Positions 1 to 64,000 of a DNA stretch of 64,000 nucleotides are shown here, piece by piece. This DNA is from Thermus scotoductus DSM 8553. Lineage in GTDB: Bacteria > Deinococcota > Deinococci > Deinococcales > Thermaceae. The stretch covers positions 1 through 64,000 of the forward strand of contig NZ_KB905737.1 in assembly GCF_000381045.1 (NCBI RefSeq), in the 5' to 3' direction. The position numbers and the translations under genes are program-made. Numbering within the stretch: position 1 is the stretch's first letter; each line of letters starts with the position of its first letter. The notes under the pieces were generated by a model that was not told where the DNA came from, ran no database searches, and was given only the letters and a program-made list of their open reading frames with translations.

Positions 1-196
1 TGGCCTCGTGCACCGAGACCCGGGTGTAGATGGCCGCAGCATCCTGGGGGAGCCTAACCTCTTCCTCTTCCTCAAGAACCAGGATGGTGCCCGTGGGTAG
101 CTGGATGGCCCTGGCAGGCAGAATCCCTTGCTTGAACCACTTCCAGGCGGTGCGGTAGGGAATCCCGTGCTTTCTGGCCCAATGGGACAGCTTCAC
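1..196 (-). CDS. IS607-family serine recombinase (TnpA), N-terminal part, cut by the window edge
   Basis: Reading leftward from a GTG at 196-194, with a GGAG ribosome site just upstream, gives about 65 residues starting VKLSHWARKHGIPYRTAWKW and ending in AAIYTRVSVHEA at the edge. The first part is the small MerR-like DNA-binding domain of IS607 transposases. The end matches the start of the serine-resolvase catalytic domain, with the nucleophilic Ser in the YTRVS motif. The rest, and any partner tnpB gene, lie outside the window. The 197-260 stretch is AT-richer than its surroundings and is probably the element's end. It borders a truncated gene, consistent with insertion there. Confidence 0.8.
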   Translation of the reverse strand, partial: MKLSHWARKHGIPYRTAWKWFKQGILPARAIQLPTGTILVLEEEEEVRLPQDAAAIYTRVSVHEA

Positions 197-239
197 CCCT
201 ATCTCTCCGCCTTTACCTTAACACAGAAGAGGATAGACG

Positions 240-545
240 TCAATAACAGACCACAACTTTGGCAACCGGTATCAGGACCACCAAAAGGCCAAAGCCCATC
301 TGCGTCCAGCCGATAACCCTGGCCTCCACCGGCGGTCTGAGGAGGGCCAGGCTCCCGTAAAGGGCCAGGAGAAGGAGGGCAAGGGATGTGGCGGGGGGAA
401 GGAGGTCCTGGCCTTGTAGGAAGAAGGCCAGGAGGGTAGTGGACCAAAGGACGACGTAAGCAGGGTAGCGCTTAGGGCTTGCCCCCCGGGCCCTAAGCAC
501 CTGGGTGCGGGCGTAGTAGAGGGCGGCCACGTCCTTTAGAGCCAT
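240..545 (-). pseudogene. Fragment of a second YwiC-like membrane protein gene, truncated at both ends
   Basis: About 100 codons starting MALKDVAALYYARTQ align with the central part of the intact YwiC-like protein at 3658-4758, including the shared stretch GWTQMGFGLL. The first 200 or so residues of the family are missing. The alignment also stops before the final hydrophobic segments, where the reading frame runs into the AT-rich edge of the IS607-type element and ends in VVVCY. By eye the two copies are only about three-quarters identical in nucleotides, so this is an old paralogue and not a recent duplication. Its ATG overlaps the stop of the upstream gene by ten bases. It may still be translated, but I regard it as a remnant. 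Confidence 0.7.
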
Positions 546-931
546 TCCGCCTCCGGCAGGACGCACTCCGGGCACTGCCCCCCCACAAACCGCACCCAGT
601 CTAGGAGTTCCTCCACATCCTTCACCGGGCCCAGGTGGTAGACCTCCAGGAAGGGGTCGGCGATTAAGGTTCCCTGGTGGGGGATGGCCTGAATCAGGTT
701 CCCTTCCCGGTCCAGAAGGAGGGGCAAGGGGCTTTCCCGGGCCTCTTGGGAAAGGAAAAAGGCTTGGGCCTCGAGGGCAGAAAGCTCCTCCTGGCGGGTG
801 GCCAGGGCCCGGGCCAGATCCAGGTCGCAAAGCAAGACCAGGATCTTTCCCTTGAGGTCCGGTAGGTACACCCTTTGCCCCCCTGGGGTGTGGAGGGCAT
901 ATGGGGGTAGGGGTTTTCTCAGGGAGACCAT
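536..931 (-). CDS. Small thioredoxin/peroxiredoxin-fold-like protein with a C-terminal CPEC motif
   Basis: The ATG at 931 is chosen because AGGAGG lies 11 bases upstream; a longer reading from 979 lacks such a site. The protein (131 residues) opens with LPPYALHTPGGQRVYLPDL, the entry pattern of TlpA/AhpC-type proteins ('...G..v.L.dl.Gk..vl'), followed by a hydrophobic strand. The usual redox cysteines are absent at the first helix; the only CxxC is CPEC near the C-terminus, so it is not an ordinary thioredoxin. No signal peptide is seen. It is transcribed away from the ferredoxin gene and overlaps the YwiC remnant. Function is unknown; a redox accessory role in nitrate respiration is inferred only from context. 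Confidence 0.6.
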   Translation of the reverse strand: MVSLRKPLPPYALHTPGGQRVYLPDLKGKILVLLCDLDLARALATRQEELSALEAQAFFLSQEARESPLPLLLDREGNLIQAIPHQGTLIADPFLEVYHLGPVKDVEELLDWVRFVGGQCPECVLPEAEWL

Positions 932-1043
932 AGCCACAGTTTCCTCCTCCTTTGAGCTCCAGAGTGTGATGCCGGGCAAGGAGCCTATTCCCGGGAGCGG
1001 TCCTCAGCGGTGCAGGTGGAGGTTGGCCTGAGGGAAAAACCTT

Positions 1044-1055
1044 TGATCCGGGTCA
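1044..1055. promoter_or_regulatory. FNR-type palindrome (TTGAT-N4-GTCAT) upstream of the ferredoxin gene
   Basis: TGATCCGGGTCA is centred about 53 bases before the ATG of the ferredoxin gene. It has the two-half-site, N4-spaced layout of Crp-Fnr family operators and matches five other copies in this island. Binding by DnrT or a related regulator is inferred. Confidence 0.55.
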
Positions 1056-1101
1056 TGGACGAGGGGAAGGCGAGGGGGCAGGCTGGGGCTTGGAGGTGCT
1101 T

Positions 1102-1371
1102 ATGCCCCACGTGATCTGTGAGCCCTGCATTGGCGTGAAGGACCGGTCCTGCCAGGAGGTCTGCCCGGTGGAGTGCATCTACGATGCCGGGGAGCAGCTT
1201 TACATCCACCCCGACGAGTGCATTGACTGCGGGGCCTGCGTGCCCGCTTGCCCGGTGAACGCCATCTACCCCGAGGAGGACGTCCCGGAGCAGTGGAAGG
1301 TTTACATAGAGAAGAACCGCACCTGGGCCCAGACCCTGCCCAACGTGCACGTCCTCGAGGGGAGGGGATGA
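1102..1371 (+). CDS. Seven-iron ferredoxin ([3Fe-4S][4Fe-4S])
   Basis: The ATG at 1102 follows GGAGGT with good spacing; an in-frame upstream ATG has none. The 89-residue product begins MPHVICEPCIGVKDRSC and carries the cysteine pattern C-x2-C-x7-C-x3-CP followed by CIDCGACVPACP, typical of Thermus/Azotobacter seven-iron ferredoxins that shuttle electrons in the cytoplasm. It heads a plus-strand group with an Fe-S protein and a type II NADH dehydrogenase, the layout expected of the nrc (nitrate-respiration NADH dehydrogenase) operon described in Thermus. Which nrc letter it corresponds to I cannot say. Its stop codon overlaps the next ATG (ATGA), so translation is probably coupled. A Crp-Fnr palindrome lies upstream. 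Confidence 0.9.
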   Translation: MPHVICEPCIGVKDRSCQEVCPVECIYDAGEQLYIHPDECIDCGACVPACPVNAIYPEEDVPEQWKVYIEKNRTWAQTLPNVHVLEGRG

Positions 1372-1699
1372 CCCTCGGCAGTCCCCATCCGAAGGGGAGA
1401 GGGTTCCGAAGGAAGGAGCTACCCAGTGCATTCTCTGCGCCGCCTGCACCTCCAGCTGCCCCGTCTACTGGGTGAACGGGCACTACATCGGCCCGGCGGC
1501 CATCGTGCAGGCCCACCGCTTCCTCTTTGACTCCCGCGACCGAGGGGCCGAGGAGCGGCTTTCCAGTTGGCTCGGCGGGCGAAACGGGGTGTGGCGGTGC
1601 CGCAACGCCCACAACTGCACCGAGGCCTGCCCGCGGGGCATTGACGTGAACCGGCTCATCACCGAGGTCAAGCGGAGGATCCTGGAGGAGGCCTTCTGA
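1368..1699 (+). pseudogene. SdhB/HdrC-like two-cluster Fe-S protein, broken by a one-base frameshift
   Basis: An ATG overlaps the ferredoxin stop as ATGA, but this frame loses homology after about nine codons. The homologous frame starts around 1392 and reads EGATQCILCAACTSSCPVYW, then RNAHNCTEACPRGI, ending at 1699. These are the C-terminal cysteine motifs of succinate dehydrogenase/fumarate reductase iron-sulfur subunits. Adding a single G to the GGGG run at 1394-1397 joins the two frames into one protein of about 110 residues. The gene is therefore either freshly inactivated or carries a sequencing error. The intact form would be a short cluster-binding domain lacking the N-terminal 2Fe-2S half of SdhB, sitting between ferredoxin and NADH dehydrogenase as a probable nrc electron-transfer subunit. 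Confidence 0.7.
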
Positions 1700-1740
1700 C
1701 CCCCCGGGGGCTACGGCCGGATTAAAATGCGGGAGCAGGC

Positions 1741-2928
1741 ATGGGCGGGGCTTGGCCAGAGGTGGTGATCCTGGGCGGGGGCTTTGGGGGGCTTGCCGCC
1801 GCCCGGGTTCTGGAAAGGGCGCGGGTTCCCTACCTCTTGCTGGACGCCCGGAACCACCACCTGTTCCAGCCCCTCCTTTACCAGGTGGCCACCGGCTTCC
1901 TGGAGGGGCCGGCCGTGGCCTACCCCTTGCGGGCCTTGCTGCGCCGGGGCCGGTTTCTCCTCGGCCGGGTGGAGCGGGTGGACCTCGAGGGGAAAAGGCT
2001 CCTCCTGGAGGGCGGGGATGCGCTTCCCTACCGCTTCCTTGTTGTGGCCACGGGAAGCCTTCCCAGCGACCTGGGGGTACCGGGGGTGAGGGAGCATGCC
2101 CTCTTCCTCAAGACCCTGGGCCAGGCCCTAAGGGTCCGGTACCGCCTCCTCGAGGCCCTGGAAAAAGCGGCCCGCAGGGGGCGCCCCCTGGACCTCCTCG
2201 TGGTGGGGGGCGGGCCCACGGGCGTGGAGCTCGCCGGGGCCCTGGCCGAGTTCTTGCGCTACACCCTGCCACGGGACTTCCCCGAGGTGCCCGCGGGGAC
2301 CGTCACCCTGCTGGAGGCGGGGCCCCGGCTCCTTTCCGCTTTCCGGCCGGCCCTCGGCCGGTATGCGGAGGGGGCCTTGGCCCAACTTGGCGTGAGGGTG
2401 CGCCTGGGGGCCCAGGTGGCCGAGGTGGGGGAGGGATGGGTAAGGCTTTCCGGGGGCGAGCGGCTTAAAGGGGACCTCGTCCTCTGGGCGGTGGGGGTGC
2501 GGGGGAACCCCCTTCCTGGGCTTCCTGCGGACGCTCGGGGCCGGGTGCCCACGGACCCCTGTCTGCGGCTTGTCGGTTATCCCGAGGTGTACGTGGTGGG
2601 GGACCTCAACGGGCTGGGCTTCCCCCAGCTCGCACCCGTGGCCCTGCAACAGGGGCGGTGGGCGGCGCGAAACCTCCTCCGGGCGTTAAGGGAGCAGGAC
2701 CCCCTCCCCTTCCGCTACCGCGACCGGGGGCAGCTTGCGGTTATCGGCCGCAATCGGGCGGTGGCGGAGCTTTGGGGCCTCGGGGTGGCTGGGCTTCCCG
2801 CCTGGCTCCTCTGGGCTTTCGTGCACCTGAGGGAGCTCGTGGGCTTCCGCAACCGCCTTCTGGTCTTCCTGGACTGGGCCTACACCTATCTTTTCCGGGA
2901 ACCTGGGGTGCGGATCCTCCCCGACTAG
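1741..2928 (+). CDS. nrcN: Type II NADH dehydrogenase (NrcN-like), membrane-associated
   Basis: The 395-residue protein has an N-terminal FAD-binding Rossmann motif (ILGGGFGGLAAARVLE, residues about 10-25), a second NAD(H)-binding motif VVGGGPTGVELAG near 154-166, the FAD-contacting VYVVGDLNG near 285, and the LAPVALQQG quinone/FAD-region motif around 300. The C-terminus is rich in aromatic and amphipathic helices (FVHLRELVGFRNRLLVF), the usual membrane anchor of NDH-2. It oxidises NADH and passes electrons to menaquinone without pumping protons. Its place beside a ferredoxin, an Fe-S protein and the nar operon supports equivalence to NrcN, the nitrate-respiration-specific dehydrogenase of Thermus; that name is by context. 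Its stop overlaps the convergent cupin-HHE gene by three bases. Confidence 0.8.
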   Translation: MGGAWPEVVILGGGFGGLAAARVLERARVPYLLLDARNHHLFQPLLYQVATGFLEGPAVAYPLRALLRRGRFLLGRVERVDLEGKRLLLEGGDALPYRFLVVATGSLPSDLGVPGVREHALFLKTLGQALRVRYRLLEALEKAARRGRPLDLLVVGGGPTGVELAGALAEFLRYTLPRDFPEVPAGTVTLLEAGPRLLSAFRPALGRYAEGALAQLGVRVRLGAQVAEVGEGWVRLSGGERLKGDLVLWAVGVRGNPLPGLPADARGRVPTDPCLRLVGYPEVYVVGDLNGLGFPQLAPVALQQGRWAARNLLRALREQDPLPFRYRDRGQLAVIGRNRAVAELWGLGVAGLPAWLLWAFVHLRELVGFRNRLLVFLDWAYTYLFREPGVRILPD

Positions 2929-3491
2929 GCCCTTAGCTCCGCCTCGCTGTGGGCTTGGAGGGCGATCTTGAGGCGTTCCACCACCCCATCCACGGGCCGG
3001 CCTTCCCGGAGGGAGCTTTGGAGCTCTCCCAGAAGTTCCAGGAGAAGCCGGTGCTCCAGGAGCCGATCCCGACGGTTTCCGGGGCTTAGCGTGGGGTAGT
3101 AGAGGGCCTCCTCCAGGGCGATGTGGGCCTGGAGCCTCTGAACCAGGGCCTCGGCTGCTCCTTGGGAGGGCAGGGTTTCCAGAAGGGCCTCAAGCTCCTT
3201 GTGGTCCCGGGCGAGCTGGCTCGGCGAAAGCCCCAAGGTGATCCAGAGGATACGCCCGCCTTCTGGGGCCTCCACATGGAGCTGGCCAGGCCGAACTCTC
3301 ACGGTCCGGCCCGGCTGGAGGCGGAGGGAGCGCCCCCAGAACCCCACCACCAGAACCCCTTCGAGAACTGCCAGGAGAGCGTCTTCGCTCCGCTCCACCT
3401 TCAGGGTCTGCTTCTCCCCCGGCTTTAGGTCCAGGCACCGGACCTGACCCCCTGGCCTCACTAGCCCTTTGCCTTCAAAGGGGTAAATCAT
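2925..3491 (-). CDS. Cupin-hemerythrin (HHE) fusion protein
   Basis: The ATG at 3491 is preceded by AAAGGAGG. Residues about 10-90 look like a small cupin barrel (LKPGE near the start, RPGQLHVEAPEGG for the second motif). Residues about 95-185 form a helical HHE domain with spaced acidic/His ligands: RDHKELEALLE, QAHIALEEALYYP, LEHRLLLELL and QAHSEAE. Such domains bind a di-iron centre and, in RIC/YtfE/ScdA proteins, repair NO-damaged Fe centres. The DUF542 half usually fused to HHE in RIC is a separate gene here at 5457-5657. The gene has its own upstream palindrome at 3563-3574. The role in nitrosative-stress protection is inferred. Confidence 0.7.
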   Translation of the reverse strand: MIYPFEGKGLVRPGGQVRCLDLKPGEKQTLKVERSEDALLAVLEGVLVVGFWGRSLRLQPGRTVRVRPGQLHVEAPEGGRILWITLGLSPSQLARDHKELEALLETLPSQGAAEALVQRLQAHIALEEALYYPTLSPGNRRDRLLEHRLLLELLGELQSSLREGRPVDGVVERLKIALQAHSEAELRA

Positions 3492-3562
3492 CTTGCCTCC
3501 TTTCCTTTAGGCGGGGGGGCCGCCCAGGCCTCCAGCCTTCACCTACCCTCCCTCCCCGTCTA

Positions 3563-3574
3563 TGACCCAGGTCA
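3563..3574. promoter_or_regulatory. FNR-type palindrome (ATGAC-N4-GTCAA) upstream of the cupin-HHE gene
   Basis: TGACCCAGGTCA is a perfect 5-N4-5 core about 72 bases before the minus-strand ATG at 3491. It belongs to the six-member operator set of this island. Confidence 0.6.
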
Positions 3575-3657
3575 AGGCGGGCCCCAAGCCCCTTGCCCGA
3601 CTCCCAAGTCCTTCCCAAAGGGTGCGGCGCCAGCGGTCCCTTGGCGGCCAGGACGGC

Positions 3658-4758
3658 CTAGTGCCAAAGGAGAAGCATACCCAAGAGGAGAAACCCCAGA
3701 CCGGGCCAGGGATAGGGCCGCTTCAGGAGGAGGTGGAGGAGGCCTACCCCCAGGAGGGCCAGGAGGGGGTGGGGGGAGAGCCTTCCCACCAAGGCCAGGT
3801 AGACCAGGCCCAGGAGGACGTTCAGGTCGTAGAGGCCAAGGAGCGCCCGGGCCAGGCGGGGCACCTCCCGCCGCCAAAGGAGGTAGAAGCCCATTGGGAA
3901 GGCCAGGAACACAAGGGGTAGGCCCAGCGCCCGGTGAAGGGCGGGCACGCCAAGAAGGGCCGTGGGGAGGCCCTGGAGGGTGTAGCCCAAGGCGGTGGCC
4001 AAAACGATGAGGAGGCCGAAACCCATCTGGGTCCAGCCCACCACCCGGGCGGGGACGGGAGGCAAAAAGAGGGTGAAGCCCCCGAAGAAGGCGAGGAGGA
4101 GGAGGGCGAGGAGCGTAGGGAGGGGAAGGAGGCCCTGCCGGGAAAGGAAGAGGGCCAAAAGGGCGCTACCCCCGAGGGCGAGGAGGGCGGGATAGACCTT
4201 GGGGCTTTGGCCCCGGGCCCTTAGGACCTGGGTTCTGGCGTAGTAGAGGGCGGCCACATCCCTTAGGGCCAGGGCGAGGAAGCTTCCCAGGGCCACCTCC
4301 AGGGGGAGCCCGCCCGCCAAGACCCCGGCGGGGGCGAAGGCCGCCATGAAGAGGGCGGCCGCAATCTCGGGGAAAAGGTCCCGGGAGCGGTTTTGGGCAT
4401 CCATGTAGGCCATGTAGGCCCCCAGGGGGAAGGCCAGGGCGAGGGGGTAGAGAAAGGGCCCTTTAGCGGTTAGGGCGGTGAGGAGGAGGCCCAAGAGGGC
4501 AAAACCGAGGTATATCCCACCCACCCTCAGGGCCAGCTCGGTCCTCGGGTAGCGCTTTCCCCGCCTCAGGTCCTGGTAAGCGAGCTTCAAAGGGTGCCGC
4601 GCCAGGAAACCGAAGAGCCCTAGGAGGAAGAGGCCTAGGGTATGGAGCCCAGGGGAGAGGAGGAGGGCGAGGAGGAGAGGCTCGAGGGTGAACCCCCAGC
4701 CCCCGTGCTCCGTGGGGAGGGCTACCGGCTTTAAGGGCACGCTTGGGGTCGTGCGCAT
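3658..4758 (-). CDS. YwiC-like multispanning membrane protein
   Basis: The start at 4758 follows TAGGGAGG closely; upstream in-frame codons are not supported. The 366-residue protein opens with the family hallmark PTEHGGWGF and continues with roughly ten hydrophobic segments interrupted by the loop ALRDVAALYYARTQVLRARGQ. This is the YwiC-like family; Bacillus ywiC also lies in the narGHJI/fnr/narK region, so linkage to nitrate respiration recurs across phyla. No biochemical function is established. It is the last gene of a minus-strand set starting at the DUF542 gene. A second, truncated relative lies at 240-545. Confidence 0.8.
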   Translation of the reverse strand: MRTTPSVPLKPVALPTEHGGWGFTLEPLLLALLLSPGLHTLGLFLLGLFGFLARHPLKLAYQDLRRGKRYPRTELALRVGGIYLGFALLGLLLTALTAKGPFLYPLALAFPLGAYMAYMDAQNRSRDLFPEIAAALFMAAFAPAGVLAGGLPLEVALGSFLALALRDVAALYYARTQVLRARGQSPKVYPALLALGGSALLALFLSRQGLLPLPTLLALLLLAFFGGFTLFLPPVPARVVGWTQMGFGLLIVLATALGYTLQGLPTALLGVPALHRALGLPLVFLAFPMGFYLLWRREVPRLARALLGLYDLNVLLGLVYLALVGRLSPHPLLALLGVGLLHLLLKRPYPWPGLGFLLLGMLLLWH

Positions 4759-4789
4759 ACTCACCTCCCTAGAACGTGGACAGGACTCC

Positions 4790-5167
4790 TTAGCCCCAGA
4801 GGATTTCCAGCGCCAAAAGGGCGAAGAGGAAGCCTGCGGCAAAGGAAAGGCCAGCGAAGGCTCCCCAGACCCCTGCCCCCAGGCCCAGCCCCCAGGCCAG
4901 GGCCATGCCCAGCAGGCCCAGGTTGGCAAGGCCTACCTGAAAGAGGGCGAGCCCGGGCCTGCGGAAGACCACGCCGCGGAAACGGGGCAGGGCGTGGTAG
5001 GCCACGCCGTAGATCATGAGGGCCACAAAACCCAAAAGCTGCATGTGGGCGTGGGCAGGGCGCCAATTGTAGGGTAGGACACCCAGGCCGAGCAGGAGTC
5101 CCACCAGATTGGCGGCTACAAACCAGAGGAGGGCCGTGGTGAGGGCAAGCCGGCTTGCCAGGATCAT
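4790..5167 (-). CDS. Four-helix membrane protein resembling a slice of heme-copper oxidase subunit I
   Basis: The 125 residues form four hydrophobic helices. The second contains PAHAHMQLLGFVALM followed by IYGVAYHALPRF, a paired-histidine pattern like that of heme-copper oxidase/NO-reductase catalytic subunits and NnrS proteins. The length is far below the 12-helix oxidases. ATG overlaps the upstream cupin stop as ATGA, so the two are translationally coupled. A similar protein with the motif PSHVHAGLVGF is encoded at 21058-21495, in the other accessory cluster. Heme or metal binding is plausible from the histidines; function is unknown. Confidence 0.65.
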   Translation of the reverse strand: MILASRLALTTALLWFVAANLVGLLLGLGVLPYNWRPAHAHMQLLGFVALMIYGVAYHALPRFRGVVFRRPGLALFQVGLANLGLLGMALAWGLGLGAGVWGAFAGLSFAAGFLFALLALEILWG

Positions 5168-5460
5168 GGCCTGGGGGTGATGATGCCAAGGACCAGAAAC
5201 CGCCCTTCCCCGGCCCTGGCCCCGTGAGGTTCACCGGGTGGGCAGGCGAGGAGGGTTCCAGGGCTTGCCGGGATCGTTCTTTCCCCGGCCCACAGGGTGC
5301 CCTCGCCCTCGAGGCAGAGGAGGTGGACCCGGGGTTCCCCCCGGCCCCGCACCTCCTGCCCCTTCTGCAGGCTGAAGAGGACGAGGCGGACCTCGGGGTG
5401 GTCGGCAAGGACCTCCACCCCCCGGATTTCCCCATAGCGGGCCCTCTCCAGGAGGTTCAC
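5164..5460 (-). CDS. Small cupin-domain protein
   Basis: The 98-residue single-domain cupin has the conserved barrel turns (EPRVHLLCLEGEGTLW, then PGTLLACPPGEPHGARAGEG). Its GTG start overlaps the DUF542 stop (GTGA) and its own stop overlaps the next ATG, placing it in the middle of a tightly coupled unit. Metal ligands are only partly present: one His in each motif region. Cupins of this size are often metal-binding sensors or chaperone-like. A role in iron or NO homeostasis is suggested only by the neighbours. Confidence 0.65.
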   Translation of the reverse strand: MNLLERARYGEIRGVEVLADHPEVRLVLFSLQKGQEVRGRGEPRVHLLCLEGEGTLWAGERTIPASPGTLLACPPGEPHGARAGEGRFLVLGIITPRP

Positions 5461-5657
5461 CGGGCCTCCTTGGCGAGGAAGGCGCGGAGGGCCTCTAGGA
5501 CCTCCCGGGGGTCCCGCCCGGCGGCCTTGGCCGCCTCCTCCAAAGGCTCTGCCCCGCCGCAGCAGGTGTCCAGGCCCAGTTGGCTCAAAAGGCTAACCGC
5601 CTCAGGAAAACGCTCGAGGATCTCGTTCACCGTGGTCCTTAGGGTGATGCCTTCCAT
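5457..5657 (-). CDS. DUF542/ScdA N-terminal domain protein, stand-alone
   Basis: The 66-residue protein starts MEGITLRTTVNEILERFPE and carries LGLDTCCGGAEPLEEAA, the cysteine motif of the ScdA_N/DUF542 domain found at the N-terminus of RIC (YtfE/ScdA) iron-centre repair proteins. The HHE di-iron domain is absent here but encoded nearby, fused to a cupin at 2925-3491. AGGAG precedes the ATG. The gene is first in the minus-strand unit and has a Crp-Fnr palindrome 37 bases upstream, inside a larger inverted repeat. Confidence 0.8.
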   Translation of the reverse strand: MEGITLRTTVNEILERFPEAVSLLSQLGLDTCCGGAEPLEEAAKAAGRDPREVLEALRAFLAKEAR

Positions 5658-5673
5658 GCTCCTAAGCTTCCTC

Positions 5674-5719
5674 GTCTAGAGGATTCCCGGCCATGACCTG
5701 GGTCAAGTCTCCTCTAGAC
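5674..5719. promoter_or_regulatory. Operator region: FNR-type box inside a 10-bp inverted repeat
   Basis: The palindrome TGACCTGGGTCA (5694-5705; ATGAC-N4-GTCAA) lies 37 bases before the DUF542 start. It is bracketed by GTCTAGAGGA at 5674-5683 and its exact inverse TCCTCTAGAC at 5710-5719, whose centre is three bases from that of the box. The outer repeat could form a hairpin or be a second protein site. Confidence 0.55.
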
Positions 5720-5786
5720 CGGCGGGCGAAGGGGGGAAAACCGGATAGGGATTCCTGGGCAACCGAAGCGCCTGGGGACCTTCCCC

Positions 5787-5800
5787 TTGACCCAGGTTAA
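5787..5800. promoter_or_regulatory. FNR-type palindrome (TTGAC-N4-GTTAA) upstream of the radical SAM gene
   Basis: The box is centred about 62 bases before the ATG at 5856, on the other side of the same divergent region as the DUF542 operator. Two boxes 94 bases apart thus serve two diverging units. Confidence 0.55.
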
Positions 5801-5855
5801 GGAAACCGGGATTTGGAGGCCCTAAGTTAGGAGCTGGGGGTGAAAGGAGGCGCGC

Positions 5856-6998
5856 ATGGAGATCAGCGGGATAGAGACCACGGATTTTGCCCGTTACCCT
5901 TACCTGGTGGCCTGGGAGGTGACCCATGCCTGCCTCCTGGCCTGCCGGCACTGCCGGGCCTCGGCGGAGCCTCACCCTCTTCCGGGGGAGCTGACGACGG
6001 AGGAGGGGCTTCGGCTTGTAGAGGAGGTCGCCACCTACCACCCCAAGCCCCTCCTCCTTCTCACGGGAGGGGATCCTTTGGCCCGGAAGGACCTTTTTCA
6101 GATCCTGGAGAAGGCCAAGGCCTTAGGCCTCAAGGTGGGCCTTACCCCAGCTTCTACGCCGCTTCTCACCCGGGAGATGGTCTTCCGCCTTAAGGCGGCG
6201 GGGGTGACTCGCTTGGCCCTTTCCTTGGACGGGGCCACCTCCGAAAGCCACGATGCCTTCCGCGGGGCGGAGGGGACCTTCCAAAGGACCCTCGAGGCCC
6301 TCTCCTGGGCCCGGGAGGCGGGGCTTCCCACCCAGGTGAACACCACCGTCACCCGGGATAACTGGCCCGAGATCCAAGCCCTTCCCGATCTCTTAGCGGA
6401 GAAGGGGGTGGTCCTCTGGAGCCTTTTCTTCCTGGTGCCAGTGGGCCGGGGAGGGCTTCTTCGGCAGCTTTCCACCAAACAGTTTGAGGAAGTCCTCCAC
6501 TGGCTTTACCAGATTTCCAAGACCTATCCTTTCCACGTCAAGACCACGGAGGCCCACCACTTCCGCCGGGTGGTCCTGCAAAGGCGGCAGGAGGAAGGGG
6601 TAGAGGACCGGGCGCTGGCCGCGGGGGAGAGCCTCTATCGGGAATACTTCCAAGACGGTATGGAGCACTCCCGGCTAGGGGTTACGGACGGAAACGGCTT
6701 CGTCTTCGTCTCCGCCACCGGAGATGTAGCCCCTTCGGGGTTTTTGCCCCTCTATGCGGGGAACATCCGGGAACAACCTCTTCTGGAGATATACCGAAAT
6801 AGCCCCCTCTTCCGGGAGCTACGGAACAAGGATCTCCTCAAGGGGAAGTGCGGGGTGTGCGAGTACCGCTATGTCTGTGGGGGAAGCCGGGCCCGGGCCT
6901 GGGCAGAGACCGGGGACTACCTGCAAAGCGAGCCCCGGTGCGCCTACGTGCCCCCGGCCTGGCTGGAGAAGGTGGGGAAGCACGTGATCGGGAGGTGA
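5856..6998 (+). CDS. Radical SAM/SPASM protein (TIGR04053-like, heme-pathway relative)
   Basis: The start is fixed by AAAGGAGG just upstream. The 380-residue protein has the radical-SAM cluster motif at Cys26, Cys30 and Cys33 (HACLLACRHC), the TGGDPL glycine-rich loop, and a C-terminal auxiliary-cluster region with CGVCEYRYVCGG near 332-343 and one more Cys near 363. It resembles the TIGR04053 subgroup, related to heme d1/alternative-heme enzymes NirJ and AhbD, which act on porphyrin side chains. It is followed five bases later by a cytochrome c gene. No cytochrome cd1 nitrite reductase is in the window, so its substrate cannot be assigned; a peptide-modifying role is the alternative. Confidence 0.75.
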   Translation: MEISGIETTDFARYPYLVAWEVTHACLLACRHCRASAEPHPLPGELTTEEGLRLVEEVATYHPKPLLLLTGGDPLARKDLFQILEKAKALGLKVGLTPASTPLLTREMVFRLKAAGVTRLALSLDGATSESHDAFRGAEGTFQRTLEALSWAREAGLPTQVNTTVTRDNWPEIQALPDLLAEKGVVLWSLFFLVPVGRGGLLRQLSTKQFEEVLHWLYQISKTYPFHVKTTEAHHFRRVVLQRRQEEGVEDRALAAGESLYREYFQDGMEHSRLGVTDGNGFVFVSATGDVAPSGFLPLYAGNIREQPLLEIYRNSPLFRELRNKDLLKGKCGVCEYRYVCGGSRARAWAETGDYLQSEPRCAYVPPAWLEKVGKHVIGR

Positions 6999-7003
6999 AG
7001 GGT

Positions 7004-7435
7004 ATGCTGAGGAAGAAACTCTTGGTTGGCGCGCTTGCGGCTTTAGGCCTTTTGGGTCTGGCCTTGGCCCAGGAGGGGGCCAAGCTCTACGGCCAGTACT
7101 GCCAGGCTTGCCACCAACCCACAGGGCTTGGGGTTCCCGGCGTTTTCCCCAGCCTCAAGGGCCTAGACCAGCTGGCCAAGGAGGAAAAGGGGCGGGTCTA
7201 CCTAATCCGCGTGGTCCTTTTCGGCCTCCAAGGGCCCCTAAAGGTGGGTAGCGCCACCTATAACGGCGTGATGCCGGGCTACGGCCAGCTCTCCGACGCG
7301 GAGGTGGCTGCTCTTCTCAATTACGTTCTCTCCTCCTTCGGCAACAAGAACCCGAGGCCCATATCCCCCGAGGAGGTGAAGAGGCTCCGGGCGAGCCCCC
7401 TAAAGCCCCAGGATGTGGCCAAGACCCGCCCTTAG
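7004..7435 (+). CDS. Exported monoheme cytochrome c
   Basis: The 143-residue protein starts MLRKKLLVGALAALGLLGLA, a signal peptide ending at ALAQ, followed by one heme-binding CQACH motif and a later Met in VMPGYGQLSD suited as the sixth ligand. GGAGGTGAAGGGT precedes the ATG. It resembles the N-terminal half of NarC at 10156. It sits directly behind the radical SAM gene and probably shares its operator. It would act outside the cytoplasmic membrane as an electron carrier; its partner is unknown. Confidence 0.85.
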   Translation: MLRKKLLVGALAALGLLGLALAQEGAKLYGQYCQACHQPTGLGVPGVFPSLKGLDQLAKEEKGRVYLIRVVLFGLQGPLKVGSATYNGVMPGYGQLSDAEVAALLNYVLSSFGNKNPRPISPEEVKRLRASPLKPQDVAKTRP

Positions 7436-7479
7436 GCCGGGGCAGGGTCGCGGCAGGTGGGGGAGAGGCCGGTTTCCCG

Positions 7480-7497
7480 CCCCTGGCGCACCAGGGG
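7480..7497 (+). terminator. Hairpin after the cytochrome c gene
   Basis: CCCCTGG and CCAGGGG pair around CGCA, followed by TTC. The T-run is very short, so termination is uncertain. It lies between the convergent cytochrome c and dnrT genes. Confidence 0.35.
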
Positions 7498-7560
7498 TTC
7501 ATCGGGCGGAAGGGGCCTTGAGGCGAAGCGTTGGGCGGGGGCTTCGCGGGGGTGCCCGCC

Positions 7561-8214
7561 TCAGGAGAGGAGGGACCTTAGGTCCTCGAGGCGGTCCACA
7601 TATACCCTTCGCCCCTGGAGGCGGATGAGCCCCTGCCGGTAGAGCTCTCCCAGGTTGCGGGAGACCGCCTCGGGCACGGTGCCGAGCAGGGCGGCAAGCT
7701 CGGAATTGGTGGGAAGGAGGAAGCCCTGGCCCTCCGTCGCCAGGGTTTCCAAGAGGTATTCCGCCAGCCTTTCCCGCACCTCGTGGAAGACCAGACGGTC
7801 CAGAAGGTGGAGAAGCTGCCCCTGGCGCCGGGCCAGGTAACGGATCAGGGCCCGGGCCAAGGGGGGACGGGCCTCCGCCAGCTGGAAGAAGCGCTCCTTG
7901 GGGATGGCCAGGACCTGGCTTTCCTCCAGGGCCTCGGCGCTGGCGGGGTAGGTGGGGCGCTCCAGGAAGAGGGCCACCTCGGCCAGGACCCGCCCTGGGC
8001 CTTCCAGGTGCAGGACCACCTGTTTCCTTCCCTCGGGGTCCAGCTTGTACACCTTGATGAGGCCCTTCTCCACCACAAAGAGGGAGCGCACGGGCTCCCC
8101 CTCGAGGAAAAGCACCTCGCCCCGCTTTAGCCGCCTGGCCCTGGCCTCGCCTTCCAAGGCCTTGAGGTCCTCGGGGTTCAGGTCTCGGAAGAGGGGAACC
8201 TGCTTAAGATCCAT
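7561..8214 (-). CDS. dnrT: DnrT, Crp-Fnr family transcription factor
   Basis: The 217-residue protein has an N-terminal cyclic-nucleotide-fold sensor (LKRGEVLFLEGEPVRSLFVVEKG) and a C-terminal Crp-type winged helix with recognition helix TVPEAVSRNLGEL. The Glu-x-x-Ser-Arg pattern matches the FNR class, which reads TTGAT-like half-sites. It contains no cysteine, so it cannot hold an FNR Fe-S cluster; signal input probably comes through DnrS. The ATG lies three bases after the dnrS stop. In Thermus the DnrS/DnrT pair is known to activate the nitrate respiration operons. It is the most likely reader of the palindromes in this island, which is an inference. Confidence 0.85.
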   Translation of the reverse strand: MDLKQVPLFRDLNPEDLKALEGEARARRLKRGEVLFLEGEPVRSLFVVEKGLIKVYKLDPEGRKQVVLHLEGPGRVLAEVALFLERPTYPASAEALEESQVLAIPKERFFQLAEARPPLARALIRYLARRQGQLLHLLDRLVFHEVRERLAEYLLETLATEGQGFLLPTNSELAALLGTVPEAVSRNLGELYRQGLIRLQGRRVYVDRLEDLRSLLS

Positions 8215-8217
8215 TCC

Positions 8218-10020
8218 TTACCCCTTCAAGAAGCTCAGGCGCCTTTGTGCCTCCTCCAGGAAGGGTTCCAGCTTTAAGGCCCTGGCGTAGGCTTCCTTGG
8301 CCACCTCCAGGTAACCCAGGGCCTCGGCCAGCTCCCCCAGGCGCAGAAGGCCGGAGAGGGCCCTCTCCTGCAGGTAGGCCCGCTCGGCCTCCGCCCACTC
8401 CCCGTAGGGGTCATCGCCGAAGAGGGGGCCCTTGTAGAGCTCCAGGGCCTGGCGCAGGGTCTTGAAGGCGGCGAGGCCTTCCTCGAGGTCCGCCTTGCGC
8501 ATCAGGGCCTCAAAGCGCTCAAAGTCCAGGAAGCGGTCCTCGGGGAGCCTTAGCCGGTAGTACTCCCCCTCCCGCTCCACGATTCCCGGCAAGGCCTTGC
8601 GCAGATGGTAGACCAGGGTGTAGACCTCCTGCCGGGCCTTCTCCGGAGGGAGCTCGGGGAAGAGGGTTTCGGCGAGGTCCTCGGCGTACAGGGCCCGGTC
8701 CTTGTGGGCAAGGAGGAGCTTGAGGAGCTGGTACGCCCCCCGCCGTCCGAAGTCCCGAGGACCGAGTTCCCGCCCCCGGTAGCGGACCCGGAAGCCCCCC
8801 AGGGCATAGACCTCCAGCTCGGGGATGGGCCTGGCCTCCTCTTTTGGAAAGAGCAGGGGAAGGACCAGCCGCTCCAGCCAGAGGGCAGGGGCCGCGGGGC
8901 CTGTGGGGGGGCGTGGGGGACGGGCGTGGAAGAGGGTCTGGACCGCCACCACCTCTCCCTTAGCCCAGAGGGGAAGGCAGATCCGGGGGCGGCCCTCGGC
9001 CTCGGGGCAGTCGGGGAGACCGTTTTTCAGGCCCGCCACCTCCCCCCGCCAGGCGGGGCAGTTCTTCATGGTGCAGGGCGGGACCCAGCCCAGCGCCACC
9101 CGGCGCCCTTCCCGCGCCACCACCTGCACCCCCGTGGCCCCTGTGAGGCGGCGTACCTTCTGGAGGAAGGTGAGGAGGGCCTCGGAGGCCTCGCCCCGGA
9201 GGAGGTGCTGGGCGATGGCCTCGAGCCCTACCTCCCCCAAGCGGGTCAGGAGGGTGTAGAGGGTGCTGGCAAAGAGGGGGCCTATGCGGCCGAGGCTGTC
9301 TAAAAGGGCCTCGTGGTCCAACCGGGGGTCGCGGGAGGCGAGGTTTAAGACGCCGATGAGGCTGTGGGGAAGCTCCAGGGGGCAACAGACATAGGTTTGG
9401 TAGCCCAGTTGCTTCACCTTCTGCCTCAGGTAGCGGGGATCTTCCCCCAGGGCGTGGGTGACGAGGGGCTCGCGCCTCAGGGCCACAATCCCGGGGTAGC
9501 CTTCCCCCAACTGGAACCAGGGCCTTTCCAGGAAGGCCTCGCGGTGAAGGCCCTCGTAGGCGGTGAGGATCAGGTGATGGCCCTCGGGGTCTATCAGAAA
9601 GAGTTCGGCGGCCTCCATGCCTAGGGCCAGGCGTAGGGCGCGGAGGAAGTCCTCGAGGGCCTGCGGGAACCCCTCGGGGTTACGCAGAAGGTGCTGGGTC
9701 AGGCGGGAAAGCTCCAGAAGGAGATCTGGGGGCTCGGCCCGCTCGGGGTAAAGCTCCACCAGGAAGCCCTCCGCTTCCCGGTATCCCTGGCAGCGGAGGC
9801 GCCGCCCCTTGACCAGCAATGGGGTGCTGGCCCGGTAGGCTCCCCGTCTCAGCTCCCGTTGCACCGGGCACCGGGGGCAAAGGGGGCGGCCAAAGGGGTC
9901 TTGTCCTTGGACCAAAAGGGCGCAGGGGAGGCCGTTCCCCTCCAGGTCCAAGGAAGGGTCGGCCTCGAGGACCGTGGCCACCCCTTTGGGATCCAGCCTA
10001 AGCCGGGCTAAGGGCTTCAT
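8218..10020 (-). CDS. dnrS: DnrS, cytoplasmic sensor-regulator with GAF-like and SARP/BTAD domains
   Basis: I start at the ATG at 10020, because a TATACT lies eight bases upstream and the longer reading from 10065 would run through the promoter. The 600-residue protein has an N-terminal CPRCP region (about residue 50), a GAF-like domain near 115-260 and a second one near 265-385. The second carries a C-x4-C-x16-C-x9-C cluster (PPCTMKNCPAW to RPRIC). The C-terminal part is a winged helix plus bacterial transcriptional activation domain (VYALGGFRVRYRGREL, then TPR-like helices). Thermus DnrS is known to be needed with DnrT for anaerobic nar expression. The four-Cys set could hold an oxygen- or NO-sensitive Fe-S cluster; this is inferred. 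Confidence 0.8.
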   Translation of the reverse strand: MKPLARLRLDPKGVATVLEADPSLDLEGNGLPCALLVQGQDPFGRPLCPRCPVQRELRRGAYRASTPLLVKGRRLRCQGYREAEGFLVELYPERAEPPDLLLELSRLTQHLLRNPEGFPQALEDFLRALRLALGMEAAELFLIDPEGHHLILTAYEGLHREAFLERPWFQLGEGYPGIVALRREPLVTHALGEDPRYLRQKVKQLGYQTYVCCPLELPHSLIGVLNLASRDPRLDHEALLDSLGRIGPLFASTLYTLLTRLGEVGLEAIAQHLLRGEASEALLTFLQKVRRLTGATGVQVVAREGRRVALGWVPPCTMKNCPAWRGEVAGLKNGLPDCPEAEGRPRICLPLWAKGEVVAVQTLFHARPPRPPTGPAAPALWLERLVLPLLFPKEEARPIPELEVYALGGFRVRYRGRELGPRDFGRRGAYQLLKLLLAHKDRALYAEDLAETLFPELPPEKARQEVYTLVYHLRKALPGIVEREGEYYRLRLPEDRFLDFERFEALMRKADLEEGLAAFKTLRQALELYKGPLFGDDPYGEWAEAERAYLQERALSGLLRLGELAEALGYLEVAKEAYARALKLEPFLEEAQRRLSFLKG

Positions 10021-10028
10021 CGCTTCCC

Positions 10029-10034
10029 AGTATA
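10029..10034 (-). promoter_or_regulatory. -10 element of a leaderless dnrS promoter
   Basis: Minus-strand TATACT ends eight bases before the dnrS ATG, too close for a ribosome-binding leader, so transcription probably starts at or next to the ATG. The -35 position falls inside the first GGGAC-N4-GTCCC palindrome, suggesting that a regulator bound there controls dnrS itself. Confidence 0.55.
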
Positions 10035-10046
10035 GGGGAGGTGTTG

Positions 10047-10100
10047 GGGACAGACGTCCCAGCAAAAATCCCAGGGGGGTTCTTTTGGGACATATGTCCT
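10047..10100. promoter_or_regulatory. Twin palindromes in the dnrS-narC divergent promoter
   Basis: GGGAC-AGAC-GTCCC at 10047-10060 and GGGAC-ATAT-GTCCT at 10087-10100 have centres exactly 40 bp apart, hence on nearly the same helix face. The second extends to a near-perfect 20-bp inverted repeat. Both have the 5-N4-5 layout of Crp-Fnr sites and share GAC-N4-GTC with the TTGAC boxes elsewhere in the island, but differ in the outer bases. Confidence 0.6.
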
Positions 10101-10155
10101 AAAGGGAGCCAGTGGCTGCCAGTGCCTCCCTCCAAACTGCAAGCCGGAGGTGAGG

Positions 10156-10950
10156 ATGAAGGGCAAAAGGTTCTTTCCCCTGGCCTTGCTCCTGGCCCTA
10201 GCCCTGGCCCTGGCCCAAGATGGGAAAACCCTTTACGGCCAGTACTGCGCCGCCTGCCATGGGGCGGAAGCCCAGGGTATCCCGGGAGCCATCCCCCCCT
10301 TGGCGGGGAACCCACGGGTACAAGACGAGGCCTATGTGGTGAAGGTGGTGCGGGAGGGGCTTTCCGGCCCCCTGGAGGTAAATGGGGTGAGCTATAGCGG
10401 GGTCATGCCTCCCATGCCCCAGGTATCCGAGGCCCAAGCCCGGGCCATCGCCCAGTATCTAAAGGGTTTATCGGGTGCCCAAGCCGAGGCCCCGGCGCTC
10501 GCGCCTCAGGTCCAAGGGGATCCCGCCTTAGGCCGGGCCCTATACCTGGGCCAGAAGCCCTTGCAGAACGGCGGGGCCCCCTGCCAGGCCTGCCACACGG
10601 TGGCGGGCGTAGGCTTCCTGGGCGGGGGGTCCCTGGGCAAGGACCTCACGGATGCCGCCAAGCGCCTGGGGGGCGAGGCGGGGCTTACCGGTTTGTTACA
10701 AAACCCCGCTTTCCCCGTGATGCGGGAAGCCTACAAGGGCAAGCCTTTGACCGAGGCCGAGGCGGCGGCTTTGGCCGCTTTCTTGGTGCAGGTCTCCAAT
10801 GAAGTTCCAAGGCCCGCTTCCCTGTATCTGGGCCGGTTCTTGGTGGCGGGATTGGTGCTTTTGGGACTCTTGTTGCTTTACCAGGCCATCCTCTGGCAGC
10901 TAAGGCCCAGGAGCCTGGCGGAGCGCATCCAAAGCCAGCTTAGGAGGTAA
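10156..10950 (+). CDS. narC: NarC, diheme cytochrome c of the nitrate reductase
   Basis: GGAGGTGAGG supports the ATG at 10156 over the in-frame GTG six bases earlier. A signal peptide (ALALALA) is followed by two heme c sites, CAACH near residue 33 and CQACH near 144, and one transmembrane helix near the C-terminus ([20 protein letters not shown]). That gives a periplasm-facing, membrane-anchored diheme protein of 264 residues. In Thermus narC is the first gene of the nar operon and its product links the quinone-oxidising subunit to the enzyme. The narG start follows two bases after its stop. Confidence 0.92.
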
Positions 10951-10952
10951 AC

Positions 10953-13900
10953 ATGAAGGATTGGATCAGGGAAATAGAAAGCCCAGCGGAAAGGAAGTGG
11001 GAGGAGTTCTACCGCAACCGGTTCCAGCACGACAAGAGGGTGCGGACCACCCACGGGGTGAACTGCACGGGTTCCTGCTCCTGGGAGGTCTTCGTCAAGG
11101 ATGGGATCGTTACCTGGGAGCTCCAGGCTACGGACTACCCCAGCCTCGAGGCGGGCCTGCCCCCCTACGAGCCCAGGGGTTGCCAGCGGGGCATCAGCTT
11201 CAGCTGGTACCTCTATAGCCCCATCCGGGTGAAGTACCCCTACGCCAAGGGGGCCCTGCTGGACCTCTGGCGGGAGGCCAAAAAGCAACATCCCGACCCC
11301 GTGGCTGCCTGGGAGGCCATCCAGAGCGATCCTCATAAGCGCAAGCGCTACCAGAAGGCCCGCGGAAAGGGAGGCTTCAGGCGGGTGAGCTGGGACGAGG
11401 TCCTGGAGCTCATCGCCGCTGCCGTGGTTTCCACGGTGAAGCGCTACGGGCCGGACCGGGTCATCGGCTTTTCCCCCATCCCGGCCATGAGCCAGATCTC
11501 CTACGCCGCCGGAAGCCGCTTCCTCTCCCTCTTGGGCGGCGTGCCCCTGAGCTTCTACGACTGGTACTGCGACCTGCCCAACGCCTCCCCCGAGATCTGG
11601 GGGGAACAGACGGACGTTCACGAGTCCGCCGACTGGTACAACGCCCGCTTCATCGCCGTCATGGGCTCTAACCTCAACATGACCCGCACCCCCGACACCC
11701 ACTTCGTCGCCGAGGTGCGCCACGCCGGGGCCAAGCTCACCGTCTTTAGCCCCGACTTCTCCCAGGTTTCCAAGTACGCCGACTGGTGGATTCCCATCCA
11801 TCCCGGCCAGGATGGGGCCTTCTGGATGGCGGTGAACCACGTCCTCCTCAAGGAGTACTACGCCGAGCGGGAGGTGCCCTACTTCCTGGACTACCTGAAG
11901 CGCTACACCGACGCCCCCTTCCTGGTGGAGATTACGGACGGCCGCCCGGGGCGTTACCTGAGGGCGAACCGCCTCTCGGAGTACGCCGAGGAGGAGAACG
12001 GGGACTTCAAGCTCCTCCTCTGGGATGAGGAGAAAGGCCCCAGGATGCCCGGAGGGACCCTCGGCTTCCGCTGGCAGAAGGAGAAGGGCAAGTGGAACCT
12101 GAAGCTGGAGGATCCTAGGACCGGGGAGCCCTTAAACCCCCGCCTGAGCCTCCTGGGGGCGGAGGACGAGGTCCTTCTTGTGGAGTTTGACGACTTCTCC
12201 TCCGACCAAAACCTCAAGCGGGGCGTGCCCGTCAAGTACGTGGTGACCAAGGAGGGGGAAAAGGTGGCGGTGGCCACGGTCTTTGACCTCCTCATGGCCC
12301 AGTTCGGGGTGGGGCGGGGTCTTCCGGGGGATTACCCCAGGGATTACGGGGATGAACTTCCCTACACCCCTGCCTGGCAGGAGAAGTGGACCGGGATCCA
12401 CCGGGATACCCTCCTTAAGTACGCCCGCTCCTGGGTGGAAAACGGCCTCAAGACCAAGGGGAAAAACCTCATCATCATCGGAGCGGGCATCAACCACTGG
12501 TACCACAACAACCTCATGTACCGGGCGGGGATCGTGGCTTTGATGCTCACGGGAAGCGTGGGGGTGAACGGCGGGGGCCTGGCCCACTACGTGGGGCAGG
12601 AGAAGCTGGCCAACCAGGCCTCCTGGGGTCCCATTGCCTTCGCCACCGACTGGGGCTACCCCCCAAGGCAGCAGAACACCCCGAGCTTCCACTACGTCCA
12701 CTCCGACCAGTGGCGCTACGAGCGAGGCTTCGCCGCCTACGATAAGACGGCCCAGGGATTTTCCGACCACACCCTAGACCATCAGGTGCGGGCGGTGCGC
12801 AAGGGGTGGCTTCCCTTCTTCCCCCAGTTCAACAAGAGTCCTCTGGAGGTGGTCAAGGAGGCGGAGGCCAGGGGAGCCAAGACCGAGGCGGAAATCGTCC
12901 AGTACGTGGTGGAGGCCCTTAAGCGGGGGGAACTGAGGTTCGCCGTGGAGGACCCCGACGCTCCTGAGAACTGGCCCAGGGTCTGGTTCATCTGGCGGGG
13001 GAACGCCATCGGCACCAGCGCCAAGGGGCACGAGTACTTCCTCAAGCACTACCTGGGAACCCACACCAACGCCATCGCCGAGGAGGTGGCTGCAGAGCAC
13101 GTGACGGAGGTGGTCTACCGGAAGCCCGCTCCCGAGGGGAAGCTGGATTTGGTGGTGGACCTCAACTTCCGCATGGATACCAGCGCCCTCTACTCGGACA
13201 TCGTCCTCCCCGCCGCCACCTGGTACGAGAAGGACGACATCAACACCACCGACCTCCACACCTTCATCAACCCTCTGCAGGCGGCCGTGCCCCCCGCTTG
13301 GGAGTCCAAGCCCGACTGGGATATCTTCAAGGCCATTGCCAAGAAGGTCTCGGAACTGGCACGGGTGCACCTGCCCACCCCGGTGAAGGACCTGGTCATG
13401 ATCCCCTTGCAGCACGACACCCCGGACGAGCTGGCCCAGGCGGAGGACCGGGATTGGAAGAAGGGGGAGGTGGAGCCCATCCCCGGCAAGACCATGCCCA
13501 AGTTCCGGGTGGTGGAGCGGGACTATACCCAGATCTACGAGAAGATGGTCACCCTGGGGCCGGTGGTGGAGAAGGTGGGGGTGGGGATGCACGGGCTCAC
13601 CATCCCGGTGGAGGACTTCTACAGGGAGTTGGCGGAGCGCCAGCCTAGGGTTTTCCAAGGGGAGAAGCGGCCGAGCCTCGAGGAGGCCCGGGAGGTAGCG
13701 GAGGCCATCCTCTTCCTAGACCCCGTCTCCAACGGGGAGCTCGCCTACCGGGCCTTCCTGGACGAGGAGAAGAAAACGGGGGTGAGGCTCGCCGACCTCG
13801 CCGAGGGCAACCGCCACGTGCGCATCTCCTTCAAGGACCTGGTGGCCCAGCCCCGCCGCCAGCTCACCACCCCCACCTGGAGCGCCATCATCAACCTGGG

Positions 13901-14543
13901 CCGGGCCTATAGCCCCTACACCCTAAACGTGGAGCGCCTCATCCCCTGGCGCACCCTCACGGGCAGGCAGCACTTCTACCTGGACCACCCCAACTACCTG
14001 GCCTGGGGTGAACACCTGCCCACCTACAAGCCAAGGCCTGAGGTCTTCATGCTCCAGGAGACGGAAAAGGCAGCCAAGGAGGCCCAGGGCAAGCTCCTCA
14101 ACTACATCACCCCCCACGGGAAGTGGTCCATCCACTCCACCTACTCCGAGAACCACCGCATGATGACCCTTTCCCGGGGAGGCTACCCGGTGTGGCTCAA
14201 CGATAAGGATGCCGCGGAACTGGGCATTAAGGACAACGACTGGGTGGAGCTTTTCAACGACAACGGGGTCTTCGTGCAAAGGGCCATCGTCTCGGCCCGG
14301 ATTCCCAGGGGAACCGTCTTCGTGTACCACGCCACCGAGCGCACGGTGGGCATTCCCAAGAGCCCCCTTAGGGGCAAGCGGGCCGGAATGAACAACTCCA
14401 TCACCCGCGCCCGCCTCAAGCCCGTTTTGATGTCCGGGGGCTATGCCCAGTTCACCTACGCCTTCAACTACTGGGGGCCCGTGGGGGTGAACCGGGACAC
14501 CTGGGTCTTCGTGCGCAAGCTGGAGAAGTCCCCGGAGTGGTAA
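10953..14543 (+). CDS. narG: Respiratory nitrate reductase alpha subunit (Mo-bisMGD)
   Basis: The 1196-residue catalytic subunit reduces nitrate to nitrite. It contains the FS0 cluster motif H-x3-C-x3-C ([10 protein letters not shown], His34/Cys38/Cys42) with a later Cys near 76, typical of NarG rather than periplasmic Nap. The molybdenum-ligand region [17 protein letters not shown] places the ligand Asp near 207. The N-terminus [10 protein letters not shown] lacks a cleavable signal, consistent with a cytoplasm-facing membrane-bound enzyme. AGGAGG precedes the ATG. Length and gene order are standard for the family, with no sign of damage. Confidence 0.97.
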
Positions 14544-14555
14544 AGGAGGAACGCC

Positions 14556-16091
14556 ATGAAGGTTAGAGCCCACATGTCCATGCTCTTCCACCTGGACAAG
14601 TGCATCGGTTGCCACACCTGCTCCATCGCCTGCAAGAACCTCTGGACCGACCGCAAGGGCGCGGAGTACATGTGGTGGAACAACGTGGAAACCCGCCCCG
14701 GCACCGGCTACCCCACGGGCTGGGAGGACCAGGAGCGCTTCAAGGGGGGCTGGGAGTATAAGGATGGCCACCTGGACCTCCGCCTGCACTCCCGCACCCA
14801 GGGGCTTTTCCGCCTCTTCTTCAACCCCGCTCTGCCTTCCCTGGACGACTACTACGAGCCCTTCACCTTCCGCTATAGCGACCTCTTCACCAGCCCCGAA
14901 GGGGAGGATCAGCCCACCGCCATCCCCATCTCCATGATCACGGGGGAGCCCATGACCCCAGGGGCCGGGCCCAACTGGGACGACGACCTTGGGGGAAGCC
15001 CCCTCTACGCCGCCAACGATCCCAACCTAAAGGGGCTGGACCCCGAGGTGCGGGCCCAACTTGCGGAGATTGAGGGCGTGGTCTTCCAGTACCTGCCCCG
15101 CATCTGCAACCACTGCTTAAACCCCTCCTGCGTGGCTGCCTGCCCCAGCGGGGCCATCTACAAGCGGGCCGAGGACGGGGTGGTCCTGGTCAACGAGAAC
15201 AAATGCAAAGCCTGGCGGATGTGCGTGGCCGCCTGCCCCTACAAGAAGGTCTACTACAACTGGGCCACAGGCAAGAGCGAAAAGTGCATCCTCTGCTTCC
15301 CCCGCCTGGAGACCGGCCAGGCCCCGGCCTGCGCCCACTCCTGCGTGGGGCGGATCCGCTACATGGGGGTGCTCCTCTACGATGCCGACCGTATCCCCGA
15401 GGCGGCCATGGTGCCCGACGAGCGGCTGGTGGAGTCCCAGCTTGGGATCATCCTGGATCCCTTTGATCCCGAGGTCATCGCCGCCGCCAAGGCTGAGGGG
15501 ATTGACGAGGGTTGGATTAAGGCCGCCCAGAACTCCCCCATTTACAAGTTCGTGAAGGTCTGGGGGCTGGCCTTCCCCCTGCACCCCGAATACCGCACCC
15601 TGGCCATGATGTTCTACGTTCCGCCTCTTTCCCCGGTGGTGTCCACCCTGGAGAAGGCCTTAAGGGCTAGCCAGGGGAGGGAGGGTCTGGTGCGGCTTGA
15701 CCTTCCGGAAACCGACTTGGACTTTGAGGTGTACGAGAGCCTGGAAAAGGCGAGGATGCCGGTGAAGTACCTGGCCAACCTCTTCAGCGCCGGCAATGAA
15801 AGCCTTATCGTGCCCGCCCTTAAGAAGATGCTGGCGGTGCGCATCCTGAAAAGGCAGGAAAGCCTGGAAGGCGGCGTGACGGAAAAGGCCCGGAAGGTCT
15901 TGCGGGATGCCGGGCTCACCCTCGAGGAGGCCGAGGCCATCTACCGCCTCACCACCCTCCCCACCCTGGAGGAGCGCTTCGTGTTGCCCCCTTACCACCG
16001 GGAGATGGCGGCGGAGGTGTGGAAGGATCCCTTGGCCCACAAGGGGGAGACGGGCTTCGGCTACATCCAGCCGCCCTTGAGGGGGGAGTAG
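14556..16091 (+). CDS. narH: Respiratory nitrate reductase beta subunit (four Fe-S clusters)
   Basis: The 511-residue protein starts with CIGCHTCSIACKNLW and has three further cysteine groups: CNHCLNPSCVAACPSGA, CKAWRMCVAACPYKK and CILCFPRLETGQAPAC. The Trp in CKAWRMC replaces a Cys and marks the [3Fe-4S] cluster, as in known NarH. It passes electrons from the membrane subunit to NarG. AAAGGAGG lies before the ATG, 12 bases after narG. Confidence 0.97.
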   Translation: MKVRAHMSMLFHLDKCIGCHTCSIACKNLWTDRKGAEYMWWNNVETRPGTGYPTGWEDQERFKGGWEYKDGHLDLRLHSRTQGLFRLFFNPALPSLDDYYEPFTFRYSDLFTSPEGEDQPTAIPISMITGEPMTPGAGPNWDDDLGGSPLYAANDPNLKGLDPEVRAQLAEIEGVVFQYLPRICNHCLNPSCVAACPSGAIYKRAEDGVVLVNENKCKAWRMCVAACPYKKVYYNWATGKSEKCILCFPRLETGQAPACAHSCVGRIRYMGVLLYDADRIPEAAMVPDERLVESQLGIILDPFDPEVIAAAKAEGIDEGWIKAAQNSPIYKFVKVWGLAFPLHPEYRTLAMMFYVPPLSPVVSTLEKALRASQGREGLVRLDLPETDLDFEVYESLEKARMPVKYLANLFSAGNESLIVPALKKMLAVRILKRQESLEGGVTEKARKVLRDAGLTLEEAEAIYRLTTLPTLEERFVLPPYHREMAAEVWKDPLAHKGETGFGYIQPPLRGE

Positions 16092-16100
16092 GAGGAAGCC

Positions 16101-16613
16101 ATGCGCAACGCCACCCTTTTGGAAACCCTGGCCCTGGCCCTGGACTACCCCATGCCGGGCCGCTTGGAGGAACTTTGGCGGCGCTGGATCGCCTGCCCCA
16201 GGGGGCCTGCCAAGCAGAAGCTGGAGCGCTTTTTGCGCCAGGTGGAGGAGCTTTCCCTGGGGGAGTGGGAGGAGCTTTACACCCGCACCCTGGACCTCAC
16301 CCCCACCACCGCCCCCTATGTGGGGTTTGCCGTCTACGGGGAAAGCTACCAGCGGGGAGAGCTCCTGGCCGCTTTGGTGCGGGCCTTCCGGGAGATCAAC
16401 CTGGACCCGGGAACCGAGCTTCCCGACCACCTGGCCAACGTGCTCCGTTACCTGGCCCGGTGTGAAAACCCCCTTCCCGAGCTTCTGGAGATCCTGCCCA
16501 AGGCCCTTCAGGAGATGCACAAGACCCTCAAGACCCTGGATGCCAAGAACCCTTACCTCCTGGTCCTCGAGGGGGTCCAGGAGGCCTTGCAGGGGGATTT
16601 GGCGAGGAGGTGA
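16101..16613 (+). CDS. narJ: Nitrate reductase assembly chaperone
   Basis: The 170-residue all-helical protein belongs to the NarJ/TorD family (LDYPMPGRLEELWRRW at the start; the TLDLTPTTAPYVGFAVYGE core with the family's LTPTTAPYVG-like signature). NarJ holds NarG in the cytoplasm while the molybdenum cofactor is inserted and is not part of the final enzyme. GGAGG precedes the ATG, nine bases after narH. Confidence 0.93.
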   Translation: MRNATLLETLALALDYPMPGRLEELWRRWIACPRGPAKQKLERFLRQVEELSLGEWEELYTRTLDLTPTTAPYVGFAVYGESYQRGELLAALVRAFREINLDPGTELPDHLANVLRYLARCENPLPELLEILPKALQEMHKTLKTLDAKNPYLLVLEGVQEALQGDLARR

Positions 16614-16616
16614 AGG

Positions 16617-17294
16617 ATGAACTGGAATACGATTCTCTTCGGCATCTTCCCCTACATCGCCCTCACCCTGGCGGTGGCGGTCACCGCCTACCGCATGGTC
16701 TACCGGCCCTTTTCGGTCTCGGCCCAGTCCAGCCAGCTTCTGGAGCAGAAGCGCCTCTTCTTCGGCTCTACCGCCATGCACTGGGGCCTGGTCCTGGTTC
16801 TCCTGGGCCATCTTTTGGCCCTCCTCCTGCCCAAGGGCCTGCTCCTTTGGAACGCCGTACCCGTGAGGCTTTACCTCCTGGAGATCACCGGGTTGGGTCT
16901 TGGATTTTGGGCTCTGGTGGGCACCTATGTCCTCCTGGCCCGGCGGATCTCGGTGGCCCGGGTGCGGGCGGCCTCCACGGGCATGGACTACCTGGTCCTG
17001 GTCCTGATTCTCCTCTCCGCCCTCTCTGGGGTCCTGACCGCCCTCTTCTACCGTTACGGGAGCTTCTGGTTCCCCGCGGTCATGACCCCCTACCTCTGGA
17101 GCGTCCTCACCCTGCAGCCCCGGCCTGAGCTCCTCCTGGACCTACCCTTCTGGATCAAGTTCCACGTCTTCAACTTCTGGCTCCTTGTGGCCGTTTTCCC
17201 CTTCTCCCGCTTGGTCCACGTGATCACCGTACCTCTGGGCTACCTCCTAAGGCCTTGGCAAATCGTGGTTTGGGTGCGCAAGCTGGCGAGGTGA
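16617..17294 (+). CDS. narI: Respiratory nitrate reductase gamma subunit (diheme b membrane anchor)
   Basis: The 225-residue protein has five transmembrane helices with paired histidines (MHWGLVLVLLGHLLAL in helix 2; FHVFNFWLL and RLVHVITVPLGY in the last two) that ligate two b hemes. It oxidises menaquinol and feeds NarH. It starts three bases after narJ, with GAGGTG as ribosome site. Confidence 0.95.
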   Translation: MNWNTILFGIFPYIALTLAVAVTAYRMVYRPFSVSAQSSQLLEQKRLFFGSTAMHWGLVLVLLGHLLALLLPKGLLLWNAVPVRLYLLEITGLGLGFWALVGTYVLLARRISVARVRAASTGMDYLVLVLILLSALSGVLTALFYRYGSFWFPAVMTPYLWSVLTLQPRPELLLDLPFWIKFHVFNFWLLVAVFPFSRLVHVITVPLGYLLRPWQIVVWVRKLAR

Positions 17295-17297
17295 GCT

Positions 17298-18608
17298 ATG
17301 CGGCTGGAAGAGGAGCGCCACGAGCGGCTTAGGGTCCTCTGGCTTTCCACCCTGGGATTCACCCTGATGTTTGCGGTCTGGCTGATGTTCGGGGTGCTGG
17401 GGGTGCCCATCCGCAAGGAGTTTGGCCTTACGGACGTGCAGCTTTCCTGGATTTCGGCGGTGGCCATCCTGAATGGCTCCCTGTGGCGCATGGTGACGGG
17501 CATCCTCACCGACCGATATGGGGGGCGGATCGTCTTCACCCTGATGCTCCTTTTCACCGCCATTCCCGCTTACCTGGTTTCCCGGGCGGGGAGCTATGAG
17601 GAACTCCTCCTCTACGCCTTCCTGGTGGGCTTTGCGGGAAACGCTTTCAGCGTGGGCATCGCCTGGAACTCCGCCTGGTTCCCCAAGGAGCAGCAGGGCT
17701 TTGCCCTGGGGGTCTTCGGGGCGGGGAACGTGGGGGCCAGCGTCACCAAGTTCATCGGGCCCGCCCTCATCGCCAGCATCCCGCCGGCAGGGTACCTGGG
17801 AGGCTTAATCCCCGGAGGCTGGCGCTTCATCCCCTTTCTCTATGCCGTGCTTCTGGTGCTGATGGGCTTTGTCATGTGGTTCGGCACCCCCAGGCGGGAC
17901 AAGCGGCCGGGGCAGGGGAGGCCCTTCTTGGAGATGCTCAGACCCCTCCGCCACATCCGGGTTTGGCGCTTCAGCCTCTACTACGTGGTCGTCTTCGGCG
18001 CATACGTGGCCCTTTCCGCCTGGTTGCCCAAGTACTACGTGGACGTCTTCGGCCTGCCCCTCCACCAGGCCGCTTTGCTCACCGCTCTTTTCATCTTCCC
18101 GGCAAGCCTTTTGAGGCCGGTGGGGGGGTACTTCTCCGACCGCCTGGGGGCCAGGCGCGTCATGTACTGGACCTTCTGGAGCATCCTCATTCCCTCGGCC
18201 ATCCTCATGATGCCTGAAGGTCACATCGTGCTCTACACCAAGGGGGGCCCCAAGGAGGTCATGCAGTTCACCATGAACGTCTGGCTCTTCACCTTCTTGG
18301 TCTTCATCATCGGCGTGGGAATGGGCATTGGCAAGGCTGCGGTGTACAAGCACATTCCCACCTACTTCCCCAAGGACGTGGGGGCGGTGGGGGGGTTGGT
18401 GGGGATGCTGGGGGCCCTGGGGGGCTTCTTCCTCCCGCCCCTCTTCGCCTACGCCCAGGCCTGGACCGGCCTGCCCCAGATGACCTTCTTCGTCCTCTTC
18501 CTCCTCACGGCCATCGCCTTCCTCTGGATGCACCTCACGGTGATCCAGCTTTTGCAACAAGAGGCCAAGCATTTGCAGCACGACTTTGAACTGAAAGGAG
18601 ACCGCTGA
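17298..18608 (+). CDS. narK1: NarK1 nitrate/nitrite transporter (MFS)
   Basis: The 436-residue major facilitator has 12 predicted helices. It contains the nitrate-porter signature residues in GNAFSVGIAWNSAWFPKEQQGFALGVFGAGNVG, quoted only in part here: NSAWFP and GAGNVG are the key elements. The cytoplasmic loop RYGGR follows helix 2. It starts three bases after narI and so belongs to the nar operon. The Thermus operon is known to carry two such transporters; whether this one acts as a nitrate/H+ symporter or nitrate/nitrite antiporter cannot be told from sequence. Confidence 0.9.
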   Translation: MRLEEERHERLRVLWLSTLGFTLMFAVWLMFGVLGVPIRKEFGLTDVQLSWISAVAILNGSLWRMVTGILTDRYGGRIVFTLMLLFTAIPAYLVSRAGSYEELLLYAFLVGFAGNAFSVGIAWNSAWFPKEQQGFALGVFGAGNVGASVTKFIGPALIASIPPAGYLGGLIPGGWRFIPFLYAVLLVLMGFVMWFGTPRRDKRPGQGRPFLEMLRPLRHIRVWRFSLYYVVVFGAYVALSAWLPKYYVDVFGLPLHQAALLTALFIFPASLLRPVGGYFSDRLGARRVMYWTFWSILIPSAILMMPEGHIVLYTKGGPKEVMQFTMNVWLFTFLVFIIGVGMGIGKAAVYKHIPTYFPKDVGAVGGLVGMLGALGGFFLPPLFAYAQAWTGLPQMTFFVLFLLTAIAFLWMHLTVIQLLQQEAKHLQHDFELKGDR

Positions 18609-18621
18609 AAGGAGGCCGCCC

Positions 18622-19953
18622 ATGCTAAAAGCTGCTAAGGGCACCTGGCTCAAAGAGTGGGATCCCGAGGATCCCAAGCGCTGGGACCCTGCCTTGGCCT
18701 GGCGCACCCTTTGGATCACCACCTTCAACCTCACCCTCTCTTTCATCACCTGGTACGTGGTGAGCGCCCTGGTGGTGCGTCTGCCCAAGTCCGGCTTCCC
18801 CTTGGACACGACCCAGCTTTTCTGGCTCACCGCCATGCCGGGGTTGGCGGGAGGGACGTTGCGCATCGTTTGGACCTTCCTACCGCCTATCCTGGGTACC
18901 CGGCATCTCGTGACGTTTTCCACCTTGCTCCTCCTTGTGCCGTTATTGGGCTGGGGCTTCGCCGTTCAGAACCCGAATACTCCCTACTGGGTTCTCCTCC
19001 TTCTGGCCTTCTTGGCCGGGATCGGCGGGGGCAACTTCTCCGGCTTTATGCCCTCCACCAGCTACTTCTTCCCCAAGCGCCTCCAGGGGACGGCCCTGGG
19101 CTTGCAAGCAGGGATCGGCAACTTCGGCGTTTCCGTGGTCCAGTTCGTGACCCCCTGGGTCATCGGCTTCGCCCTCTTTGGTTCCCTCCTGGGCGGGCCC
19201 CAAACCTTCACCCCCAAGCCCGGGGTGTCCCAGCCCATCTGGCTGCAAAACGCCACCTTTATCTGGGTGCCCTTTGTGCTGGTGGGGTCTTGGCTGGCCT
19301 GGGTGTACTTGAGAAGCGTTCCGGTCCGGGCTAACCTTCGTGAGCAGTTTGACATCTTCCGCGACAAGCACACCTGGGTCATGACCAGCCTCTACATCAT
19401 GACCTTTGGCTCCTTTTCTGGGTTTTCCGCCATCTTCCCCCTCCTCATCCGCGAGGTCTACGGGAAGTTTGACGGGGCCCCGGACCCCCTGAAGTACGCC
19501 TTCTTGGGGCCCTTGGTGGGTTCGCTATCCCGCATCTTGGCGGGCCCCATCACCGACCGCCTTGGGGGAGCGATCGTAACCCAGGTGTCCGCCATCGGCA
19601 TCTTTTTTTCCGCCTTGCTGGTCACCCTCTTCACCCGGCCCACCTCTTTGGAGCAATTCCCGCTCTTTGTCCTGGCTATGCTCTTGGTCTTTTTCTTCAG
19701 CGGGGTGGGGAACGCCAGCACCTTTAAGCAGATGCCCATGATCTTCCCCCCCAGGCAGGCGGGTGGGGTGATCGGCTGGACGGCGGCCATCGGCGCTTAC
19801 GGGCCCTTTATTTTCTCCACACTAGCCGCTTACACCCAAAAGGCCACGGGGGGCTTTACCGCCTTTTTCTACGGCCTCATGGTCTTCTACGCTCTGAACC
19901 TCTTCCTGAACTGGTACTACTATGCCCGTAAGGGGGCGGAGAAGCCCTGTTGA
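18622..19953 (+). CDS. narK2: NarK2 nitrate/nitrite transporter (MFS)
   Basis: The 443-residue 12-helix MFS protein has the NarK markers GGGNFSGFMPSTSYFFP and GLQAGIGNFG, and ITDRLGG in the central loop. It differs from NarK1 by a longer N-terminal cytoplasmic stretch (KAAKGTWLKEWDPEDPKRW) and an inserted loop around 190-205. AAAGGAGG precedes the ATG. A strong GC hairpin with a T-run follows its stop, so it is the last gene of the nar operon. Confidence 0.9.
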   Translation: MLKAAKGTWLKEWDPEDPKRWDPALAWRTLWITTFNLTLSFITWYVVSALVVRLPKSGFPLDTTQLFWLTAMPGLAGGTLRIVWTFLPPILGTRHLVTFSTLLLLVPLLGWGFAVQNPNTPYWVLLLLAFLAGIGGGNFSGFMPSTSYFFPKRLQGTALGLQAGIGNFGVSVVQFVTPWVIGFALFGSLLGGPQTFTPKPGVSQPIWLQNATFIWVPFVLVGSWLAWVYLRSVPVRANLREQFDIFRDKHTWVMTSLYIMTFGSFSGFSAIFPLLIREVYGKFDGAPDPLKYAFLGPLVGSLSRILAGPITDRLGGAIVTQVSAIGIFFSALLVTLFTRPTSLEQFPLFVLAMLLVFFFSGVGNASTFKQMPMIFPPRQAGGVIGWTAAIGAYGPFIFSTLAAYTQKATGGFTAFFYGLMVFYALNLFLNWYYYARKGAEKPC

Positions 19954-19972
19954 ATCCAGGCCTGCCTGGTGG

Positions 19973-19995
19973 CCCCGCCTTTGGCGGGGGCTTTT
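19973..19995 (+). terminator. Terminator of the nar operon
   Basis: CCCCGCC and GGCGGGG pair around TTT and are followed by GCTTTTCCC. It lies just after narK2 and just before the next operator, separating the two transcription units. Confidence 0.7.
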
Positions 19996-20000
19996 CCCTT

Positions 20001-20012
20001 TGACCCAGGTCA
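20001..20012. promoter_or_regulatory. FNR-type palindrome (TTGAC-N4-GTCAT) upstream of the DUF2249 cluster
   Basis: TGACCCAGGTCA lies 40 bases before the ATG at 20052, identical in its core to the site at 3563-3574. Confidence 0.6.
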
Positions 20013-20051
20013 TGGCGAAAGGGGAACTGGCCCGGGGAAACTGAGGGCGCT

Positions 20052-20270
20052 ATGGAGCTGGACGTTCGCACCATACCCCCAAGAGAGCGGCACCCACGGA
20101 TTTTTGGCGTCTTTGACAGCTTGAAGCCGGGGCAGAGCTTCGTTTTGGTCAACGACCACGACCCCAAACCCCTCTACTACCAGCTCATGGCCGAGCGCCC
20201 GGGCCAGGTGGACTGGACCTATTTGGAGGAGGGCCCGGAGGTATGGCGGGTGCGGATCGGGAAGAGGTAG
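20052..20270 (+). CDS. DUF2249-domain protein
   Basis: The 72-residue single-domain protein matches DUF2249: LDVRTIPPRERHPRIFGVFD, then LKPGQSFVLVNDHDPKPLYYQL and a closing WRVRI strand. DUF2249 proteins are small alpha/beta folds related to TusA and frequently neighbour denitrification genes; no activity is proven. No TusA-type CPxP cysteine is present. It is first in a plus-strand unit that appears to run to 22337, and its stop codon overlaps the next GTG start (TAGTG). Confidence 0.8.
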   Translation: MELDVRTIPPRERHPRIFGVFDSLKPGQSFVLVNDHDPKPLYYQLMAERPGQVDWTYLEEGPEVWRVRIGKR

Positions 20271-21058
20271 TGCACCCCGGGATGAAGGTGGCGGAGGTTC
20301 TCGCCCGCTGGCCCCACCTCCTCGAGGTCCTGGTGGCGGCAAGCCCCGCCTTCCAGAAGCTCAAAAACCCCCTCCTCCGCCGCACCATGCCGGCCCTGGT
20401 CACCGTGGCCCAGGCGGCGAGGATCGGAGGCCTGGAGCCGGAGGAGCTCGTGGCAAGGCTCAACCGGGCCCTGGGGGTGGAGGCGGGCCCTGCCTTTCCT
20501 GTGGCCGAGGAGAGCCTTGTCGGCACCCCGCCTCCGTCTTGGCTTTCCGCCCCCGTGGGCTTCCGGCTGGACGTCCGGCCTACCCTCGAGGCGGGCGGGG
20601 AGCCCTTTTCCCGCATCCTGGCCGCGGCCAGGGAGGTGAAGCCGGGGGAAAGGCTGGTTCTAGAGGTACTCTTTGAGCCCATCCCCCTTTACCGGGTGCT
20701 GGCCAAGCAGGGGTTTCTCGCCTGGTGCGAGAAGGTTGGGGAACGCCACTACCGGGCCCACTTCTACCGCCAAGGCACGGCGGCAGAAAAGGGGCTAGCC
20801 AAGGCGCCTCCCCTTACCGAGGCTGATTGGGAAGAGGTCCAGGCTGAGGTGACCATCGAGGAGAACCTGGAGCCCCCTCTCCCCATGATGCGGGTCCTCG
20901 AGGCCCTGGCCGCCCTTAAGCCGGGGGAGAAGCTTTTGGTCCACCACGTGCGCAGGCCCATCCACCTCCTGGCCCGCCTCGAGGAGGAGGGGCATGCTTA
21001 CGCCCTCAAGGATCTAGGCCCGGGGAAGGTCAAGCTCCTTATCCGCAAGGGGGGCTAG
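20270..21058 (+). CDS. DUF1858 plus two DUF2249 domains
   Basis: The GTG at 20270 overlaps the previous stop and puts the first domain in register (MKVAEVLARWPHLLEVL, DUF1858). An ATG at 20282 is the alternative start. Residues about 100-175 (FRLDVRPTLEAGGEPFSRIL, then VKPGERLVLEVLFEPIPLYRVL) and about 185-260 (LKPGEKLLVHHVRRPIHLLARL) are two DUF2249-like repeats. The conserved acidic/His sites of the first gene are altered in both. The domain mix is typical of proteins next to nitrogen-oxide genes in several phyla; molecular function is unknown. Its stop overlaps the next GTG (TAGTG). Confidence 0.75.
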   Translation: MHPGMKVAEVLARWPHLLEVLVAASPAFQKLKNPLLRRTMPALVTVAQAARIGGLEPEELVARLNRALGVEAGPAFPVAEESLVGTPPPSWLSAPVGFRLDVRPTLEAGGEPFSRILAAAREVKPGERLVLEVLFEPIPLYRVLAKQGFLAWCEKVGERHYRAHFYRQGTAAEKGLAKAPPLTEADWEEVQAEVTIEENLEPPLPMMRVLEALAALKPGEKLLVHHVRRPIHLLARLEEEGHAYALKDLGPGKVKLLIRKGG

Positions 21059-21495
21059 TGGGCTTCTGGCACTATCTCTTCATCCGGGCGGCCCTGGTTT
21101 ACCTGGTCTATACCGCCCTTCTCGGCACCCTCTTCTACCTCTTTCCGGGGCTTGTCGGTCCCTTCCGCCCAAGCCATGTGCACGCCGGCCTTGTGGGCTT
21201 CTTCCTGCAGATGGTCATGGGGGTGGCCTACTGGATGATGCCGAGGCCGGGTGGGCTCCGGCAGGATCGGCTGGAAGGGATCACCTTCGTCCTCTTAAAC
21301 ACTGGGCTCCTCCTGCGGCTTGTCCTCGAGCCCCTTTCCCTTTCAGGCCACGCAGGCCTCCGCCCCTGGCTTGGGGTTTCCGGGGTCTTGCAGGTCCTCG
21401 CCACCTTGGTCTTCGCCCACGCCATGGGGAGGCGGGTCCTGACGGCGGAGATGCTGAGGCGGCTTCGGGAGGAGCGGGAGCGGAGGGGAGGATGA
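21058..21495 (+). CDS. Four-helix membrane protein with heme-copper-oxidase-like His pair
   Basis: Starting at the GTG that overlaps the previous stop, 145 residues form four helices. The second carries RPSHVHAGLVGFFLQMVMG and ends AYWMMPRP, the same pattern as the product of 4790-5167 (AHAHMQLLGF ... AYHALPRF). This looks like one quarter to one third of a heme-copper oxidase subunit I or an NnrS half. Its ATGA overlap with the protoglobin gene suggests the two products are made together. Confidence 0.65.
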   Translation: MGFWHYLFIRAALVYLVYTALLGTLFYLFPGLVGPFRPSHVHAGLVGFFLQMVMGVAYWMMPRPGGLRQDRLEGITFVLLNTGLLLRLVLEPLSLSGHAGLRPWLGVSGVLQVLATLVFAHAMGRRVLTAEMLRRLREERERRGG

Positions 21496-22337
21496 AGCAG
21501 GTGTCCTCACGGCCTGAGGAAGCCCTTGTTCTGGATCTTCCGCCCCTGCCCGAGGAGGTCTTTGCCGACCTTCTCGCCTTTGGCGGGCTTGGGGAGGAGG
21601 AGAAGAGGGCCATGCGCCTGGATGCGGAAAGGCTCCTTGAGGAAGCGGCTTCCTTTGTGGCTGGGGTTTACGACCGCCTAAGCCGCCACCCCGGCACCGC
21701 CCGGGCCCTGGGCTGGGAGGGAAGGGTTCGGGAAGAGGAGCTCTACCTGAGGCGGGCTTTTTTCTCCGCCTGGCTGGCCCGCACCATCGGGGTGGACACC
21801 TCGGCGGAGTTCGCCCGGGAGGTGTATCGGGCGGGGCTCTGGCACGGCGGTTTGGGGCCGAAGGGGGCCCTGATTCCCCCTGAATACGTGGGCCTTTCCT
21901 TTGCCCAGGTGGGGCGGTATGTGGCGGAGAGGGTGCGGGATGTGCGCCCCTGGCTCGTCTACCTTTCCGCCCAGGAGGAGGTGATGCGCAAAGGCTTTGA
22001 CGCCGCCATGGCCCTGAAGGAGGGGCAGGTGGCCGTGAGCTTCCAGGCCCTGGGCTTGGCCTATCCCGCCCTGCCCAAGCCCCTTTCCCTGCGGGCGGGA
22101 GGCGTGGGGGAGGCGCTTGCCAAGGTGTTCACCGCCACCCCCGCCTTAAGGGACCTTGCCCTCGAGGCCCTGGCCGCCGAGGAGGAGGTGGGGCTTTGGC
22201 TGGAGCCCAAGACCCTCTGGCGGCTCAGGCCCCGCTGGGCGGTGCTTCTCAACGGCCGGGATGTGCGCTACCTCGAGGGCCTGGCCACTCCTTTGCGGGA
22301 AGGGGACCTCCTCACCCTTCTGCCCCCGGGCCGCTGA
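21492..22337 (+). CDS. Protoglobin fused to a MoaD-like ubiquitin-fold domain
   Basis: Residues about 15-185 follow the globin-coupled-sensor/protoglobin pattern: FVAGVYDRLSRHP for the B helix region, FFSAWL for the E-region, and GLWHGGLGPKGALIPPEYVG, where the His fits the proximal heme ligand before the PP-Y turn. Residues about 195-281 match MoaD/ThiS: a central VGEALAKVFTATPALRDL and a final LNGRDVRYLEGLATPLREGDLLTLLPP. The C-terminus is PPGR, not the Gly-Gly needed for sulfur transfer. A heme sensor of O2 or NO attached to a non-transferring MoaD fold is my reading; both assignments come from motifs only. The ATG overlaps the upstream stop. Confidence 0.7.
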   Translation: MKQVSSRPEEALVLDLPPLPEEVFADLLAFGGLGEEEKRAMRLDAERLLEEAASFVAGVYDRLSRHPGTARALGWEGRVREEELYLRRAFFSAWLARTIGVDTSAEFAREVYRAGLWHGGLGPKGALIPPEYVGLSFAQVGRYVAERVRDVRPWLVYLSAQEEVMRKGFDAAMALKEGQVAVSFQALGLAYPALPKPLSLRAGGVGEALAKVFTATPALRDLALEALAAEEEVGLWLEPKTLWRLRPRWAVLLNGRDVRYLEGLATPLREGDLLTLLPPGR

Positions 22338-22355
22338 CCGCCCAGGGGGTGGCCA

Positions 22356-22367
22356 TGACCTGGATCA
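22356..22367. promoter_or_regulatory. FNR-type palindrome (ATGAC-N4-ATCAT) upstream of the NnrS-like gene
   Basis: TGACCTGGATCA lies 37 bases before the ATG at 22404, the same distance as the box before the DUF542 gene. It is the weakest match of the six. Confidence 0.5.
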
Positions 22368-22403
22368 TGGCTAATCCCGGGCAGCAGGCTCAGGATTAAG
22401 ACG

Positions 22404-23555
22404 ATGCTGGTCACGGCCCATAACCGCGTGATTCCCCTTTCCATCCCCGCCGGATTTGTCTTCCTGGGAGAAGCCTTTTTCCTGGCGGCAAGCCTCCTAT
22501 TTGCCCTCCATCCCGAGGCCTTTGCCGTTCCCCGGCACCCTTTGGGCTTGGCCGGGGCCCACCTCTTCCTCCTGGGCTTCGGGGTGGGGGTGCTCCTTGG
22601 GGCCATGCACCAGCTTCTGCCGGTGGTCCTGGAGACTCCCCTTTACCGCCCGGAGTGGGGGTATCCGGTGATGGTTCTTTGGAGCCTGGGGGTAGTCCTC
22701 CTGGCCTCGGGCTTCGCCTGGGTTCCTTCCCTTGTGCCCTGGGGTGGGGGCTTGGTCCTGGTTGCCCTTCTTTTCTTCGCTTACCACGTCTACCTCACCT
22801 TCCGCCAGGCTCCCCGCTGGAACCGGGTGGCCACCGCCTTGGCCTGGGTGGTCTTCTACCTGGTCCTCACCCCCTTTCTAGGGCTTTTGCAGGCTCTTTC
22901 CCAGCGCTATGGTTTTTACGACCCGGAAAGGCTCACCTGGCACCTCCTTGCGGGCTTGGGCGGGGTTTTCCTCCTTTCCATCCTGGGCGTGGGCTACAAG
23001 CTCCTTTCCATGTTCACCCTCACCCACGGGGTGGACGAGCGGGTTCTGGGGCTTCTCCTCTTTGCGGCCAATCTTGGGTTTCTGGGTTTGGCCATGGGGG
23101 AGAGGTTGGGCTATCTCCTTCTTCTTCTTTCCTACGCCCTGGCTCTCTACGACACCTGGCGCATCCTCAAAAACCGCATGAAAAAAGCCCTGGATATCGG
23201 GGTGCGGCACTACCTCCTTGGCCTCCTCTTCCTGGGCCTGGCCCTCTTGGCCCTGCCCTTTAACCCCGTATGGGCAGCGCTTTGGTTTGCCTTGGGCTTC
23301 GTGGGGCTGGTGGTGACGGGGATGCTTTACAAGATCCTGCCCTTTCTGGTCTGGACCCACCGGTATGCCCCAAGGGCAGGAAAGGAAAAGGTGCCCCTGT
23401 TGAAGGAAATGCTCCCGGAAGGGGCGGGGTATGGGGCAGGGGCCTTGTTGGCCCTAGGGGCCTTCCTTTTTCCCCTCTTTCCCGGGGCGGGCTGGGTCTA
23501 CCTCTTGGGGGTTTTCCCCCATGTTTATGCCCTTTGGGAGGTGATGCGGCGATGA
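22404..23555 (+). CDS. NnrS-like / heme-copper-type multispanning membrane protein
   Basis: The 383-residue protein has about 12 hydrophobic helices with histidines at helix starts: [48 protein letters not shown] and [10 protein letters not shown] (each quoted in part). The layout is closest to NnrS and other small relatives of heme-copper oxidase subunit I. NnrS binds heme and copper and protects against NO-derived iron-dinitrosyl stress. Its own palindrome lies upstream. Its stop overlaps the next gene's ATG. An assignment as a true oxidase is unlikely, because the HPEV-type CuB motif is not seen. Confidence 0.65.
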
Positions 23556-23863
23556 CGGCGAGGAACCCGCTGGAGGCGCAGGCGTGGTCGCTTTTGGAGA
23601 TGGTCTACGACCCGGAGCTTGGCCTGGACGTGGTTAACCTGGGCCTGATCTACGACCTGGTGGTGGAACCCCCCCGGGCCTATGTGCGTATGACCCTCAC
23701 CACCCCGGGCTGCCCCTTGCACGACAGCATGGGGGATGCGGTGCGGCAGGCCCTCTCCCGGCTTCCCGGGGTGGAGGAGGTGGAGGTGGAGATCACCTTT
23801 GAGCCTCCTTGGACCCCGGAGAGGCTTTCGGAAAAAGCCCGCCGCCTACTGGGATGGATCTAA
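23552..23863 (+). CDS. SufT/PaaD-type (MIP18, DUF59) Fe-S assembly protein
   Basis: The 103-residue protein carries the family motif [17 protein letters not shown] and the conserved cysteine loop [12 protein letters not shown], followed by [23 protein letters not shown]18-type proteins help deliver Fe-S clusters to target enzymes. Its ATGA overlap with the NnrS-like gene suggests a role in maintaining or repairing Fe-S centres during nitrogen-oxide exposure. Its end overlaps the convergent gene at 23846 by 18 bases. Confidence 0.85.
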
Positions 23864-24256
23864 CGATCCGGGCTCTGAAAGGGCTTTTCCCGGGGCCTGG
23901 GGCGTAGGGGGGCCCACCTCCACCTCTAGCCGCACCTTGCTTCCCGGGGGAACCCAGAGGGTCAGGGTAAGGGAGCCTTGGCCCAGGAAAAGGTGAAGCC
24001 CCTCCGCCAAGGGCCTCGAGGCCACCACCGCCTCGCCCCGTACCTCCACCGAGAGGGTCCACCGGGTGTTGGCCAGGAGGCGGACCCCATGAAGGCCAGC
24101 CCCCAGCTCCAGGGCCGAAGCGGCCTCCCCTCTGGCCCCCTCCGGGCGCAGGTAGGCCACCGGCGGGATGCGGAGGCTCACCGTGTGGCCTATGGGGCTC
24201 TGGGCGGCGGCCCAAGGGCTTATCAGAAGGAAAACCCCTAGGATCCACGCCCGCAT
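23846..24256 (-). CDS. Secreted protein of unknown function
   Basis: AGGAGGGGGGAGC directly precedes the ATG at 24256, a strong independent start. The 136 residues begin with a signal peptide ([20 protein letters not shown]) followed by a mostly beta-strand domain ([17 protein letters not shown], then [19 protein letters not shown]). No known family was recognised. The reading frame upstream is open and continuous with the GAF gene, so a single 440-residue product is formally possible; the signal peptide and ribosome site argue for a separate protein. Confidence 0.6.
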
Positions 24257-25168
24257 GCTCCCCCCCTCCTTAGGGGCTTCCGGGGAGCAGGGGCGGGGGT
24301 TGAGGAAAGGGGCAAGCCCATGCGTCCGGCCGGTTGCGCCACTGGCTCCACCTGCCCCAGGCGCCCAGATTGCAGGGCAGGCTTCCTCGTCGGCCAGGAT
24401 TCTCCGCTCCTTAAGGTCCGCCAGGCGGGAAAGCTGGAGGCTGACCGCCTGGGCAAAGCGCCTAAGGCCCGCTACCTCCTCGGGGGGAAAGGGCTTGGGG
24501 CGTTCCAGGTTGAGGACCGCCACCGCGTCGCCCTGCTCAAAAAGGGGCAGGGCGAGCTCGGAAAGCGCCTCCTGACCGGGGGGAGCGATGTAGGCGGGTT
24601 CTTTGCGCACGTCGGGGATGTAAATGGGCCGCCCCTCCCGGAAGGCCCGGCCCATCACCCCGGTTTCCGGAATCCAGTCCAAGCCTATGGGCGGTCGGCT
24701 GGCAAGCCGGCGAAACCCACCCCCCTGGGGCACCCAGACCCCCACGTGCCCCCTTTCCCCCAGGGCAAAGAGGCGCTCCGGGAGGCTTTTTAGCAGGGCC
24801 TCCCGGTCCTCCGCCTGGGGGAGGGCCTCGAGGGCCGAGGCCAAAAGCCTCTCTACCCGGGCCAGGCTTCGGGCGCGACGGTGGGCCCTCCGCAGGCCTT
24901 TCCCCACCTGGTGGGCGAGGAGGGCCGAGAGGAGGAGGAGGGCCAGGGCTACCCCGCTGAACTGGGGGAAGAGGGCCAGGGCGCTTGCGGCGAGGGCGCT
25001 GGCCAGAAGCCCCCAGGGGAGGCCGTGCACGCTGGCCACCACCGCCACCGCGATCATGAACCAGGGGAGGACGTAAAAGCCGGGGTAGCCGAGGAGCCCC
25101 AGGAGCAGCCCCACGAGAAAGGAGGCCAGGGCGGCCGCTGTATAGAGTAGGGCCATGGTTGGGGCCAT
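24257..25168 (-). CDS. Membrane-anchored GAF-domain protein lacking its own stop codon
   Basis: About four N-terminal helices (LASFLVGLLLGLLGYPGFYV and following) lead through a basic linker into a GAF domain (ALPQAEDREALLKSLPERLF to QAVSLQLSRLADLKERR). After LADEEA (about 24,400) codon choice loses its G/C-ending character in this frame and regains it in another. That other frame reads LQSGRLGQVEPVAQPAGRM and stops at 24238. A frameshift near 24,390 is therefore likely, which would also explain why no stop separates this gene from the next. The upstream hemY stop is 18 bases away. The ligand is unknown. Confidence 0.55.
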
Positions 25169-25186
25169 TCTACCCCAAGATTTTCC

Positions 25187-26542
25187 CTAGGGGGTAGGGG
25201 CCAGGGCCAGGTAGGCGAGGGCCCTTTCCGCGGCCCTCCTCCCCGAGCCCACCACCTCGGGGAGGCCGACCCCCTCCAGGTAGTTCCCGGCCAGAAAGAG
25301 CCCCGGGGCCTTGAGGAGGGCCATTTCCAACCTTTCCCTCCGCTCCAGGTGCCCCACCCGGTAGGCGGGCATGCCCTCGGGGAAGCGGAAGACAAAGGTG
25401 CGTTCCGCCCGCACCTCCTGGCCCAGGAAGCGGCGGAGGTCCTCCAGGGCCACCCGGGCAAGCTCCGGCTCGGAAAGCCGCGCCACCTCCCCGGAAAAGT
25501 AGGCCCGCACCAGGCTGAACCCCTCCGGGGCCCTCCCGGGCCATTTCTGGTGCGTCCAGGTAAACCCCCTGGCCCTGTAGCCCTCCCCCTTGGCGATGAG
25601 GAGGCCATGCCCCAATACGGGAAGCGCTTCGTTAAAGGCCAGGCTCACCGTGGCCGCCGGGGTGTGGGGAATCCCCTTGAGAAGGGCCGTGGCCTCGGGG
25701 AGGAAGGGCCTCATGAGGCTTGCCGCCACGGGGGCAGGGGTGGCCAGGATCACGGTATCCGCCTCTATGGGCCCCCTTGGGGTGTGGAGGCGGAAGCGGT
25801 TACCCAGGGGCTCGAGGGCCAGGACCGGTGCGCCCAAAAGGGTTTTTTCCGCCACCTCCTCCGCAAGCCTCCGCGTTAGCACGGAAAGCCCCTCCTGGAA
25901 GGAGAAGAACAGGCTTCCCCCTTCCCGGCTTCCCCGCATTTTTTTCGCCCGCATGGCCCCCAGGATGAGGCTTCGGTGCTTCCGCTCCAGGTCCAAAAGC
26001 TGGGGGAAGGCCGCTCGCATGGAGAGTTCCTCGGGTTCCCCTCCATAGATGCCTCCCGCCAGGGGTGCCACCAGGGCGGCGAAGACCTCGGGGCCAAGCC
26101 TCCGTTCCACGAACTCCTTCAGGCTCTCGTCCTCCTTGGCCCCCCGGGGGAGGAAAAGGTCGTATAGGGCCCTGAGCTTCCCGGAAAGGGAGAGGAGGGA
26201 GGTGCGGTAAAGGCCCTTGAGGTCCCCGGGCACGATCTGCAAAAGCCCCTCGGGGAGGGGGTGGGCCTTTCCTTTGCGCAGGATGTAGGCCGCGGGTTTG
26301 GCGGGGAGGGTGCCGATGGGCGTGAGGCCGAAGCGCTCGCTAAGCTCCAGGACCTCCTTCTTGTAGCGCACGCTGGCGTCCGGCCCCCCTTCCACCAGGA
26401 AGCCCTCCCCTTTGTGGGTGCGCACCTTGCCCCCTAGGCGGGGGCTTGCCTCCAGGAGGAGGAAGTCCACCCCCGCCTCCTTCAGGGCCAAGGCGGCGGA
26501 AAGCCCCGCCCATCCTCCTCCCACCACGGCTACCTGAGCCAC
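25187..26542 (-). CDS. hemY: FAD-dependent protoporphyrinogen/coproporphyrinogen oxidase
   Basis: The 451-residue flavoprotein has the dinucleotide motif VAVVGGGWAGLSAALALKEAG at the N-terminus (given in part), RLGGKVRTHKGEGFLVEGGPD for the FAD/substrate region, and the C-terminal flavin motif LFLAGNYLEGVGLPEVVGSG. It oxidises the porphyrinogen ring late in heme synthesis. In bacteria with the coproporphyrin pathway this family is CgoX; which substrate applies here is not decided by sequence. It overlaps hemH by 13 bases and ends the hemE-hemH-hemY operon. Confidence 0.9.
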   Translation of the reverse strand: MAQVAVVGGGWAGLSAALALKEAGVDFLLLEASPRLGGKVRTHKGEGFLVEGGPDASVRYKKEVLELSERFGLTPIGTLPAKPAAYILRKGKAHPLPEGLLQIVPGDLKGLYRTSLLSLSGKLRALYDLFLPRGAKEDESLKEFVERRLGPEVFAALVAPLAGGIYGGEPEELSMRAAFPQLLDLERKHRSLILGAMRAKKMRGSREGGSLFFSFQEGLSVLTRRLAEEVAEKTLLGAPVLALEPLGNRFRLHTPRGPIEADTVILATPAPVAASLMRPFLPEATALLKGIPHTPAATVSLAFNEALPVLGHGLLIAKGEGYRARGFTWTHQKWPGRAPEGFSLVRAYFSGEVARLSEPELARVALEDLRRFLGQEVRAERTFVFRFPEGMPAYRVGHLERRERLEMALLKAPGLFLAGNYLEGVGLPEVVGSGRRAAERALAYLALAPTP

Positions 26543-27483
26543 GCTGCCTCCACCAGCTCCTTAAGCACCTGGATGTAGTCCAGATCGGCGTTGAGGCTCC
26601 GGGCCCGGATGAGCCTTAGTCCCACCTCCTTTGCGGTGGCCTGGGCCTCGAGGTCCAGGTCGTAGTAGACCTCCAGGTGGTCGGCGGGGAAGCCCACCGC
26701 CTGGACCACCACCTCCTCAAAGCCCTCCTCCCTCAAGGACTTAAGGTGCTCGTTGATGTCGGGGCCAAGCCAGGGCTCGGGGGTGCGCCCTGCGGACTGG
26801 TAGGCCACGCTAAAGCGGGGCAGGGCAAGCCTCTTGGCGATGAGCTCCGCCGTCCTCTCCACCTGCCGGGGGTAGGGGTCGCCCCGTTCCACCGCCGAGA
26901 GGGGGATGGAGTGGGCGGTGAAGACGTAGGCGGCCTTCCTGGGCTCCCTAAGCCGCCATATGGCCTCTTCAAGCCTCCTGGCGTAGGCGGCAATCAGGCT
27001 GGGATGGGCCTCGTAGCTTTCCACCCAGACCATCTCCATGGGCTCGGGGAGGGATTTTAGGGCGGCTTCCACCTTCTCCTGGTACTCCGCCACGCTCCTT
27101 AGGGAGTAATGGGGGGCGGCCACGATGGCCACCGCCCGCCTCACCCCATCCTCGTGCATGGCGGCGACGGCCTCCCCGATGGAGGGATGCCAGTGCTTGG
27201 TGCCCACGTAGACCCGGGCCGGCCCCTGGGGGATGCGGGGGCCGAAGGGGCCCAGGAGGCGCTTGGGGTAGGCGGGGGCCTCGAGGTTCAAAAGCGCCTG
27301 GAGCCTGATGGCCTGAACCAGGGTGATCTCGTTCAGGGGGCTTTTGCCGATGGCGTGGTAGCGCTCTTCCAGCTCCCTCACCAGCTCCTCGGAAGGACGC
27401 CTTCCCCGGCGGATGTCCGTGTAGTAGGGTTCGATCTCTTCCGGGGTGTAGGGGGTGCCGTAGGCCATGAGGAGTACGTTCAT
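26530..27483 (-). CDS. hemH: Ferrochelatase
   Basis: The 317-residue protein starts MNVLLMAYGTPYTPEEIEPY and contains VFTAHSIPLSAVERGDPYP, in which the His is the metal-binding catalytic residue, and VVVQAVGFPADHLEVYYDLD with the conserved Glu. It inserts iron into the porphyrin. It overlaps hemE by four bases (ATGA), so synthesis is coupled. Confidence 0.93.
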   Translation of the reverse strand: MNVLLMAYGTPYTPEEIEPYYTDIRRGRRPSEELVRELEERYHAIGKSPLNEITLVQAIRLQALLNLEAPAYPKRLLGPFGPRIPQGPARVYVGTKHWHPSIGEAVAAMHEDGVRRAVAIVAAPHYSLRSVAEYQEKVEAALKSLPEPMEMVWVESYEAHPSLIAAYARRLEEAIWRLREPRKAAYVFTAHSIPLSAVERGDPYPRQVERTAELIAKRLALPRFSVAYQSAGRTPEPWLGPDINEHLKSLREEGFEEVVVQAVGFPADHLEVYYDLDLEAQATAKEVGLRLIRARSLNADLDYIQVLKELVEAAWLR

Positions 27484-28511
27484 GCCGCTTTCTCCTTTTC
27501 CTTGAGGAGTTCTACCACATAGCGCACGTGTTCCACCGGGGTGCCGGGCAGGATCCCGTGGCCCAGGTTGAAGATATGCCCGGGCCGGCCAGCGTTTTCC
27601 GCAAGGATCCTTTCCACCTCCCGCCGGATTACCTCCTTGGGGGCGAAGAGGACCACGGGGTCCAGGTTGCCCTGGATGGGGGTTTGCCCCAGCGCCTCCC
27701 GGGCCCAGGGAAGGGGGGTGTGGTGGTCCAGGCCCATCACGTCCCCTCCGGCCTCCTGCATCTCCTTAAGAAGGCCCATGGTCCCCACCCCGAAGTGGAT
27801 CACGGGTACCCCAAGGGGCCTTAGCTCCTGGAAGAGCCTGGCCATGTGGGGCTTCACGTACCGCCGGTAGTCCGCGGGGGATAGGGCCCCCACCCAGGAG
27901 TCGAAGACCTGGAGGAGATCGGCCCCCGCCTCCACCTGGGCCTTGAGGTAGCGGGCCATGGCCTGGGTGAGCTTCTCCAGAAGTTGGTGCCAGAGGGCCT
28001 CCTCCCGGTACATGAAGGCCTTGACCTCCTTGAACTGGCGGCTCGGCCCGCCCTCGATGAGGTAGCTGGCCAGGGTGAAAGGAGCCCCGGCGAAGCCAAT
28101 GAGGGGCACCTCAAGCTCCCTTTTCAGGAGGCGGATGGTTTCCAGCACGAAGGGCACGGCCTCCTCCGGCTCCAGGGGCCTTAGGGCCTCCACCCCCTTG
28201 GAGTCCCGGATGGGCCGGTGGATGACGGGGCCTTTGCCCTCCACCAGGTCCAGCTCCACCCCCATCCCGTAGAGGGGGGTGGTGATGTCGGCGAAGAGGA
28301 TGGCGGCATCCACCCCAAGCTGTTTCACTGGAAGAAGGGTCACCTCGGCGCAGACCTCGGGGTTCTGCACGATCTCCGGTAGGGTGTAGCGCCGCCGGAT
28401 CTCCTGGTACTCCTTCTGGTAGCGCCCCGCCTGCCGCATGAACCAGACGGGGGGCCTCGAGGTGGGCCCGCCCCGGGCCGCCTGGAGGATGAGGTCGTTC
28501 ACGCCCTCCAT
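27480..28511 (-). CDS. hemE: Uroporphyrinogen decarboxylase
   Basis: The start is placed at MEGVNDLILQAARGG (ATG at 28511); the longer frame to 28661 runs through the divergent foldase gene. The 343-residue enzyme has the signatures PPVWFMRQAGRYQKEYQ and GFAGAPFTLASYLIEGGPS, and the catalytic Asp in the ILFADITTPL stretch. It converts uroporphyrinogen III to coproporphyrinogen III. It leads the heme operon needed to supply the cytochromes and heme b of the nitrate reductase, although no island-type palindrome lies before it. Confidence 0.95.
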   Translation of the reverse strand: MEGVNDLILQAARGGPTSRPPVWFMRQAGRYQKEYQEIRRRYTLPEIVQNPEVCAEVTLLPVKQLGVDAAILFADITTPLYGMGVELDLVEGKGPVIHRPIRDSKGVEALRPLEPEEAVPFVLETIRLLKRELEVPLIGFAGAPFTLASYLIEGGPSRQFKEVKAFMYREEALWHQLLEKLTQAMARYLKAQVEAGADLLQVFDSWVGALSPADYRRYVKPHMARLFQELRPLGVPVIHFGVGTMGLLKEMQEAGGDVMGLDHHTPLPWAREALGQTPIQGNLDPVVLFAPKEVIRREVERILAENAGRPGHIFNLGHGILPGTPVEHVRYVVELLKEKEKAA

Positions 28512-28524
28512 GGTAGCATGGGGC

Positions 28525-29442
28525 ATGCGCGCCTTTTTCCTCGCCCTTTCCTTGGCCCTTGCCCCCCTAGCCCTGGCCCAGGAGGACCCCGTGGTGGCCC
28601 AGGTGGGGCCCGAAAGCATTACAAGAAGCCAGTTTGAGATGCGCTTTGGCCTCTTCGCCAAAAGCGCACTCCGGCAGCTTGGCCTCCCCGACTCGGAGGA
28701 AACCCGCGCCCTCCTGGCTCAGTACCGGGCTCCATACCTGGAGGCCCTGGCGGAGGAGCGGGCGCTTCTTTTGCTGGCCAGGCGCCAGGGGTTCTGGCCC
28801 CTACCCGACAGCGTGGAGGCCCAGGTGGCGGAGCTCGTGAAGGCCTTTCCCGAGGAGGAGGCCCTGCGGAAGGCCCTGGAAGGGGCAGGGGTGCCCGACC
28901 TGGCCACCTACCGCACCCTCCTGGCCGAGGCCATAGCCCTCGAGGCTCTGGAAGCCCATTACCGCATGGAGCTTAAGGTTTCCCCAGCGGCCCTGAAGGC
29001 CCTTTGGCTCCTTTCCCCGGAGTACCGCCACCCCGCCCTCTACTGCGCCCGGCACATCCTGGTGCCCACCCTCGAGGCGGCCAAGGAGGTCCTGGCCCGC
29101 CTGGCCAAGGGGGAGGCCTTCGCCCAGGTGGCCAAGGAGGTTTCCCAGGACCCGGGCTCCAAGGAAGCCGGGGGGGATCTCGGCTGCGAGCCGGAAGGCA
29201 CCTACATCCCCGCCTTTGAAAAGGCCCTGCTGGCCCTGAAGCCCGGGGAGGTTTCCCCTCCCCTGGGGACGGAGTTTGGCTTCCACGTGATCCTCCTGGA
29301 AAGGCTGGTACCCCCGGGCCGCTACCCCTTGGAGGAGGTGGCGGAGGAGCTGGCCCAGGGGGTGAAGGACAAGGCCTGGGAAAGGCTGGTCAAGTTCCTG
29401 ATCCGCCCCTATCCCATCACCCTTTTCCCCGAGCGCCTATAG
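28525..29442 (+). CDS. Exported PpiC/SurA-type peptidyl-prolyl isomerase
   Basis: Starting at the ATG at 28525, the 305-residue protein has a signal peptide (MRAFFLALSLALAPLALAQ), an N-terminal SurA-like helical part, and a parvulin domain (ARHILVPTLEAAKEVLARL, SQDPGSKEAGGDLG, PLGTEFGFHVILLE). It would assist folding of exported proteins. Only 13 bases separate it from the divergent hemE start. A TAGCAT six bases before the ATG hints at a leaderless transcript. It ends three bases inside the convergent hydrolase gene. Confidence 0.85.
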   Translation: MRAFFLALSLALAPLALAQEDPVVAQVGPESITRSQFEMRFGLFAKSALRQLGLPDSEETRALLAQYRAPYLEALAEERALLLLARRQGFWPLPDSVEAQVAELVKAFPEEEALRKALEGAGVPDLATYRTLLAEAIALEALEAHYRMELKVSPAALKALWLLSPEYRHPALYCARHILVPTLEAAKEVLARLAKGEAFAQVAKEVSQDPGSKEAGGDLGCEPEGTYIPAFEKALLALKPGEVSPPLGTEFGFHVILLERLVPPGRYPLEEVAEELAQGVKDKAWERLVKFLIRPYPITLFPERL

Positions 29443-30285
29443 GGTTAGGAGGAGGGCCGCATCCCCCCTTGGGGCAGGGGCCAAGGCTAGGGCCTCCCCG
29501 GGGGCGTAGATGCCGCTTTGCCCCTCAAAGGTGAGGCCCAGAATCTCGCCGTTCAGCATGGGGTTCAGGAGGAGCCGGAGGTGTTCCCGGCCCACAAGCC
29601 TCTCCTGGGCGGAAGCCCTCCAGACCTCCCCTTCCCTTCGGGATCCATCCCAGGGCCAGGGGCGGTCCCAGGGGGCGGGGTTGGCGGAGGGTTGCAGGAG
29701 AACCTCCGCCCCCAGGGCGTCCAGCCGGGCCAGGTACCGCTCGAAAAAGCCGTCCAGGCAGATGAGGATGCCCACCCTGCCCGCCGGGGTTTCCACCAGG
29801 TGGGGGCCGAAGGTGCCCCGCCTGAGCCAGCGCTCAGGGGGTGTGAGTTCCATCTTGGGCACCTGGGCCAACAAGCGGCCTTCGGGGTTGAGGAAAAGGG
29901 CGAGGTTCTGAAAAAGGGGCGTGCGGGCGAACCGCCCCCGGGCCAGCTCCTCCTCGTAGGGCGGGGAGAGCAGGGTGCCCGCCAGAAGATAGGTGCTGAA
30001 GGCCCGGGCGGCCTCCGCCATTACCTGCTGGAAAACCCCGTAGGCCCGCCGGGCCCGCCTCCAGGGGAGAAGGGGGTTTTTCAGGAGGTCCCTGGGATGA
30101 AAATCCCCCTCCAGGTGGAGGAGGAGGGGAAGCCCAAAGAGCTCCGGGAAGGCAACCAGGCGGGGAGAGGAAGTGCCCTCGAGGCTTTCCAGCAAGGAGA
30201 AGACCCGCTCCCGGAAGGCCTCCTCCGTGCGATAAAAGTCCGGCTTGACCTCCGCCTGGATGGCCAAGAGGGTGCGGAAGCGCAC
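29437..30285 (-). CDS. Carbon-nitrogen hydrolase (nitrilase superfamily)
   Basis: The 282-residue protein shows the three nitrilase catalytic landmarks: Glu in LVAFPELFGLP, Lys in QVPKMELTPPE, and Cys in VGILICLDGFFERY. The Cys context (CLDGFF instead of the usual C-[YW]-[DE]) suggests a branch with an unusual substrate. It is co-directional with the truncated TauE gene ten bases upstream. The family cleaves nitriles, amides or carbamoyl groups; the substrate here is unknown. Confidence 0.8.
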   Translation of the reverse strand: MRFRTLLAIQAEVKPDFYRTEEAFRERVFSLLESLEGTSSPRLVAFPELFGLPLLLHLEGDFHPRDLLKNPLLPWRRARRAYGVFQQVMAEAARAFSTYLLAGTLLSPPYEEELARGRFARTPLFQNLALFLNPEGRLLAQVPKMELTPPERWLRRGTFGPHLVETPAGRVGILICLDGFFERYLARLDALGAEVLLQPSANPAPWDRPWPWDGSRREGEVWRASAQERLVGREHLRLLLNPMLNGEILGLTFEGQSGIYAPGEALALAPAPRGDAALLLTL

Positions 30286-30294
30286 CCCTTCAGT

Positions 30295-30730
30295 CTAATG
30301 CCCCTGGGCCAGGCTCTGGGCCACGATGAAGGCCCCCATGGCCACCAGGAAAAGGGCAAACCCCCGCCGCAGGCCCCCCTGGGGTAGCCGCACCGCCAGC
30401 CGGCTACCCAGGAAGCTTCCCAGGGTTCCCACCCCAACGAAGAGGAGGGCCACCCCGTAGTTGACGGCCAGGCCCAGCTCGGGCAGAAGGTGCAGGTACT
30501 TGTAGAAGCCGGCGAAGGACTTGAGGGCGAAGGTGAGAAGCTGTACCTCCCCGGAAACGAAGCGGGAAAGCCAGGCCCCCAGGTAGGTGCCCGCCATGCC
30601 CGGAAGGCCGAAGAAGAGCACGTTGCGCCAGTCCACCAGGCCCCTTAGGGCGTAGGGCAGGGCTCCCAGAAGGGCGATCCCTCCCACGATGAGTAGGCTT
30701 TCGGCGATGGCCTGCTTGGGAGGCTCCCAC
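30295..30730 (-). pseudogene. TauE/SafE sulfite-exporter-type permease, N-terminus deleted
   Basis: About 145 codons from EPPKQAIAESLLIVGGIAL to the stop match the middle and C-terminal helices of TauE/SafE permeases (YALRGLVDWRNVLFFGLPGM, GVGTLGSFLGSRLAVRLP). The first helices and the start codon are missing. The sequence joins at about 30725-30732, out of frame, to the second rhodanese domain of the upstream gene. One deletion explains both losses. The downstream hydrolase gene is intact. Confidence 0.75.
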
Positions 30731-31903
30731 GTCCAGGATGACCGCCTCGCCCTTTTGCCAAAGGGCATGGGCCTCCTTGGCGGTAATCTGGGGTACGGTT
30801 TCCAGCTCCCCTTCCGCATACCCCGAAAGGCCTGGGATGTACCCCACCACCTCGTCCAGACCGATGCGGATGAGGGCCCGGGTGAGGTTTTCCACCTGGC
30901 TTGGGTGGGCCAGGAGGATGAGGGGCCGGTTGTAGGGAAGGAGCCACCCGGCCCAGGTGGAAAAGTTCTTCCCCGCAGGGATGTTGATGGATCCCGGCAT
31001 GTGGCCTCCCGCAAAGGCGAACTTGTCCCGGGTGTCCACCAGGATGGCCCCTTCTCCCAGGTAGCGGTCAAACTGGGCCTTGGTGAGGCGGCCCGGGTGC
31101 GGGATACCCCCCAGGATGGGCATGCCATCCCGGTTCAGCCGCTTCATCTCCTTGAAGTAGGTGGGGGCTTCCGGCTGACCGGCGAGAAGCGCTTTTACGA
31201 AGCCCTCCTCATCGTTCCTTTCCAGGTATTCTGCCCACCAGGCGTGCCGCCTCTCGTAGCCCACGGTGGTGGCGGGAAGGGCCCCCAGGGCTTTGCCGCA
31301 GGCGGAGCCGGCCCCGTGGCCCGGCCAGACCTGGACGTGGTCCGGCAGGGTGAGGAACTTCTCCTTAAGGCTCTTAAACATCCGCCTTGCCCCCGGGACC
31401 GCCGTGCCCCGGATCCCCGCCGCCTCCTCCAGGAGGTCGGGCCGCCCCACGTCCCCCACGAAGACAAAGTCCCCGGTGAGGAAGAGGAGGGGTTCGTCGG
31501 TTACCGCCCCGTCCGCCACCAGAAAGGAGATGTGCTCCGGGGTGTGGCCGGGGGTGTGCACCGCCTTCACCCGGATGTTCCCCACCCGAAACTCGTCCCC
31601 ATCCTTAAGGAGGACGTAGGAGAAGCCCTCGAGGCCCTGGTACTTCCAGTTTTCATCCCCCTCGTCGGAGAGGTAGAGGGTAGCCCCCGTGGCCCGGGCC
31701 AGTTCCCGGGCCCCCGAGAGGTAGTCGGCATGGATGTGGGTTTCGGCGATGGCGGTGATGCGGAGGCCCAGGTTCTGGGCGAGCTCCAGGTAGACGTCCA
31801 CGTCCCGCCTAGGGTCCACCACCAAGGCCTCCCCGGTGGCGGCGCAGCCCAGAAGGTAGCTCATCTGCGCGAGGCCTTCCTCGTAGATTTGGCGGAAGAT
31901 CAT
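30404..31903 (-). pseudogene. MBL-fold persulfide-dioxygenase-like / rhodanese protein, C-terminus lost by deletion
   Basis: The ATG at 31903 follows GGAGGTGAAGGG. Residues 1 to about 240 are a metallo-beta-lactamase domain with AETHIHADYLSGARELA, HTPGHTPEHISFLV and FVFVGDVGRPDLL, as in ETHE1-type persulfide dioxygenases. Residues about 270-370 form a rhodanese domain lacking a catalytic Cys (ILLAHPSQ where the loop should be). A second rhodanese domain begins (AHALWQKGEAVILDV) and is cut at 30725-30732; the remaining 100 or so residues are TauE sequence read in the wrong frame. The first two domains could still be functional. Confidence 0.75.
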
Positions 31904-31944
31904 CCCTTCACCTCCAGCGAGGGAGCTTTGTCCCTCAGGGGGTC

Positions 31945-31973
31945 AGTATACCCATGGGGGGTAATGGTGTCAA
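31945..31973 (-). promoter_or_regulatory. Consensus sigma-70-type promoter of the MBL-rhodanese gene
   Basis: On the minus strand TTGACA (31973-31968), a 17-base spacer and TATACT (31950-31945) form a near-perfect promoter, placing the transcript start about 30 bases before the ATG. The gene thus has a strong intact promoter despite its truncated end. Confidence 0.75.
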
Positions 31974-32069
31974 GGCGCGCGAACGTGAAGGAATGCTCTA
32001 TTCCGGAAAATCTTTTTTGATATAGTGAGGGCCTGGATGTACCCCTACCGGGGTATTCTGGAGGTGAGC

Positions 32070-32759
32070 ATGGCGCTTTTGGGACCGAAGGAGCAAGAGA
32101 TCGTGCGCGAGAGGCTTTCCAGCCTGGTGCGGGATGTGGAGATGGTCCTTTTCACCGACTCCTCCACCCTCGTGGCCCCGGGCAAGGAGCCCTGCTTGTA
32201 CTGCAAGGAGACCAAGCAGCTTCTGGAGGAGCTTTCCGCCCTTTCCGATAAGCTGCACCTGGTGGTCTACGACCTGGCCACCCCCGAGGGCAAGGAGAAG
32301 GCCAAGGAGTACAGGGTGGAGGATCCCCCCACCCTGATCCTGCGGGAGAAGGGCTCCGAGGCCATTAACCTGCGCTACCGGGGGATCCCAGCGGGGTACG
32401 AGTTCGCAAGCCTCCTCGAGGACATCGAGATGCTGGGCCGGGATGGCCACGGCCTGCCGGAAAACGTGGTGGAGGAGCTCAACAACCTCCCCGAGGAGGT
32501 GGTCCTCCAGGTCTTCGTCACCCCCACCTGCCCCTACTGCCCGCAGGCGGTGCGCACCGCCCACCGCATGGCTTACGCTTCCCCTAAGGTCTGGGGCGAG
32601 ATGATTGAGGCCAACGAGTTCCCTGCCCTTTCCGAGCGCTACCACATCCACGGCGTACCCGACACCGTCATCAACCACGGAAAGGAGCGGATTTTGGGCG
32701 CCCAACCCCTTTCCCAGTTCCTCCAGGCCATACAAAGGGCCGTGGGGGTGAGGGCCTAA
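32070..32759 (+). CDS. Protein disulfide oxidoreductase with two thioredoxin folds (PDO family)
   Basis: GAGGTGAGC supports the ATG at 32070. The 229-residue protein has an N-terminal thioredoxin fold with CLYC at Cys42/Cys45 and a C-terminal one with CPYC at Cys154/Cys157 and the cis-Pro loop IHGVPDTVI. Tandem-fold PDOs of this length are characteristic of thermophiles, where they form disulfides in cytoplasmic proteins. No signal peptide is present. A rhodanese lipoprotein and a TlpA-like gene follow immediately. Confidence 0.88.
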   Translation: MALLGPKEQEIVRERLSSLVRDVEMVLFTDSSTLVAPGKEPCLYCKETKQLLEELSALSDKLHLVVYDLATPEGKEKAKEYRVEDPPTLILREKGSEAINLRYRGIPAGYEFASLLEDIEMLGRDGHGLPENVVEELNNLPEEVVLQVFVTPTCPYCPQAVRTAHRMAYASPKVWGEMIEANEFPALSERYHIHGVPDTVINHGKERILGAQPLSQFLQAIQRAVGVRA

Positions 32760-32760
32760 G

Positions 32761-33138
32761 GTGAATCGCCGCGCCCTCCTTGGCCTTTTCGCCCTTCCCC
32801 TAGTCCTCGCCGCCTGTGGGCCCAAGGGGAGCTACCAGGATGTGGATCCAGGAGAGCTTTACCGGGCCCTCGAGTCCGGGGCCTGGGTGGTGGACGTGCG
32901 CACCCCCCAGGAGTTCGCCCAGGGCCACGTGCCGGGCGCGGTAAACCTGCCCCTTCAGGAGATCGCCGCCTGGGCCGACAAGCTCCCCAAGGACAAGCCC
33001 GTCTACCTCTACTGCCGTAGCGGCAACCGCAGCCGCCAAGCGGCGGAGTACCTGAAGAAAAAGGGGTACACCAACCTCTACAACCTGGAGGGTGGGGTCT
33101 TGGCCATAGAAAGGGCCGGCTTCCCCCTGGTTCGCTGA
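32761..33138 (+). CDS. Rhodanese-domain lipoprotein
   Basis: From a GTG one base after the previous stop, the 125-residue protein begins with a lipoprotein signal (ALLGLFALPLVLAAC; lipobox LAAC, Cys about 19) followed by a single rhodanese domain: VVDVRTPQEFAQGHVPGAVN and the active-site loop YLYCRSGNRSRQA. It would be anchored outside the cytoplasmic membrane and transfer persulfide sulfur. Its stop overlaps the next ATG (TGATG). Confidence 0.88.
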   Translation: MNRRALLGLFALPLVLAACGPKGSYQDVDPGELYRALESGAWVVDVRTPQEFAQGHVPGAVNLPLQEIAAWADKLPKDKPVYLYCRSGNRSRQAAEYLKKKGYTNLYNLEGGVLAIERAGFPLVR

Positions 33139-33929
33139 TGGATGCGGTACAGGTAGGACCCTTCGCCATCCCCTGGGTCAGGTTCCAGGTGTTCCTGGCC
33201 CTCTTGGTCTTGGTGGCGGGGGCCGAGGTGGCGGCACGTCGGGTGGACCGGCGGCTGGCCCCTTGGGCGTACAATGCCATTCTTCTGGGCTTTGTGGGGG
33301 CGCGGCTTGGCTTTGTGCTGGAAAACGCTTCGGTGTTCGCCAGGGATCCCCTTTCCGTCCTTTACGTTTGGCAAGGAGGTTTTACTCCCCTTTGGGGTAT
33401 CCTGGCTGCGGGAGGGTACACGCTGATGGTATTGCCCAAGACCCTTTGGCGGTATGCCCTGTTCTCTGCGTTGGCAGCCGGTTTGGTCTTCGGGGTCTTC
33501 CAGGTGCAGAGGCGAGGGGGGGAGGAGGTGCGGCTGCCCTCGGTCACCCTCGCCACCCTGGGGGGTACCCCGGTGAACCTCCAGGACTTCCGGGGGAAGC
33601 CTTTGGTCCTGAACCTCTGGGCTACCTGGTGCCCTCCTTGCCGGCGGGAACTACCCATGATGGTGCGCCTGAGCCAGGAGCACCCCGAGGTGCGCTTCGC
33701 CTTCGCCAGCCAGGGGGAGGGACCGGCGGTGGTGCGGAGCTTTTTAGAGGAAGAGAAGCTGGCCCCCAAGTGGGTTCTCCTGGATCCGGAAACCCAGCTT
33801 TCCCAGGTCCTGAAGACCCAGGGCCTTCCCACCACCTTTTTCTTTGACCGGGAGGGGCGCCTGGTGGCCCGGCACCTGGGGGAGCTTTCCGAGGCCCTCC
33901 TTTTGGGCTACCTCCGGGTTTTGCGCTAG
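33138..33929 (+). CDS. Membrane-anchored TlpA/ResA-like thioredoxin with an Lgt-like N-terminal part
   Basis: The first 125 residues contain about four helices resembling a shortened prolipoprotein diacylglyceryl transferase (NAILLGFVGARLGFVLEN, WQGGFTPLWGILAAGG). The remainder is a TlpA-type domain with LNLWATWCPPCRRELP (Cys165/Cys168) and GLPTTFFFDREGRLV with the cis-Pro. The thioredoxin domain would face outward and keep substrates such as cytochrome c cysteines or the neighbouring lipoprotein reduced. The Lgt catalytic His-Gly and Arg motifs are not seen, so lipid transfer is unlikely. Confidence 0.75.
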   Translation: MDAVQVGPFAIPWVRFQVFLALLVLVAGAEVAARRVDRRLAPWAYNAILLGFVGARLGFVLENASVFARDPLSVLYVWQGGFTPLWGILAAGGYTLMVLPKTLWRYALFSALAAGLVFGVFQVQRRGGEEVRLPSVTLATLGGTPVNLQDFRGKPLVLNLWATWCPPCRRELPMMVRLSQEHPEVRFAFASQGEGPAVVRSFLEEEKLAPKWVLLDPETQLSQVLKTQGLPTTFFFDREGRLVARHLGELSEALLLGYLRVLR

Positions 33930-34529
33930 CTTCCCGCGGAAAGCAGGGTTTCCTTTTCCCCCACCACTGTCTTCAGGTGCACCGGCCGGCCCCACAGGCG
34001 GTAGAGGTTCTCCAGCACCGCCTGGGTCTTTTTCAGGTCCAGCTCCACGCCCTCGTAGGCGTGTTCCAGAAGGAGCTCTCCCCGGTTCCCGTAGTTGGCG
34101 TCCACCAGCTCCACGATGGGGTAGCCCCCGTTGGTGAGGCGGAAGAGGAGGGCCTTCTTGGCCTCGGCGAAGCGGGGAAGGTCCTCGGGGTTGAGGAGCC
34201 TCTGCCTGAGGGCGAACTCGGGGGTCAGGAAGCTATCCAGGAAGCTCAGGTCCGTGTGGACGGTGCGCACCTGGAAAAGCTGCTTGAGCCCCAGGCCGGT
34301 GGGCCTCTCGTAGGTGAGCCGCTCCCCTAGGGGCAGGGCCTCGTACTCGGGGCCGAACCGCCCCTTATCCCAGCGTTCCTCCACCTCCTTTAGGAGCAGG
34401 TAGCCCAGGCGGTAAGGGTTAAAGCCGTGTGGGGCGAGAAGCCCGGCCTGGAGCTCGGCGAACTCCAAGGCCTCCTCCGGGGAGAGGAGGGGGAGGAGGA
34501 GGCGGGTGTGCCAGTAGGTGGCCCAGCCC
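33926..34529 (-). pseudogene. SpoVR/YcgB-family C-terminal remnant
   Basis: Codons from [19 protein letters not shown] to the stop match SpoVR, including LGYLLLKEVEERWDKGRFG and the C-terminal LVDANYGNRGELLLEHAYEG and LYRLWGRPVHLKTVV. The N-terminal part is missing. The sequence joins directly to a PrkA fragment at about 34528-34532. In many bacteria prkA, a DUF444 gene and spoVR form an operon, so one deletion removing the end of prkA, the DUF444 gene and the head of spoVR accounts for the joint. The stop overlaps the convergent TlpA-like gene by four bases. Confidence 0.75.
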
Positions 34530-34899
34530 GTCGATCTTGATGGTGCGGTCCCGGAGGGCCTCCATGTACTCGTTGGCCTGGAGCTTTCGGTACTCAGGCT
34601 CGTTCGTGTGCCCAAGCACAATCTCATCTATATCCGTCTGGGCGAACTTCTTGGACTTGATCTTGTGCTCCTGGCTGGCGGTGAGGAGGTCGTAGAGGAA
34701 GGCCACGTCCAGCTTGAGGATCTCGATGAACTCCACCAGGCCCCGGTTGGCGATGTTGAGTTCCCCGTCGAAGTTGAAGGCCCTGGGGTCGGAGTCGGAG
34801 CCGTAGATGGCCACCTTGCGGTAGTTGATGTCCCCCCCAGCTCAGGGCCCGGTAGGCCTCGAGGTCTTGACGGCGACGGATGCGCTCCAGTTCGTTCAT
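34530..34899 (-). pseudogene. PrkA serine-kinase/AAA remnant with an internal deletion
   Basis: The first 20 codons ([20 protein letters not shown], ending in SW) match the PrkA N-terminus up to the place where family members read SWEGTF. After a run of seven G the frame shifts to [20 protein letters not shown] and continues with [20 protein letters not shown] and [19 protein letters not shown], ending near DRTIKID. Several hundred codons, including the P-loop, are missing. A good ribosome site (GAAGGAGG) and a TGCTACAAT-type promoter element near 34951-34959 are still present upstream. Confidence 0.75.
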
Positions 34900-35021
34900 G
34901 GACGCCCTCCTTCATACCGGCCAGGGACGGGTTTTGATAGCTTTGCCTTTATTGTAGCAGGTTCTGGGCGGAGAATGTGGCCCTGGTTCTAGCCGGGGAA
35001 GGGGATTTGCGCTAAGCTTTC

Positions 35022-35570
35022 CTAGCTTCTTGAGATCTCGTAGAACCCCCGGGCGTTGTGGAGGAAGTGGGCCAGGATGCCGGGGAGAAGGCTTCCGGTG
35101 AGAAGGTAGGTGAGCCCGAAAAGGAGCCCGGCAAGCCCGGTGTATACGGGGTAGGCGAGGGCCCGCCTGGGGGCGGGGTGAAGGAGGGCGAAGGCCAGGG
35201 CCTGGAGGAAGAGCCCCGAGGGCCCCAGCCAGGCCATGAGGAGGCTTTGCAGAAGGCCCCGGAAGAAGACTTCCTCGGCCACCCCCGAAAGGAGGGCGAG
35301 GAGAAGGAGGACCGCGGGTCCTACCCCAGCCCGGCGCAGGGCTTCTCCCAAGGCCCGGTGGAGGTTTTCCGCCTCCCGGAAGGAAGCGGGGAAAAGGTGC
35401 CGGAAGGCTTCTTCCAAAGCGGCCAAGGCCAGGAAGAGGCCCAGGGCATAGAAGAGCTCCTTGGGACCCGCCTGGCCGAAGGGAAGGCCCAAGAGGAGCA
35501 TGCCCGAAGCCCCAAGGAGGAGTAGCCCCCCTTGGAGGGCCAGGAGGAAGCCCAGGGGTGGAGGAACCAA
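35022..35570 (-). CDS. CPBP-family intramembrane protease homologue
   Basis: I use the TTG at 35570, one base after the Lrp-like stop and behind GGGGAGTAGG; no ATG or GTG suits. The 182-residue membrane protein has the CPBP (Abi, CAAX-protease-like) motifs: EE in SGVAEEVFFRGLLQSLL, then a His in AFALLHPAPRRAL and LLPGILAHFLHNARG. These Glu and His residues are the proposed catalytic set. It is downstream of an Lrp-like gene and a phosphoesterase gene in one minus-strand unit. Its substrate is unknown. Confidence 0.75.
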   Translation of the reverse strand: MVPPPLGFLLALQGGLLLLGASGMLLLGLPFGQAGPKELFYALGLFLALAALEEAFRHLFPASFREAENLHRALGEALRRAGVGPAVLLLLALLSGVAEEVFFRGLLQSLLMAWLGPSGLFLQALAFALLHPAPRRALAYPVYTGLAGLLFGLTYLLTGSLLPGILAHFLHNARGFYEISRS

Positions 35571-35571
35571 C

Positions 35572-35850
35572 CTACTCCCCGCCCAGGGCGAAGCCCTGGT
35601 CCAGGAGCTTCTTGGGGTAAGCGCGGAAGGCCAGGAGGGTTTCCGTGCGCTCCACTCCTTCCAGGGCCAGGATCCCCTGGGTGACGGCATCGTCCAGTTC
35701 CTCGAGGTCCTTCAGGCGCAAAAGGGCCACCAGGTCAAAGGGGCCTGTAACCGAGTAGACCTCGGCCACCTGGGGGAGTTCGGCGATGGCCTCGCCCAGG
35801 GTGGCGATCCGGTCCCCGCGGGCACGGATGAGTACGAAGGCGGTGATCAC
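35572..35850 (-). CDS. Stand-alone Lrp/AsnC ligand-binding (RAM) domain protein
   Basis: The 92-residue protein starts MITAFVLIRARGDRIATLGEA and has the ferredoxin-like RAM fold typical of the effector domain of Lrp regulators (VYSVTGPFDLVALLRLKDL is the glycine-containing effector-binding turn). The DNA-binding helix-turn-helix is absent. Such short forms oligomerise and bind amino acids; a direct transcription role is unlikely without a partner. It lies four bases after the phosphoesterase gene. Confidence 0.85.
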   Translation of the reverse strand: MITAFVLIRARGDRIATLGEAIAELPQVAEVYSVTGPFDLVALLRLKDLEELDDAVTQGILALEGVERTETLLAFRAYPKKLLDQGFALGGE

Positions 35851-35854
35851 CCCT

Positions 35855-36541
35855 TTATCCTACCTCCAGGATCAGCTTGGGCCGGAAGGCCAGGGCGTCG
35901 GCGGCCACCAGGTGGAGGGGAATGCCCCGGTACTCTTTGGGAAGCTTTTCCGGGTCGGCCCCGTGCAGGTGGCCGTAGACGATGGCCTGGGGCTTGGCCT
36001 CCGCGGCCAGCTCCAAAAGGGGGGTGGCCTCCCCCTTGGGGCCGAAGGGGGGAAAGTGGAAGGCCACCACCAGGTGGCGGTAGGGTTTGCCCTCGAGGTC
36101 CTGTAGGGAGAGCTTGAGCCGCTCCACCTCCCGGGCGAAGATCCGCTCGTCCTCTGGGGTGGCGGGGGGATACTGCCAGCCCCTACTTCCCGCCACCGCC
36201 ACCCCATCCAAGACCAGGGCGTCGTTTTGCAGGGCGTACATGCCCTCGGGCAAAACGGCCCTCAGGCGGGTTATGGAGGGCCACCAGTAGTCGTGGTTCC
36301 CCTTCAGGAGCACCTTTTTGCCGGGCAAGGCGGCCAGGTCCAGGAGGTCCGGCAGGGCCTCCCCCAGGCGCATGGCCCAGGAGATGTCTCCAGGCACAAT
36401 CACCAGGTCCCCCTCCGCCACCACCTCCCGCCAGCCCCGGAAGAAGGCCTCCGGGTGGCCCTGCCAGTTGGGGCCGAAGATGGTCATGGGCTTGGAGTGC
36501 AGGCGGGAGAGGTGGGGGTCGGCGATGGCGAAGACCCGCAT
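35855..36541 (-). CDS. Calcineurin-like metallophosphoesterase
   Basis: The 228-residue protein shows all metallophosphoesterase motifs: IADPHLSRL at the start, LVIVPGDISWA, LLKGNHDYWW, VVAFHFPPF and IVYGHLHGA. These bind two metal ions. This subgroup (YkuE/YpbG-like, without a membrane segment) has unproven substrates. It is the first gene of the minus-strand unit and is divergent from recX, 17 bases apart. Confidence 0.88.
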   Translation of the reverse strand: MRVFAIADPHLSRLHSKPMTIFGPNWQGHPEAFFRGWREVVAEGDLVIVPGDISWAMRLGEALPDLLDLAALPGKKVLLKGNHDYWWPSITRLRAVLPEGMYALQNDALVLDGVAVAGSRGWQYPPATPEDERIFAREVERLKLSLQDLEGKPYRHLVVAFHFPPFGPKGEATPLLELAAEAKPQAIVYGHLHGADPEKLPKEYRGIPLHLVAADALAFRPKLILEVG

Positions 36542-36558
36542 GGGCTTTAGCGTACCCT

Positions 36559-36999
36559 ATGGGTATGGAAAAGGCTGAGGCCCTGGCCTATGCCTTAAGG
36601 CTCCTCTCCCAAAGGGCCATGAGCCGGGCCCGCCTGCGGGAGAAGCTTCTCGGCCGCTTTCCCGAGGGGGAGGTGGAAGGAGCCCTGGCCCGCCTCGAGG
36701 AGCTGGGCTATCTGGACGACCGGGCCTTTGCGGAAGCCTTCGTGGCCAGCAGGCGGAAGTACGGCCCCCATAAGCTCCGGTTTCTCCTGAAAGCCCAGGG
36801 GGTGCCGGAGGAGGTGGTGGAGGAAGTCCTTGCCGCCTATGGGGAGGAGGAGAGCCTGGAGGCGGCGCTTAAGGTCCTCCGCCGCTACCCCCGCCGCCAG
36901 GACAAGGCCAAGGCGGTGCGCTTCCTTCGGGGCCGGGGTTTCCCCCTTTCCGTGGCCCTAGAGGCCTACCGGCTTGTCAAGGAGGAGGAAAGCGGGTAA
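36559..36999 (+). CDS. recX: RecX, RecA regulator
   Basis: The 146-residue helical protein has the RecX three-helix repeats: ALRLLSQRAMSRARLREKL, LEELGYLDDRAFAEAFVAS and KYGPHKLRFLLKAQGVPEE. RecX limits RecA filament growth. Two ATG codons (36559, 36565) are possible starts; neither has a clear ribosome site. It is usually near recA, which is not in the window. Confidence 0.88.
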   Translation: MGMEKAEALAYALRLLSQRAMSRARLREKLLGRFPEGEVEGALARLEELGYLDDRAFAEAFVASRRKYGPHKLRFLLKAQGVPEEVVEEVLAAYGEEESLEAALKVLRRYPRRQDKAKAVRFLRGRGFPLSVALEAYRLVKEEESG

Positions 37000-37008
37000 A
37001 AAGAGCCC

Positions 37009-37446
37009 ATGCCCGAGGTGCGCGCGGAACGCTTGATCAAGGCGCCAGCGGAAAAGGTGTATGCCCTGGCCAAGGACCTGGAGGGCTTGAAGCCCTACCT
37101 CAAGGAGGTGGAAAGCCTAAAGGTTCTTTCCCAGGAGGGAAACCGCACCCGAAGCGAATGGGTGGCGGTGGCCATGGGCAAGAAGGTGCGCTGGCTGGAG
37201 GAGGAGGAGTGGGACGACCAGAACCTAAGGAACCGCTTTTACTCCCCGGAAGGGGATTTTGACCGGTACGAGGGCACCTGGGTCTTCCTGCCGGAGGGGG
37301 AGGGGACCCGGGTGGTCCTGAGCCTGACCTATGAGCTCGCCATCCCCATCTTCGGGGGGCTTTTGCAGAAGCTGGTGCAAAAGCTCATGCAGGAGAACAT
37401 AGAAAGCCTTCTTAAGGGCCTGGAGGAACGGGTTCTGGCTTCCTAG
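37009..37446 (+). CDS. SRPBCC (polyketide cyclase/START-like) protein
   Basis: The 145-residue protein begins PEVRAERLIKAPAEKVYALA, the N-terminal strand-helix of the SRPBCC fold, followed by strands through EGTWVFLPEGEGTRVVLSL and a long C-terminal helix (GLLQKLVQKLMQENIESLL) that closes the hydrophobic cavity. This family binds lipids or polyketides or assists quinone biosynthesis (COQ10-like). The ligand is unknown. It starts nine bases after recX. Confidence 0.78.
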   Translation: MPEVRAERLIKAPAEKVYALAKDLEGLKPYLKEVESLKVLSQEGNRTRSEWVAVAMGKKVRWLEEEEWDDQNLRNRFYSPEGDFDRYEGTWVFLPEGEGTRVVLSLTYELAIPIFGGLLQKLVQKLMQENIESLLKGLEERVLAS

Positions 37447-37537
37447 TTGCACATGGGGCCCTTTTGCTCTACCATGGGCCTGAAGCCGCCCATGTCCTTC
37501 CAAAGCGGGGTGGCCCAAGAGCTTTCAGGAGGTCAAA

Positions 37538-37810
37538 GTGGAAACGTTGCGCGTGTCTTCCAAGTCCCGCCCCAACTCCGTGGCCGGCGCCATTGCGGCG
37601 CTCTTGCGCACCAAGGGGGAGGTGGAGGTGCAGGCCATCGGGCCCCAGGCGGTGAACCAGGCGGTGAAGGCCATCGCCATCGCCCGGGGGTACATCGCCC
37701 CCGACAACCTGGACCTGGTGGTCAAGCCGGCCTTCGTCAAGCTGGACCTGGAGAACGAGGAGCGGACCGCCCTTAAGTTCAGCATCAAGGCCCATCCCCT
37801 GGAGTCTTGA
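37538..37810 (+). CDS. spoVS: SpoVS, Alba-like small DNA/RNA-binding protein
   Basis: The GTG start is supported by AGGAGG eight bases before. The 90-residue protein reads METLRVSSKSRPNSVAGAIA and continues through QAIGPQAVNQAVKAIAIARG, the near-invariant SpoVS core. Thermus does not form endospores, but SpoVS is conserved in this phylum; a nucleic-acid role is inferred from its Alba-like fold. Its stop overlaps the TTG start of rsmB. Confidence 0.92.
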   Translation: METLRVSSKSRPNSVAGAIAALLRTKGEVEVQAIGPQAVNQAVKAIAIARGYIAPDNLDLVVKPAFVKLDLENEERTALKFSIKAHPLES

Positions 37811-39006
37811 GGCCGGGAAGCCCCAGGGCCCTGGCCGTTCGCATCCTCCTCGAGGTGGAGCGGGGCGGCAGGACCCAGCTGCTTTTGGACCGGGCTCTGG
37901 ACCGCCTGTCCTGGCCCGAGCGGGACAGGGCCTACGCCACCCACCTGGTGTACGGGGTCCTGCGCCGCCTGAGGTATTTGGACTTTCTCTTGGAGCCCCA
38001 CCTCAGGAAGCCGGAGAGGCTTCCTCCCCAGGTGCGCTGCATCCTGCGCCTGGGGGCCTGGGAGTGGCTTGCGGGCAAGGCGGACCATGCCCGGGTGAGC
38101 CCCTGGGTGGAGGAGGCCAAGAAGGTTTCCCCGCGCCTCGCCGGCCTGGTCAACGCCGTGCTCCGTCGTTTGAGCCTGCGGGAGGCCCCGGAGTGCGTAC
38201 GCCTCAGCCTGCCCGACTGGCTTTGCCAAGCCTGGCAAGGATTCTTCGGCCAGGTGGCCTTCGCGGAGGGGTTCAACGAGCCCGCTCCCCTCTTCGTCAC
38301 CGCGTACCGCTCCGTGGAGGGATTGAAGCCAGGGCCCATCCCTGATAGCTACCTCTGGGAGGGAGGGAAAACCGACTTTTCTGCTTTAGGCCTCCAGCCC
38401 CAAAACCCCGCTTCCCTCTTTGCCGCCCGGCTTCTTAGCCCTGTCCCCGGGGAAAAGGTGCTGGACCTGTGCGGGGGTGCGGGGCTTAAGGCCTTTTACC
38501 TGGCCGCCAAGGGGGCGGAGGTGGTGTCCTACGACCTGAACCCCAGACGCCAGGAGGCAGGGGAGAAGACGGCGAGGAAGCTGGGCCTGAGGGTCATCTA
38601 CCTCACCCAGGACCTGAGGGAACCTCTTTCCGAGAAGGCCAAAAAGGTTCTTCTGGATGCTCCTTGCACCGGAACCGGGACTTTCCGGAGCCATCCCGAG
38701 CTCCGCTACCGCCTGGCTCCAGAAGATCCGAGGCGCATGGCGGAGTTGCAGCTTAAGCTTCTGGAGACCGCTGCCCGGGCTACGGAGGAAGGGGGGGTGC
38801 TGGTGTATAGCGTCTGCACCCTGACGGAGGAGGAAGGGGAGGGGGTGGCCCGGGCCTTTCTTGCCCGGCACCCGGAGTTTGTGCCGGAGCCCATAGCCTG
38901 CCCCTTTCCCGCGCTTCGGTCGGGCCTGGGTGTCTATGTGGCCCCGGAGGGAGGCCTGGATGGGTTTTATTACCTGCGCCTGCGGAAGGTAAACTCTAGA
39001 TCATGA
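37807..39006 (+). CDS. rsmB: 16S rRNA cytosine-5 methyltransferase (RsmB/NOL1-NOP2 family)
   Basis: The TTG at 37807 overlaps the spoVS stop; no better start is seen. Residues about 1-130 form a NusB-like RNA-binding domain ([29 protein letters not shown]-like helix). The rest is a SAM methyltransferase with [20 protein letters not shown], the PC catalytic-site motif [17 protein letters not shown], and the second catalytic Cys in [13 protein letters not shown]. It would methylate rRNA at a position such as C967. The stop overlaps proC as ATGA. Confidence 0.85.
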
Positions 39007-39788
39007 AGTTGGTGTTTGTGGGCCTGGGCAAGATGGGGAAAAGCATCCTGAAGGGAGCCTTGGACCGGGGTTTCCTCAGGCCCGGGGAGGTGGGGGTGGT
39101 GGGCCGCACCCCGGAGCGCACCCGGGAGCTGGCCGAGGCCTTTGGGCTTCGTCCTTTGGCCCTTAAGGAACTCGCCCAGGCGGAGCGGGTGCTTTTGGCG
39201 GTCCAGCCCCGGGATTTTCCCCATCTGGCCCCGGAGATCGCCCACCCCGGGGTGGGATACATCTCCATCATGGCCGGGGTATCCACGGCGGTGCTTTCCC
39301 GCAGGCTGGACACCCGGCGGGTGGTGCGGGCCATGCCCAACCTGGCGGCGGTGATCGGGGAGAGCTCCACCGCCCTTACCGCCTTGAGGGAGGCCCGGGA
39401 GGCAGGGGACCTGGAGTTTGCCCGGTCCCTTTTCGCCACCGTGGGGGATGTGTACGAGATCCCCGAGCACCTCTTTGACCCCTTCACCGCCATGTCCGCC
39501 TCCGCCCCCGCCTATCTGGCGGTGGTGGCGGAGGCTTTGGCCGATGCTGGGGTGAAGATGGGTATGCCCCGGGCCCTGGCCCTGCGCCTGGCGGCGGAGG
39601 CCCTGGCGGCCACGGGGGAGCTCTTGAAAAGCCGCCATCCCGCCCAGCTCAAGGACGAGGTGGCCAGCCCCGGGGGAACCACCATCCACGGCCTCCATGC
39701 CCTCGAGGCCCGCTCCTTGAGAGCTGCCTTCTACGAGGCGGTGGAGGCCGCCACCCGGCGCGGGCACGAGCTGGGAGAGGCGGAGTAA
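39003..39788 (+). CDS. proC: Pyrroline-5-carboxylate reductase
   Basis: The 261-residue protein starts [20 protein letters not shown], the NAD(P)-binding motif, and has the substrate motif [20 protein letters not shown] and the signature [18 protein letters not shown]. It makes proline from pyrroline-5-carboxylate. The start codon overlaps the rsmB stop. Confidence 0.95.
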
Positions 39789-39792
39789 GGGT

Positions 39793-40365
39793 ATGGAAAG
39801 CGCTAAGGGCAGGGGGCTTTGGCGGTTCCTCTGGGCGGTGTCGGTTTTCCTTTCCCTGGCCCTGGGCCAGGTCTTTCCCCAGGGAGGGGGACGGTACCTG
39901 TACTCCGATGGCACCCAGCAGGAGCTTCTTCCCACCCAGGAGGGGTATCGCCTCCGCTACTGGAAGGAGGGGCGCGTGTTCCGGGAGGACCGGCTCAAAG
40001 GGGGTGCCGAGGGGCTTTTTCTCCTGGGGGTGGGCCTGCCCGAGGGGTACTTTCCCTTTACGCCCCCCCTTCTTCTCTATCCCTCGAGGCTGGACCTGGG
40101 GCTTTCCTGGGGGGGAAGCGCCCGGTTTCGCGGGCAGCGGGTGGCCCTTTCCGCCCGGGTGGAGGGAATCGAAGGGGTAAGAGTAAAGGCCGGGGCCTTC
40201 AACGCCTACCGGGTGCGGGTGGCCTACACCACGGAAAAGGGAGGCACGGACCTAAAGGAGCTCTTTTGGGTCCCGGGCCTGGGGGTGGTGGCCTACCGCA
40301 CCGGGGAGGACTGGGTGGAGCTTTTAAGGCTCCCACAGGCCCTTACGCCCAGGCAGGGGCCTTAA
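39793..40365 (+). CDS. Exported beta-rich protein of unknown function
   Basis: The 190-residue protein has an N-terminal hydrophobic segment with signal-peptide character (RFLWAVSVFLSLALGQ) followed by a beta-strand domain (YLYSDGTQQELLPTQEGYRL, VEGIEGVRVKAGAFNAYRVR, DLKELFWVPGLGVVAYRTG). The middle part resembles DUF3108-like proteins, in which a secreted domain measures or binds a lipidic ligand; that resemblance is weak. It overlaps the convergent glycosyltransferase gene by four bases. Confidence 0.6.
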   Translation: MESAKGRGLWRFLWAVSVFLSLALGQVFPQGGGRYLYSDGTQQELLPTQEGYRLRYWKEGRVFREDRLKGGAEGLFLLGVGLPEGYFPFTPPLLLYPSRLDLGLSWGGSARFRGQRVALSARVEGIEGVRVKAGAFNAYRVRVAYTTEKGGTDLKELFWVPGLGVVAYRTGEDWVELLRLPQALTPRQGP

Positions 40366-40991
40366 GCCTTGGCCTTGAGGTAGTAGCGCAGGATTTCCCG
40401 GTACATGCGCAGGCGGTGGAACAATCCCGGTAGAAGCCCCCGCTTTTCCTCCTTCATCACCTGGCTCACCCCAGGAAGGGGCAGGTAGAGGACCCGCCAG
40501 CCCGCCTTTTTAGCGTAGCGGGTGAGGAGGAGCTCCAAGTCGTATCGGGCGTTCTCGAGGCCCGGCACCCTTCGCAAATCCTCCGTCTTCAGGGCTCGCT
40601 GTCCGGAGAGAAAGGGGGTAAGGCGCATGGCGAGATCCGTGGAAAGCCTTCCCCCTTGGAAGACGCCCACCGTCATCTCCGCCTTCCCCTTTGCCACAGG
40701 GTCCAGCAGGGACTCCAGATGGTGCGGGGCAAGACCCAGAAGATCCGCATCCAGGAGGAGGACCAAGGGGGTGTTCACCCGTTTGAGCCCCTCGGCGATG
40801 GCCCCGCCCTTACCCCGGTTGTGGGGCAGGCGCACCACCTGGGCTCCAGCCCTGGCGGCCTCCTGGGCGGTGCGGTCCTCTGAGCCGTCATCGGCCACCA
40901 CCACGGGGAAACCTGCCTCCTTGGCCACCCGCACCACCCCTGCGATGGAGGCCTCCTCGTTGTAGGCAGGGATGAGGACCGTGGCCTCCAT
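40362..40991 (-). CDS. Family 2 glycosyltransferase
   Basis: The 209-residue GT-A protein begins EATVLIPAYNEEASIAGVVR and has the nucleotide-sugar motifs VVVADDGSEDRTAQEA and LVLLLDADLLGLAPHHLESL (DxD-type). It has no C-terminal membrane helices, unlike dolichyl-phosphate mannosyltransferases with anchors. The nucleotide sugar and acceptor are unknown. It directly follows rseP and is the last gene of the rpsB-to-rseP unit. Confidence 0.85.
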   Translation of the reverse strand: MEATVLIPAYNEEASIAGVVRVAKEAGFPVVVADDGSEDRTAQEAARAGAQVVRLPHNRGKGGAIAEGLKRVNTPLVLLLDADLLGLAPHHLESLLDPVAKGKAEMTVGVFQGGRLSTDLAMRLTPFLSGQRALKTEDLRRVPGLENARYDLELLLTRYAKKAGWRVLYLPLPGVSQVMKEEKRGLLPGLFHRLRMYREILRYYLKAKA

Positions 40992-42002
40992 TTAGCCCCC
41001 GAGAAGCCGCCTTAGGTCCTGGAAGGTGACCAGGATGACCAGAAGGATGAGGAAGAGAAAGCCCAGGTAGTGGACCATGGCCTCCTGCTCGGGGCGGATG
41101 CGCAGGAAGCGGGAGAGGAAGAGGATCAGGATCCGGCCTCCATCCAAGGCGGGGATGGGGAGAAGGTTGAAAAGGGCTAAGGACAGGTTGATGGCCACGG
41201 TAAGCTCCAGAAGGCGGAAGAGCCCTTCCTGGGCTGCCCGGCCCGTTTCGGCCACGATGCCCACCGGTCCCATGACCCCGTTGTCGGGATTTCCCGCCAG
41301 CACGCTCAAAAGCCCTCCCACCAATGCCTTCACCATCTGGGGTCCGAAGGCCAGGGTGCGGCTTACGGCTAGCCCAAGCCCCTCCAGGAGTCCCACCCGG
41401 TGGAAGGTGACCTCTGGCTGGTACACCACCCCAAGCCGTTCCATGCCCTCTTTCCAGGTGAGGGAGAGGGTGAGCTCCTGGCCTTGGCGGAGCACCGTGA
41501 GGGTATGTTCCCCTGGGGTCTTGACCCGCTCGATCTCCTGGGCCTGGGCCAGGGGGGTGCCGTCTATGGCTACCAGGATGTCGCCGGCCCGTAGCCCCGC
41601 TTCTTCCGCCACGCTTCCCGGCAGGACCTCCAGGATGATGGCCCTTCCCGTGGCCTCCGGCACCCCTTGGGCGCTGAAGAGGTAGGCAAGGAGTCCCCAG
41701 GCCAAAAGGATGTTCATGAGCACCCCGGCCACCAGGACCAAAAGCTTGCCCAGGAAGGGCAGGGCGTCGTACCCTCGGCCCCGCTCCTCCGGGAGGAGGC
41801 CCTCGATGTCCGCATACCCCCCTAGGGGGATGGCGGAAAGCCGCCACTCCGTTCCCCAGGCCTGCCGCCTGAGAAGGACGGGGCCGAAGCCCAGGCTGAA
41901 GGCCTTGACCCGCACCCCTTGAACCCGTGCTGCCAGGTAGTGCCCCAGCTCGTGCACGAAGATGCTCACGCCGATGATGATCAGAAACCAGACCAAGCTC
42001 AT
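40992..42002 (-). CDS. rseP: Site-2 intramembrane zinc protease (RseP/MucP)
   Basis: The ATG at 42002 overlaps the dxr stop (ATGA). The 336-residue protein has the zinc motif HELGH at residues 17-21, one central PDZ domain ([20 protein letters not shown]), and the third metal ligand in [17 protein letters not shown]. It would cleave membrane-anchored substrates such as anti-sigma factors. The dxr-rseP-cdsA linkage is widely conserved. Confidence 0.93.
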
Positions 42003-43102
42003 GCCCACCTCTTGGCCTCTTCCCGGGCCCAGGCATCCACGGCGAAGAGGTTCTCCCATGTTAGGGGAAGGGAAGGGGTGTTTTCCAGGACCCGGGCCAG
42101 GATCTTTGGAATCTCGGTAAACGGAATCTTTCCGGAAAGAAAGGCCTCCACCGCCACCTCATCGGCGGCGGAAACCGCCACCTGGGCCACCCCGCCCCGC
42201 CTTCCCGCCTCGTAGGCCACCGCCAGGGCGGGGAAGCGGTTGAGGTCCGGCTCGAAGAACTCCAGCACCCCAGGGAAGGGGAGGTTCTGCAAAGGGGTTT
42301 CCGCCCTTTCGGGGTAGGTGAGGGCGTACTGGATGGGAAGGCGCATGTCCGTGGGGCCCAGTTGGGCCTTGAGGCTACCGTCCACGAAGCGGACCAGGCC
42401 GTGGACATAGGCCTGGGGGTGAACCAGGACCTTGATCTTCTCCAGGGGAAAGTGGAAAAGCTCCTTGGCCTCGAGGACCTCGAGGCCCTTGTTGAAGAGG
42501 GTGGCGGAGTCTATCGTCACCTTGGGGCCCATGCACCAGCGGGGATGGTTTAAGGCCATGGCTGGGGTAACCTGGGAGAGATCCTCGGGCCCCCAAAGGA
42601 AAGGTCCTCCGCTTGCCGTGAGGATGAGCTCGGCCACATCCTCGCGCCTTTCCCCCAGGAGGGCCTGGAAAAGCGCCGAGTGCTCGGAGTCCACGGGGAG
42701 GATCTCAGCTCCCTGGGCTTCCACCTCCTGCCAGAGGAGGGGCCCTGCCGCCACCATGGCCTCCTTGTTGGCCAGGGCCAGGCGCTTTCCTGTTCTGGCC
42801 GCAGCCCAGGTGGGAGCAAGCCCCGCAAGGCCCGGAATGGCGGCCACGGCCACCTCCGCTTCCAAGGAGGCCACCTCCTCCGGGGTGCCAAGCCTTAGCC
42901 CGGGGAAGCGAGCCTTTAGCTCCTCGTGGAGGCTTTCGTGGGCGGCCACCAGGAGGGGCCTCCACTCCTGGATCTGGCGGGAGAGCTCCTCCAGGTTTTG
43001 CCCGGCGGCAAGCCCCACCACCCGGTAGCCCCGCCAGCGGCACACCTCGAGGGCCTGCCGCCCTATGGAACCCGTGGAGCCTAGGATCACCACCCGTTTC
43101 AT
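41999..43102 (-). CDS. dxr: 1-deoxy-D-xylulose-5-phosphate reductoisomerase
   Basis: The 367-residue enzyme starts [20 protein letters not shown] (NADPH motif), and has [14 protein letters not shown] and [14 protein letters not shown], where Asp and Glu bind the metal, and [11 protein letters not shown]. It commits carbon to the non-mevalonate isoprenoid route, which feeds menaquinone and carotenoids. It overlaps cdsA and rseP by four bases each. Confidence 0.95.
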
Positions 43103-43929
43103 GTGAAGAGCACCACCAAAAAGTAGGTGAGGGGGAAGGTGAAGAGAAGGCTGTCGATCCTATCCAGAAGGCCGCCGTGGCCGGGAAGGAAGTGCCCCGA
43201 GTCCTTCACCCCACAGTACCGCTTCAGCATGGACTCCACCAGGTCCCCAAGCTGGGCGGCCAGGGAAAGGAGGAGGCTGAAAAGCCAAAGTTCCAATAGG
43301 CCGAAAGGGAAGACCTCCCGCACCAGCCCGGTGTAGAGGGCCAGGGCCAGGAAGCTTACCGCAATCCCCCCCAGAGAGCCTTCCACCGTCTTACCGGGGG
43401 AGATTTCCGGGGCCAGCTTTTGACGGCCCAGGGTCCGGCCCACGAAGTAGGCGCCGATGTCGGTGGCGAAGCTGGCCACCAGGGGCAGGGAAAGGGTCCA
43501 AAGGCCCAGGGTGCTGTCCGGGATCTCCCTCAGGAGGAGGACATACCCCAGGCTCCAGGGCAGGTACAAAAAGGCCATGAGGGTGAAGGCGAAGCGGGTG
43601 AGGTCGGCTCCCCTGAGCAGCTCATAGCTGAAACTTCCCAATAGGAAAAGCCCCAGGGCCACTTCCCGCCAGGGCACCTGGGGGAAGTGCCAGTAGAGCT
43701 GGGGCAAGGAGAAGAGGAAGAGGAGTACCCCTCCGCCCACCAGGAAGGGCAGGTTCAGCCGGATGCCCCTTTTGGCCAGCATGTCCCTAAGCTCCAGGCT
43801 CCCCAGCCACAGGACGAAAACCAGGGTGGGCAGGATTAGGGCGAGTCCCCCCCACAGCACCCATAGGAGCAAAAGAACCCCTACCAGGGCGGAGAGGACC
43901 CGGGTGGGCAGGTCGTCCCTGCCCTCCAT
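43099..43929 (-). CDS. cdsA: Phosphatidate cytidylyltransferase
   Basis: The ATG at 43929 follows AAAGGAGGGGTG. The 276-residue membrane protein has about eight helices and the CdsA signature near the C-terminus ([19 protein letters not shown], then [20 protein letters not shown] and [15 protein letters not shown]). It makes CDP-diacylglycerol for phospholipids. It follows frr after a 93-base gap that contains a hairpin. Confidence 0.93.
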
Positions 43930-43945
43930 CACCCCTCCTTTCCCG

Positions 43946-43968
43946 TGGGCCCCCGGGTAAGGGGCCCA
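43946..43968 (-). terminator. Hairpin between frr and cdsA
   Basis: TGGGCCCC and GGGGCCCA form an 8-bp stem around seven bases. It has no T-run, so it is more likely a processing or attenuation element than a full terminator. Confidence 0.35.
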
Positions 43969-44022
43969 TAAGATTTGGGCAAGCCGTCCACAGCAGACAA
44001 AAGGTGGGTCCTAAGGGGCTTC

Positions 44023-44580
44023 CTAGCCTAGGATCTCCTGCTCCTTCTTCTCCAGAAGCTCGTCGGCCTTGGCAATGAACTCGTCGGTGATCTTCTGGAT
44101 TTCGGCCTCCGCCCGCTTGGTATCGTCCTCCGAGAGGTGGAGTTCCTTGGAAAGCTTCTTGAGTTTTTCCAGGGCCTCGCGCCGGATGTTGCGGATGGCG
44201 ATCCGTCCCTCCTCGGCGTAGTGGCGGGCGGTTTTCACCAGCTCCTTGCGCCGCTCCTCGGTGAGGGGGGGGATGTTGATGTACAGGGCATCCCCCTTGT
44301 TGGCGGGGTTCAGGCCCAGGTCCGAGTCGCGGATGGCCTTCTCTATGGCCTTCAGGGCGTTTTGGTCCCAGGACTGCACCACCAGGGTCTTGGCGTCGGG
44401 GGCGGTTACGGTGGCGATCTGGTTCAGGGGCACATGGGTGCCGTAGTACTCCACCTTGAGGTGGAGGAGAAGGGCGGGGTTGGCCCGCCCGGTACGAAGG
44501 CCCGCCAGGTTGTGCTCCAGGGCCTCGAGGCTCTTTTGCATGTGCGCCCTTGTTTCCGCGTAAAGCTCTTTCAGGCTCAT
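44023..44580 (-). CDS. frr: Ribosome recycling factor
   Basis: The 185-residue protein shows family motifs LEHNLAGLRTGRANPALL, VQSWDQNALKAIEKAIRDS, LNPANKGDALYINIPPLTEE and RIAIRNIRREALEKLKKL. It splits post-termination ribosomes with EF-G. It is directly downstream of pyrH, ten bases apart, in the conserved rpsB-tsf-pyrH-frr order. Confidence 0.97.
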   Translation of the reverse strand: MSLKELYAETRAHMQKSLEALEHNLAGLRTGRANPALLLHLKVEYYGTHVPLNQIATVTAPDAKTLVVQSWDQNALKAIEKAIRDSDLGLNPANKGDALYINIPPLTEERRKELVKTARHYAEEGRIAIRNIRREALEKLKKLSKELHLSEDDTKRAEAEIQKITDEFIAKADELLEKKEQEILG

Positions 44581-44590
44581 GGCACCTCCT

Positions 44591-45349
<759 letters not shown>

Positions 45350-45404
45350 TCACGCCCTTCTCCCTTGAGGGGGTACGCTTCCATAGACTTGGATTTGCCG
45401 GGGT

Positions 45405-45431
45405 CCCCACCCTGGCCCTGCCAGGGTGGGG
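45405..45431 (-). terminator. Strong hairpin between tsf and pyrH
   Basis: CCCCACCCTGG and CCAGGGTGGGG form an 11-bp perfect stem with a five-base loop, six bases after the tsf stop. No T-run follows on the minus strand, so partial termination or RNA processing that lowers downstream expression relative to rpsB-tsf is more likely than a full stop. Confidence 0.5.
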
Positions 45432-45436
45432 TGGCC

Positions 45437-46027
45437 CTACGCCCCCAGCTCAAAGCGGCAGAAGCGCCGTACCACGATGTTCTCCCCGGTCTTGGCGATG
45501 GCCTCCTGGATCAGCTCCTTCACCCGGATCTTGTCGTCCTTGACGAAGGGCTGTTCCAGAAGGGCTACCTCCTCCAGGTACTTCTTCAGGCGACCCTCGG
45601 CGATCTTCTCCGCAATCTGGGCGGGTTTGCCCTCGTTGAGGGCGGCCTGGATGTAGATCTGCCGCTCCTTCTCCAGCTCCTCAGCGGGGATCTCCTCGGC
45701 GGAGACGTAGCGGGGGTTCATCATGGCGATGTGCATGGCCAGGTCCCGGGCCAGGTTCTGGAAGATCTCGTTCCGGGCTACGAAGTCGGTCTCGCAGTTG
45801 AGCTCCACCAGGACCCCTACCCGCTGGTTGTGGTGGATGTAGTGGCCGATGACCCCTTCCCGAGCCTCTCGCTCCGCCTTCTTGGCCGCCTTCATGGCCC
45901 CCCGCTCCCGGAGGAGCTGGACGGCCTTTTCCTCGTTCCAGCCGGCGTCCTCGAGGGCCTTCTTCACATCCATCATGCCGGCCCCCGTGGCCTCGCGCAG
46001 CTTCTTGATGAGTTCCATCTGGCTCAT
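45437..46027 (-). CDS. tsf: Translation elongation factor EF-Ts
   Basis: The 196-residue protein matches the short Thermus-type EF-Ts: [20 protein letters not shown], then [20 protein letters not shown]. It recycles EF-Tu. Its length is much below E. coli EF-Ts because the second core subdomain is reduced, as known for Thermus. It overlaps rpsB by four bases (ATGA). Confidence 0.97.
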
Positions 46028-46812
46028 GCTTCCACCTCGTCCTCGCCGAAGTCGGATTCCCCCTGGACCTGGGCTTCCGCCTTCTCGGCCTCCTCCACCA
46101 GGGCGTAGGAGGGGGAGGGCTCCACCACCCCGCCCCGGGCCTGGATGATGAGGTCCACAGCCCGGGAGACGATGAGCTGGATGGAGCGGATGGCGTCGTC
46201 GTTGCCGGGGATGATGTAGTCCACCAGCTCGGGGTCGGAGTCGGTGTCCGCCAGGGCCACCACGGGGATGAAGAGCTTGCGGGCCTCCCGCACGGCGATG
46301 GCCTCCTTGGTGGGGTCCACCACGAAGATGGCGTCAGGAAGGCGCTTCAGACGGCGGAAGCCCGAAAGGTATTTCTGCAGGCGGTCCAGCTCGTGCTTCA
46401 AGCGCACCTGCTCCTTCTTGGGCCGGTCCTGGATCTCCGGGGAGGCGAAGAGGTTCTCCAGCTCCTCCAGGCGGTTCACCCGCTGGGAGATGGTCTTGAA
46501 GTTGGTGAGCATGCCACCCAGCCAGCGCTGGTTCACGTAGGGCATCCCGGCCCGCTCCGCTTCCATGCGGATGATGTCCTGGGCCTGCTTCTTGGTGCCC
46601 ACGAAGAGGATGGTGCCTCCCCGCATGGCCAGGTCCTCGAGGAAGCGGAAGGTGCGCTCCAGCTCCACCATGGTCTTCTGCAGGTCGATGATGTGGATTC
46701 CGTTGCGCTCCGCGTAGATATAGCGGCTGAACTTGGGGTTCCAGCGCTTGCGCTCGTGGCCGAAGTGAACCCCTGCTTCCAAAAGCTCCTTGATGCTGAT
46801 GTTTACAGGCAT
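46024..46812 (-). CDS. rpsB: Ribosomal protein S2
   Basis: The 262-residue protein begins [20 protein letters not shown] and has [40 protein letters not shown] and [18 protein letters not shown]. It lies in the small ribosomal subunit. The C-terminal tail ([20 protein letters not shown]) is acidic. It leads a seven-gene minus-strand unit. Confidence 0.98.
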
Positions 46813-46915
46813 ATTCCTCCCATTCGGGGAAGGTTGGGCTTGGCGTTTCCTGTGTGCCGTCCTCTTTCCCGCAGGACCTTCCCCTGCCTACGGGCTGGCC
46901 CGGCACACCTTCCCG

Positions 46916-46944
46916 ATTATAGGGGGAAAAGGGGCTTTGCGTAA
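46916..46944 (-). promoter_or_regulatory. Promoter of rpsB
   Basis: On the minus strand TTACGC (46944-46939), a 17-base spacer and a perfect TATAAT (46921-46916). The transcript would start about 95 bases before rpsB, leaving a leader that could bind S2, although I see no conserved structure. Confidence 0.65.
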
Positions 46945-46965
46945 CCCCCCCTTTTGGGCTATACT
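46937..46965 (+). promoter_or_regulatory. Promoter of tRNA-Ala, sharing its -35 region with rpsB
   Basis: TTGCGT (46937-46942), 17 bases, TATACT (46960-46965), ending 11 bases before the tRNA. Its -35 overlaps that of the divergent rpsB promoter by four bases. Confidence 0.7.
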
Positions 46966-46976
46966 CCCCTAGGCTT

Positions 46977-47051
46977 GGGGCGGTAGCTCAGAGGGAGAGC
47001 ACCCGCCTTGCAAGCGGGAGGTCAGGGGTTCAAATCCCCTCCGCTCCACCA
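46977..47051 (+). tRNA. tRNA-Ala (TGC)
   Basis: Acceptor GGGGCGG pairs with CCGCTCC (one G-T pair). The D arm is GCTC/GAGC, the anticodon stem is CCCGC/GCGGG with loop CTTGCAA giving anticodon TGC, and the T arm is AGGGGTTCAAATCCCCT. The discriminator A and CCA end are encoded. Confidence 0.95.
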
Positions 47052-47072
47052 AGTCCAGGACACAACGCTTTG

Positions 47073-47103
47073 CCCCCCGGTAGCGTGGCCGGGGGGTTCT
47101 TGC
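47073..47103 (+). terminator. Terminator of the tRNA-Ala transcript
   Basis: CCCCCCGG and CCGGGGGG pair around TAGCGTGG and are followed by TTCTTGCT. Confidence 0.65.
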
Positions 47104-47138
47104 TCCCGGTTGCGCACGGTTTGTGGCTCAGTAGCATC

Positions 47139-47176
47139 GTGACGACTCCCCAGACTAAAGTCCGGGGAGTCGTCAC
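47139..47176. repeat. Long perfect hairpin (13-bp arms) at the edge of a truncated gene
   Basis: GTGACGACTCCCC and GGGGAGTCGTCAC are exact inverses flanking AGACTAAAGTCC, which itself contains ACT-AA-AGT. No T-run follows. It lies precisely where homology of the downstream Gfo/Idh fragment begins. The form recalls the end hairpins of IS200/IS605-type elements, but no transposase is present. Confidence 0.5.
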
Positions 47177-47486
47177 CCGGATGCGGTTTCGCGAGACCCG
47201 AATCTTCGGGACCAGGGGAGAGGTTTTTGGGGATGGGCGGTACCTGAGGCTCTACCGGTTCGGGGAGGGGGAGAGGGTCTTTGACCTGGAGACGGAACGG
47301 GAGGGCTCCATCCGAAGCGGGCACGGGGGCGGGGACATAGGGACCTTTTTGCAGGCGCTGAAGAGGGACGACGAAGGTCTTTTAGAGCCCTTCTCCCAGG
47401 CGGTCCAGGCCCACCGGCTCACCTTCTTAGCGGAGGAGGCCCGGAAGGCGGGAACGGTGGTCCATGTGGAAAACCCCTTGCCCTAA
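47177..47486 (+). pseudogene. C-terminal fragment of a Gfo/Idh/MocA-family oxidoreductase
   Basis: About 100 codons (ETRIFGTRGEVFGDGRYLRL, then SGHGGGDIGTFLQALKR and HRLTFLAEEARKAGTVVHVE) match the last third of Gfo/Idh/MocA dehydrogenases. The NAD(P)-binding domain and the catalytic Lys-Pro motif are absent. The homology starts right after the 13-bp-arm hairpin. A terminator hairpin overlaps its stop codon, as expected for the original gene's end. Confidence 0.7.
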
Positions 47487-47497
47487 GGGGCAAGGGG
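47474..47497 (+). terminator. Terminator hairpin overlapping the fragment's stop codon
   Basis: CCCCTTGCCC and GGGCAAGGGG form a 10-bp stem around TAAG, followed by GCTTTGG. The stop TAA is in the loop. Confidence 0.6.
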
Positions 47498-47501
47498 GCT
47501 T

Positions 47502-47595
47502 TGGCGGAGAGGGCGGGATTCGAACCCGCGAGGCAGGTTTAAGCCCGCCTACACGATTTCCAGTCGTGTCCCTTCAGCCACTCGGGCACCTCTCC
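47502..47595 (-). tRNA. tRNA-Ser (GGA)
   Basis: On the minus strand GGAGAGG pairs with CCTCTCC. The anticodon stem ACGAC with loop CTGGAAA gives anticodon GGA. A long variable arm (GGCGGGCTTAAACCTGCC region) marks a class II tRNA. The T arm is GCGGGTTCGAATCCCGC; discriminator G and CCA are encoded. Confidence 0.95.
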
Positions 47596-47609
47596 AAGTG
47601 CCAAGCCTG

Positions 47610-47638
47610 AGTTTAACAAGGCCCGTTTTTATCGTCAA
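47610..47638 (-). promoter_or_regulatory. Promoter of tRNA-Ser
   Basis: On the minus strand TTGACG (47638-47633), a 17-base spacer and TAAACT (47615-47610), ending 14 bases before the tRNA. Confidence 0.7.
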
Positions 47639-47651
47639 GTAAGCTGAAGGT

Positions 47652-50138
47652 GTGCGGGTGGTGGTGGCTCACGAGAACCTAGACTTTGACGCCCTGGGTT
47701 CCATGGTCCTGGCGGGAAGGCTCTTTCCGGGAAGCGTTCTGGCCTTGATTGGGGGCCTCGAGGGGCCCTTGAAGGAGATCGCCCCCCTTTTGGAGGATCG
47801 TCTGGATCTGGTCCCGGCTGCGGAGATCCCCGTGGAAAGGGTTACCGAAGTGGTGCTGGTGGACAACGCCCGGCCTGAGCGCATCGGTCCCTTTAAGGCC
47901 CTGGTGGGCCGGGTGCCCTTTTTGGTCTTCGACCACCACCCCCGGGCACCGGGGGATGTGCCTGCGGTGGGGGGGAGGGTGGCCCAGGTAGGGGCCACGG
48001 TGAGTCTCCTGATTCCCCTGATCCGGGAGCGGGGCCTGACTCTCACACCCTTGGAGGCCACCTTGGCCTATGCGGGGATCTGGGAGGATACCGGGGGGTT
48101 CAGCTTTCCCTCCACCACGCCCCAGGACCTCGAGGCCGCTTACTTTTTAGCCCAGCAAGGAGCGGAGATCCCCCGGGTGCGGGAGTGGGTACGGCCCCAG
48201 CTGGGGGAGGAGGCCCGGGAGGTCCTGAAGAGCCTTATCCGCACCGCCAAGGTGGTGGAACGGCAGGGGTTCCGGCTCCTCCTCGCCCGGGCTCAGGAGG
48301 AGGGCTATGTGCCGGCCTTGGCCCCCCTCGCCCATGCTCTTTTGGACCTGCACGAGGCCCATGGGGTGTTGCTGGTGCTTCGGCTTGCCCGGGAGGTCCT
48401 CCTCATCGCCCGGAGCCGGGAGCGGTTGGATGTGGGCCGCTGGCTTTCCCAGGTGGGAGGTGGGGGGCACCCCCGGGCGGCCTTTGCCCGGGTGCGGGGG
48501 GTACGCAATGCGGTGCGGCGCCTTCTGGAAAGCCTTCCCCAGTACCTGGAGCCCGAGTCCACCCTAGCCGAGGTCATGTCCGCGCCTGTGGAAACCCTGC
48601 GCCCCACCACCGTGCGGGAAGCCCTGCGGATCCTGGAGGAGCGGGGGTACGGGGCCATGCCGGTGGTGGAGCCCCTGGAGGGAGGAAGGGTGCGGGTCTT
48701 GGGCCTGGCCCGGAGAAGGGATCTTAGGAAGGCGGAAAGACTTGGCCTGGCGGAGTATCCCGTGGAGGGCTTTTTGGCCCGGGCCCTTGTCCTTCCCCCG
48801 GAGACCCCCCTTTCCGAGGTGGAGCCCCACTTGAAGGCGGGAGGGGGAAGGGTTCTGGTGGGGGAGAGGTTGGGGGAGGGCGTTAAGCTTCTTGGGATCT
48901 TCACCCGTACCGACCTCTACCGCAAGAAGCCCGCTTTGGAGAAGCCTCTGGGGGAGCGGATCCTGGAAGCCTTACCCGAAGGGGCCAGGCGGGTGGTCCT
49001 GGCCCTTAGGAAGGCGTTTCCGCAAGGGATCTACCTGGTGGGGGGGGCGGTGCGGGATGCCCTTTTGGACCGGTCGGGCCCCGACCTGGACCTGGTTCTG
49101 GAACCAGGGGTCAGGGTGGGGGAGGTGGCCCGCTTTCTGGTGGAGCGCTTCGGGGGCAGCTTTGGCCTCCACTATGCCTTTGGCACCGCCCGGGTGCGCG
49201 TGAGTTTTGGCCTTACCGTGGACCTGGCGGAAAGCCGGGAGGAGGTCTACCCCTATCCCGGCGCCTTGCCCCAGGTGCGTCCGGCCCCCATCGCCAAGGA
49301 CCTGGAGAGGCGGGATTACACGGTGAACGCCATGGCTCTGTCCTTGGCCACCTTAGAGCTTTTGGATCCCTATGGGGGCCTCGAGGATCTAAGGAACCGC
49401 CTCCTCCGTCCCCTGCATCCCCTTTCCTTCGTGGAGGACCCGAGCCGCATCGTCCGGGGGGCGCGCCTGGCTGCCCGGTTGGCCTTCCGTTTTTCCGAGG
49501 AGGCCTTAAAGGCCTTGCCCCCAGCCCTCCTTCCCGAGGTGCTCAAGGGTGCCAGCAAGAGCCGCCTGCGCGACGAGCTCTTCTTGACCCTGGAGGAGGA
49601 CACCTTCCTCGAGGCCCTTTCCCTTTTGGAGGAGCTTGGGGCCTTGGGTCCCCTCTACGGGCTAAAGCTTCCACCCAGGGACCCCTTTGTACGGCTTAGG
49701 TGGGGGCCTCTGGAAGACGAGGGGTTTCCGCCTGGGCGGGCTAGGGTGGAAGCTCGCCTCCTCCTTCTCCTCTACTTCCAGGAAAACCCCCTGGAAAAGG
49801 CCTTGGCCCTGGGGCTTCCCAAGCGGTTGCAGGAGGCCTTGGCCCTGCTTCTCAAAGGCTCCTGGGAGGAGGTGGACAAGGAGGCTTTGGGGAAGGAGCC
49901 CTTGCGCGGGGTTTTTCTGGCCCTCTTCCCCGGGAAAGAGGGCTGGCTTACGGAAAAAAGGCGGGTCCTCATGGGGCGGGATCTCTTGCAGCTGGGCCTG
50001 AAGCCGGGTCCCAGGGTGGGGGAGATCCTGCGCCAGGTGGCCGAGGCGCGGGCCCGGGGGGAGGTAAGGACCTTCGAGGAGGAACTGGCCTTAGCCCGTA
50101 GACTGATAGGCGATGGGTCTTTTTCCGTACCTCAATGA
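47652..50138 (+). CDS. DHH phosphoesterase - CBS pair - CCA/A-adding enzyme fusion
   Basis: The 828-residue protein starts at a GTG behind GAAGGT. Residues 1 to about 300 are a DHH/DHHA1 phosphoesterase (VVVAHENLDFDALGSM, VDNARPERIG, LVFDHHPRAPGDV, QVGGGGHPRAAFARV). About 305-420 is a CBS pair (VMSAPVETLRPTTVREALRI). About 435-828 is a class II nucleotidyltransferase (GIYLVGGAVRDALLDRSGPD, RDYTVNAMAL, FVEDPSRIVRGARLAARLAF). It repairs or completes tRNA 3' ends. This three-part layout is known in Thermus/Deinococcus and some other lineages; the DHH part may degrade nucleotides or nanoRNA. Both tRNA genes beside it already encode CCA. Confidence 0.9.
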   Translation: MRVVVAHENLDFDALGSMVLAGRLFPGSVLALIGGLEGPLKEIAPLLEDRLDLVPAAEIPVERVTEVVLVDNARPERIGPFKALVGRVPFLVFDHHPRAPGDVPAVGGRVAQVGATVSLLIPLIRERGLTLTPLEATLAYAGIWEDTGGFSFPSTTPQDLEAAYFLAQQGAEIPRVREWVRPQLGEEAREVLKSLIRTAKVVERQGFRLLLARAQEEGYVPALAPLAHALLDLHEAHGVLLVLRLAREVLLIARSRERLDVGRWLSQVGGGGHPRAAFARVRGVRNAVRRLLESLPQYLEPESTLAEVMSAPVETLRPTTVREALRILEERGYGAMPVVEPLEGGRVRVLGLARRRDLRKAERLGLAEYPVEGFLARALVLPPETPLSEVEPHLKAGGGRVLVGERLGEGVKLLGIFTRTDLYRKKPALEKPLGERILEALPEGARRVVLALRKAFPQGIYLVGGAVRDALLDRSGPDLDLVLEPGVRVGEVARFLVERFGGSFGLHYAFGTARVRVSFGLTVDLAESREEVYPYPGALPQVRPAPIAKDLERRDYTVNAMALSLATLELLDPYGGLEDLRNRLLRPLHPLSFVEDPSRIVRGARLAARLAFRFSEEALKALPPALLPEVLKGASKSRLRDELFLTLEEDTFLEALSLLEELGALGPLYGLKLPPRDPFVRLRWGPLEDEGFPPGRARVEARLLLLLYFQENPLEKALALGLPKRLQEALALLLKGSWEEVDKEALGKEPLRGVFLALFPGKEGWLTEKRRVLMGRDLLQLGLKPGPRVGEILRQVAEARARGEVRTFEEELALARRLIGDGSFSVPQ

Positions 50139-50718
50139 CCCCCCGGTCTTCCTGGTGGCCTTCGCCTTTGCTGTTTTTGGCCTCGTGGTCCACAACCTGT
50201 TCCAGGCCTACCTGGCGGACCGGTATGGGGATACGGCTCCCCGCCGCTACGGTTTCCTCTCCTTGGACCTAAAGGTCCACCTGGAACCCTTAGGCCTGGT
50301 CTTTTTGCTCCTTTTGGGTTTCGGATGGCCGAGAACCGTGCCCACGAACCTGCCCGGGAGGAAGGGGGCCATGGTGGCCCTCATGGGGCCTTTGGGGTTT
50401 TTTGTGGCTGCCTTCCTCTATGGCCTTCTCGCCCGCTTTCTGCCCTATCCCTTTGGCGAAGGACTTCTGCTGGCCCAAAGGCTCATGCTCCTTCACGCCG
50501 CCATCTACCTTTTCCCCGTGCCTCCCTTGGATGGGGCCAAGGCCCTCTACGCCGTGGGCGGGTATGAGGCCCGGCGCTTTCTGGAGCAGCTTGCGGCCTA
50601 CGGACCCCTGGGTTTCATCCTGATCTTTCTGGTGCTCTCCTATACCGGGGTTACCGGGGCGGCGGTCCAAGGGCTTGCGGGCTTCTTGGCCACGCTATAC
50701 CGGGTCATCGGGCTATGA
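50113..50718 (+). CDS. Degenerate site-2-protease homologue (pseudoprotease)
   Basis: The 201-residue membrane protein aligns end to end with the active paralogue that follows: VVHNLFQAYLADRYGDTAPR opposes [19 protein letters not shown], and LFPVPPLDGAKAL opposes [13 protein letters not shown]. The HExxH motif is replaced by HNLFQ, removing the catalytic Glu and the second His, while the Asp in LDG remains. It therefore cannot bind zinc normally. It starts inside the end of the CCA gene and overlaps the active paralogue by four bases. Confidence 0.8.
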   Translation: MGLFPYLNDPPVFLVAFAFAVFGLVVHNLFQAYLADRYGDTAPRRYGFLSLDLKVHLEPLGLVFLLLLGFGWPRTVPTNLPGRKGAMVALMGPLGFFVAAFLYGLLARFLPYPFGEGLLLAQRLMLLHAAIYLFPVPPLDGAKALYAVGGYEARRFLEQLAAYGPLGFILIFLVLSYTGVTGAAVQGLAGFLATLYRVIGL

Positions 50719-51374
50719 TCGCTCTTTTGCAGCGGGATCCCCTGGCCTTTCTTTTGACCTTTGCCATCTTGGTGTTCAGCCTGGTCCTTCACGAGCTGGG
50801 CCACGCCTACGCGGCCTACCTTTTCGGGGACGCCACCGCCAAGCGCCAGGGGCGGCTTACCCTTAATCCCCTCAAGCACCTGGACCCCTTGGGCACGGTC
50901 CTTCTCCTCCTGGTGGGCTTCGGCTGGGCCAAACCCGTGCCCATCTACCCCCCGGCCTTCCGCCACTACCGCCTAGGGCTTTTCGTGGTTTCCATTGCCG
51001 GGATCGTCATCAACCTGGTTTTGGCCGTGCTCTTTGCCCTCCTGGTTCGGGGGCTATTTACCCTGGATCCCGTGGGAGTGGTGATGACCCTGCGGGGGGA
51101 GGGGCAGACTGAGCTCGGCCTGCTGGCCCTGGCGGCCTTTTTCGCCAGTTCCATTAACCTGGTCCTGGCGGTCTTCAACCTCCTGCCCATCCCCCCCTTG
51201 GATGGTTCCAAGATCCTGCAGAGCCTTCTTCCCCTTTCTTGGCAACCCCTTTTGTGGCGGTTGGAGCAGTACGCCTGGCTTTCCTTTCTTCTGATCCTTA
51301 CCGTGTTGCGGGGGCCTATCCAGGAGGTGTTGCGCTTGGCCCGGCGGGTGTTCTTTGGCTTTTTCTTCGGCTAG
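50715..51374 (+). CDS. Site-2-type zinc metalloprotease (M50), membrane
   Basis: The 219-residue, roughly six-helix protein has HELGH at about residues 27-31 and the third ligand in [15 protein letters not shown]. It lacks PDZ and CBS domains, placing it in the short M50 group. ATGA overlap with the inactive paralogue suggests equal expression and perhaps a heterodimer. Substrates are unknown; anti-sigma factors or misfolded membrane segments are typical. Confidence 0.88.
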
Positions 51375-51383
51375 ACTGGGGTC

Positions 51384-51602
51384 ATGCGCACCCTGAGCCT
51401 GGTGCTGGCCGTGGTGGCCCTCCTGCTCCTCCTCCCCGCCCTCCTGCCCCTTTTGGGCTGGCTCAACTGGGTGGTCCTGCCCCTGGCCCTTCTGGCCGCA
51501 GGGCTCGGCCTGCTTTCGGGAGAGGAGCGGGCCTTTAAGCTCGGGCTTCTGCTGATGGTGGTTTCCGCCTTGCGCCTTTTCCTAGGGGGAGGCTTCCTCT
51601 AG
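51384..51602 (+). CDS. Small membrane protein
   Basis: The 72 residues have two to three hydrophobic stretches (LSLVLAVVALLLLLPALLPL, VVLPLALLAAGLGLLS) separated by a short GEERAFK loop. No family was recognised. It begins nine bases after the protease gene and overlaps the convergent nfo gene by 21 bases. Confidence 0.55.
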   Translation: MRTLSLVLAVVALLLLLPALLPLLGWLNWVVLPLALLAAGLGLLSGEERAFKLGLLLMVVSALRLFLGGGFL

Positions 51603-52400
51603 CCAGGTGCGCAGGATCCTCAGGTTCCAGGCGTCCTCCTCCGGGCTCCTTGGGGTTTCCAAGATGAAGACCCGGCCCCTCAGCCGGGGGTCAAGGAGCA
51701 CGCCCTTAAGCCCCTCCCCGATCTGGCCCTGGAGGAGGTGGGCGTGGTGGTCGATGCGGCTAGCCAAGCCCCCCACGGAATCGTTCAGGTGTACCACAGG
51801 CACCCGCTCGAGCCCCACGAGGCGGTCCAGCTCGCTCAAAACCCCCTTTGGATCCCCCTTCACGTCGTACCCGGCGGCATAGGCGTGGCAGGTGTCCAGG
51901 CAGACCCCTAAGGGCGTGTCCTCTATGAGCCAGGCCAACTCCTCAAAGCGAGCCCCCACCTTTTCCCCGCCACCAGCGGTGTTCTCCACCAGGAGGGTGG
52001 GGCGCTCCCTGACCCTGGCCAGGTGCAGGGCCTTCAGGAGACCTTCCTTGACCCGCTTGGGGTCTCCAGAGCCCGGATGGACCACCACGTACTCCAGGCC
52101 CAGTAGGCGGGCTTTTTCTAGGTCGTCCGCCAGGCTCATCACGCTCTTTTCCCAAAGCTCCCCTTCTGCTCCCAGGTTTACCAGGTAGGAGGCATGGATA
52201 ACCCCGGGAAGCTCCCCGGCTATCTCCCTGAGGGCGCGAAACGTTTCCACCTCGCTTGGGGAGAGGGCTCGGGTTTTCCAGCTTCTCGGGCTTTTGGCGA
52301 AGATCTGGAAGGCGGAAAGACCCAGGGCCTGGGCTTCCTCCACGGCCCCGGCCACCCCCTTTTTTCCGGCGATGGAGAGGTGGAAGCCGTAGCGCGCCAT
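51582..52400 (-). CDS. nfo: Endonuclease IV (AP endonuclease)
   Basis: Starting at MARYGFHLSIAGKKGVAGAV, the 272-residue TIM-barrel enzyme contains VIHASYLVNLGA, VVVHPGSGDPKRV, LVENTAGGGEKVGARFEEL, VCLDTCHAYAAGYD and VHLNDSVGGLASRIDHHAHL, which hold the three zinc ligands. It cuts DNA at abasic sites, which matters at high temperature. The longer frame up to 52502 runs into the next gene and has no start support. Confidence 0.95.
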   Translation of the reverse strand: MARYGFHLSIAGKKGVAGAVEEAQALGLSAFQIFAKSPRSWKTRALSPSEVETFRALREIAGELPGVIHASYLVNLGAEGELWEKSVMSLADDLEKARLLGLEYVVVHPGSGDPKRVKEGLLKALHLARVRERPTLLVENTAGGGEKVGARFEELAWLIEDTPLGVCLDTCHAYAAGYDVKGDPKGVLSELDRLVGLERVPVVHLNDSVGGLASRIDHHAHLLQGQIGEGLKGVLLDPRLRGRVFILETPRSPEEDAWNLRILRTWLEEASP

Positions 52401-52401
52401 G

Positions 52402-52899
52402 CTACTCCTCCTCCACAACCTCCACCCGTACCCGGGTGGCGGAAAGGGCCCCGATGGTTTTGGCCGCGGCGTAGGAGAGGTCGATGATATACCTTCCCCC
52501 AAAGGGCCCCCGGTCGTTGATGCGCACCACCACGCTTTTGCCGTTTTTCAGGTTGGTGACCCGCACCCGGGTGCCGAAGGGCAGGGAGGGATGGGCGGCG
52601 GTGAGGGCGTGCATGTCGTAGCGTTCCCCGCTGGCCGTGCGCCTGCCGTGGAAGCCGGGGCCATACCAGACCGCAAGCCCCTCCTGCAGGAAGCGGGTTT
52701 TGGCTGGGAGCTCCTTTTCCGTAAGCCTCAGGACCTGGCCGGGATGGATCAGGTCCGAGGTGAGGCCGTTGAGCTCCTTCAGTTCCCTCACGCTCATGCC
52801 GTGGGCTTTGGCGATGCGGAAGAGAGTATCCCCCTTCTCTACCGTGTAGGTCTGGGCCAGGGCGCCGGAGAGGAAAAGGGCCAGGATGAGGGTGCGCAC
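52402..52899 (-). CDS. LysM and RlpA-like double-psi beta-barrel exported protein
   Basis: The GTG at 52899 follows GCAGGAGG. A signal peptide ([14 protein letters not shown]) leads into a LysM domain ([20 protein letters not shown]) and an RlpA-type barrel ([59 protein letters not shown]). It probably binds or trims peptidoglycan outside the membrane. It starts one base before the end of the Xaa-Pro peptidase gene. Confidence 0.88.
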
Positions 52900-53934
52900 C
52901 TAAACCTCCTGCCAGCCCCGGGGGAAGCGGGAGAGAAGCTCAATCCCTGTGTCCTGGATGAGGACGAGCTCCTCAATCCGCACTCCGCCTATACCCGGCA
53001 GGTAGACCCCGGGTTCCACGGTGACCACCATGCCCGCCTCGAGGGTCTCCTCCGTGTAGGGGGAAAGCCCCGGCCCCTCGTGCACGGCAAGCCCCACCCC
53101 GTGCCCCAGGGAGTGGACGAAGTAGCGGTCCAGGTCAAAGCGTTTAAGCTCCTCCCGGGCCAGGGCGTCCATCTCCTTGGTGCTCTTCCCTGGGCCCAGA
53201 ACTTCAAGAACCCGTTCCAGGGCGGCCAGGGTGGCCTCAAAGGCCCGCTTGAGTTCCCCGTCCACCCTTCCCAAGGCCAGGGTGCGGGTCATGTCCGAGT
53301 GGTACCCCTCCACCCTGGCCCCCAGGTCCAGGGTGACAAGCTCCCCCGCCTCGAGGGCTTTTTCCGAGGCCCTGGCGTGGGGCAAGGCTCCCCGCACCCC
53401 CGAGGCCACGATGGGGGGGAAGGCCACCTCGGCCCCCCGCCGTTTCAGGAAGAACTCTATTTCCAAGGCGACTTCCCGTTCTAAAACCCCTGGCTTGAGC
53501 AGGGTAAGGGCGTGGGCCAGGGCTTCCTCCGCCAGGGCCTGGGCCTTGCGGATCCTTTCCACTTCCTCCGGTGTCTTTTTGAGCCGCAGCCGCTCGATAA
53601 CCCCCTTGGTGGGCACCCACTCCGCGGGGGCAAGCTCCCGCAGGCGTTCCAGGGCGGCGTAGGGGAGGTGTTCCGCCTCAAAGCCCACCCGGCCCTTCAA
53701 GCCCTTGAAGACCTCCTCTTTTTCCTCCCGCTTCAGCACCCTGGCGGGGATTTGGCTTTCCTGCTCCGCCTCGGGGTAGCGGGGATCCGTGAGGAGGAAG
53801 GCTCCTTCGTGGGTAACGAGGACCTGGGCGTCTTCGGGGTGGGGAAAGCCCGATAGGTAGCGAACGTTTTCGGGACGGGTCACGTAAAGGGCATCCAGCC
53901 CTAGGGGATCGAGGAGGGTCTTCGGGTCCAGCAC
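52900..53934 (-). CDS. Xaa-Pro aminopeptidase/dipeptidase (M24)
   Basis: I start at the GTG at 53934 (VLDPKTLLDPLGLDALYVTR), seven bases after a TATAGT. The 344-residue enzyme has a creatinase-like N-terminal domain and the pita-bread metal site: LVTLDLGARVEGYHSDMTRT (two Asp), VHSLGHGVGLAVHEGPGLS (His), VVTVEPGVYLPGIGGVRIEE (two Glu). It removes N-terminal residues preceding proline. The longer frame to 54063 overlaps a Uma2-like remnant and lacks support. Confidence 0.9.
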   Translation of the reverse strand: MLDPKTLLDPLGLDALYVTRPENVRYLSGFPHPEDAQVLVTHEGAFLLTDPRYPEAEQESQIPARVLKREEKEEVFKGLKGRVGFEAEHLPYAALERLRELAPAEWVPTKGVIERLRLKKTPEEVERIRKAQALAEEALAHALTLLKPGVLEREVALEIEFFLKRRGAEVAFPPIVASGVRGALPHARASEKALEAGELVTLDLGARVEGYHSDMTRTLALGRVDGELKRAFEATLAALERVLEVLGPGKSTKEMDALAREELKRFDLDRYFVHSLGHGVGLAVHEGPGLSPYTEETLEAGMVVTVEPGVYLPGIGGVRIEELVLIQDTGIELLSRFPRGWQEV

Positions 53935-53941
53935 GGGGCCT

Positions 53942-53947
53942 ACTATA
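53942..53947 (-). promoter_or_regulatory. -10 element of a leaderless transcript for the M24 peptidase
   Basis: Minus-strand TATAGT ends seven bases before the GTG start, which has no ribosome-binding site. No clear -35 is seen. Confidence 0.45.
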
Positions 53948-53954
53948 CCACCCG

Positions 53955-54156
53955 TTAACCCTCTTCTAGATTCACGCCCCGGTAGAGGTCGTCCACGGCC
54001 AACTCCAGGGTGGGCCAGGGGAGAGGAAGCTTCTCCCCTGGCCCCAGGCGGAGGTAGGTCCACTGGTTTCCCTCCACCAGGTGATGGCGGATGGGGCTTT
54101 TCTCCTCCAGCTTCAGGTAGGCCTCGAGGCTGAGGGCTTTTCGGGCGGGCTGGCCT
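53955..54156 (-). pseudogene. Uma2-family (DUF820) nuclease-like remnant with an internal deletion
   Basis: A frame ending at TAA 53955-53957 reads ALSLEAYLKLEEKSPIRHHL, then VEG, and jumps to WTYLRLGPGEKLPLPWPTLE and DDLYRGVNLEEG. The first piece matches the N-terminus and the second the C-terminus of Uma2/DUF820 proteins; about 100 residues including the PD-(D/E)xK core are missing. No start codon is evident. It fills the gap between ileS and the peptidase gene. Confidence 0.6.
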
Positions 54157-57100
54157 CTATTCTAGCTTGGCCAAGCTGAAGCGCACCCGGCCTTCCTCGT
54201 CCTCCAGGAGGGTGGTGTGGCCGGGGAAGAGGCCTTCAGCAAACTCTAAGGCCAGGACCTCCTCGGCGATCCAGCTGCCGTGCCGTTTCAGGGCTTCCAG
54301 GTAGGCGCCTTCCGCCTCGTAGCCCACCCGGATGCGGTCGGAAACCTTGAGGCCCATCTCCTTGCGGGTCTGTTGCAGGTGGCGGATCAAGTCCCGGGCC
54401 AAGCCCTCAAGCCTTAGCTCCTCCGTGACCCGCACCTCCAGGGCGGCCACGTACCCCTCCTTTTCCAGGGCCTGGTACCCCTCGGGGGCCTGGGCCTCGA
54501 GGAGCACTTCCTCCGGCTCCAGGACCACCTCCTGGTCCTCCAAACGCAGGGGCACCCTTTCCCCCTTCAGGACCAGGCTAGCCACCCTCGAGGCCTCCTT
54601 TTCCAGGGCCTCGCGGATCCTGGGAAGAAGCTTGCCGTACTTCTTGCCGAGGAGCTTCAGGTTGGGCAGGACCCGGTAGCGGAGCACCTCTTCCCCTGGT
54701 TCCAAGACCCGCACTTCCTTCACATTGAGCTCCTCGGCGATCTCGGAGGCGAAGTGCCTCAGGCCCTCCCGCTCGAGGGCGGTGGGAGCGGTGATGAGGA
54801 GAAGGGGAAGGGGGATGCGGGTCTTGATCCCGCTTCTGGCCCGCACCGAACGGGCCAGGTCCACCACCTTGAGCACCGCCCGCATCTTGGCCACCAGCTC
54901 CTCGTCCACCAGATGGGGGTCCACCTCGGGCCAGTCGGAAAGGTGCACGGAAAGGGGGGCCTCGGGGCTTACCGAGCGCACCAGGTTCTGCCAAAGCACC
55001 TCGGCCAGGAAGGGGGTGAAGGGGGCGGAGAGCTGGCTGATGGTGACCAGGGCCTGGTACAAGGTGGCGTAGGCGGACTCCCGGTCCAGGGGATCCTCGT
55101 TTTTCCAGTAGCGCCTGCGGCCCCGGCGCACGTACCACTGGGAGAGGTCCTCCACCACGAAGTCCCGCAGGGCCCGGCTGCTTTGGGTGGGGTCGTAGGC
55201 CTCGAGGGCCTCCGTCACCCTCTGAATCAGATCCTGGAGCCGGGCAAGAAGCCAGCGGTCCAGCTCGGGCCGCTTCTCCACGGGAGGCGGGTTCTTAAGG
55301 TCTGGCTGGTCCAGGTTGGCGTAGGTGACGAAGAAGCTATACACATTCCAGAGGGTGAGGAAGTAGTCCCGCACCGTTTCCCGTACCAGGTTGGGTCCGA
55401 AGCGGCGGTCCGCCTCCGGGGGAGCGGAGATGTAGATGTACCACCTGAGGGCATCCGCCCCAAACTCCCGGATGATGTCCCAGGGGTCCACCACGTTCCC
55501 CTTGGACTTGCTCATCTTCTGGCCCTTTTCGTCCAGGATGAGGCCGTGGCAGATGACGTTTTTGAAAGCGATGGAGCCGAAGAGCATCACCCCAAGCTGG
55601 TGCAGGGAGTTGAACCAGCCCCGGGTCTGGTCGATGCCTTCCGCAATGAAGTCCGCGGGGAAGGCCTCCTTAAACTCCTCCTGGTTCTCAAAGGGGTAGT
55701 GCAAGGAGGCAAAGGGCATGGCCCCGGAGTCGTACCACACGTCGATCACGTAGGGCACCCGGCGCATGGTGCCCCCGCAGGAGCAGCGGAGCTCCACGGC
55801 GTCCACGTAGGGGCGGTGGGGGTCAAAGGGCTCGGGAAGGGGATGGGTGGCCCTTTCCCTTAGTTCTTGGATGCTGCCGATGGCCTCCTCCTTCCCGCAG
55901 GTGGCGCACACCCAGATGGGAAGGGGCGTGCCCCAGTAGCGGTTGCGGCTTAGGGCCCAGTCCACCAGGTTCCTGAGCCACTCCCCGTAGCGTCCCTCCT
56001 TGATGTGGGGCGGGACCCAGTTGATCTCCTGGTTTTTGCGGATGAGTTCCTCTTTGAAGAGGGTGTTTTTGATGAACCAGGTTTCCGTGGCGTAGTACAT
56101 GAGGGGGGTGGAGCACCGCCAGCAGTGGGGGTAGCTGTGGAGATAGCTTTCCTCCTTGAAAAGAAGCCCCCGGGAACGGAGGTCTTTCAGAATGGCCCGG
56201 TTGGCCTCGCGGAAGAAGAGGCCCTTAAAGGGCTCCACCAGGAGTCTCCCCTCCTCGTCCACCGTCTTGAGGAGGGGAAGGCCGTAGGCCCTGGCCGTTT
56301 CGAGGTCCTCGGCCCCGAAGGCGGGGGCCTGGTGGACGATGCCCGTGCCGTCCTCCCGGCTCACGTACTCGGCCAGGACCACGAGGTACCCCTTCTCCAG
56401 GGCCTGGGGGTAACGGGGGTCGTAGGCCAGGCCCTCCAGTTCCTTACCCGAAAAGGTCCTGAGAATGGGGGTTTCCTCGCCGAGGAGCCTGCGCCCCAGG
56501 GTTTCCTCGATGATCACCGCCTCCTCCCCCACGGCAAAGGCCCCATAGGTGTACTCGGGGTGCACCGCCGCGGCCACGTTCCCGGGGAGGGTCCAGGGGG
56601 TGGTGGTCCAGATGAGGAGGTTAGCCTGCTTCAGGCCCAGTTTTTCCGGTTCCTTAAGGGGAAGGCGTACATAAACCGAGGGATCGGTGATCTCCTTGTA
56701 CCCCAAGGAGAGCTCGTGGGAGGAAAGAGGCGTGCCGCACCGGGGACAGTAGGGCACCACCTTGTGGTCCCGGTAGAGGAGCCCCCGGTCGAAGAGGTTC
56801 TTCAGGCTCCACCAGATGCTTTCCACATAGGTGGGGTGCAGGGTGGCGTAGGCGTTCTTGAGATCCACCCAGTAGGCGATGCGCTCGGTGAAGGCCTCCC
56901 ACTCCTTCTCGTAGGTGAACACCGACTCCCGGCAGGCCTGGTTGAAACGCTCGATGCCGTAGGCCTCGATCTCCCGTTTGCTCTTTAGCCCCAGCTTCTT
57001 CTCCACCTCCAGTTCCACGGGGAGGCCGTGGGTGTCCCAGCCGGCCCGGCGGGGTACGTAATAGCCCCGCATGGTCTTGTACCGGGGGAAAAGGTCCTTG

Positions 57101-57288
57101 TAGCTTCGGGCCTGGGCATGGCCCACGTGGGGCATGCCGTTGGCGGTGGGGGGGCCTTCGTAAATGGTATAGCGGGGCCTCCCTTTACGGTTTTCCACGC
57201 TTTTCTCAAAGATCCTCTCCCGCTGCCAAAACTCCAGAACCTCCTCTTCCAGCCTGGGAAAGTTGGGTTCGCCGACCTCCTTGAACAT
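54157..57288 (-). CDS. ileS: Isoleucyl-tRNA synthetase
   Basis: The 1043-residue class I synthetase has the HIGH-type motif as PHVGH ([14 protein letters not shown], near residue 55) and KMSKS ([16 protein letters not shown]). Editing-domain residues are seen in [18 protein letters not shown] and [16 protein letters not shown]. There are several Cys pairs ([21 protein letters not shown]) for zinc. It charges tRNA-Ile and hydrolyses mischarged valine. GGGAGGAGCGT precedes the ATG. A T-box leader lies immediately upstream. Confidence 0.97.
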
Positions 57289-57300
57289 ACGCTCCTCCCT

Positions 57301-57598
57301 AAAGAAACGTCCGCGCCCTTTGGGCGCGGACGAAAGCGCAAGGGCTTCCGCGGTACCACCGCGCTTCCTGGAGATAGCCTCCAGGCCCTCATTTGCGCGC
57401 GATCACGGGCGCACCCGGCGGGCATTACTCGAGGCCCTTAGCCCCTTTCCTCCCGCGGCTCCGGGGTGATCTTCCCGCCTTTCCTCACCACCGGGCTTCC
57501 ACCCTCCCCGGCTCGCTCTAGGCTATTGGAAAGGGGTACTCTCCCCATCCTCGCCTTTACAGCTCCCGCCTCCTGGGGTAAAATCCCCCGTTGGCGGC
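57301..57598 (-). promoter_or_regulatory. T-box leader of ileS with transcription terminator
   Basis: Read on the minus strand, the leader has the Stem I features AGAGCGAGCCGGGGAGGG and GGTGGTGAGG, and an ATC specifier candidate (57470-57468) in GAAGATCACC, matching tRNA-Ile. The antiterminator T-box GCGCGGTGGTACCGCGG follows at about 57364-57349, and then a terminator of GTCCGCGCCC/GGGCGCGGAC (57331-57309) with GTTTCTTT. The ileS ribosome site comes directly after. Uncharged tRNA-Ile would favour the antiterminator and raise ileS expression. The presence of a clear terminator indicates transcriptional control. Confidence 0.88.
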
Positions 57599-57605
57599 TA
57601 AGCCC

Positions 57606-57635
57606 ATGCTAGCAGCCTTTCCCCCGGCTTGACAA
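57606..57635 (-). promoter_or_regulatory. Promoter of the ileS T-box transcript
   Basis: On the minus strand TTGTCA (57635-57630), an 18-base spacer and TAGCAT (57611-57606) preceded by TGC as an extended -10. It shares its -35 bases with the divergent fsa promoter. Confidence 0.6.
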
Positions 57636-57659
57636 CGCCCCCATCGGGTCTGCTAGACT
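57629..57659 (+). promoter_or_regulatory. Promoter of fsa-rho
   Basis: TTGACA (57629-57634), a 19-base spacer and TAGACT (57654-57659) with TGC before it. The spacer is long but the extended -10 compensates. The -35 coincides with that of the T-box promoter on the other strand. Confidence 0.6.
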
Positions 57660-57699
57660 CAGGCTAAGCCGGTTCCCCTTCCGCGCAAAAGGAGCGTCC

Positions 57700-58371
57700 A
57701 TGGAGCTGTACTTGGATACCGCCAACTTGGAGGAGATACGGGAGATCGCTGCCTGGGGGGTGCTCTCTGGGGTGACCACCAACCCCACCCTGGTGGCCAA
57801 GGAGTATGCGGGCCGAGGAACAAAGCTGACCGAGGAGGTTCTGTTCGCTCACCTACGGGCCATATGTGAGGTGGCGAAGGGACCTGTGTCGGCGGAGGTG
57901 ACCGCGCTGGAGGCAGGGGCCATGGTGGAGGAGGGCCTGCGGCTTGCCGCCATCCACCCCCACATCGTGGTCAAGCTGCCCACCACCGAGGAGGGCCTGA
58001 AGGCCTGCAAGCGCCTTTCCACCCAGGGGGTGAAGGTGAACATGACCTTGATCTTTTCCGCCAACCAGGCTCTTCTGGCGGCCCGGGCAGGGGCGGCCTA
58101 CGTTTCCCCCTTCCTGGGCCGGGTGGACGATATCTCCTGGGACGGGGGAGAGCTTTTGCGGGAGATCGTGGAGCTGATCCAGGTCCAGAACCTGCCGGTC
58201 AAGGTCATCGCTGCCTCCATCCGTCACCCCCGCCATGTGACGGAGGCCGCCCTTCTGGGGGCGGACATCGCCACCATGCCCTATGCGGTGTTCAAGCAGC
58301 TCCTGAGGCATCCCCTCACGGACATCGGTCTTAAGCGCTTTATGGAGGATTGGGAGAAGGTCAAGCCATGA
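57700..58371 (+). CDS. fsa: Transaldolase / fructose-6-phosphate aldolase family
   Basis: The 223-residue barrel starts [20 protein letters not shown] and contains [24 protein letters not shown] with the Schiff-base Lys, [20 protein letters not shown] and [20 protein letters not shown]. It belongs to the short MipB/TalC group; most thermophile members are transaldolases of the pentose phosphate route, so the aldolase name is provisional. Its stop overlaps the rho start (ATGA). Confidence 0.88.
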
Positions 58372-59651
58372 GAAGGAAAATGGAAGTTCAACAGGAAGCG
58401 CCCCTCACTTACCAGGAGCTTTCGGCCAAGATTCTGCCGGAGCTGCACCTCCTGGCCCAGGAGGCGGGGATCGAGAACTACAAGCGCATGAAGAAGGACC
58501 AGCTCATCATGGCCCTCCTGGAGCGGCAGACCCAGGGTGAGGGCCTGCAGCTGGTCAAGGGGTACCTGGAGATCAGCCCGGATGGGTACGGGTTCATTAC
58601 CGAGAACCTGTACAACCTGGAATCCCGTGTGGCCATCGTCTCTGCGGGTCTCATCCGGCAGTATGCCTTGAGGAGCGGGGACTACATCGTGGGCCGGGTG
58701 CGGCCTCCCCGGGAAAACGAACGCTACGGCACCCTCCTCAAGGTGGAGGCGGTGAACGACCTGGATCCCGAGGCCGCCAAGAACCGGCCCCGCTTTGACG
58801 AGCTCATCCCCCAGTTCCCCGACCGGCAGATCAAGCTGGAAACCACCCCCGACGAGCTTTCCACCCGGGTGATCGACCTGCTGGCCCCCATCGGCCGGGG
58901 GCAGCGGGGGCTCATCGTGGCCCCGCCCAAGGCGGGCAAGACCACCCTCCTCAAGAAGATCGCCAATGCGGTCCTGAAGAACGAACCCGACATCAAGGTG
59001 ATCGTTTTGCTCATAGACGAGCGCCCCGAGGAGGTCACGGACTTCCGGGAAAGCGTCCAGGGAGCCGAGGTCATCGCCAGCACCTTTGACGAACCTCCCC
59101 AGAACCATATCCGGGTGGCGGAGTTCGTCCATGAGAGGGCCAAGCGCATCGTGGAGGAGGGGGGGCACGCGATGATCCTCCTGGACTCCATCACCCGCCT
59201 GGCCCGGGCCAACAACCTGGTAACCCCGCCCACGGGCCGTACCCTGTCGGGCGGTTTGGACTCCGCTGCCCTGTACTTCCCCAAGCGCTTCCTGGGAGCG
59301 GCCCGCAACATCCGGGGTGGAGGTAGCCTCACCATCCTGGCCACGGCCCTGGTGGAAACGGGAAGCCGCATGGACGACGTGATCTTTGAGGAGTTCAAGG
59401 GGACGGGCAACATGGAGCTCCACCTTTCCCGCCGCCTCGAGGAGCGCCGCATCTTCCCGGCCATCGACATCCTGAAGTCCGGGACCCGTCGGGAGGAGCT
59501 CCTCTTGGGCGAGGAGGTGGTGCACAAGATGTGGCTTCTCAGGAAGGTCCTGGCGGATATGGACCCGGCGGAGGCCATGGAGATGCTTTTGGCCCGCCTG
59601 GGGCGCACCAAGAACAACAAGGAGTTTCTGGCGTCCTTGGCCGCCCGTTAG
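58368..59651 (+). CDS. rho: Transcription termination factor Rho
   Basis: The ATG at 58368 overlaps the fsa stop and follows GGAGAAGGTC; an ATG four codons later is possible. The 427-residue protein has the N-terminal Rho helical part, an RNA-binding cold-shock-like domain ([20 protein letters not shown]), Walker [17 protein letters not shown] near 185, [14 protein letters not shown], the Q-loop region and [15 protein letters not shown]. It is a hexameric RNA helicase ending transcription. A strong intrinsic terminator follows. Confidence 0.97.
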
Positions 59652-59662
59652 GCGGGATTTTC

Positions 59663-59699
59663 CCTTGGGGGGCGGAAAGCCCGCCCCCCAAGGCCTTTT
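59663..59699 (+). terminator. Terminator after rho
   Basis: CCTTGGGGGGCGG and CCGCCCCCCAAGG form a 13-bp stem around AAAGC, followed by CCTTTTG. Confidence 0.75.
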
Positions 59700-59704
59700 G
59701 CCCC

Positions 59705-59735
59705 TTGCCTTTTCCCCGCTTGGTCCTGGTATAAT
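59705..59735 (+). promoter_or_regulatory. Promoter of the LysM-M23 peptidase gene
   Basis: TATAAT at 59730-59735 is preceded by TGG as an extended -10; TTGCCT at 59705-59710 is a poorly spaced -35 (19 bases). The leader to the GTG start is about 30 bases and carries GGAGGTGAGC. Confidence 0.6.
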
Positions 59736-59771
59736 CCCCGCGAGGTTTTGGTGGGGTTTGGGAGGTGAGCA

Positions 59772-61001
59772 GTGCGGGGAGTATGGGGAAGTTTATGGCT
59801 CTTGGTTTCCTCTTTGGCCTTCGCCAAGCTGCCTGCTCTTAGCCCCCTTCCTCTTCCCGCGAACACGGTGGAGGTGGGCCAGGCGGTCAAAAAGGGATGG
59901 GTGGTCTATGAGGTGAAGCCCGGGGATACCCTGGCGGGGATTGCCGCTCGTTACGGGGTGGATCCCCGGCACATCATGTGGTCCAGCAACCTGCAAGGCG
60001 ATCGCTTGCAGGTGGGGCAAAGGCTTCTCATCCCCTTGGTGGCGGTGGAGGACCGTCCCCCCAGGGTGCCCCCAGGGGTGGAGGCCTACCGGGTACGCCC
60101 TGGGGATACCTTGCAAAGTCTGGCCAGCCGTTATGGGGTAAGCGTTCTGGAACTGGTTTCCGCCAACCCTTCCTTAGAGAGCTTGGACCGGCTGGTGGCG
60201 GGGAGCGTCCTGTACATTCCAAGAAAGGCTAAGGGCTTGGTGGTATCCCTGCCCGAGGGGCAGACCCTGGTGGACCTGGCGGCTCGTTTCGGCCTCTCCC
60301 CAGTGGCGGTGGCCCGGGCCAACGGCATCCAGGACCCCGCGGAGCTCAGGCCCGGGGACCTGGTCCTCCTCCCCGGTATCCAGGCCAAGACCACCTATGA
60401 GCGGCTTCTCGCCAAGCAGGAGGAGGAGCGAAGGGCCCGCCTCGAGGCGGAGCGCCGGCGCCAGGAGGAGCTTAGGCGTCTGGCGGAGGAGAGGAGGAGG
60501 CAGCAGGCCTTGGCCCAGCAACGTGCCCGGCAGGTGCAGCAGGCCTTGGCCCAGCAACGTGCCCGGCAGGTGCAGCAGGCCCAGACCCAGCGGCCCCAGG
60601 TGCGCCGGGTGAGCTACCAGGAAGGGGCCATGCGCTGGCCTCTTTCGGGCTTTCGCATCACCACCTATTTCGGCCAACGGGGAGTCTTTCAGCGCTTCCA
60701 CACGGGGATTGACCTAGCTGCAGCGTACGGCACCCCCATCGTGGCGGCCAAGGCGGGGCAGGTGGAGGTGGCGGGTTGGAGCTCCGTGGGCTATGGCTTC
60801 CATGTGGTGTTGGACCACGGGGGCGGGGTGGAAACCCTTTACGCCCACATGTCGCGCATCGCCGTGCGGGCCGGCCAGTGGGTGGAGGCCGGGCAGGTGA
60901 TCGGCTACGTGGGCTCCACCGGCTGGTCCACCGGGCCCCACCTGCACTTTGAGGTGAGGGTGGGTGGGGTGGTCCGTAACCCCTTGGCTTATTTGCCTTG
61001 A
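59772..61001 (+). CDS. Exported LysM(3)-coiled-coil-M23 peptidase
   Basis: The GTG start follows GGAGGTGAGCA. After a signal peptide (WLLVSSLAFA) come LysM domains near 45-90 (YEVKPGDTLAGIAARYGVDP), 108-150 (YRVRPGDTLQSLASRYGVSV) and a weaker one near 157-200. A charged/Gln-rich coiled coil (about 205-285) follows, and then a C-terminal LytM/M23 domain with HTGIDLAAAYGTPIVAA, LYAHMSRIAVRAGQWV and GPHLHFEVRVGG. All zinc ligands (HxxxD, HxH) are present, so it should cleave peptidoglycan cross-bridges. The coiled coil contains an exact 36-bp tandem repeat. Confidence 0.9.
   Translation: MRGVWGSLWLLVSSLAFAKLPALSPLPLPANTVEVGQAVKKGWVVYEVKPGDTLAGIAARYGVDPRHIMWSSNLQGDRLQVGQRLLIPLVAVEDRPPRVPPGVEAYRVRPGDTLQSLASRYGVSVLELVSANPSLESLDRLVAGSVLYIPRKAKGLVVSLPEGQTLVDLAARFGLSPVAVARANGIQDPAELRPGDLVLLPGIQAKTTYERLLAKQEEERRARLEAERRRQEELRRLAEERRRQQALAQQRARQVQQALAQQRARQVQQAQTQRPQVRRVSYQEGAMRWPLSGFRITTYFGQRGVFQRFHTGIDLAAAYGTPIVAAKAGQVEVAGWSSVGYGFHVVLDHGGGVETLYAHMSRIAVRAGQWVEAGQVIGYVGSTGWSTGPHLHFEVRVGGVVRNPLAYLP
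60504..60575 (+). repeat. Exact tandem duplication, 2 x 36 bp
   Basis: Two identical 36-bp units (60504-60539, 60540-60575) encode QALAQQRARQVQ twice inside the coiled coil of the LysM-M23 peptidase. Identity at synonymous positions implies a recent slip or unequal exchange, and the frame is kept. Confidence 0.9.
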
Positions 61002-61018
61002 GTAAGTTTTAGTGCCCC

Positions 61019-61048
61019 CCGGGGGCCTTTGGGCCCCCGGCTTCTTTT
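61019..61048 (+). terminator. Terminator after the LysM-M23 gene
   Basis: CCGGGGGCC and GGCCCCCGG pair around TTTG, followed by CTTCTTTT. Confidence 0.75.
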
Positions 61049-61090
61049 GGCTTGACCCGGTGGGCGGTAAGCTGGAGGATGGAGGACGGG

Positions 61091-61972
61091 ATGGAGAAGG
61101 GAACCTTTCAGATCAAGACGGGCTTCGCCGAGATGTTCAAGGGCGGGGTGATCATGGATGTGACCACCCCCGAGCAGGCGGTGATCGCCGAGGAGGCGGG
61201 GGCAGTGGCGGTGATGGCCCTGGAGAGGGTCCCCGCCGACATCCGGGCCCAGGGTGGGGTGGCCCGCATGTCCGACCCCAAGGTCATCAAGGAGATCATG
61301 GCCGCGGTTTCCATTCCCGTGATGGCCAAGGTGCGGATCGGCCACTTCGTGGAGGCCATGATCCTCGAGGCCCTGGGGGTGGACTTCATCGACGAGTCCG
61401 AGGTCCTCACCCCTGCGGATGAGGAGCACCACATCGACAAGTGGAAGTTCAAGGTGCCCTTCGTGAACGGGGCCCGGGACCTGGGGGAGGCCTTAAGGCG
61501 CATCGCCGAAGGAGCGGCCATGATCCGCACCAAAGGGGAGGCGGGCACGGGCAACGTGGTGGAGGCGGTGCGCCACGCCCGCACCATGTGGAAGCAGATT
61601 CGCTACGTCCAGTCCCTAAGGGAGGACGAGCTCGTGGCCTACGCCAAGGAGATCGGGGCCCCCTTGGAGCTGGTCCGGTGGGTCCACCACCACGGCCGGC
61701 TCCCCGTGGTGAACTTCGCCGCCGGGGGCATCGCTACCCCAGCGGACGCGGCCCTCATGATGCACCTGGGCATGGACGGGGTTTTCGTAGGTAGCGGCAT
61801 CTTCAAGTCCGGGGACCCCAAGAAGCGGGCCCGGGCCATCGTGCGGGCGGTGACCCACTACAACGATCCTGAGGTGCTGGCCGAGGTTTCCGAGGACCTG
61901 GGCGAGCCCATGGTGGGCATCAACCTGGACCAGCTTAAGGAAGAGGAGCGCCTGGCCAAACGGGGCTGGTGA
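61091..61972 (+). CDS. pdxS: Pyridoxal 5'-phosphate synthase subunit PdxS
   Basis: The ATG at 61091 is preceded by GGAGG at the right distance; the ATG at 61079 is too close to it. The 293-residue barrel begins [20 protein letters not shown] and has [40 protein letters not shown] with the catalytic Lys, and [20 protein letters not shown]. It builds PLP from ribose phosphate, triose phosphate and ammonia supplied by PdxT. The pdxT gene is not next to it; an ArsR gene is. Confidence 0.95.
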
Positions 61973-61973
61973 G

Positions 61974-62336
61974 ATGGCGTCGCGGGCGGTCTGCGGGGTT
62001 TACGAGATCCACCCTGAGCGGGTGGAGAAGGCGCGCGCGGCCTTGCCCGAGGAGGCGGTGCTGGGGGAAGCCGCCCTCCTCCTTAAGGCTTTGGCCGACC
62101 CCACCCGGATGCGGCTTCTTCTGGCCTTGAAGACGGCGGGGGAGCTTTGCGTGTGCGATCTAGCCCTCCTCGCTGGGGTTTCGGTTTCTGCGGTGAGCCA
62201 TCAGCTCAGGCTTCTGCGCCAGGCAAGGCTGGTGGCCTTCCGGAGAGAGGGAAAGCGGGTCTACTACCGCTTGGCGGACGAGCACGTGGAACGGCTTCTT
62301 GAGGGGGCTTTGGAGCACGCGGAAGAGAACACTTGA
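61974..62336 (+). CDS. ArsR/SmtB-family metal-sensing repressor
   Basis: The 120-residue protein has a winged helix (LADPTRMRLLLALKTAGELC, VSVSAVSHQLRLLRQARLVA) with the metal-site motif ELCVCDLA in the sensing helix, as in CadC/SmtB alpha3 sites, plus an N-terminal Cys (RAVCGVYEIH) that completes such a site. It starts one base after the pdxS stop. The next gene is a Zn/Cd-type P1B-ATPase, its probable target. Metal-induced release from DNA is inferred from the family. Confidence 0.88.
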   Translation: MASRAVCGVYEIHPERVEKARAALPEEAVLGEAALLLKALADPTRMRLLLALKTAGELCVCDLALLAGVSVSAVSHQLRLLRQARLVAFRREGKRVYYRLADEHVERLLEGALEHAEENT

Positions 62337-62361
62337 CTAGCTACTCAAATGATGCTACCCT
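62333..62361 (+). promoter_or_regulatory. Promoter-operator of the P1B-ATPase
   Basis: TTGACT (62333-62338, containing the arsR stop codon), a 17-base spacer and TACCCT (62356-62361) six bases before the ATG, so the transcript is probably leaderless. TAGC (62338-62341) and GCTA (62354-62357) form an inverted repeat spanning the spacer, a likely repressor site. Confidence 0.55.
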
Positions 62362-62367
62362 GGGGGC

Positions 62368-64000
62368 ATGGATGCTCACAGGGTTCGCGTGTTCCGGGTG
62401 GAGGGTTTGGACTGCGCCGACTGCGCCTTAAAGGTGGAGAAAGCCCTTTCCGAGGTGCCTGGAGTGGTGCAGGCCCAGGTCAGCTTTGCCAGCGGTAAGG
62501 CCTATCTGCACCTCGAGGTTCCCGGGGCGGAGAAGGAGGCGGAAAGGGTGGTTTCCGCCCTGGGCTACCGTTTGAAGCCTGAAGGGGACACGACCAGGGG
62601 TGTTTTGGGACCCTGGCGCTGGGCCTTGGTTTCCGGAGGGCTTCTCCTGGCGGCCTTTTTGGCTTCGCTCTTCCTCCCCGGCCTAGCCCCTTGGGGCTAT
62701 CGGCTGGCGGCCTTGGTGGGGGTTTTCCCCCTGGCTCGTCGTGCGGTGGCTGCGTTCCGGCAAAACCCCTTTAGCATGCAGAGTCTGGTCACGCTGGCCA
62801 CCCTTGGGGCCTTGGTCATCGGGGCGGAGGCCGAGGCGGCGGTGGTGGTCTTCCTCTTCCTGGTGGGGGAGGTGCTGGAGGCTTATAGCGTGGCCCAGGC
62901 CCGCAGGTCCCTTTACGCCCTTTCCGAGCTTCTTCCCAGGCGGGCCTACCGCCTGAAGGAGGGTGGGGTGGAGGAGGTGCCCCTTAAGGCCTTGAGGGTG
63001 GGGGACCTGGTGAGGGTGCCCCCGGGGGAGCGGGTACCGGCCGACGGGGTGGTGGTGTCTGGACAGGCTTCCGTGGAGGAGGCCGCCTTCACCGGGGAGC
63101 CCTTGCCTAGGCCCAAGGGGATAGGGGACCGGGTTTACGGGGGCAGTCTGGTGCAGGAGGGGAGCTTGGTGGTAAAGGTGGAGCGCCTTCCCGAGGAGGG
63201 CTTCCTGGCGGAGATGGAACGCCTGGCGGAGGAGGCCTTGCTTAAGAAGAGCCAGGCGGAGCGGGTGGTGGATGCCTTTAGCCGCCGCTACACCCCGGCG
63301 GTCCTGGCCCTGGCAGGCTTCGTGGCCCTGGTCCTTCCCCTTTTCCGGGGGGATTTCCTGGGGCATGTCTACAAGGCCTTGGCCCTTATCCTCATCGCCT
63401 GTCCCTGCGCTCTGGTGGTGTCGGTGCCTGCGGCCATCGCCGCAGGGGTGGCCCGGGGAGCCAGGGCGGGGGTGCTCTTTAAGAGCGGGGCGGCCCTGGA
63501 GCGCTTGGCTGGGGTTCGCTACGTGGCTTTGGACAAGACGGGAACCCTGACCCTGGGAAAGCCCACGCTGGTGCGGGTGGTTACCTTTGGGGTTTCGGCG
63601 GAGGAGGCCTTGGCCCTGGCGAAGGGGGTGGCGGAGGGTTCCTCCCACCCCTTAGCCCGGGCGGTGCGGGAGGCTTCGGGCCCCAAGGCCTTGCCCTCGG
63701 AGGAGCATCGGGCGGTGCCGGGCCTCGGGGCCTTCGCTCGGGTGGAGGGGAAGGAGGTGGGTTTGGTGCGGCCCGAGGCCTGGGACCTGCCCCCGGAAGT
63801 AGAGGCCCAGGTGAAGGCCTTGGCGGAGGAAGGCTTCAGCCTTTCCCTCTTGGTTAGGGAGGGGGTTCCCTTGGCCCTCTTGGCCTTCCAGGATACCCCC
63901 CGCCTCGAGGCCCGGGAAGTCTTGGCCGAACTGCGCCGACTGGGCCTTAAGCCCCTCCTGCTTACCGGCGACCGGGAGACCTCTGCTTTGGCTTTGGGCA
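62368..64000 (+). CDS. P1B-type heavy-metal ATPase (Zn/Cd/Pb class), cut by the window edge
   Basis: The open frame has 544 codons to the edge. It has an N-terminal HMA domain (FRVEGLDCADCALKVEKAL), helices with the LFLVGEVLEAYS region, the actuator motif AAFTGEPLPRPKG, the intramembrane metal motif CPC in ALILIACPCALVVSVPAAI, the phosphorylation site DKTGTLTLGKP, the SSHPLARAV motif of P1B pumps, and LLLTGDRETSALAL at the edge. CPC and the GLDCADC type of HMA domain fit Zn/Cd/Pb exporters of the ZntA/CadA kind. It exports metal from the cytoplasm using ATP and is probably repressed by the ArsR protein upstream. Confidence 0.93.
   Translation, partial: MDAHRVRVFRVEGLDCADCALKVEKALSEVPGVVQAQVSFASGKAYLHLEVPGAEKEAERVVSALGYRLKPEGDTTRGVLGPWRWALVSGGLLLAAFLASLFLPGLAPWGYRLAALVGVFPLARRAVAAFRQNPFSMQSLVTLATLGALVIGAEAEAAVVVFLFLVGEVLEAYSVAQARRSLYALSELLPRRAYRLKEGGVEEVPLKALRVGDLVRVPPGERVPADGVVVSGQASVEEAAFTGEPLPRPKGIGDRVYGGSLVQEGSLVVKVERLPEEGFLAEMERLAEEALLKKSQAERVVDAFSRRYTPAVLALAGFVALVLPLFRGDFLGHVYKALALILIACPCALVVSVPAAIAAGVARGARAGVLFKSGAALERLAGVRYVALDKTGTLTLGKPTLVRVVTFGVSAEEALALAKGVAEGSSHPLARAVREASGPKALPSEEHRAVPGLGAFARVEGKEVGLVRPEAWDLPPEVEAQVKALAEEGFSLSLLVREGVPLALLAFQDTPRLEAREVLAELRRLGLKPLLLTGDRETSALALG

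Follow-up and report, generated by a model that had tools for sequence, protein, structure and literature searches.

A palindrome between dnrS and narC

Which protein reads the control region between the divergent genes dnrS and narC of Thermus, and why does Thermus scotoductus DSM 8553 carry the same palindrome twice in it? We followed both questions in a 64,000-nucleotide stretch of this genome (positions 1 to 64,000 of contig NZ_KB905737.1, hereafter the window) and in related genomes. The intergenic region is 135 bp long and lies between dnrS (8218–10020, minus strand; ATG at 10020) and narC (10156–10950, plus strand; ATG at 10156), the first gene of nar, which encodes a c-type cytochrome and whose orthologue in T. 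thermophilus NAR1 is annotated as such. DnrS consists of a Cys-rich N-terminus, a GAF domain, a second Cys-rich region, and a SARP-like winged helix-turn-helix with a BTAD domain. Its Pfam matches are GAF_2 and BTAD, with Trans_reg_C under the cut-off. The adjacent gene dnrT (7561–8214, minus strand) encodes a protein of the Crp-Fnr family with a P-E--SR recognition helix.

Two sets of four Cys residues in DnrS (33, 48, 51 and 77; 316, 321, 338 and 348) are invariant in ten sequences of 50–100% identity and form a candidate metal or Fe-S oxygen sensor; the oxygen sensor of DnrS is described in papers as unknown. In the T. thermophilus NAR1 record (L247) dnrS is annotated in two pieces, which could be a sequencing frameshift, and in JL-18 and SG0.5JP17-16 it is a single gene.

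The first palindrome, GGGACAGACGTCCC, occupies positions 10047–10060 (centre 10053.5) and the second, GGGACATATGTCCT, positions 10087–10100 (centre 10093.5); like the other palindromic features below, they are assigned to no strand. They are the only zero-mismatch matches to GGGACNNNNGTCCY in the window, and their sequences and the pattern search bear out the initial annotation, which had described two palindromes exactly 40 bp apart. Copy 1 lies over the -35 region of the dnrS promoter, with its centre 33.5 bp from the dnrS ATG and at about -31.5 for that gene, and copy 2 has its centre 62.5 bp from the narC ATG, at about -51.5. At the genome-wide rate, 0.0009 sites would be expected in 135 bp. 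However, the loose motif is not in excess: with one mismatch allowed the window holds 15 matches, against a mean of 31.2 (standard deviation 7.2) in shuffled sequence, and over the whole genome RGGACNNNNGTCCY has 14 matches against 42 for the reversed pattern. The case for the motif therefore depends on its position and conservation.

Full-length DnrS is encoded in 19 of 27 Thermus genomes, including that of the window, and the other 18 served as the comparison set. The initial annotation had staked its claim on the recurrence of the palindromes at other Thermus nar promoters, and all 18 dnrS-narC regions carry a single one, AGGAC-N4-GTCCC preceded by T. One copy each was also found in T. thermophilus NAR1, JL-18, SG0.5JP17-16 and AA2-20 and in T. 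parvatiensis. These make up five of a set of 17 plasmid records; a sixth, from T. brockianus, matched over 83 bases only, and the eleven others fall outside the count. Eight loci of a named genome collection (seven labelled Thermus, several of them genomes already counted) likewise have one copy each. The contig of one locus (L313, CALKFO010000098.1), labelled Candidatus Bipolaricaulota, has a dnrS-narC region that agrees with the one in Thermus altitudinis (L319) at each of the 170 bases printed and is probably a misbinned Thermus contig.

The spacing of the site is nearly fixed in the 18 single-copy regions. In 17 of them 62.5 bp separate its centre from narC, and in one 61.5 bp; the distance to dnrS is 33.5 bp in 11, 34.5 bp in five, 35.5 bp in one and 36.5 bp in one. 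Thirteen of the 15 palindrome columns are invariant, compared with 18 of the 79 other ungapped columns, and most of those 18 fall in the ribosome-binding site, the narC -10 element and a short direct repeat. Among 20 outgroup dnrS loci inspected by eye, the whole RGGAC-N4-GTCCY site is present in six and one half is kept in 14, where TGTCCC or TGTCCT is intact and the other half is altered (for example GGTGC, GGTAC or GGTCA). This distribution indicates that the palindrome at dnrS-narC is old. In one decayed nar/dnr locus (L182, G010:C16:1-6000), where only the start of narC and about 50 residues of dnrS (by eye) are left, dnrT is intact and the palindrome is kept.

The -10 box of dnrS, TATACT (10029–10034, minus strand), ends 8 bases before the ATG, so the transcript is probably leaderless or nearly so. 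Of the 19 dnrS promoters, 17 have a TAnnnT whose first base lies 19 or 20 bases away from the centre of the palindrome (0.37 and 0.53 of the promoters, respectively); together with the TATACT box, this sustains the earlier placement of copy 1 over the dnrS -35 position. The narC -10 element is probably CAAACT (10133–10138, plus strand). It reads CACACT in most relatives, with conserved columns cCA.aCT in which A, C and T are invariant in all 18 orthologous regions, and is not of the form TAnnnT. From this conserved element the palindrome centre falls near -51.5 for narC. The narC ribosome-binding site, GGAGGTGAGG (10146–10155, plus strand), contains GGAGGTG, invariant in 18 of 18.

The -35 region of narC carries a direct repeat, GCCAG-N5-GCCAG (10108–10122, plus strand), in which two AG pairs 10 bp apart are invariant in all 18 Thermus regions. 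In some loci of the Meiothermus group (for example L038) TGTAAG-N5-TGTAAG occupies this position; the period, read without statistics, is 10 bp in Thermus and 11 bp in some outgroup loci. SARP proteins bind direct repeats, and a site of this type is expected to have a period near 11 bp and to lie upstream of the -10 element. The repeat is a candidate DnrS site.

A different kind of box is also present. In the window, TGACCNNGGTCA-type boxes occur exactly at 3563, 5694 and 20001 and with one mismatch at 1044, 1659, 5788, 22356, 33535 and 52010. The box at 3563–3574 (TGACCCAGGTCA) is upstream of a hemerythrin-domain gene (2925–3491, minus strand) and is also found before a hemerythrin gene in NAR1, and that at 5694–5705 (TGACCTGGGTCA) is upstream of a minus-strand reading frame identified by eye. 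The one-mismatch box at 5788–5799 (TGACCCAGGTTA) precedes an open reading frame at 5856–6998 that is radical-SAM-like by eye. Another TGACCCAGGTCA box lies just downstream of the nar genes (20001–20012), and in NAR1 the same box is found 44 bp before a DUF2249 gene at the drp position. No TGACCNNGGTCA box with up to one mismatch occurs in any of the 19 dnrS-narC regions, which supports the earlier proposal that the nar/dnr region uses a site type distinct from the TTGACC boxes. The sequences of two strains fit this division. NAR1 has the palindrome at dnr/nar, and its nrc, drp-position and radical-SAM (nirJ) genes are preceded by TTGACC boxes; in JL-18 such boxes also precede the norC/nsrR genes, and the palindrome occurs at nirS too. 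In T. thermophilus the box assigned to DnrT and NsrR-Th in the published excerpts is CTTGACCNNGGTCATGG (PMC5748679). It resembles the palindrome in being a GAC-N4-GTC dyad in denitrification promoters of the same island; however, its outer bases are TT/AA rather than RG/CY, and it precedes nrc, nirJ, norC and the gene at the drp position but is absent from 19 of 19 dnrS-narC regions.

Probable duplication of the shared site

The arrangement of two copies 40 bp apart was found only in the window, which represents a single assembly. Its intergenic region measures 135 bp, compared with 94–98 bp in the 18 orthologues, and copy 1 keeps the ancestral distance to dnrS (33.5 bp) while copy 2 keeps that to narC (62.5 bp). 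Since each copy stands at the old distance of one gene, tandem duplication of a shared operator is the most likely origin. The probable imperfect duplication covers 10021–10100 with a unit of about 40 bp that contains the dnrS -10 region and the palindrome.

When the left flank of copy 1 was aligned with the left flanks of two orthologues, the score was reached by none of 500 shuffles for one (L010) and by two for the other (L015), whereas for the left flank of copy 2 it was reached by 14 and 64 of 500, respectively. An ungapped comparison of the two window flanks with each other was not significant (8 of 26 positions identical, a value reached by 1166 of 5000 shuffles). Duplication of the shared operator in this lineage is accordingly likely, not proven. 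Ancestrally, one RGGACANNTGTCCY-type site would have served both promoters; its centre would have lain on the -35 region for dnrS, near -31.5, and near -51.5 for narC. After tandem duplication of some 40 bp, dnrS and narC would each have had a separate copy at the former spacing.

The initial annotation had suggested that dimers on the same face of the helix may cooperate. We reject a cooperative pair as a general design: all 18 other Thermus regions are single-copy, and 40 bp corresponds to 3.8 turns of 10.5 bp. The pair is most likely a local duplication and not a working unit.

Doubled sites elsewhere have other spacings, which likewise counts against that design. Three nitrite-reductase-type promoters (L105, L120 and L130) have a doubled palindrome with centres about 15 bp apart, for example GGGACATCTGTCAC followed by AGGACACCTGTCCT. 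Promoters of ba3 oxidase genes have two palindromes 32 bp apart in G026 (L078) and 35 bp apart in G005 (L103), and one was found in the genome of the window.

Related sites at respiratory promoters

In Thermaceae, RGGACANNTGTCCY, which includes the AT-rich centre, has 187 matches compared with 22 for the reversed control and occurs in all 50 genomes. The excess extends to families f4 (42 versus 1, in 14 of 14 genomes) and f5 (58 versus 4, in 23 of 39); f2 (2 versus 2, in one of four genomes) and f3 (0 versus 0, in none of four) have none. The sites precede genes for cytochromes, multihaem cytochromes, sulfite dehydrogenase and nitrite reductase (the labels NosD-like and NirS-like were given by eye, and the fragments searched had no match in Pfam or NCBIfam). 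A respiratory regulon of Thermales with RGGACANNTGTCCY, as judged by excess over control and retention at orthologous promoters, is thus seen in Thermaceae, f4 and f5, but not in f2 and f3.

Across the 15 Thermus genomes studied most closely, 70 sites sort into orthologous groups. Fourteen of the 15 cluster A sites have the start of a cytochrome c gene no more than 400 bp downstream, the exception being in G026, and a multihaem cytochrome gene follows all 14 cluster B sites, none of which was found in the genome of the window. Cluster E precedes sulfite dehydrogenase (5 of 5) and cluster H subunit II of ba3 oxidase (2 of 2), and the seven sites of cluster D are near genes for cytochrome c, radical-SAM proteins of the TIGR04053 kind (nirJ position) and copper-nitrite-reductase-like proteins. 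Two groups count against a purely respiratory reading of the regulon: cluster C precedes a TetR gene (13 of 13) and cluster F an amino-acid transporter gene (5 of 5).

A second dyad, of the kind CAAACG..CGTTAG, adjoins the palindrome at the cluster C loci and at five cluster F loci (L096, L097, L109, L116 and L128), so that two regulators probably share these promoters. The TetR gene of cluster C was the sole regulator gene noticed by a conserved site. As a candidate reader of the palindrome it was set aside, given the separate TAACAAACG..CGTTAG dyad there, which we take to be of the kind known for TetR proteins.

In the genome of the window, a search with one mismatch placed GTACA-variant sites before the genes for ba3 subunit II, a CtaA-type haem A synthase, a PCuAC chaperone and a protoglobin. 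The search as a whole gave 35 matches, no more than the 37 controls, with several of the others intragenic or in a repeated element; hence only promoter placements of GTACA-type matches are counted. A position matrix, trained partly on sites of the genome that it then scanned, found seven sites above 20 bits in 1.26 Mb. Each lies at the beginning of a gene or shortly before it; the genes concerned are nar, haem A synthase, ba3, two cytochromes c, protoglobin and a TetR gene. The next-best match, at 14.9 bits, is intragenic. Compared with permuted matrices, there were 7 sites above 15 bits versus a mean of 2.05 (maximum 5), 10 above 13 bits versus 5.9 (maximum 14) and 14 above 11 bits versus 13.2 (maximum 24). 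Only the strongest sites stand out, since the counts above 13 and 11 bits lie within the permuted range. Copy 2 has the best score of all (26.8). Copy 1 has C in place of one inner T, which lowers its score to 13.5, within the background of the matrix, yet five single-copy nar sites of relatives score just 14.9–17.2. Control of dnrS through its palindrome is plausible.

The position of the site relative to the promoter is also retained in several groups. The -10 element (TAnnnT) begins 21 bases from the palindrome centre in a fraction of 0.93 of cluster A, 20 bases in all of cluster B, 23 bases in 0.85 of cluster C and 18 bases for PCuAC. With offsets of 18–23 bases in clusters A, B and C, dnrS and PCuAC, the palindrome covers the -35 region there. 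No TAnnnT was found at these offsets for narC, ctaA or clusters E and F, and for ba3 of the genome of the window it is 30 bases away.

This placement might suggest that the palindrome is no operator and that RNA polymerase maintains it as a symmetric -35 element of the promoter. Such an explanation is very unlikely: both halves are conserved beyond the length of a -35 hexamer, strong sites occur at only a handful of genes, and the centre falls near -51.5 in the narC promoter and is separated from the -10 of ba3 by 30 bases.

Candidate readers of the palindrome

We consider it rather probable that the palindrome is a conserved operator serving the divergent promoters of dnrST and nar, duplicated here, whose main reader is a chromosomal protein and not DnrT. 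The site would belong to a Thermales regulon, mostly of respiratory genes, that includes ba3 oxidase, haem A synthase, a copper chaperone, cytochromes c, protoglobin, sulfite dehydrogenase, nitrite reductase and nar/dnr. Its main reader would most likely be encoded outside the nar island and be present in all Thermus; a chromosomal reader is favoured because sites persist where dnrS and dnrT are missing. The adjacent direct repeat is probably where DnrS works, and DnrT probably relies for the most part on TTGACC boxes. From these patterns we infer that the palindrome is bound, and also which protein might bind it, with what sign of regulation, and what part DnrS plays.

Published genetics, in the excerpts of the papers that treat these promoters, partly conflict and tie the palindrome-type promoters to DnrS more than to DnrT. 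DnrS is reported as needed at Pnar and Pdnr and not at Pnrc (PMC5748679, PMC6282519, PMC7694296), and NarG and PnirS as requiring DnrS and not DnrT (PMC5748679). The latter source describes PnirS as almost constitutive in HB27, a strain without the island; the PnirS work in print used HB27d, and the palindrome at nirS is known from the sequence of JL-18. Its abstract, however, states that all three nic promoters depend on both DnrS and DnrT, and the same excerpts have PnorC and PnirJ, both with TTGACC boxes, also needing DnrS. DnrT is said to act at Pnrc through a TTGACC site (PMC7694296), whose sequence we found in NAR1, and to be needed at Pdrp (PMC5748679, PMC6282519, PMC7694296), and NsrR to bind CTTGACCNNGGTCATGG (PMC5748679). 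On nar the excerpts disagree: in one paper Pnar and Pdnr require DnrT (PMC6282519), whereas NarG was made without it in a paper that also reports no DnrS in a dnrT mutant (PMC5748679).

One alternative is that DnrT reads both site types, with the GAC-N4-GTC core needed and the outer bases tuning affinity; at the palindrome it would activate narC and act as a brake on dnrS over the -35 region. The geometry common to the palindrome and the TTGACC site at Pnrc, the reported requirement at Pnar and Pdnr, and the intact dnrT and palindrome of G010, where dnrS is mostly deleted, are consistent with this idea. We nevertheless consider it unlikely. An operator of DnrT would be expected only where DnrT is encoded, but the motif stands at orthologous promoters of genomes without dnrT. 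Sites precede respiratory genes even in five near-complete genomes that encode neither full-length DnrS nor DnrT (G005, G014, G018, G019 and G026), where 19 sites compare with 5 controls. In addition, PnirS is reported as DnrT-independent, and no gel shift with DnrT was obtained on PnirS, PnirJ or PnorC, although DnrT gel shifts failed in general, according to the same excerpts (PMC5748679).

The initial annotation had also supposed that the outer bases could separate DnrT from another Crp-Fnr protein. A second site type does exist, but reading by DnrT or another Crp-Fnr protein does not accord with the sites in the five genomes free of dnrS and dnrT, nor with the lack of a DnrT role at PnirS in the excerpted report (PMC5748679). 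We do not favour a Crp-Fnr paralogue: 18 of the 19 Crp-Fnr proteins listed in those five genomes have R-E--(T/S)(K/R) recognition helices, compared with P-E--SR in DnrT (one, L167, was unreadable), and so do the three non-DnrT Crp-Fnr proteins of the genome of the window.

Another possibility is that DnrS reads the palindrome through its SARP-like winged helix and that some other chromosomal protein reads look-alike sites elsewhere. The DnrS dependence reported for Pnar and Pdnr, which have the palindrome, and for PnirS, which has it in JL-18, fits this explanation, as does the DnrS independence of Pnrc, which has a TTGACC box only. However, sites occur in genomes without a DnrS match at E 1e-3 (G005, G014, G018 and G026), PnorC and PnirJ reportedly need DnrS while carrying TTGACC boxes, and the direct repeats bound by SARP proteins are represented by one adjoining the palindrome. 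We therefore regard DnrS as an equally unlikely main reader.

The palindrome has the GGGAC-N4-GTCCC dyad of the DevR/NarL-family box, and like the DevR/DosR box of M. tuberculosis it is associated with hypoxia-type target genes. The DevR box, GGGACT..AGTCCC, also overlaps the -35 region and has the inner bases T..A. A NarL/DevR-type response regulator, P0003, is matched in 27 of 27 Thermus genomes at 92–100% identity; its nearest solved relatives are VraR, DevR and NarL, and its recognition helix reads EKTVRN. It is quite unlikely to be the reader, since the inner bases of the palindrome are A..T, no RGGACANNTGTCCY or GTACA-type site was found in the loci fetched around its gene, and no kinase was recognised by eye beside it. 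Nor does its distribution single it out: 108 of 111 genomes have a match (E 1e-30 or better), among them the four site-free genomes of f3. A relative of DevR/DosR, OsdR, is treated in excerpts of another paper (PMC5069765).

The presence of copper enzymes among the targets also brings to mind a repressor like CopY, BlaI or MecI. The palindrome type fits the core KACANNYGTM of the cop box, by matrix against the excerpted consensus (PMC7253601), and the operator given there, RNYKACANNYGTMRNY, fits that core, the G/T variation (GGACA or GTACA) and the tolerated inner C; the targets include PCuAC, ba3 and CtaA and, in other Thermus, a copper-nitrite-reductase-like gene. In contrast, the outer bases are GG/CC where the cop box has RNY, and no matching CopY-like protein was found in 1.61 of 2.07 Mb (78%) of the genome, scanned with an uncalibrated sequence pattern. 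Such a repressor is very unlikely to be the reader.

Two other known site types differ further. The FNR/DNR-type site, TTGAT-N4-ATCAA, usually activates from -41.5. It shares with the palindrome a 14-bp dyad, a 4-bp spacer and control of anaerobic respiration, but the outer and inner bases differ, and the palindrome is at about -31.5 and -51.5. The LdrP/TTHB099 site, TGTATTCTAGAATACA, is likewise a palindromic regulator site of Thermus, but has TGT directed outward where the palindrome has ACA..TGT inward; in the published excerpts the ba3 genes are among those changed in the LdrP/TTHB099 mutant, though its motif was not found there (PMC7662524). None of the candidates checked by sequence (Crp-Fnr paralogues, the NarL-type response regulator and CopY/BlaI-like proteins) was confirmed as reader. 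Open-licence papers, searched by title or abstract, yielded nothing on the palindrome or on a ba3 regulator reading it, and a Thermales respiratory regulon with this palindrome is not described in that literature.

The sharing of the palindrome across respiratory genes suggests a common regulator. Extending the reading of the palindrome as a chromosomally read operator, we tentatively propose, at somewhat short of an even chance, that a chromosomal regulator outside the Crp-Fnr family, positioned on the -35 element, reads a Thermales respiratory regulon, that the nar/dnr island plugged into it through one shared operator, and that the split of this operator here lets the regulator and enzyme genes evolve their responses separately. 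The window would thus present a natural case of a shared divergent operator duplicated and split. More generally, the palindrome distinguishes promoters for which control by DnrS is reported from those whose reported regulators are DnrT and NsrR. The T. thermophilus genome is stated, in the excerpts consulted, to have no homologue of FNR or NarX/NarL (PMC5748679). An operator type that the nar/dnr island has in common with ba3 oxidase, haem A synthase and cytochromes offers a concrete handle on how low oxygen is translated into gene expression.
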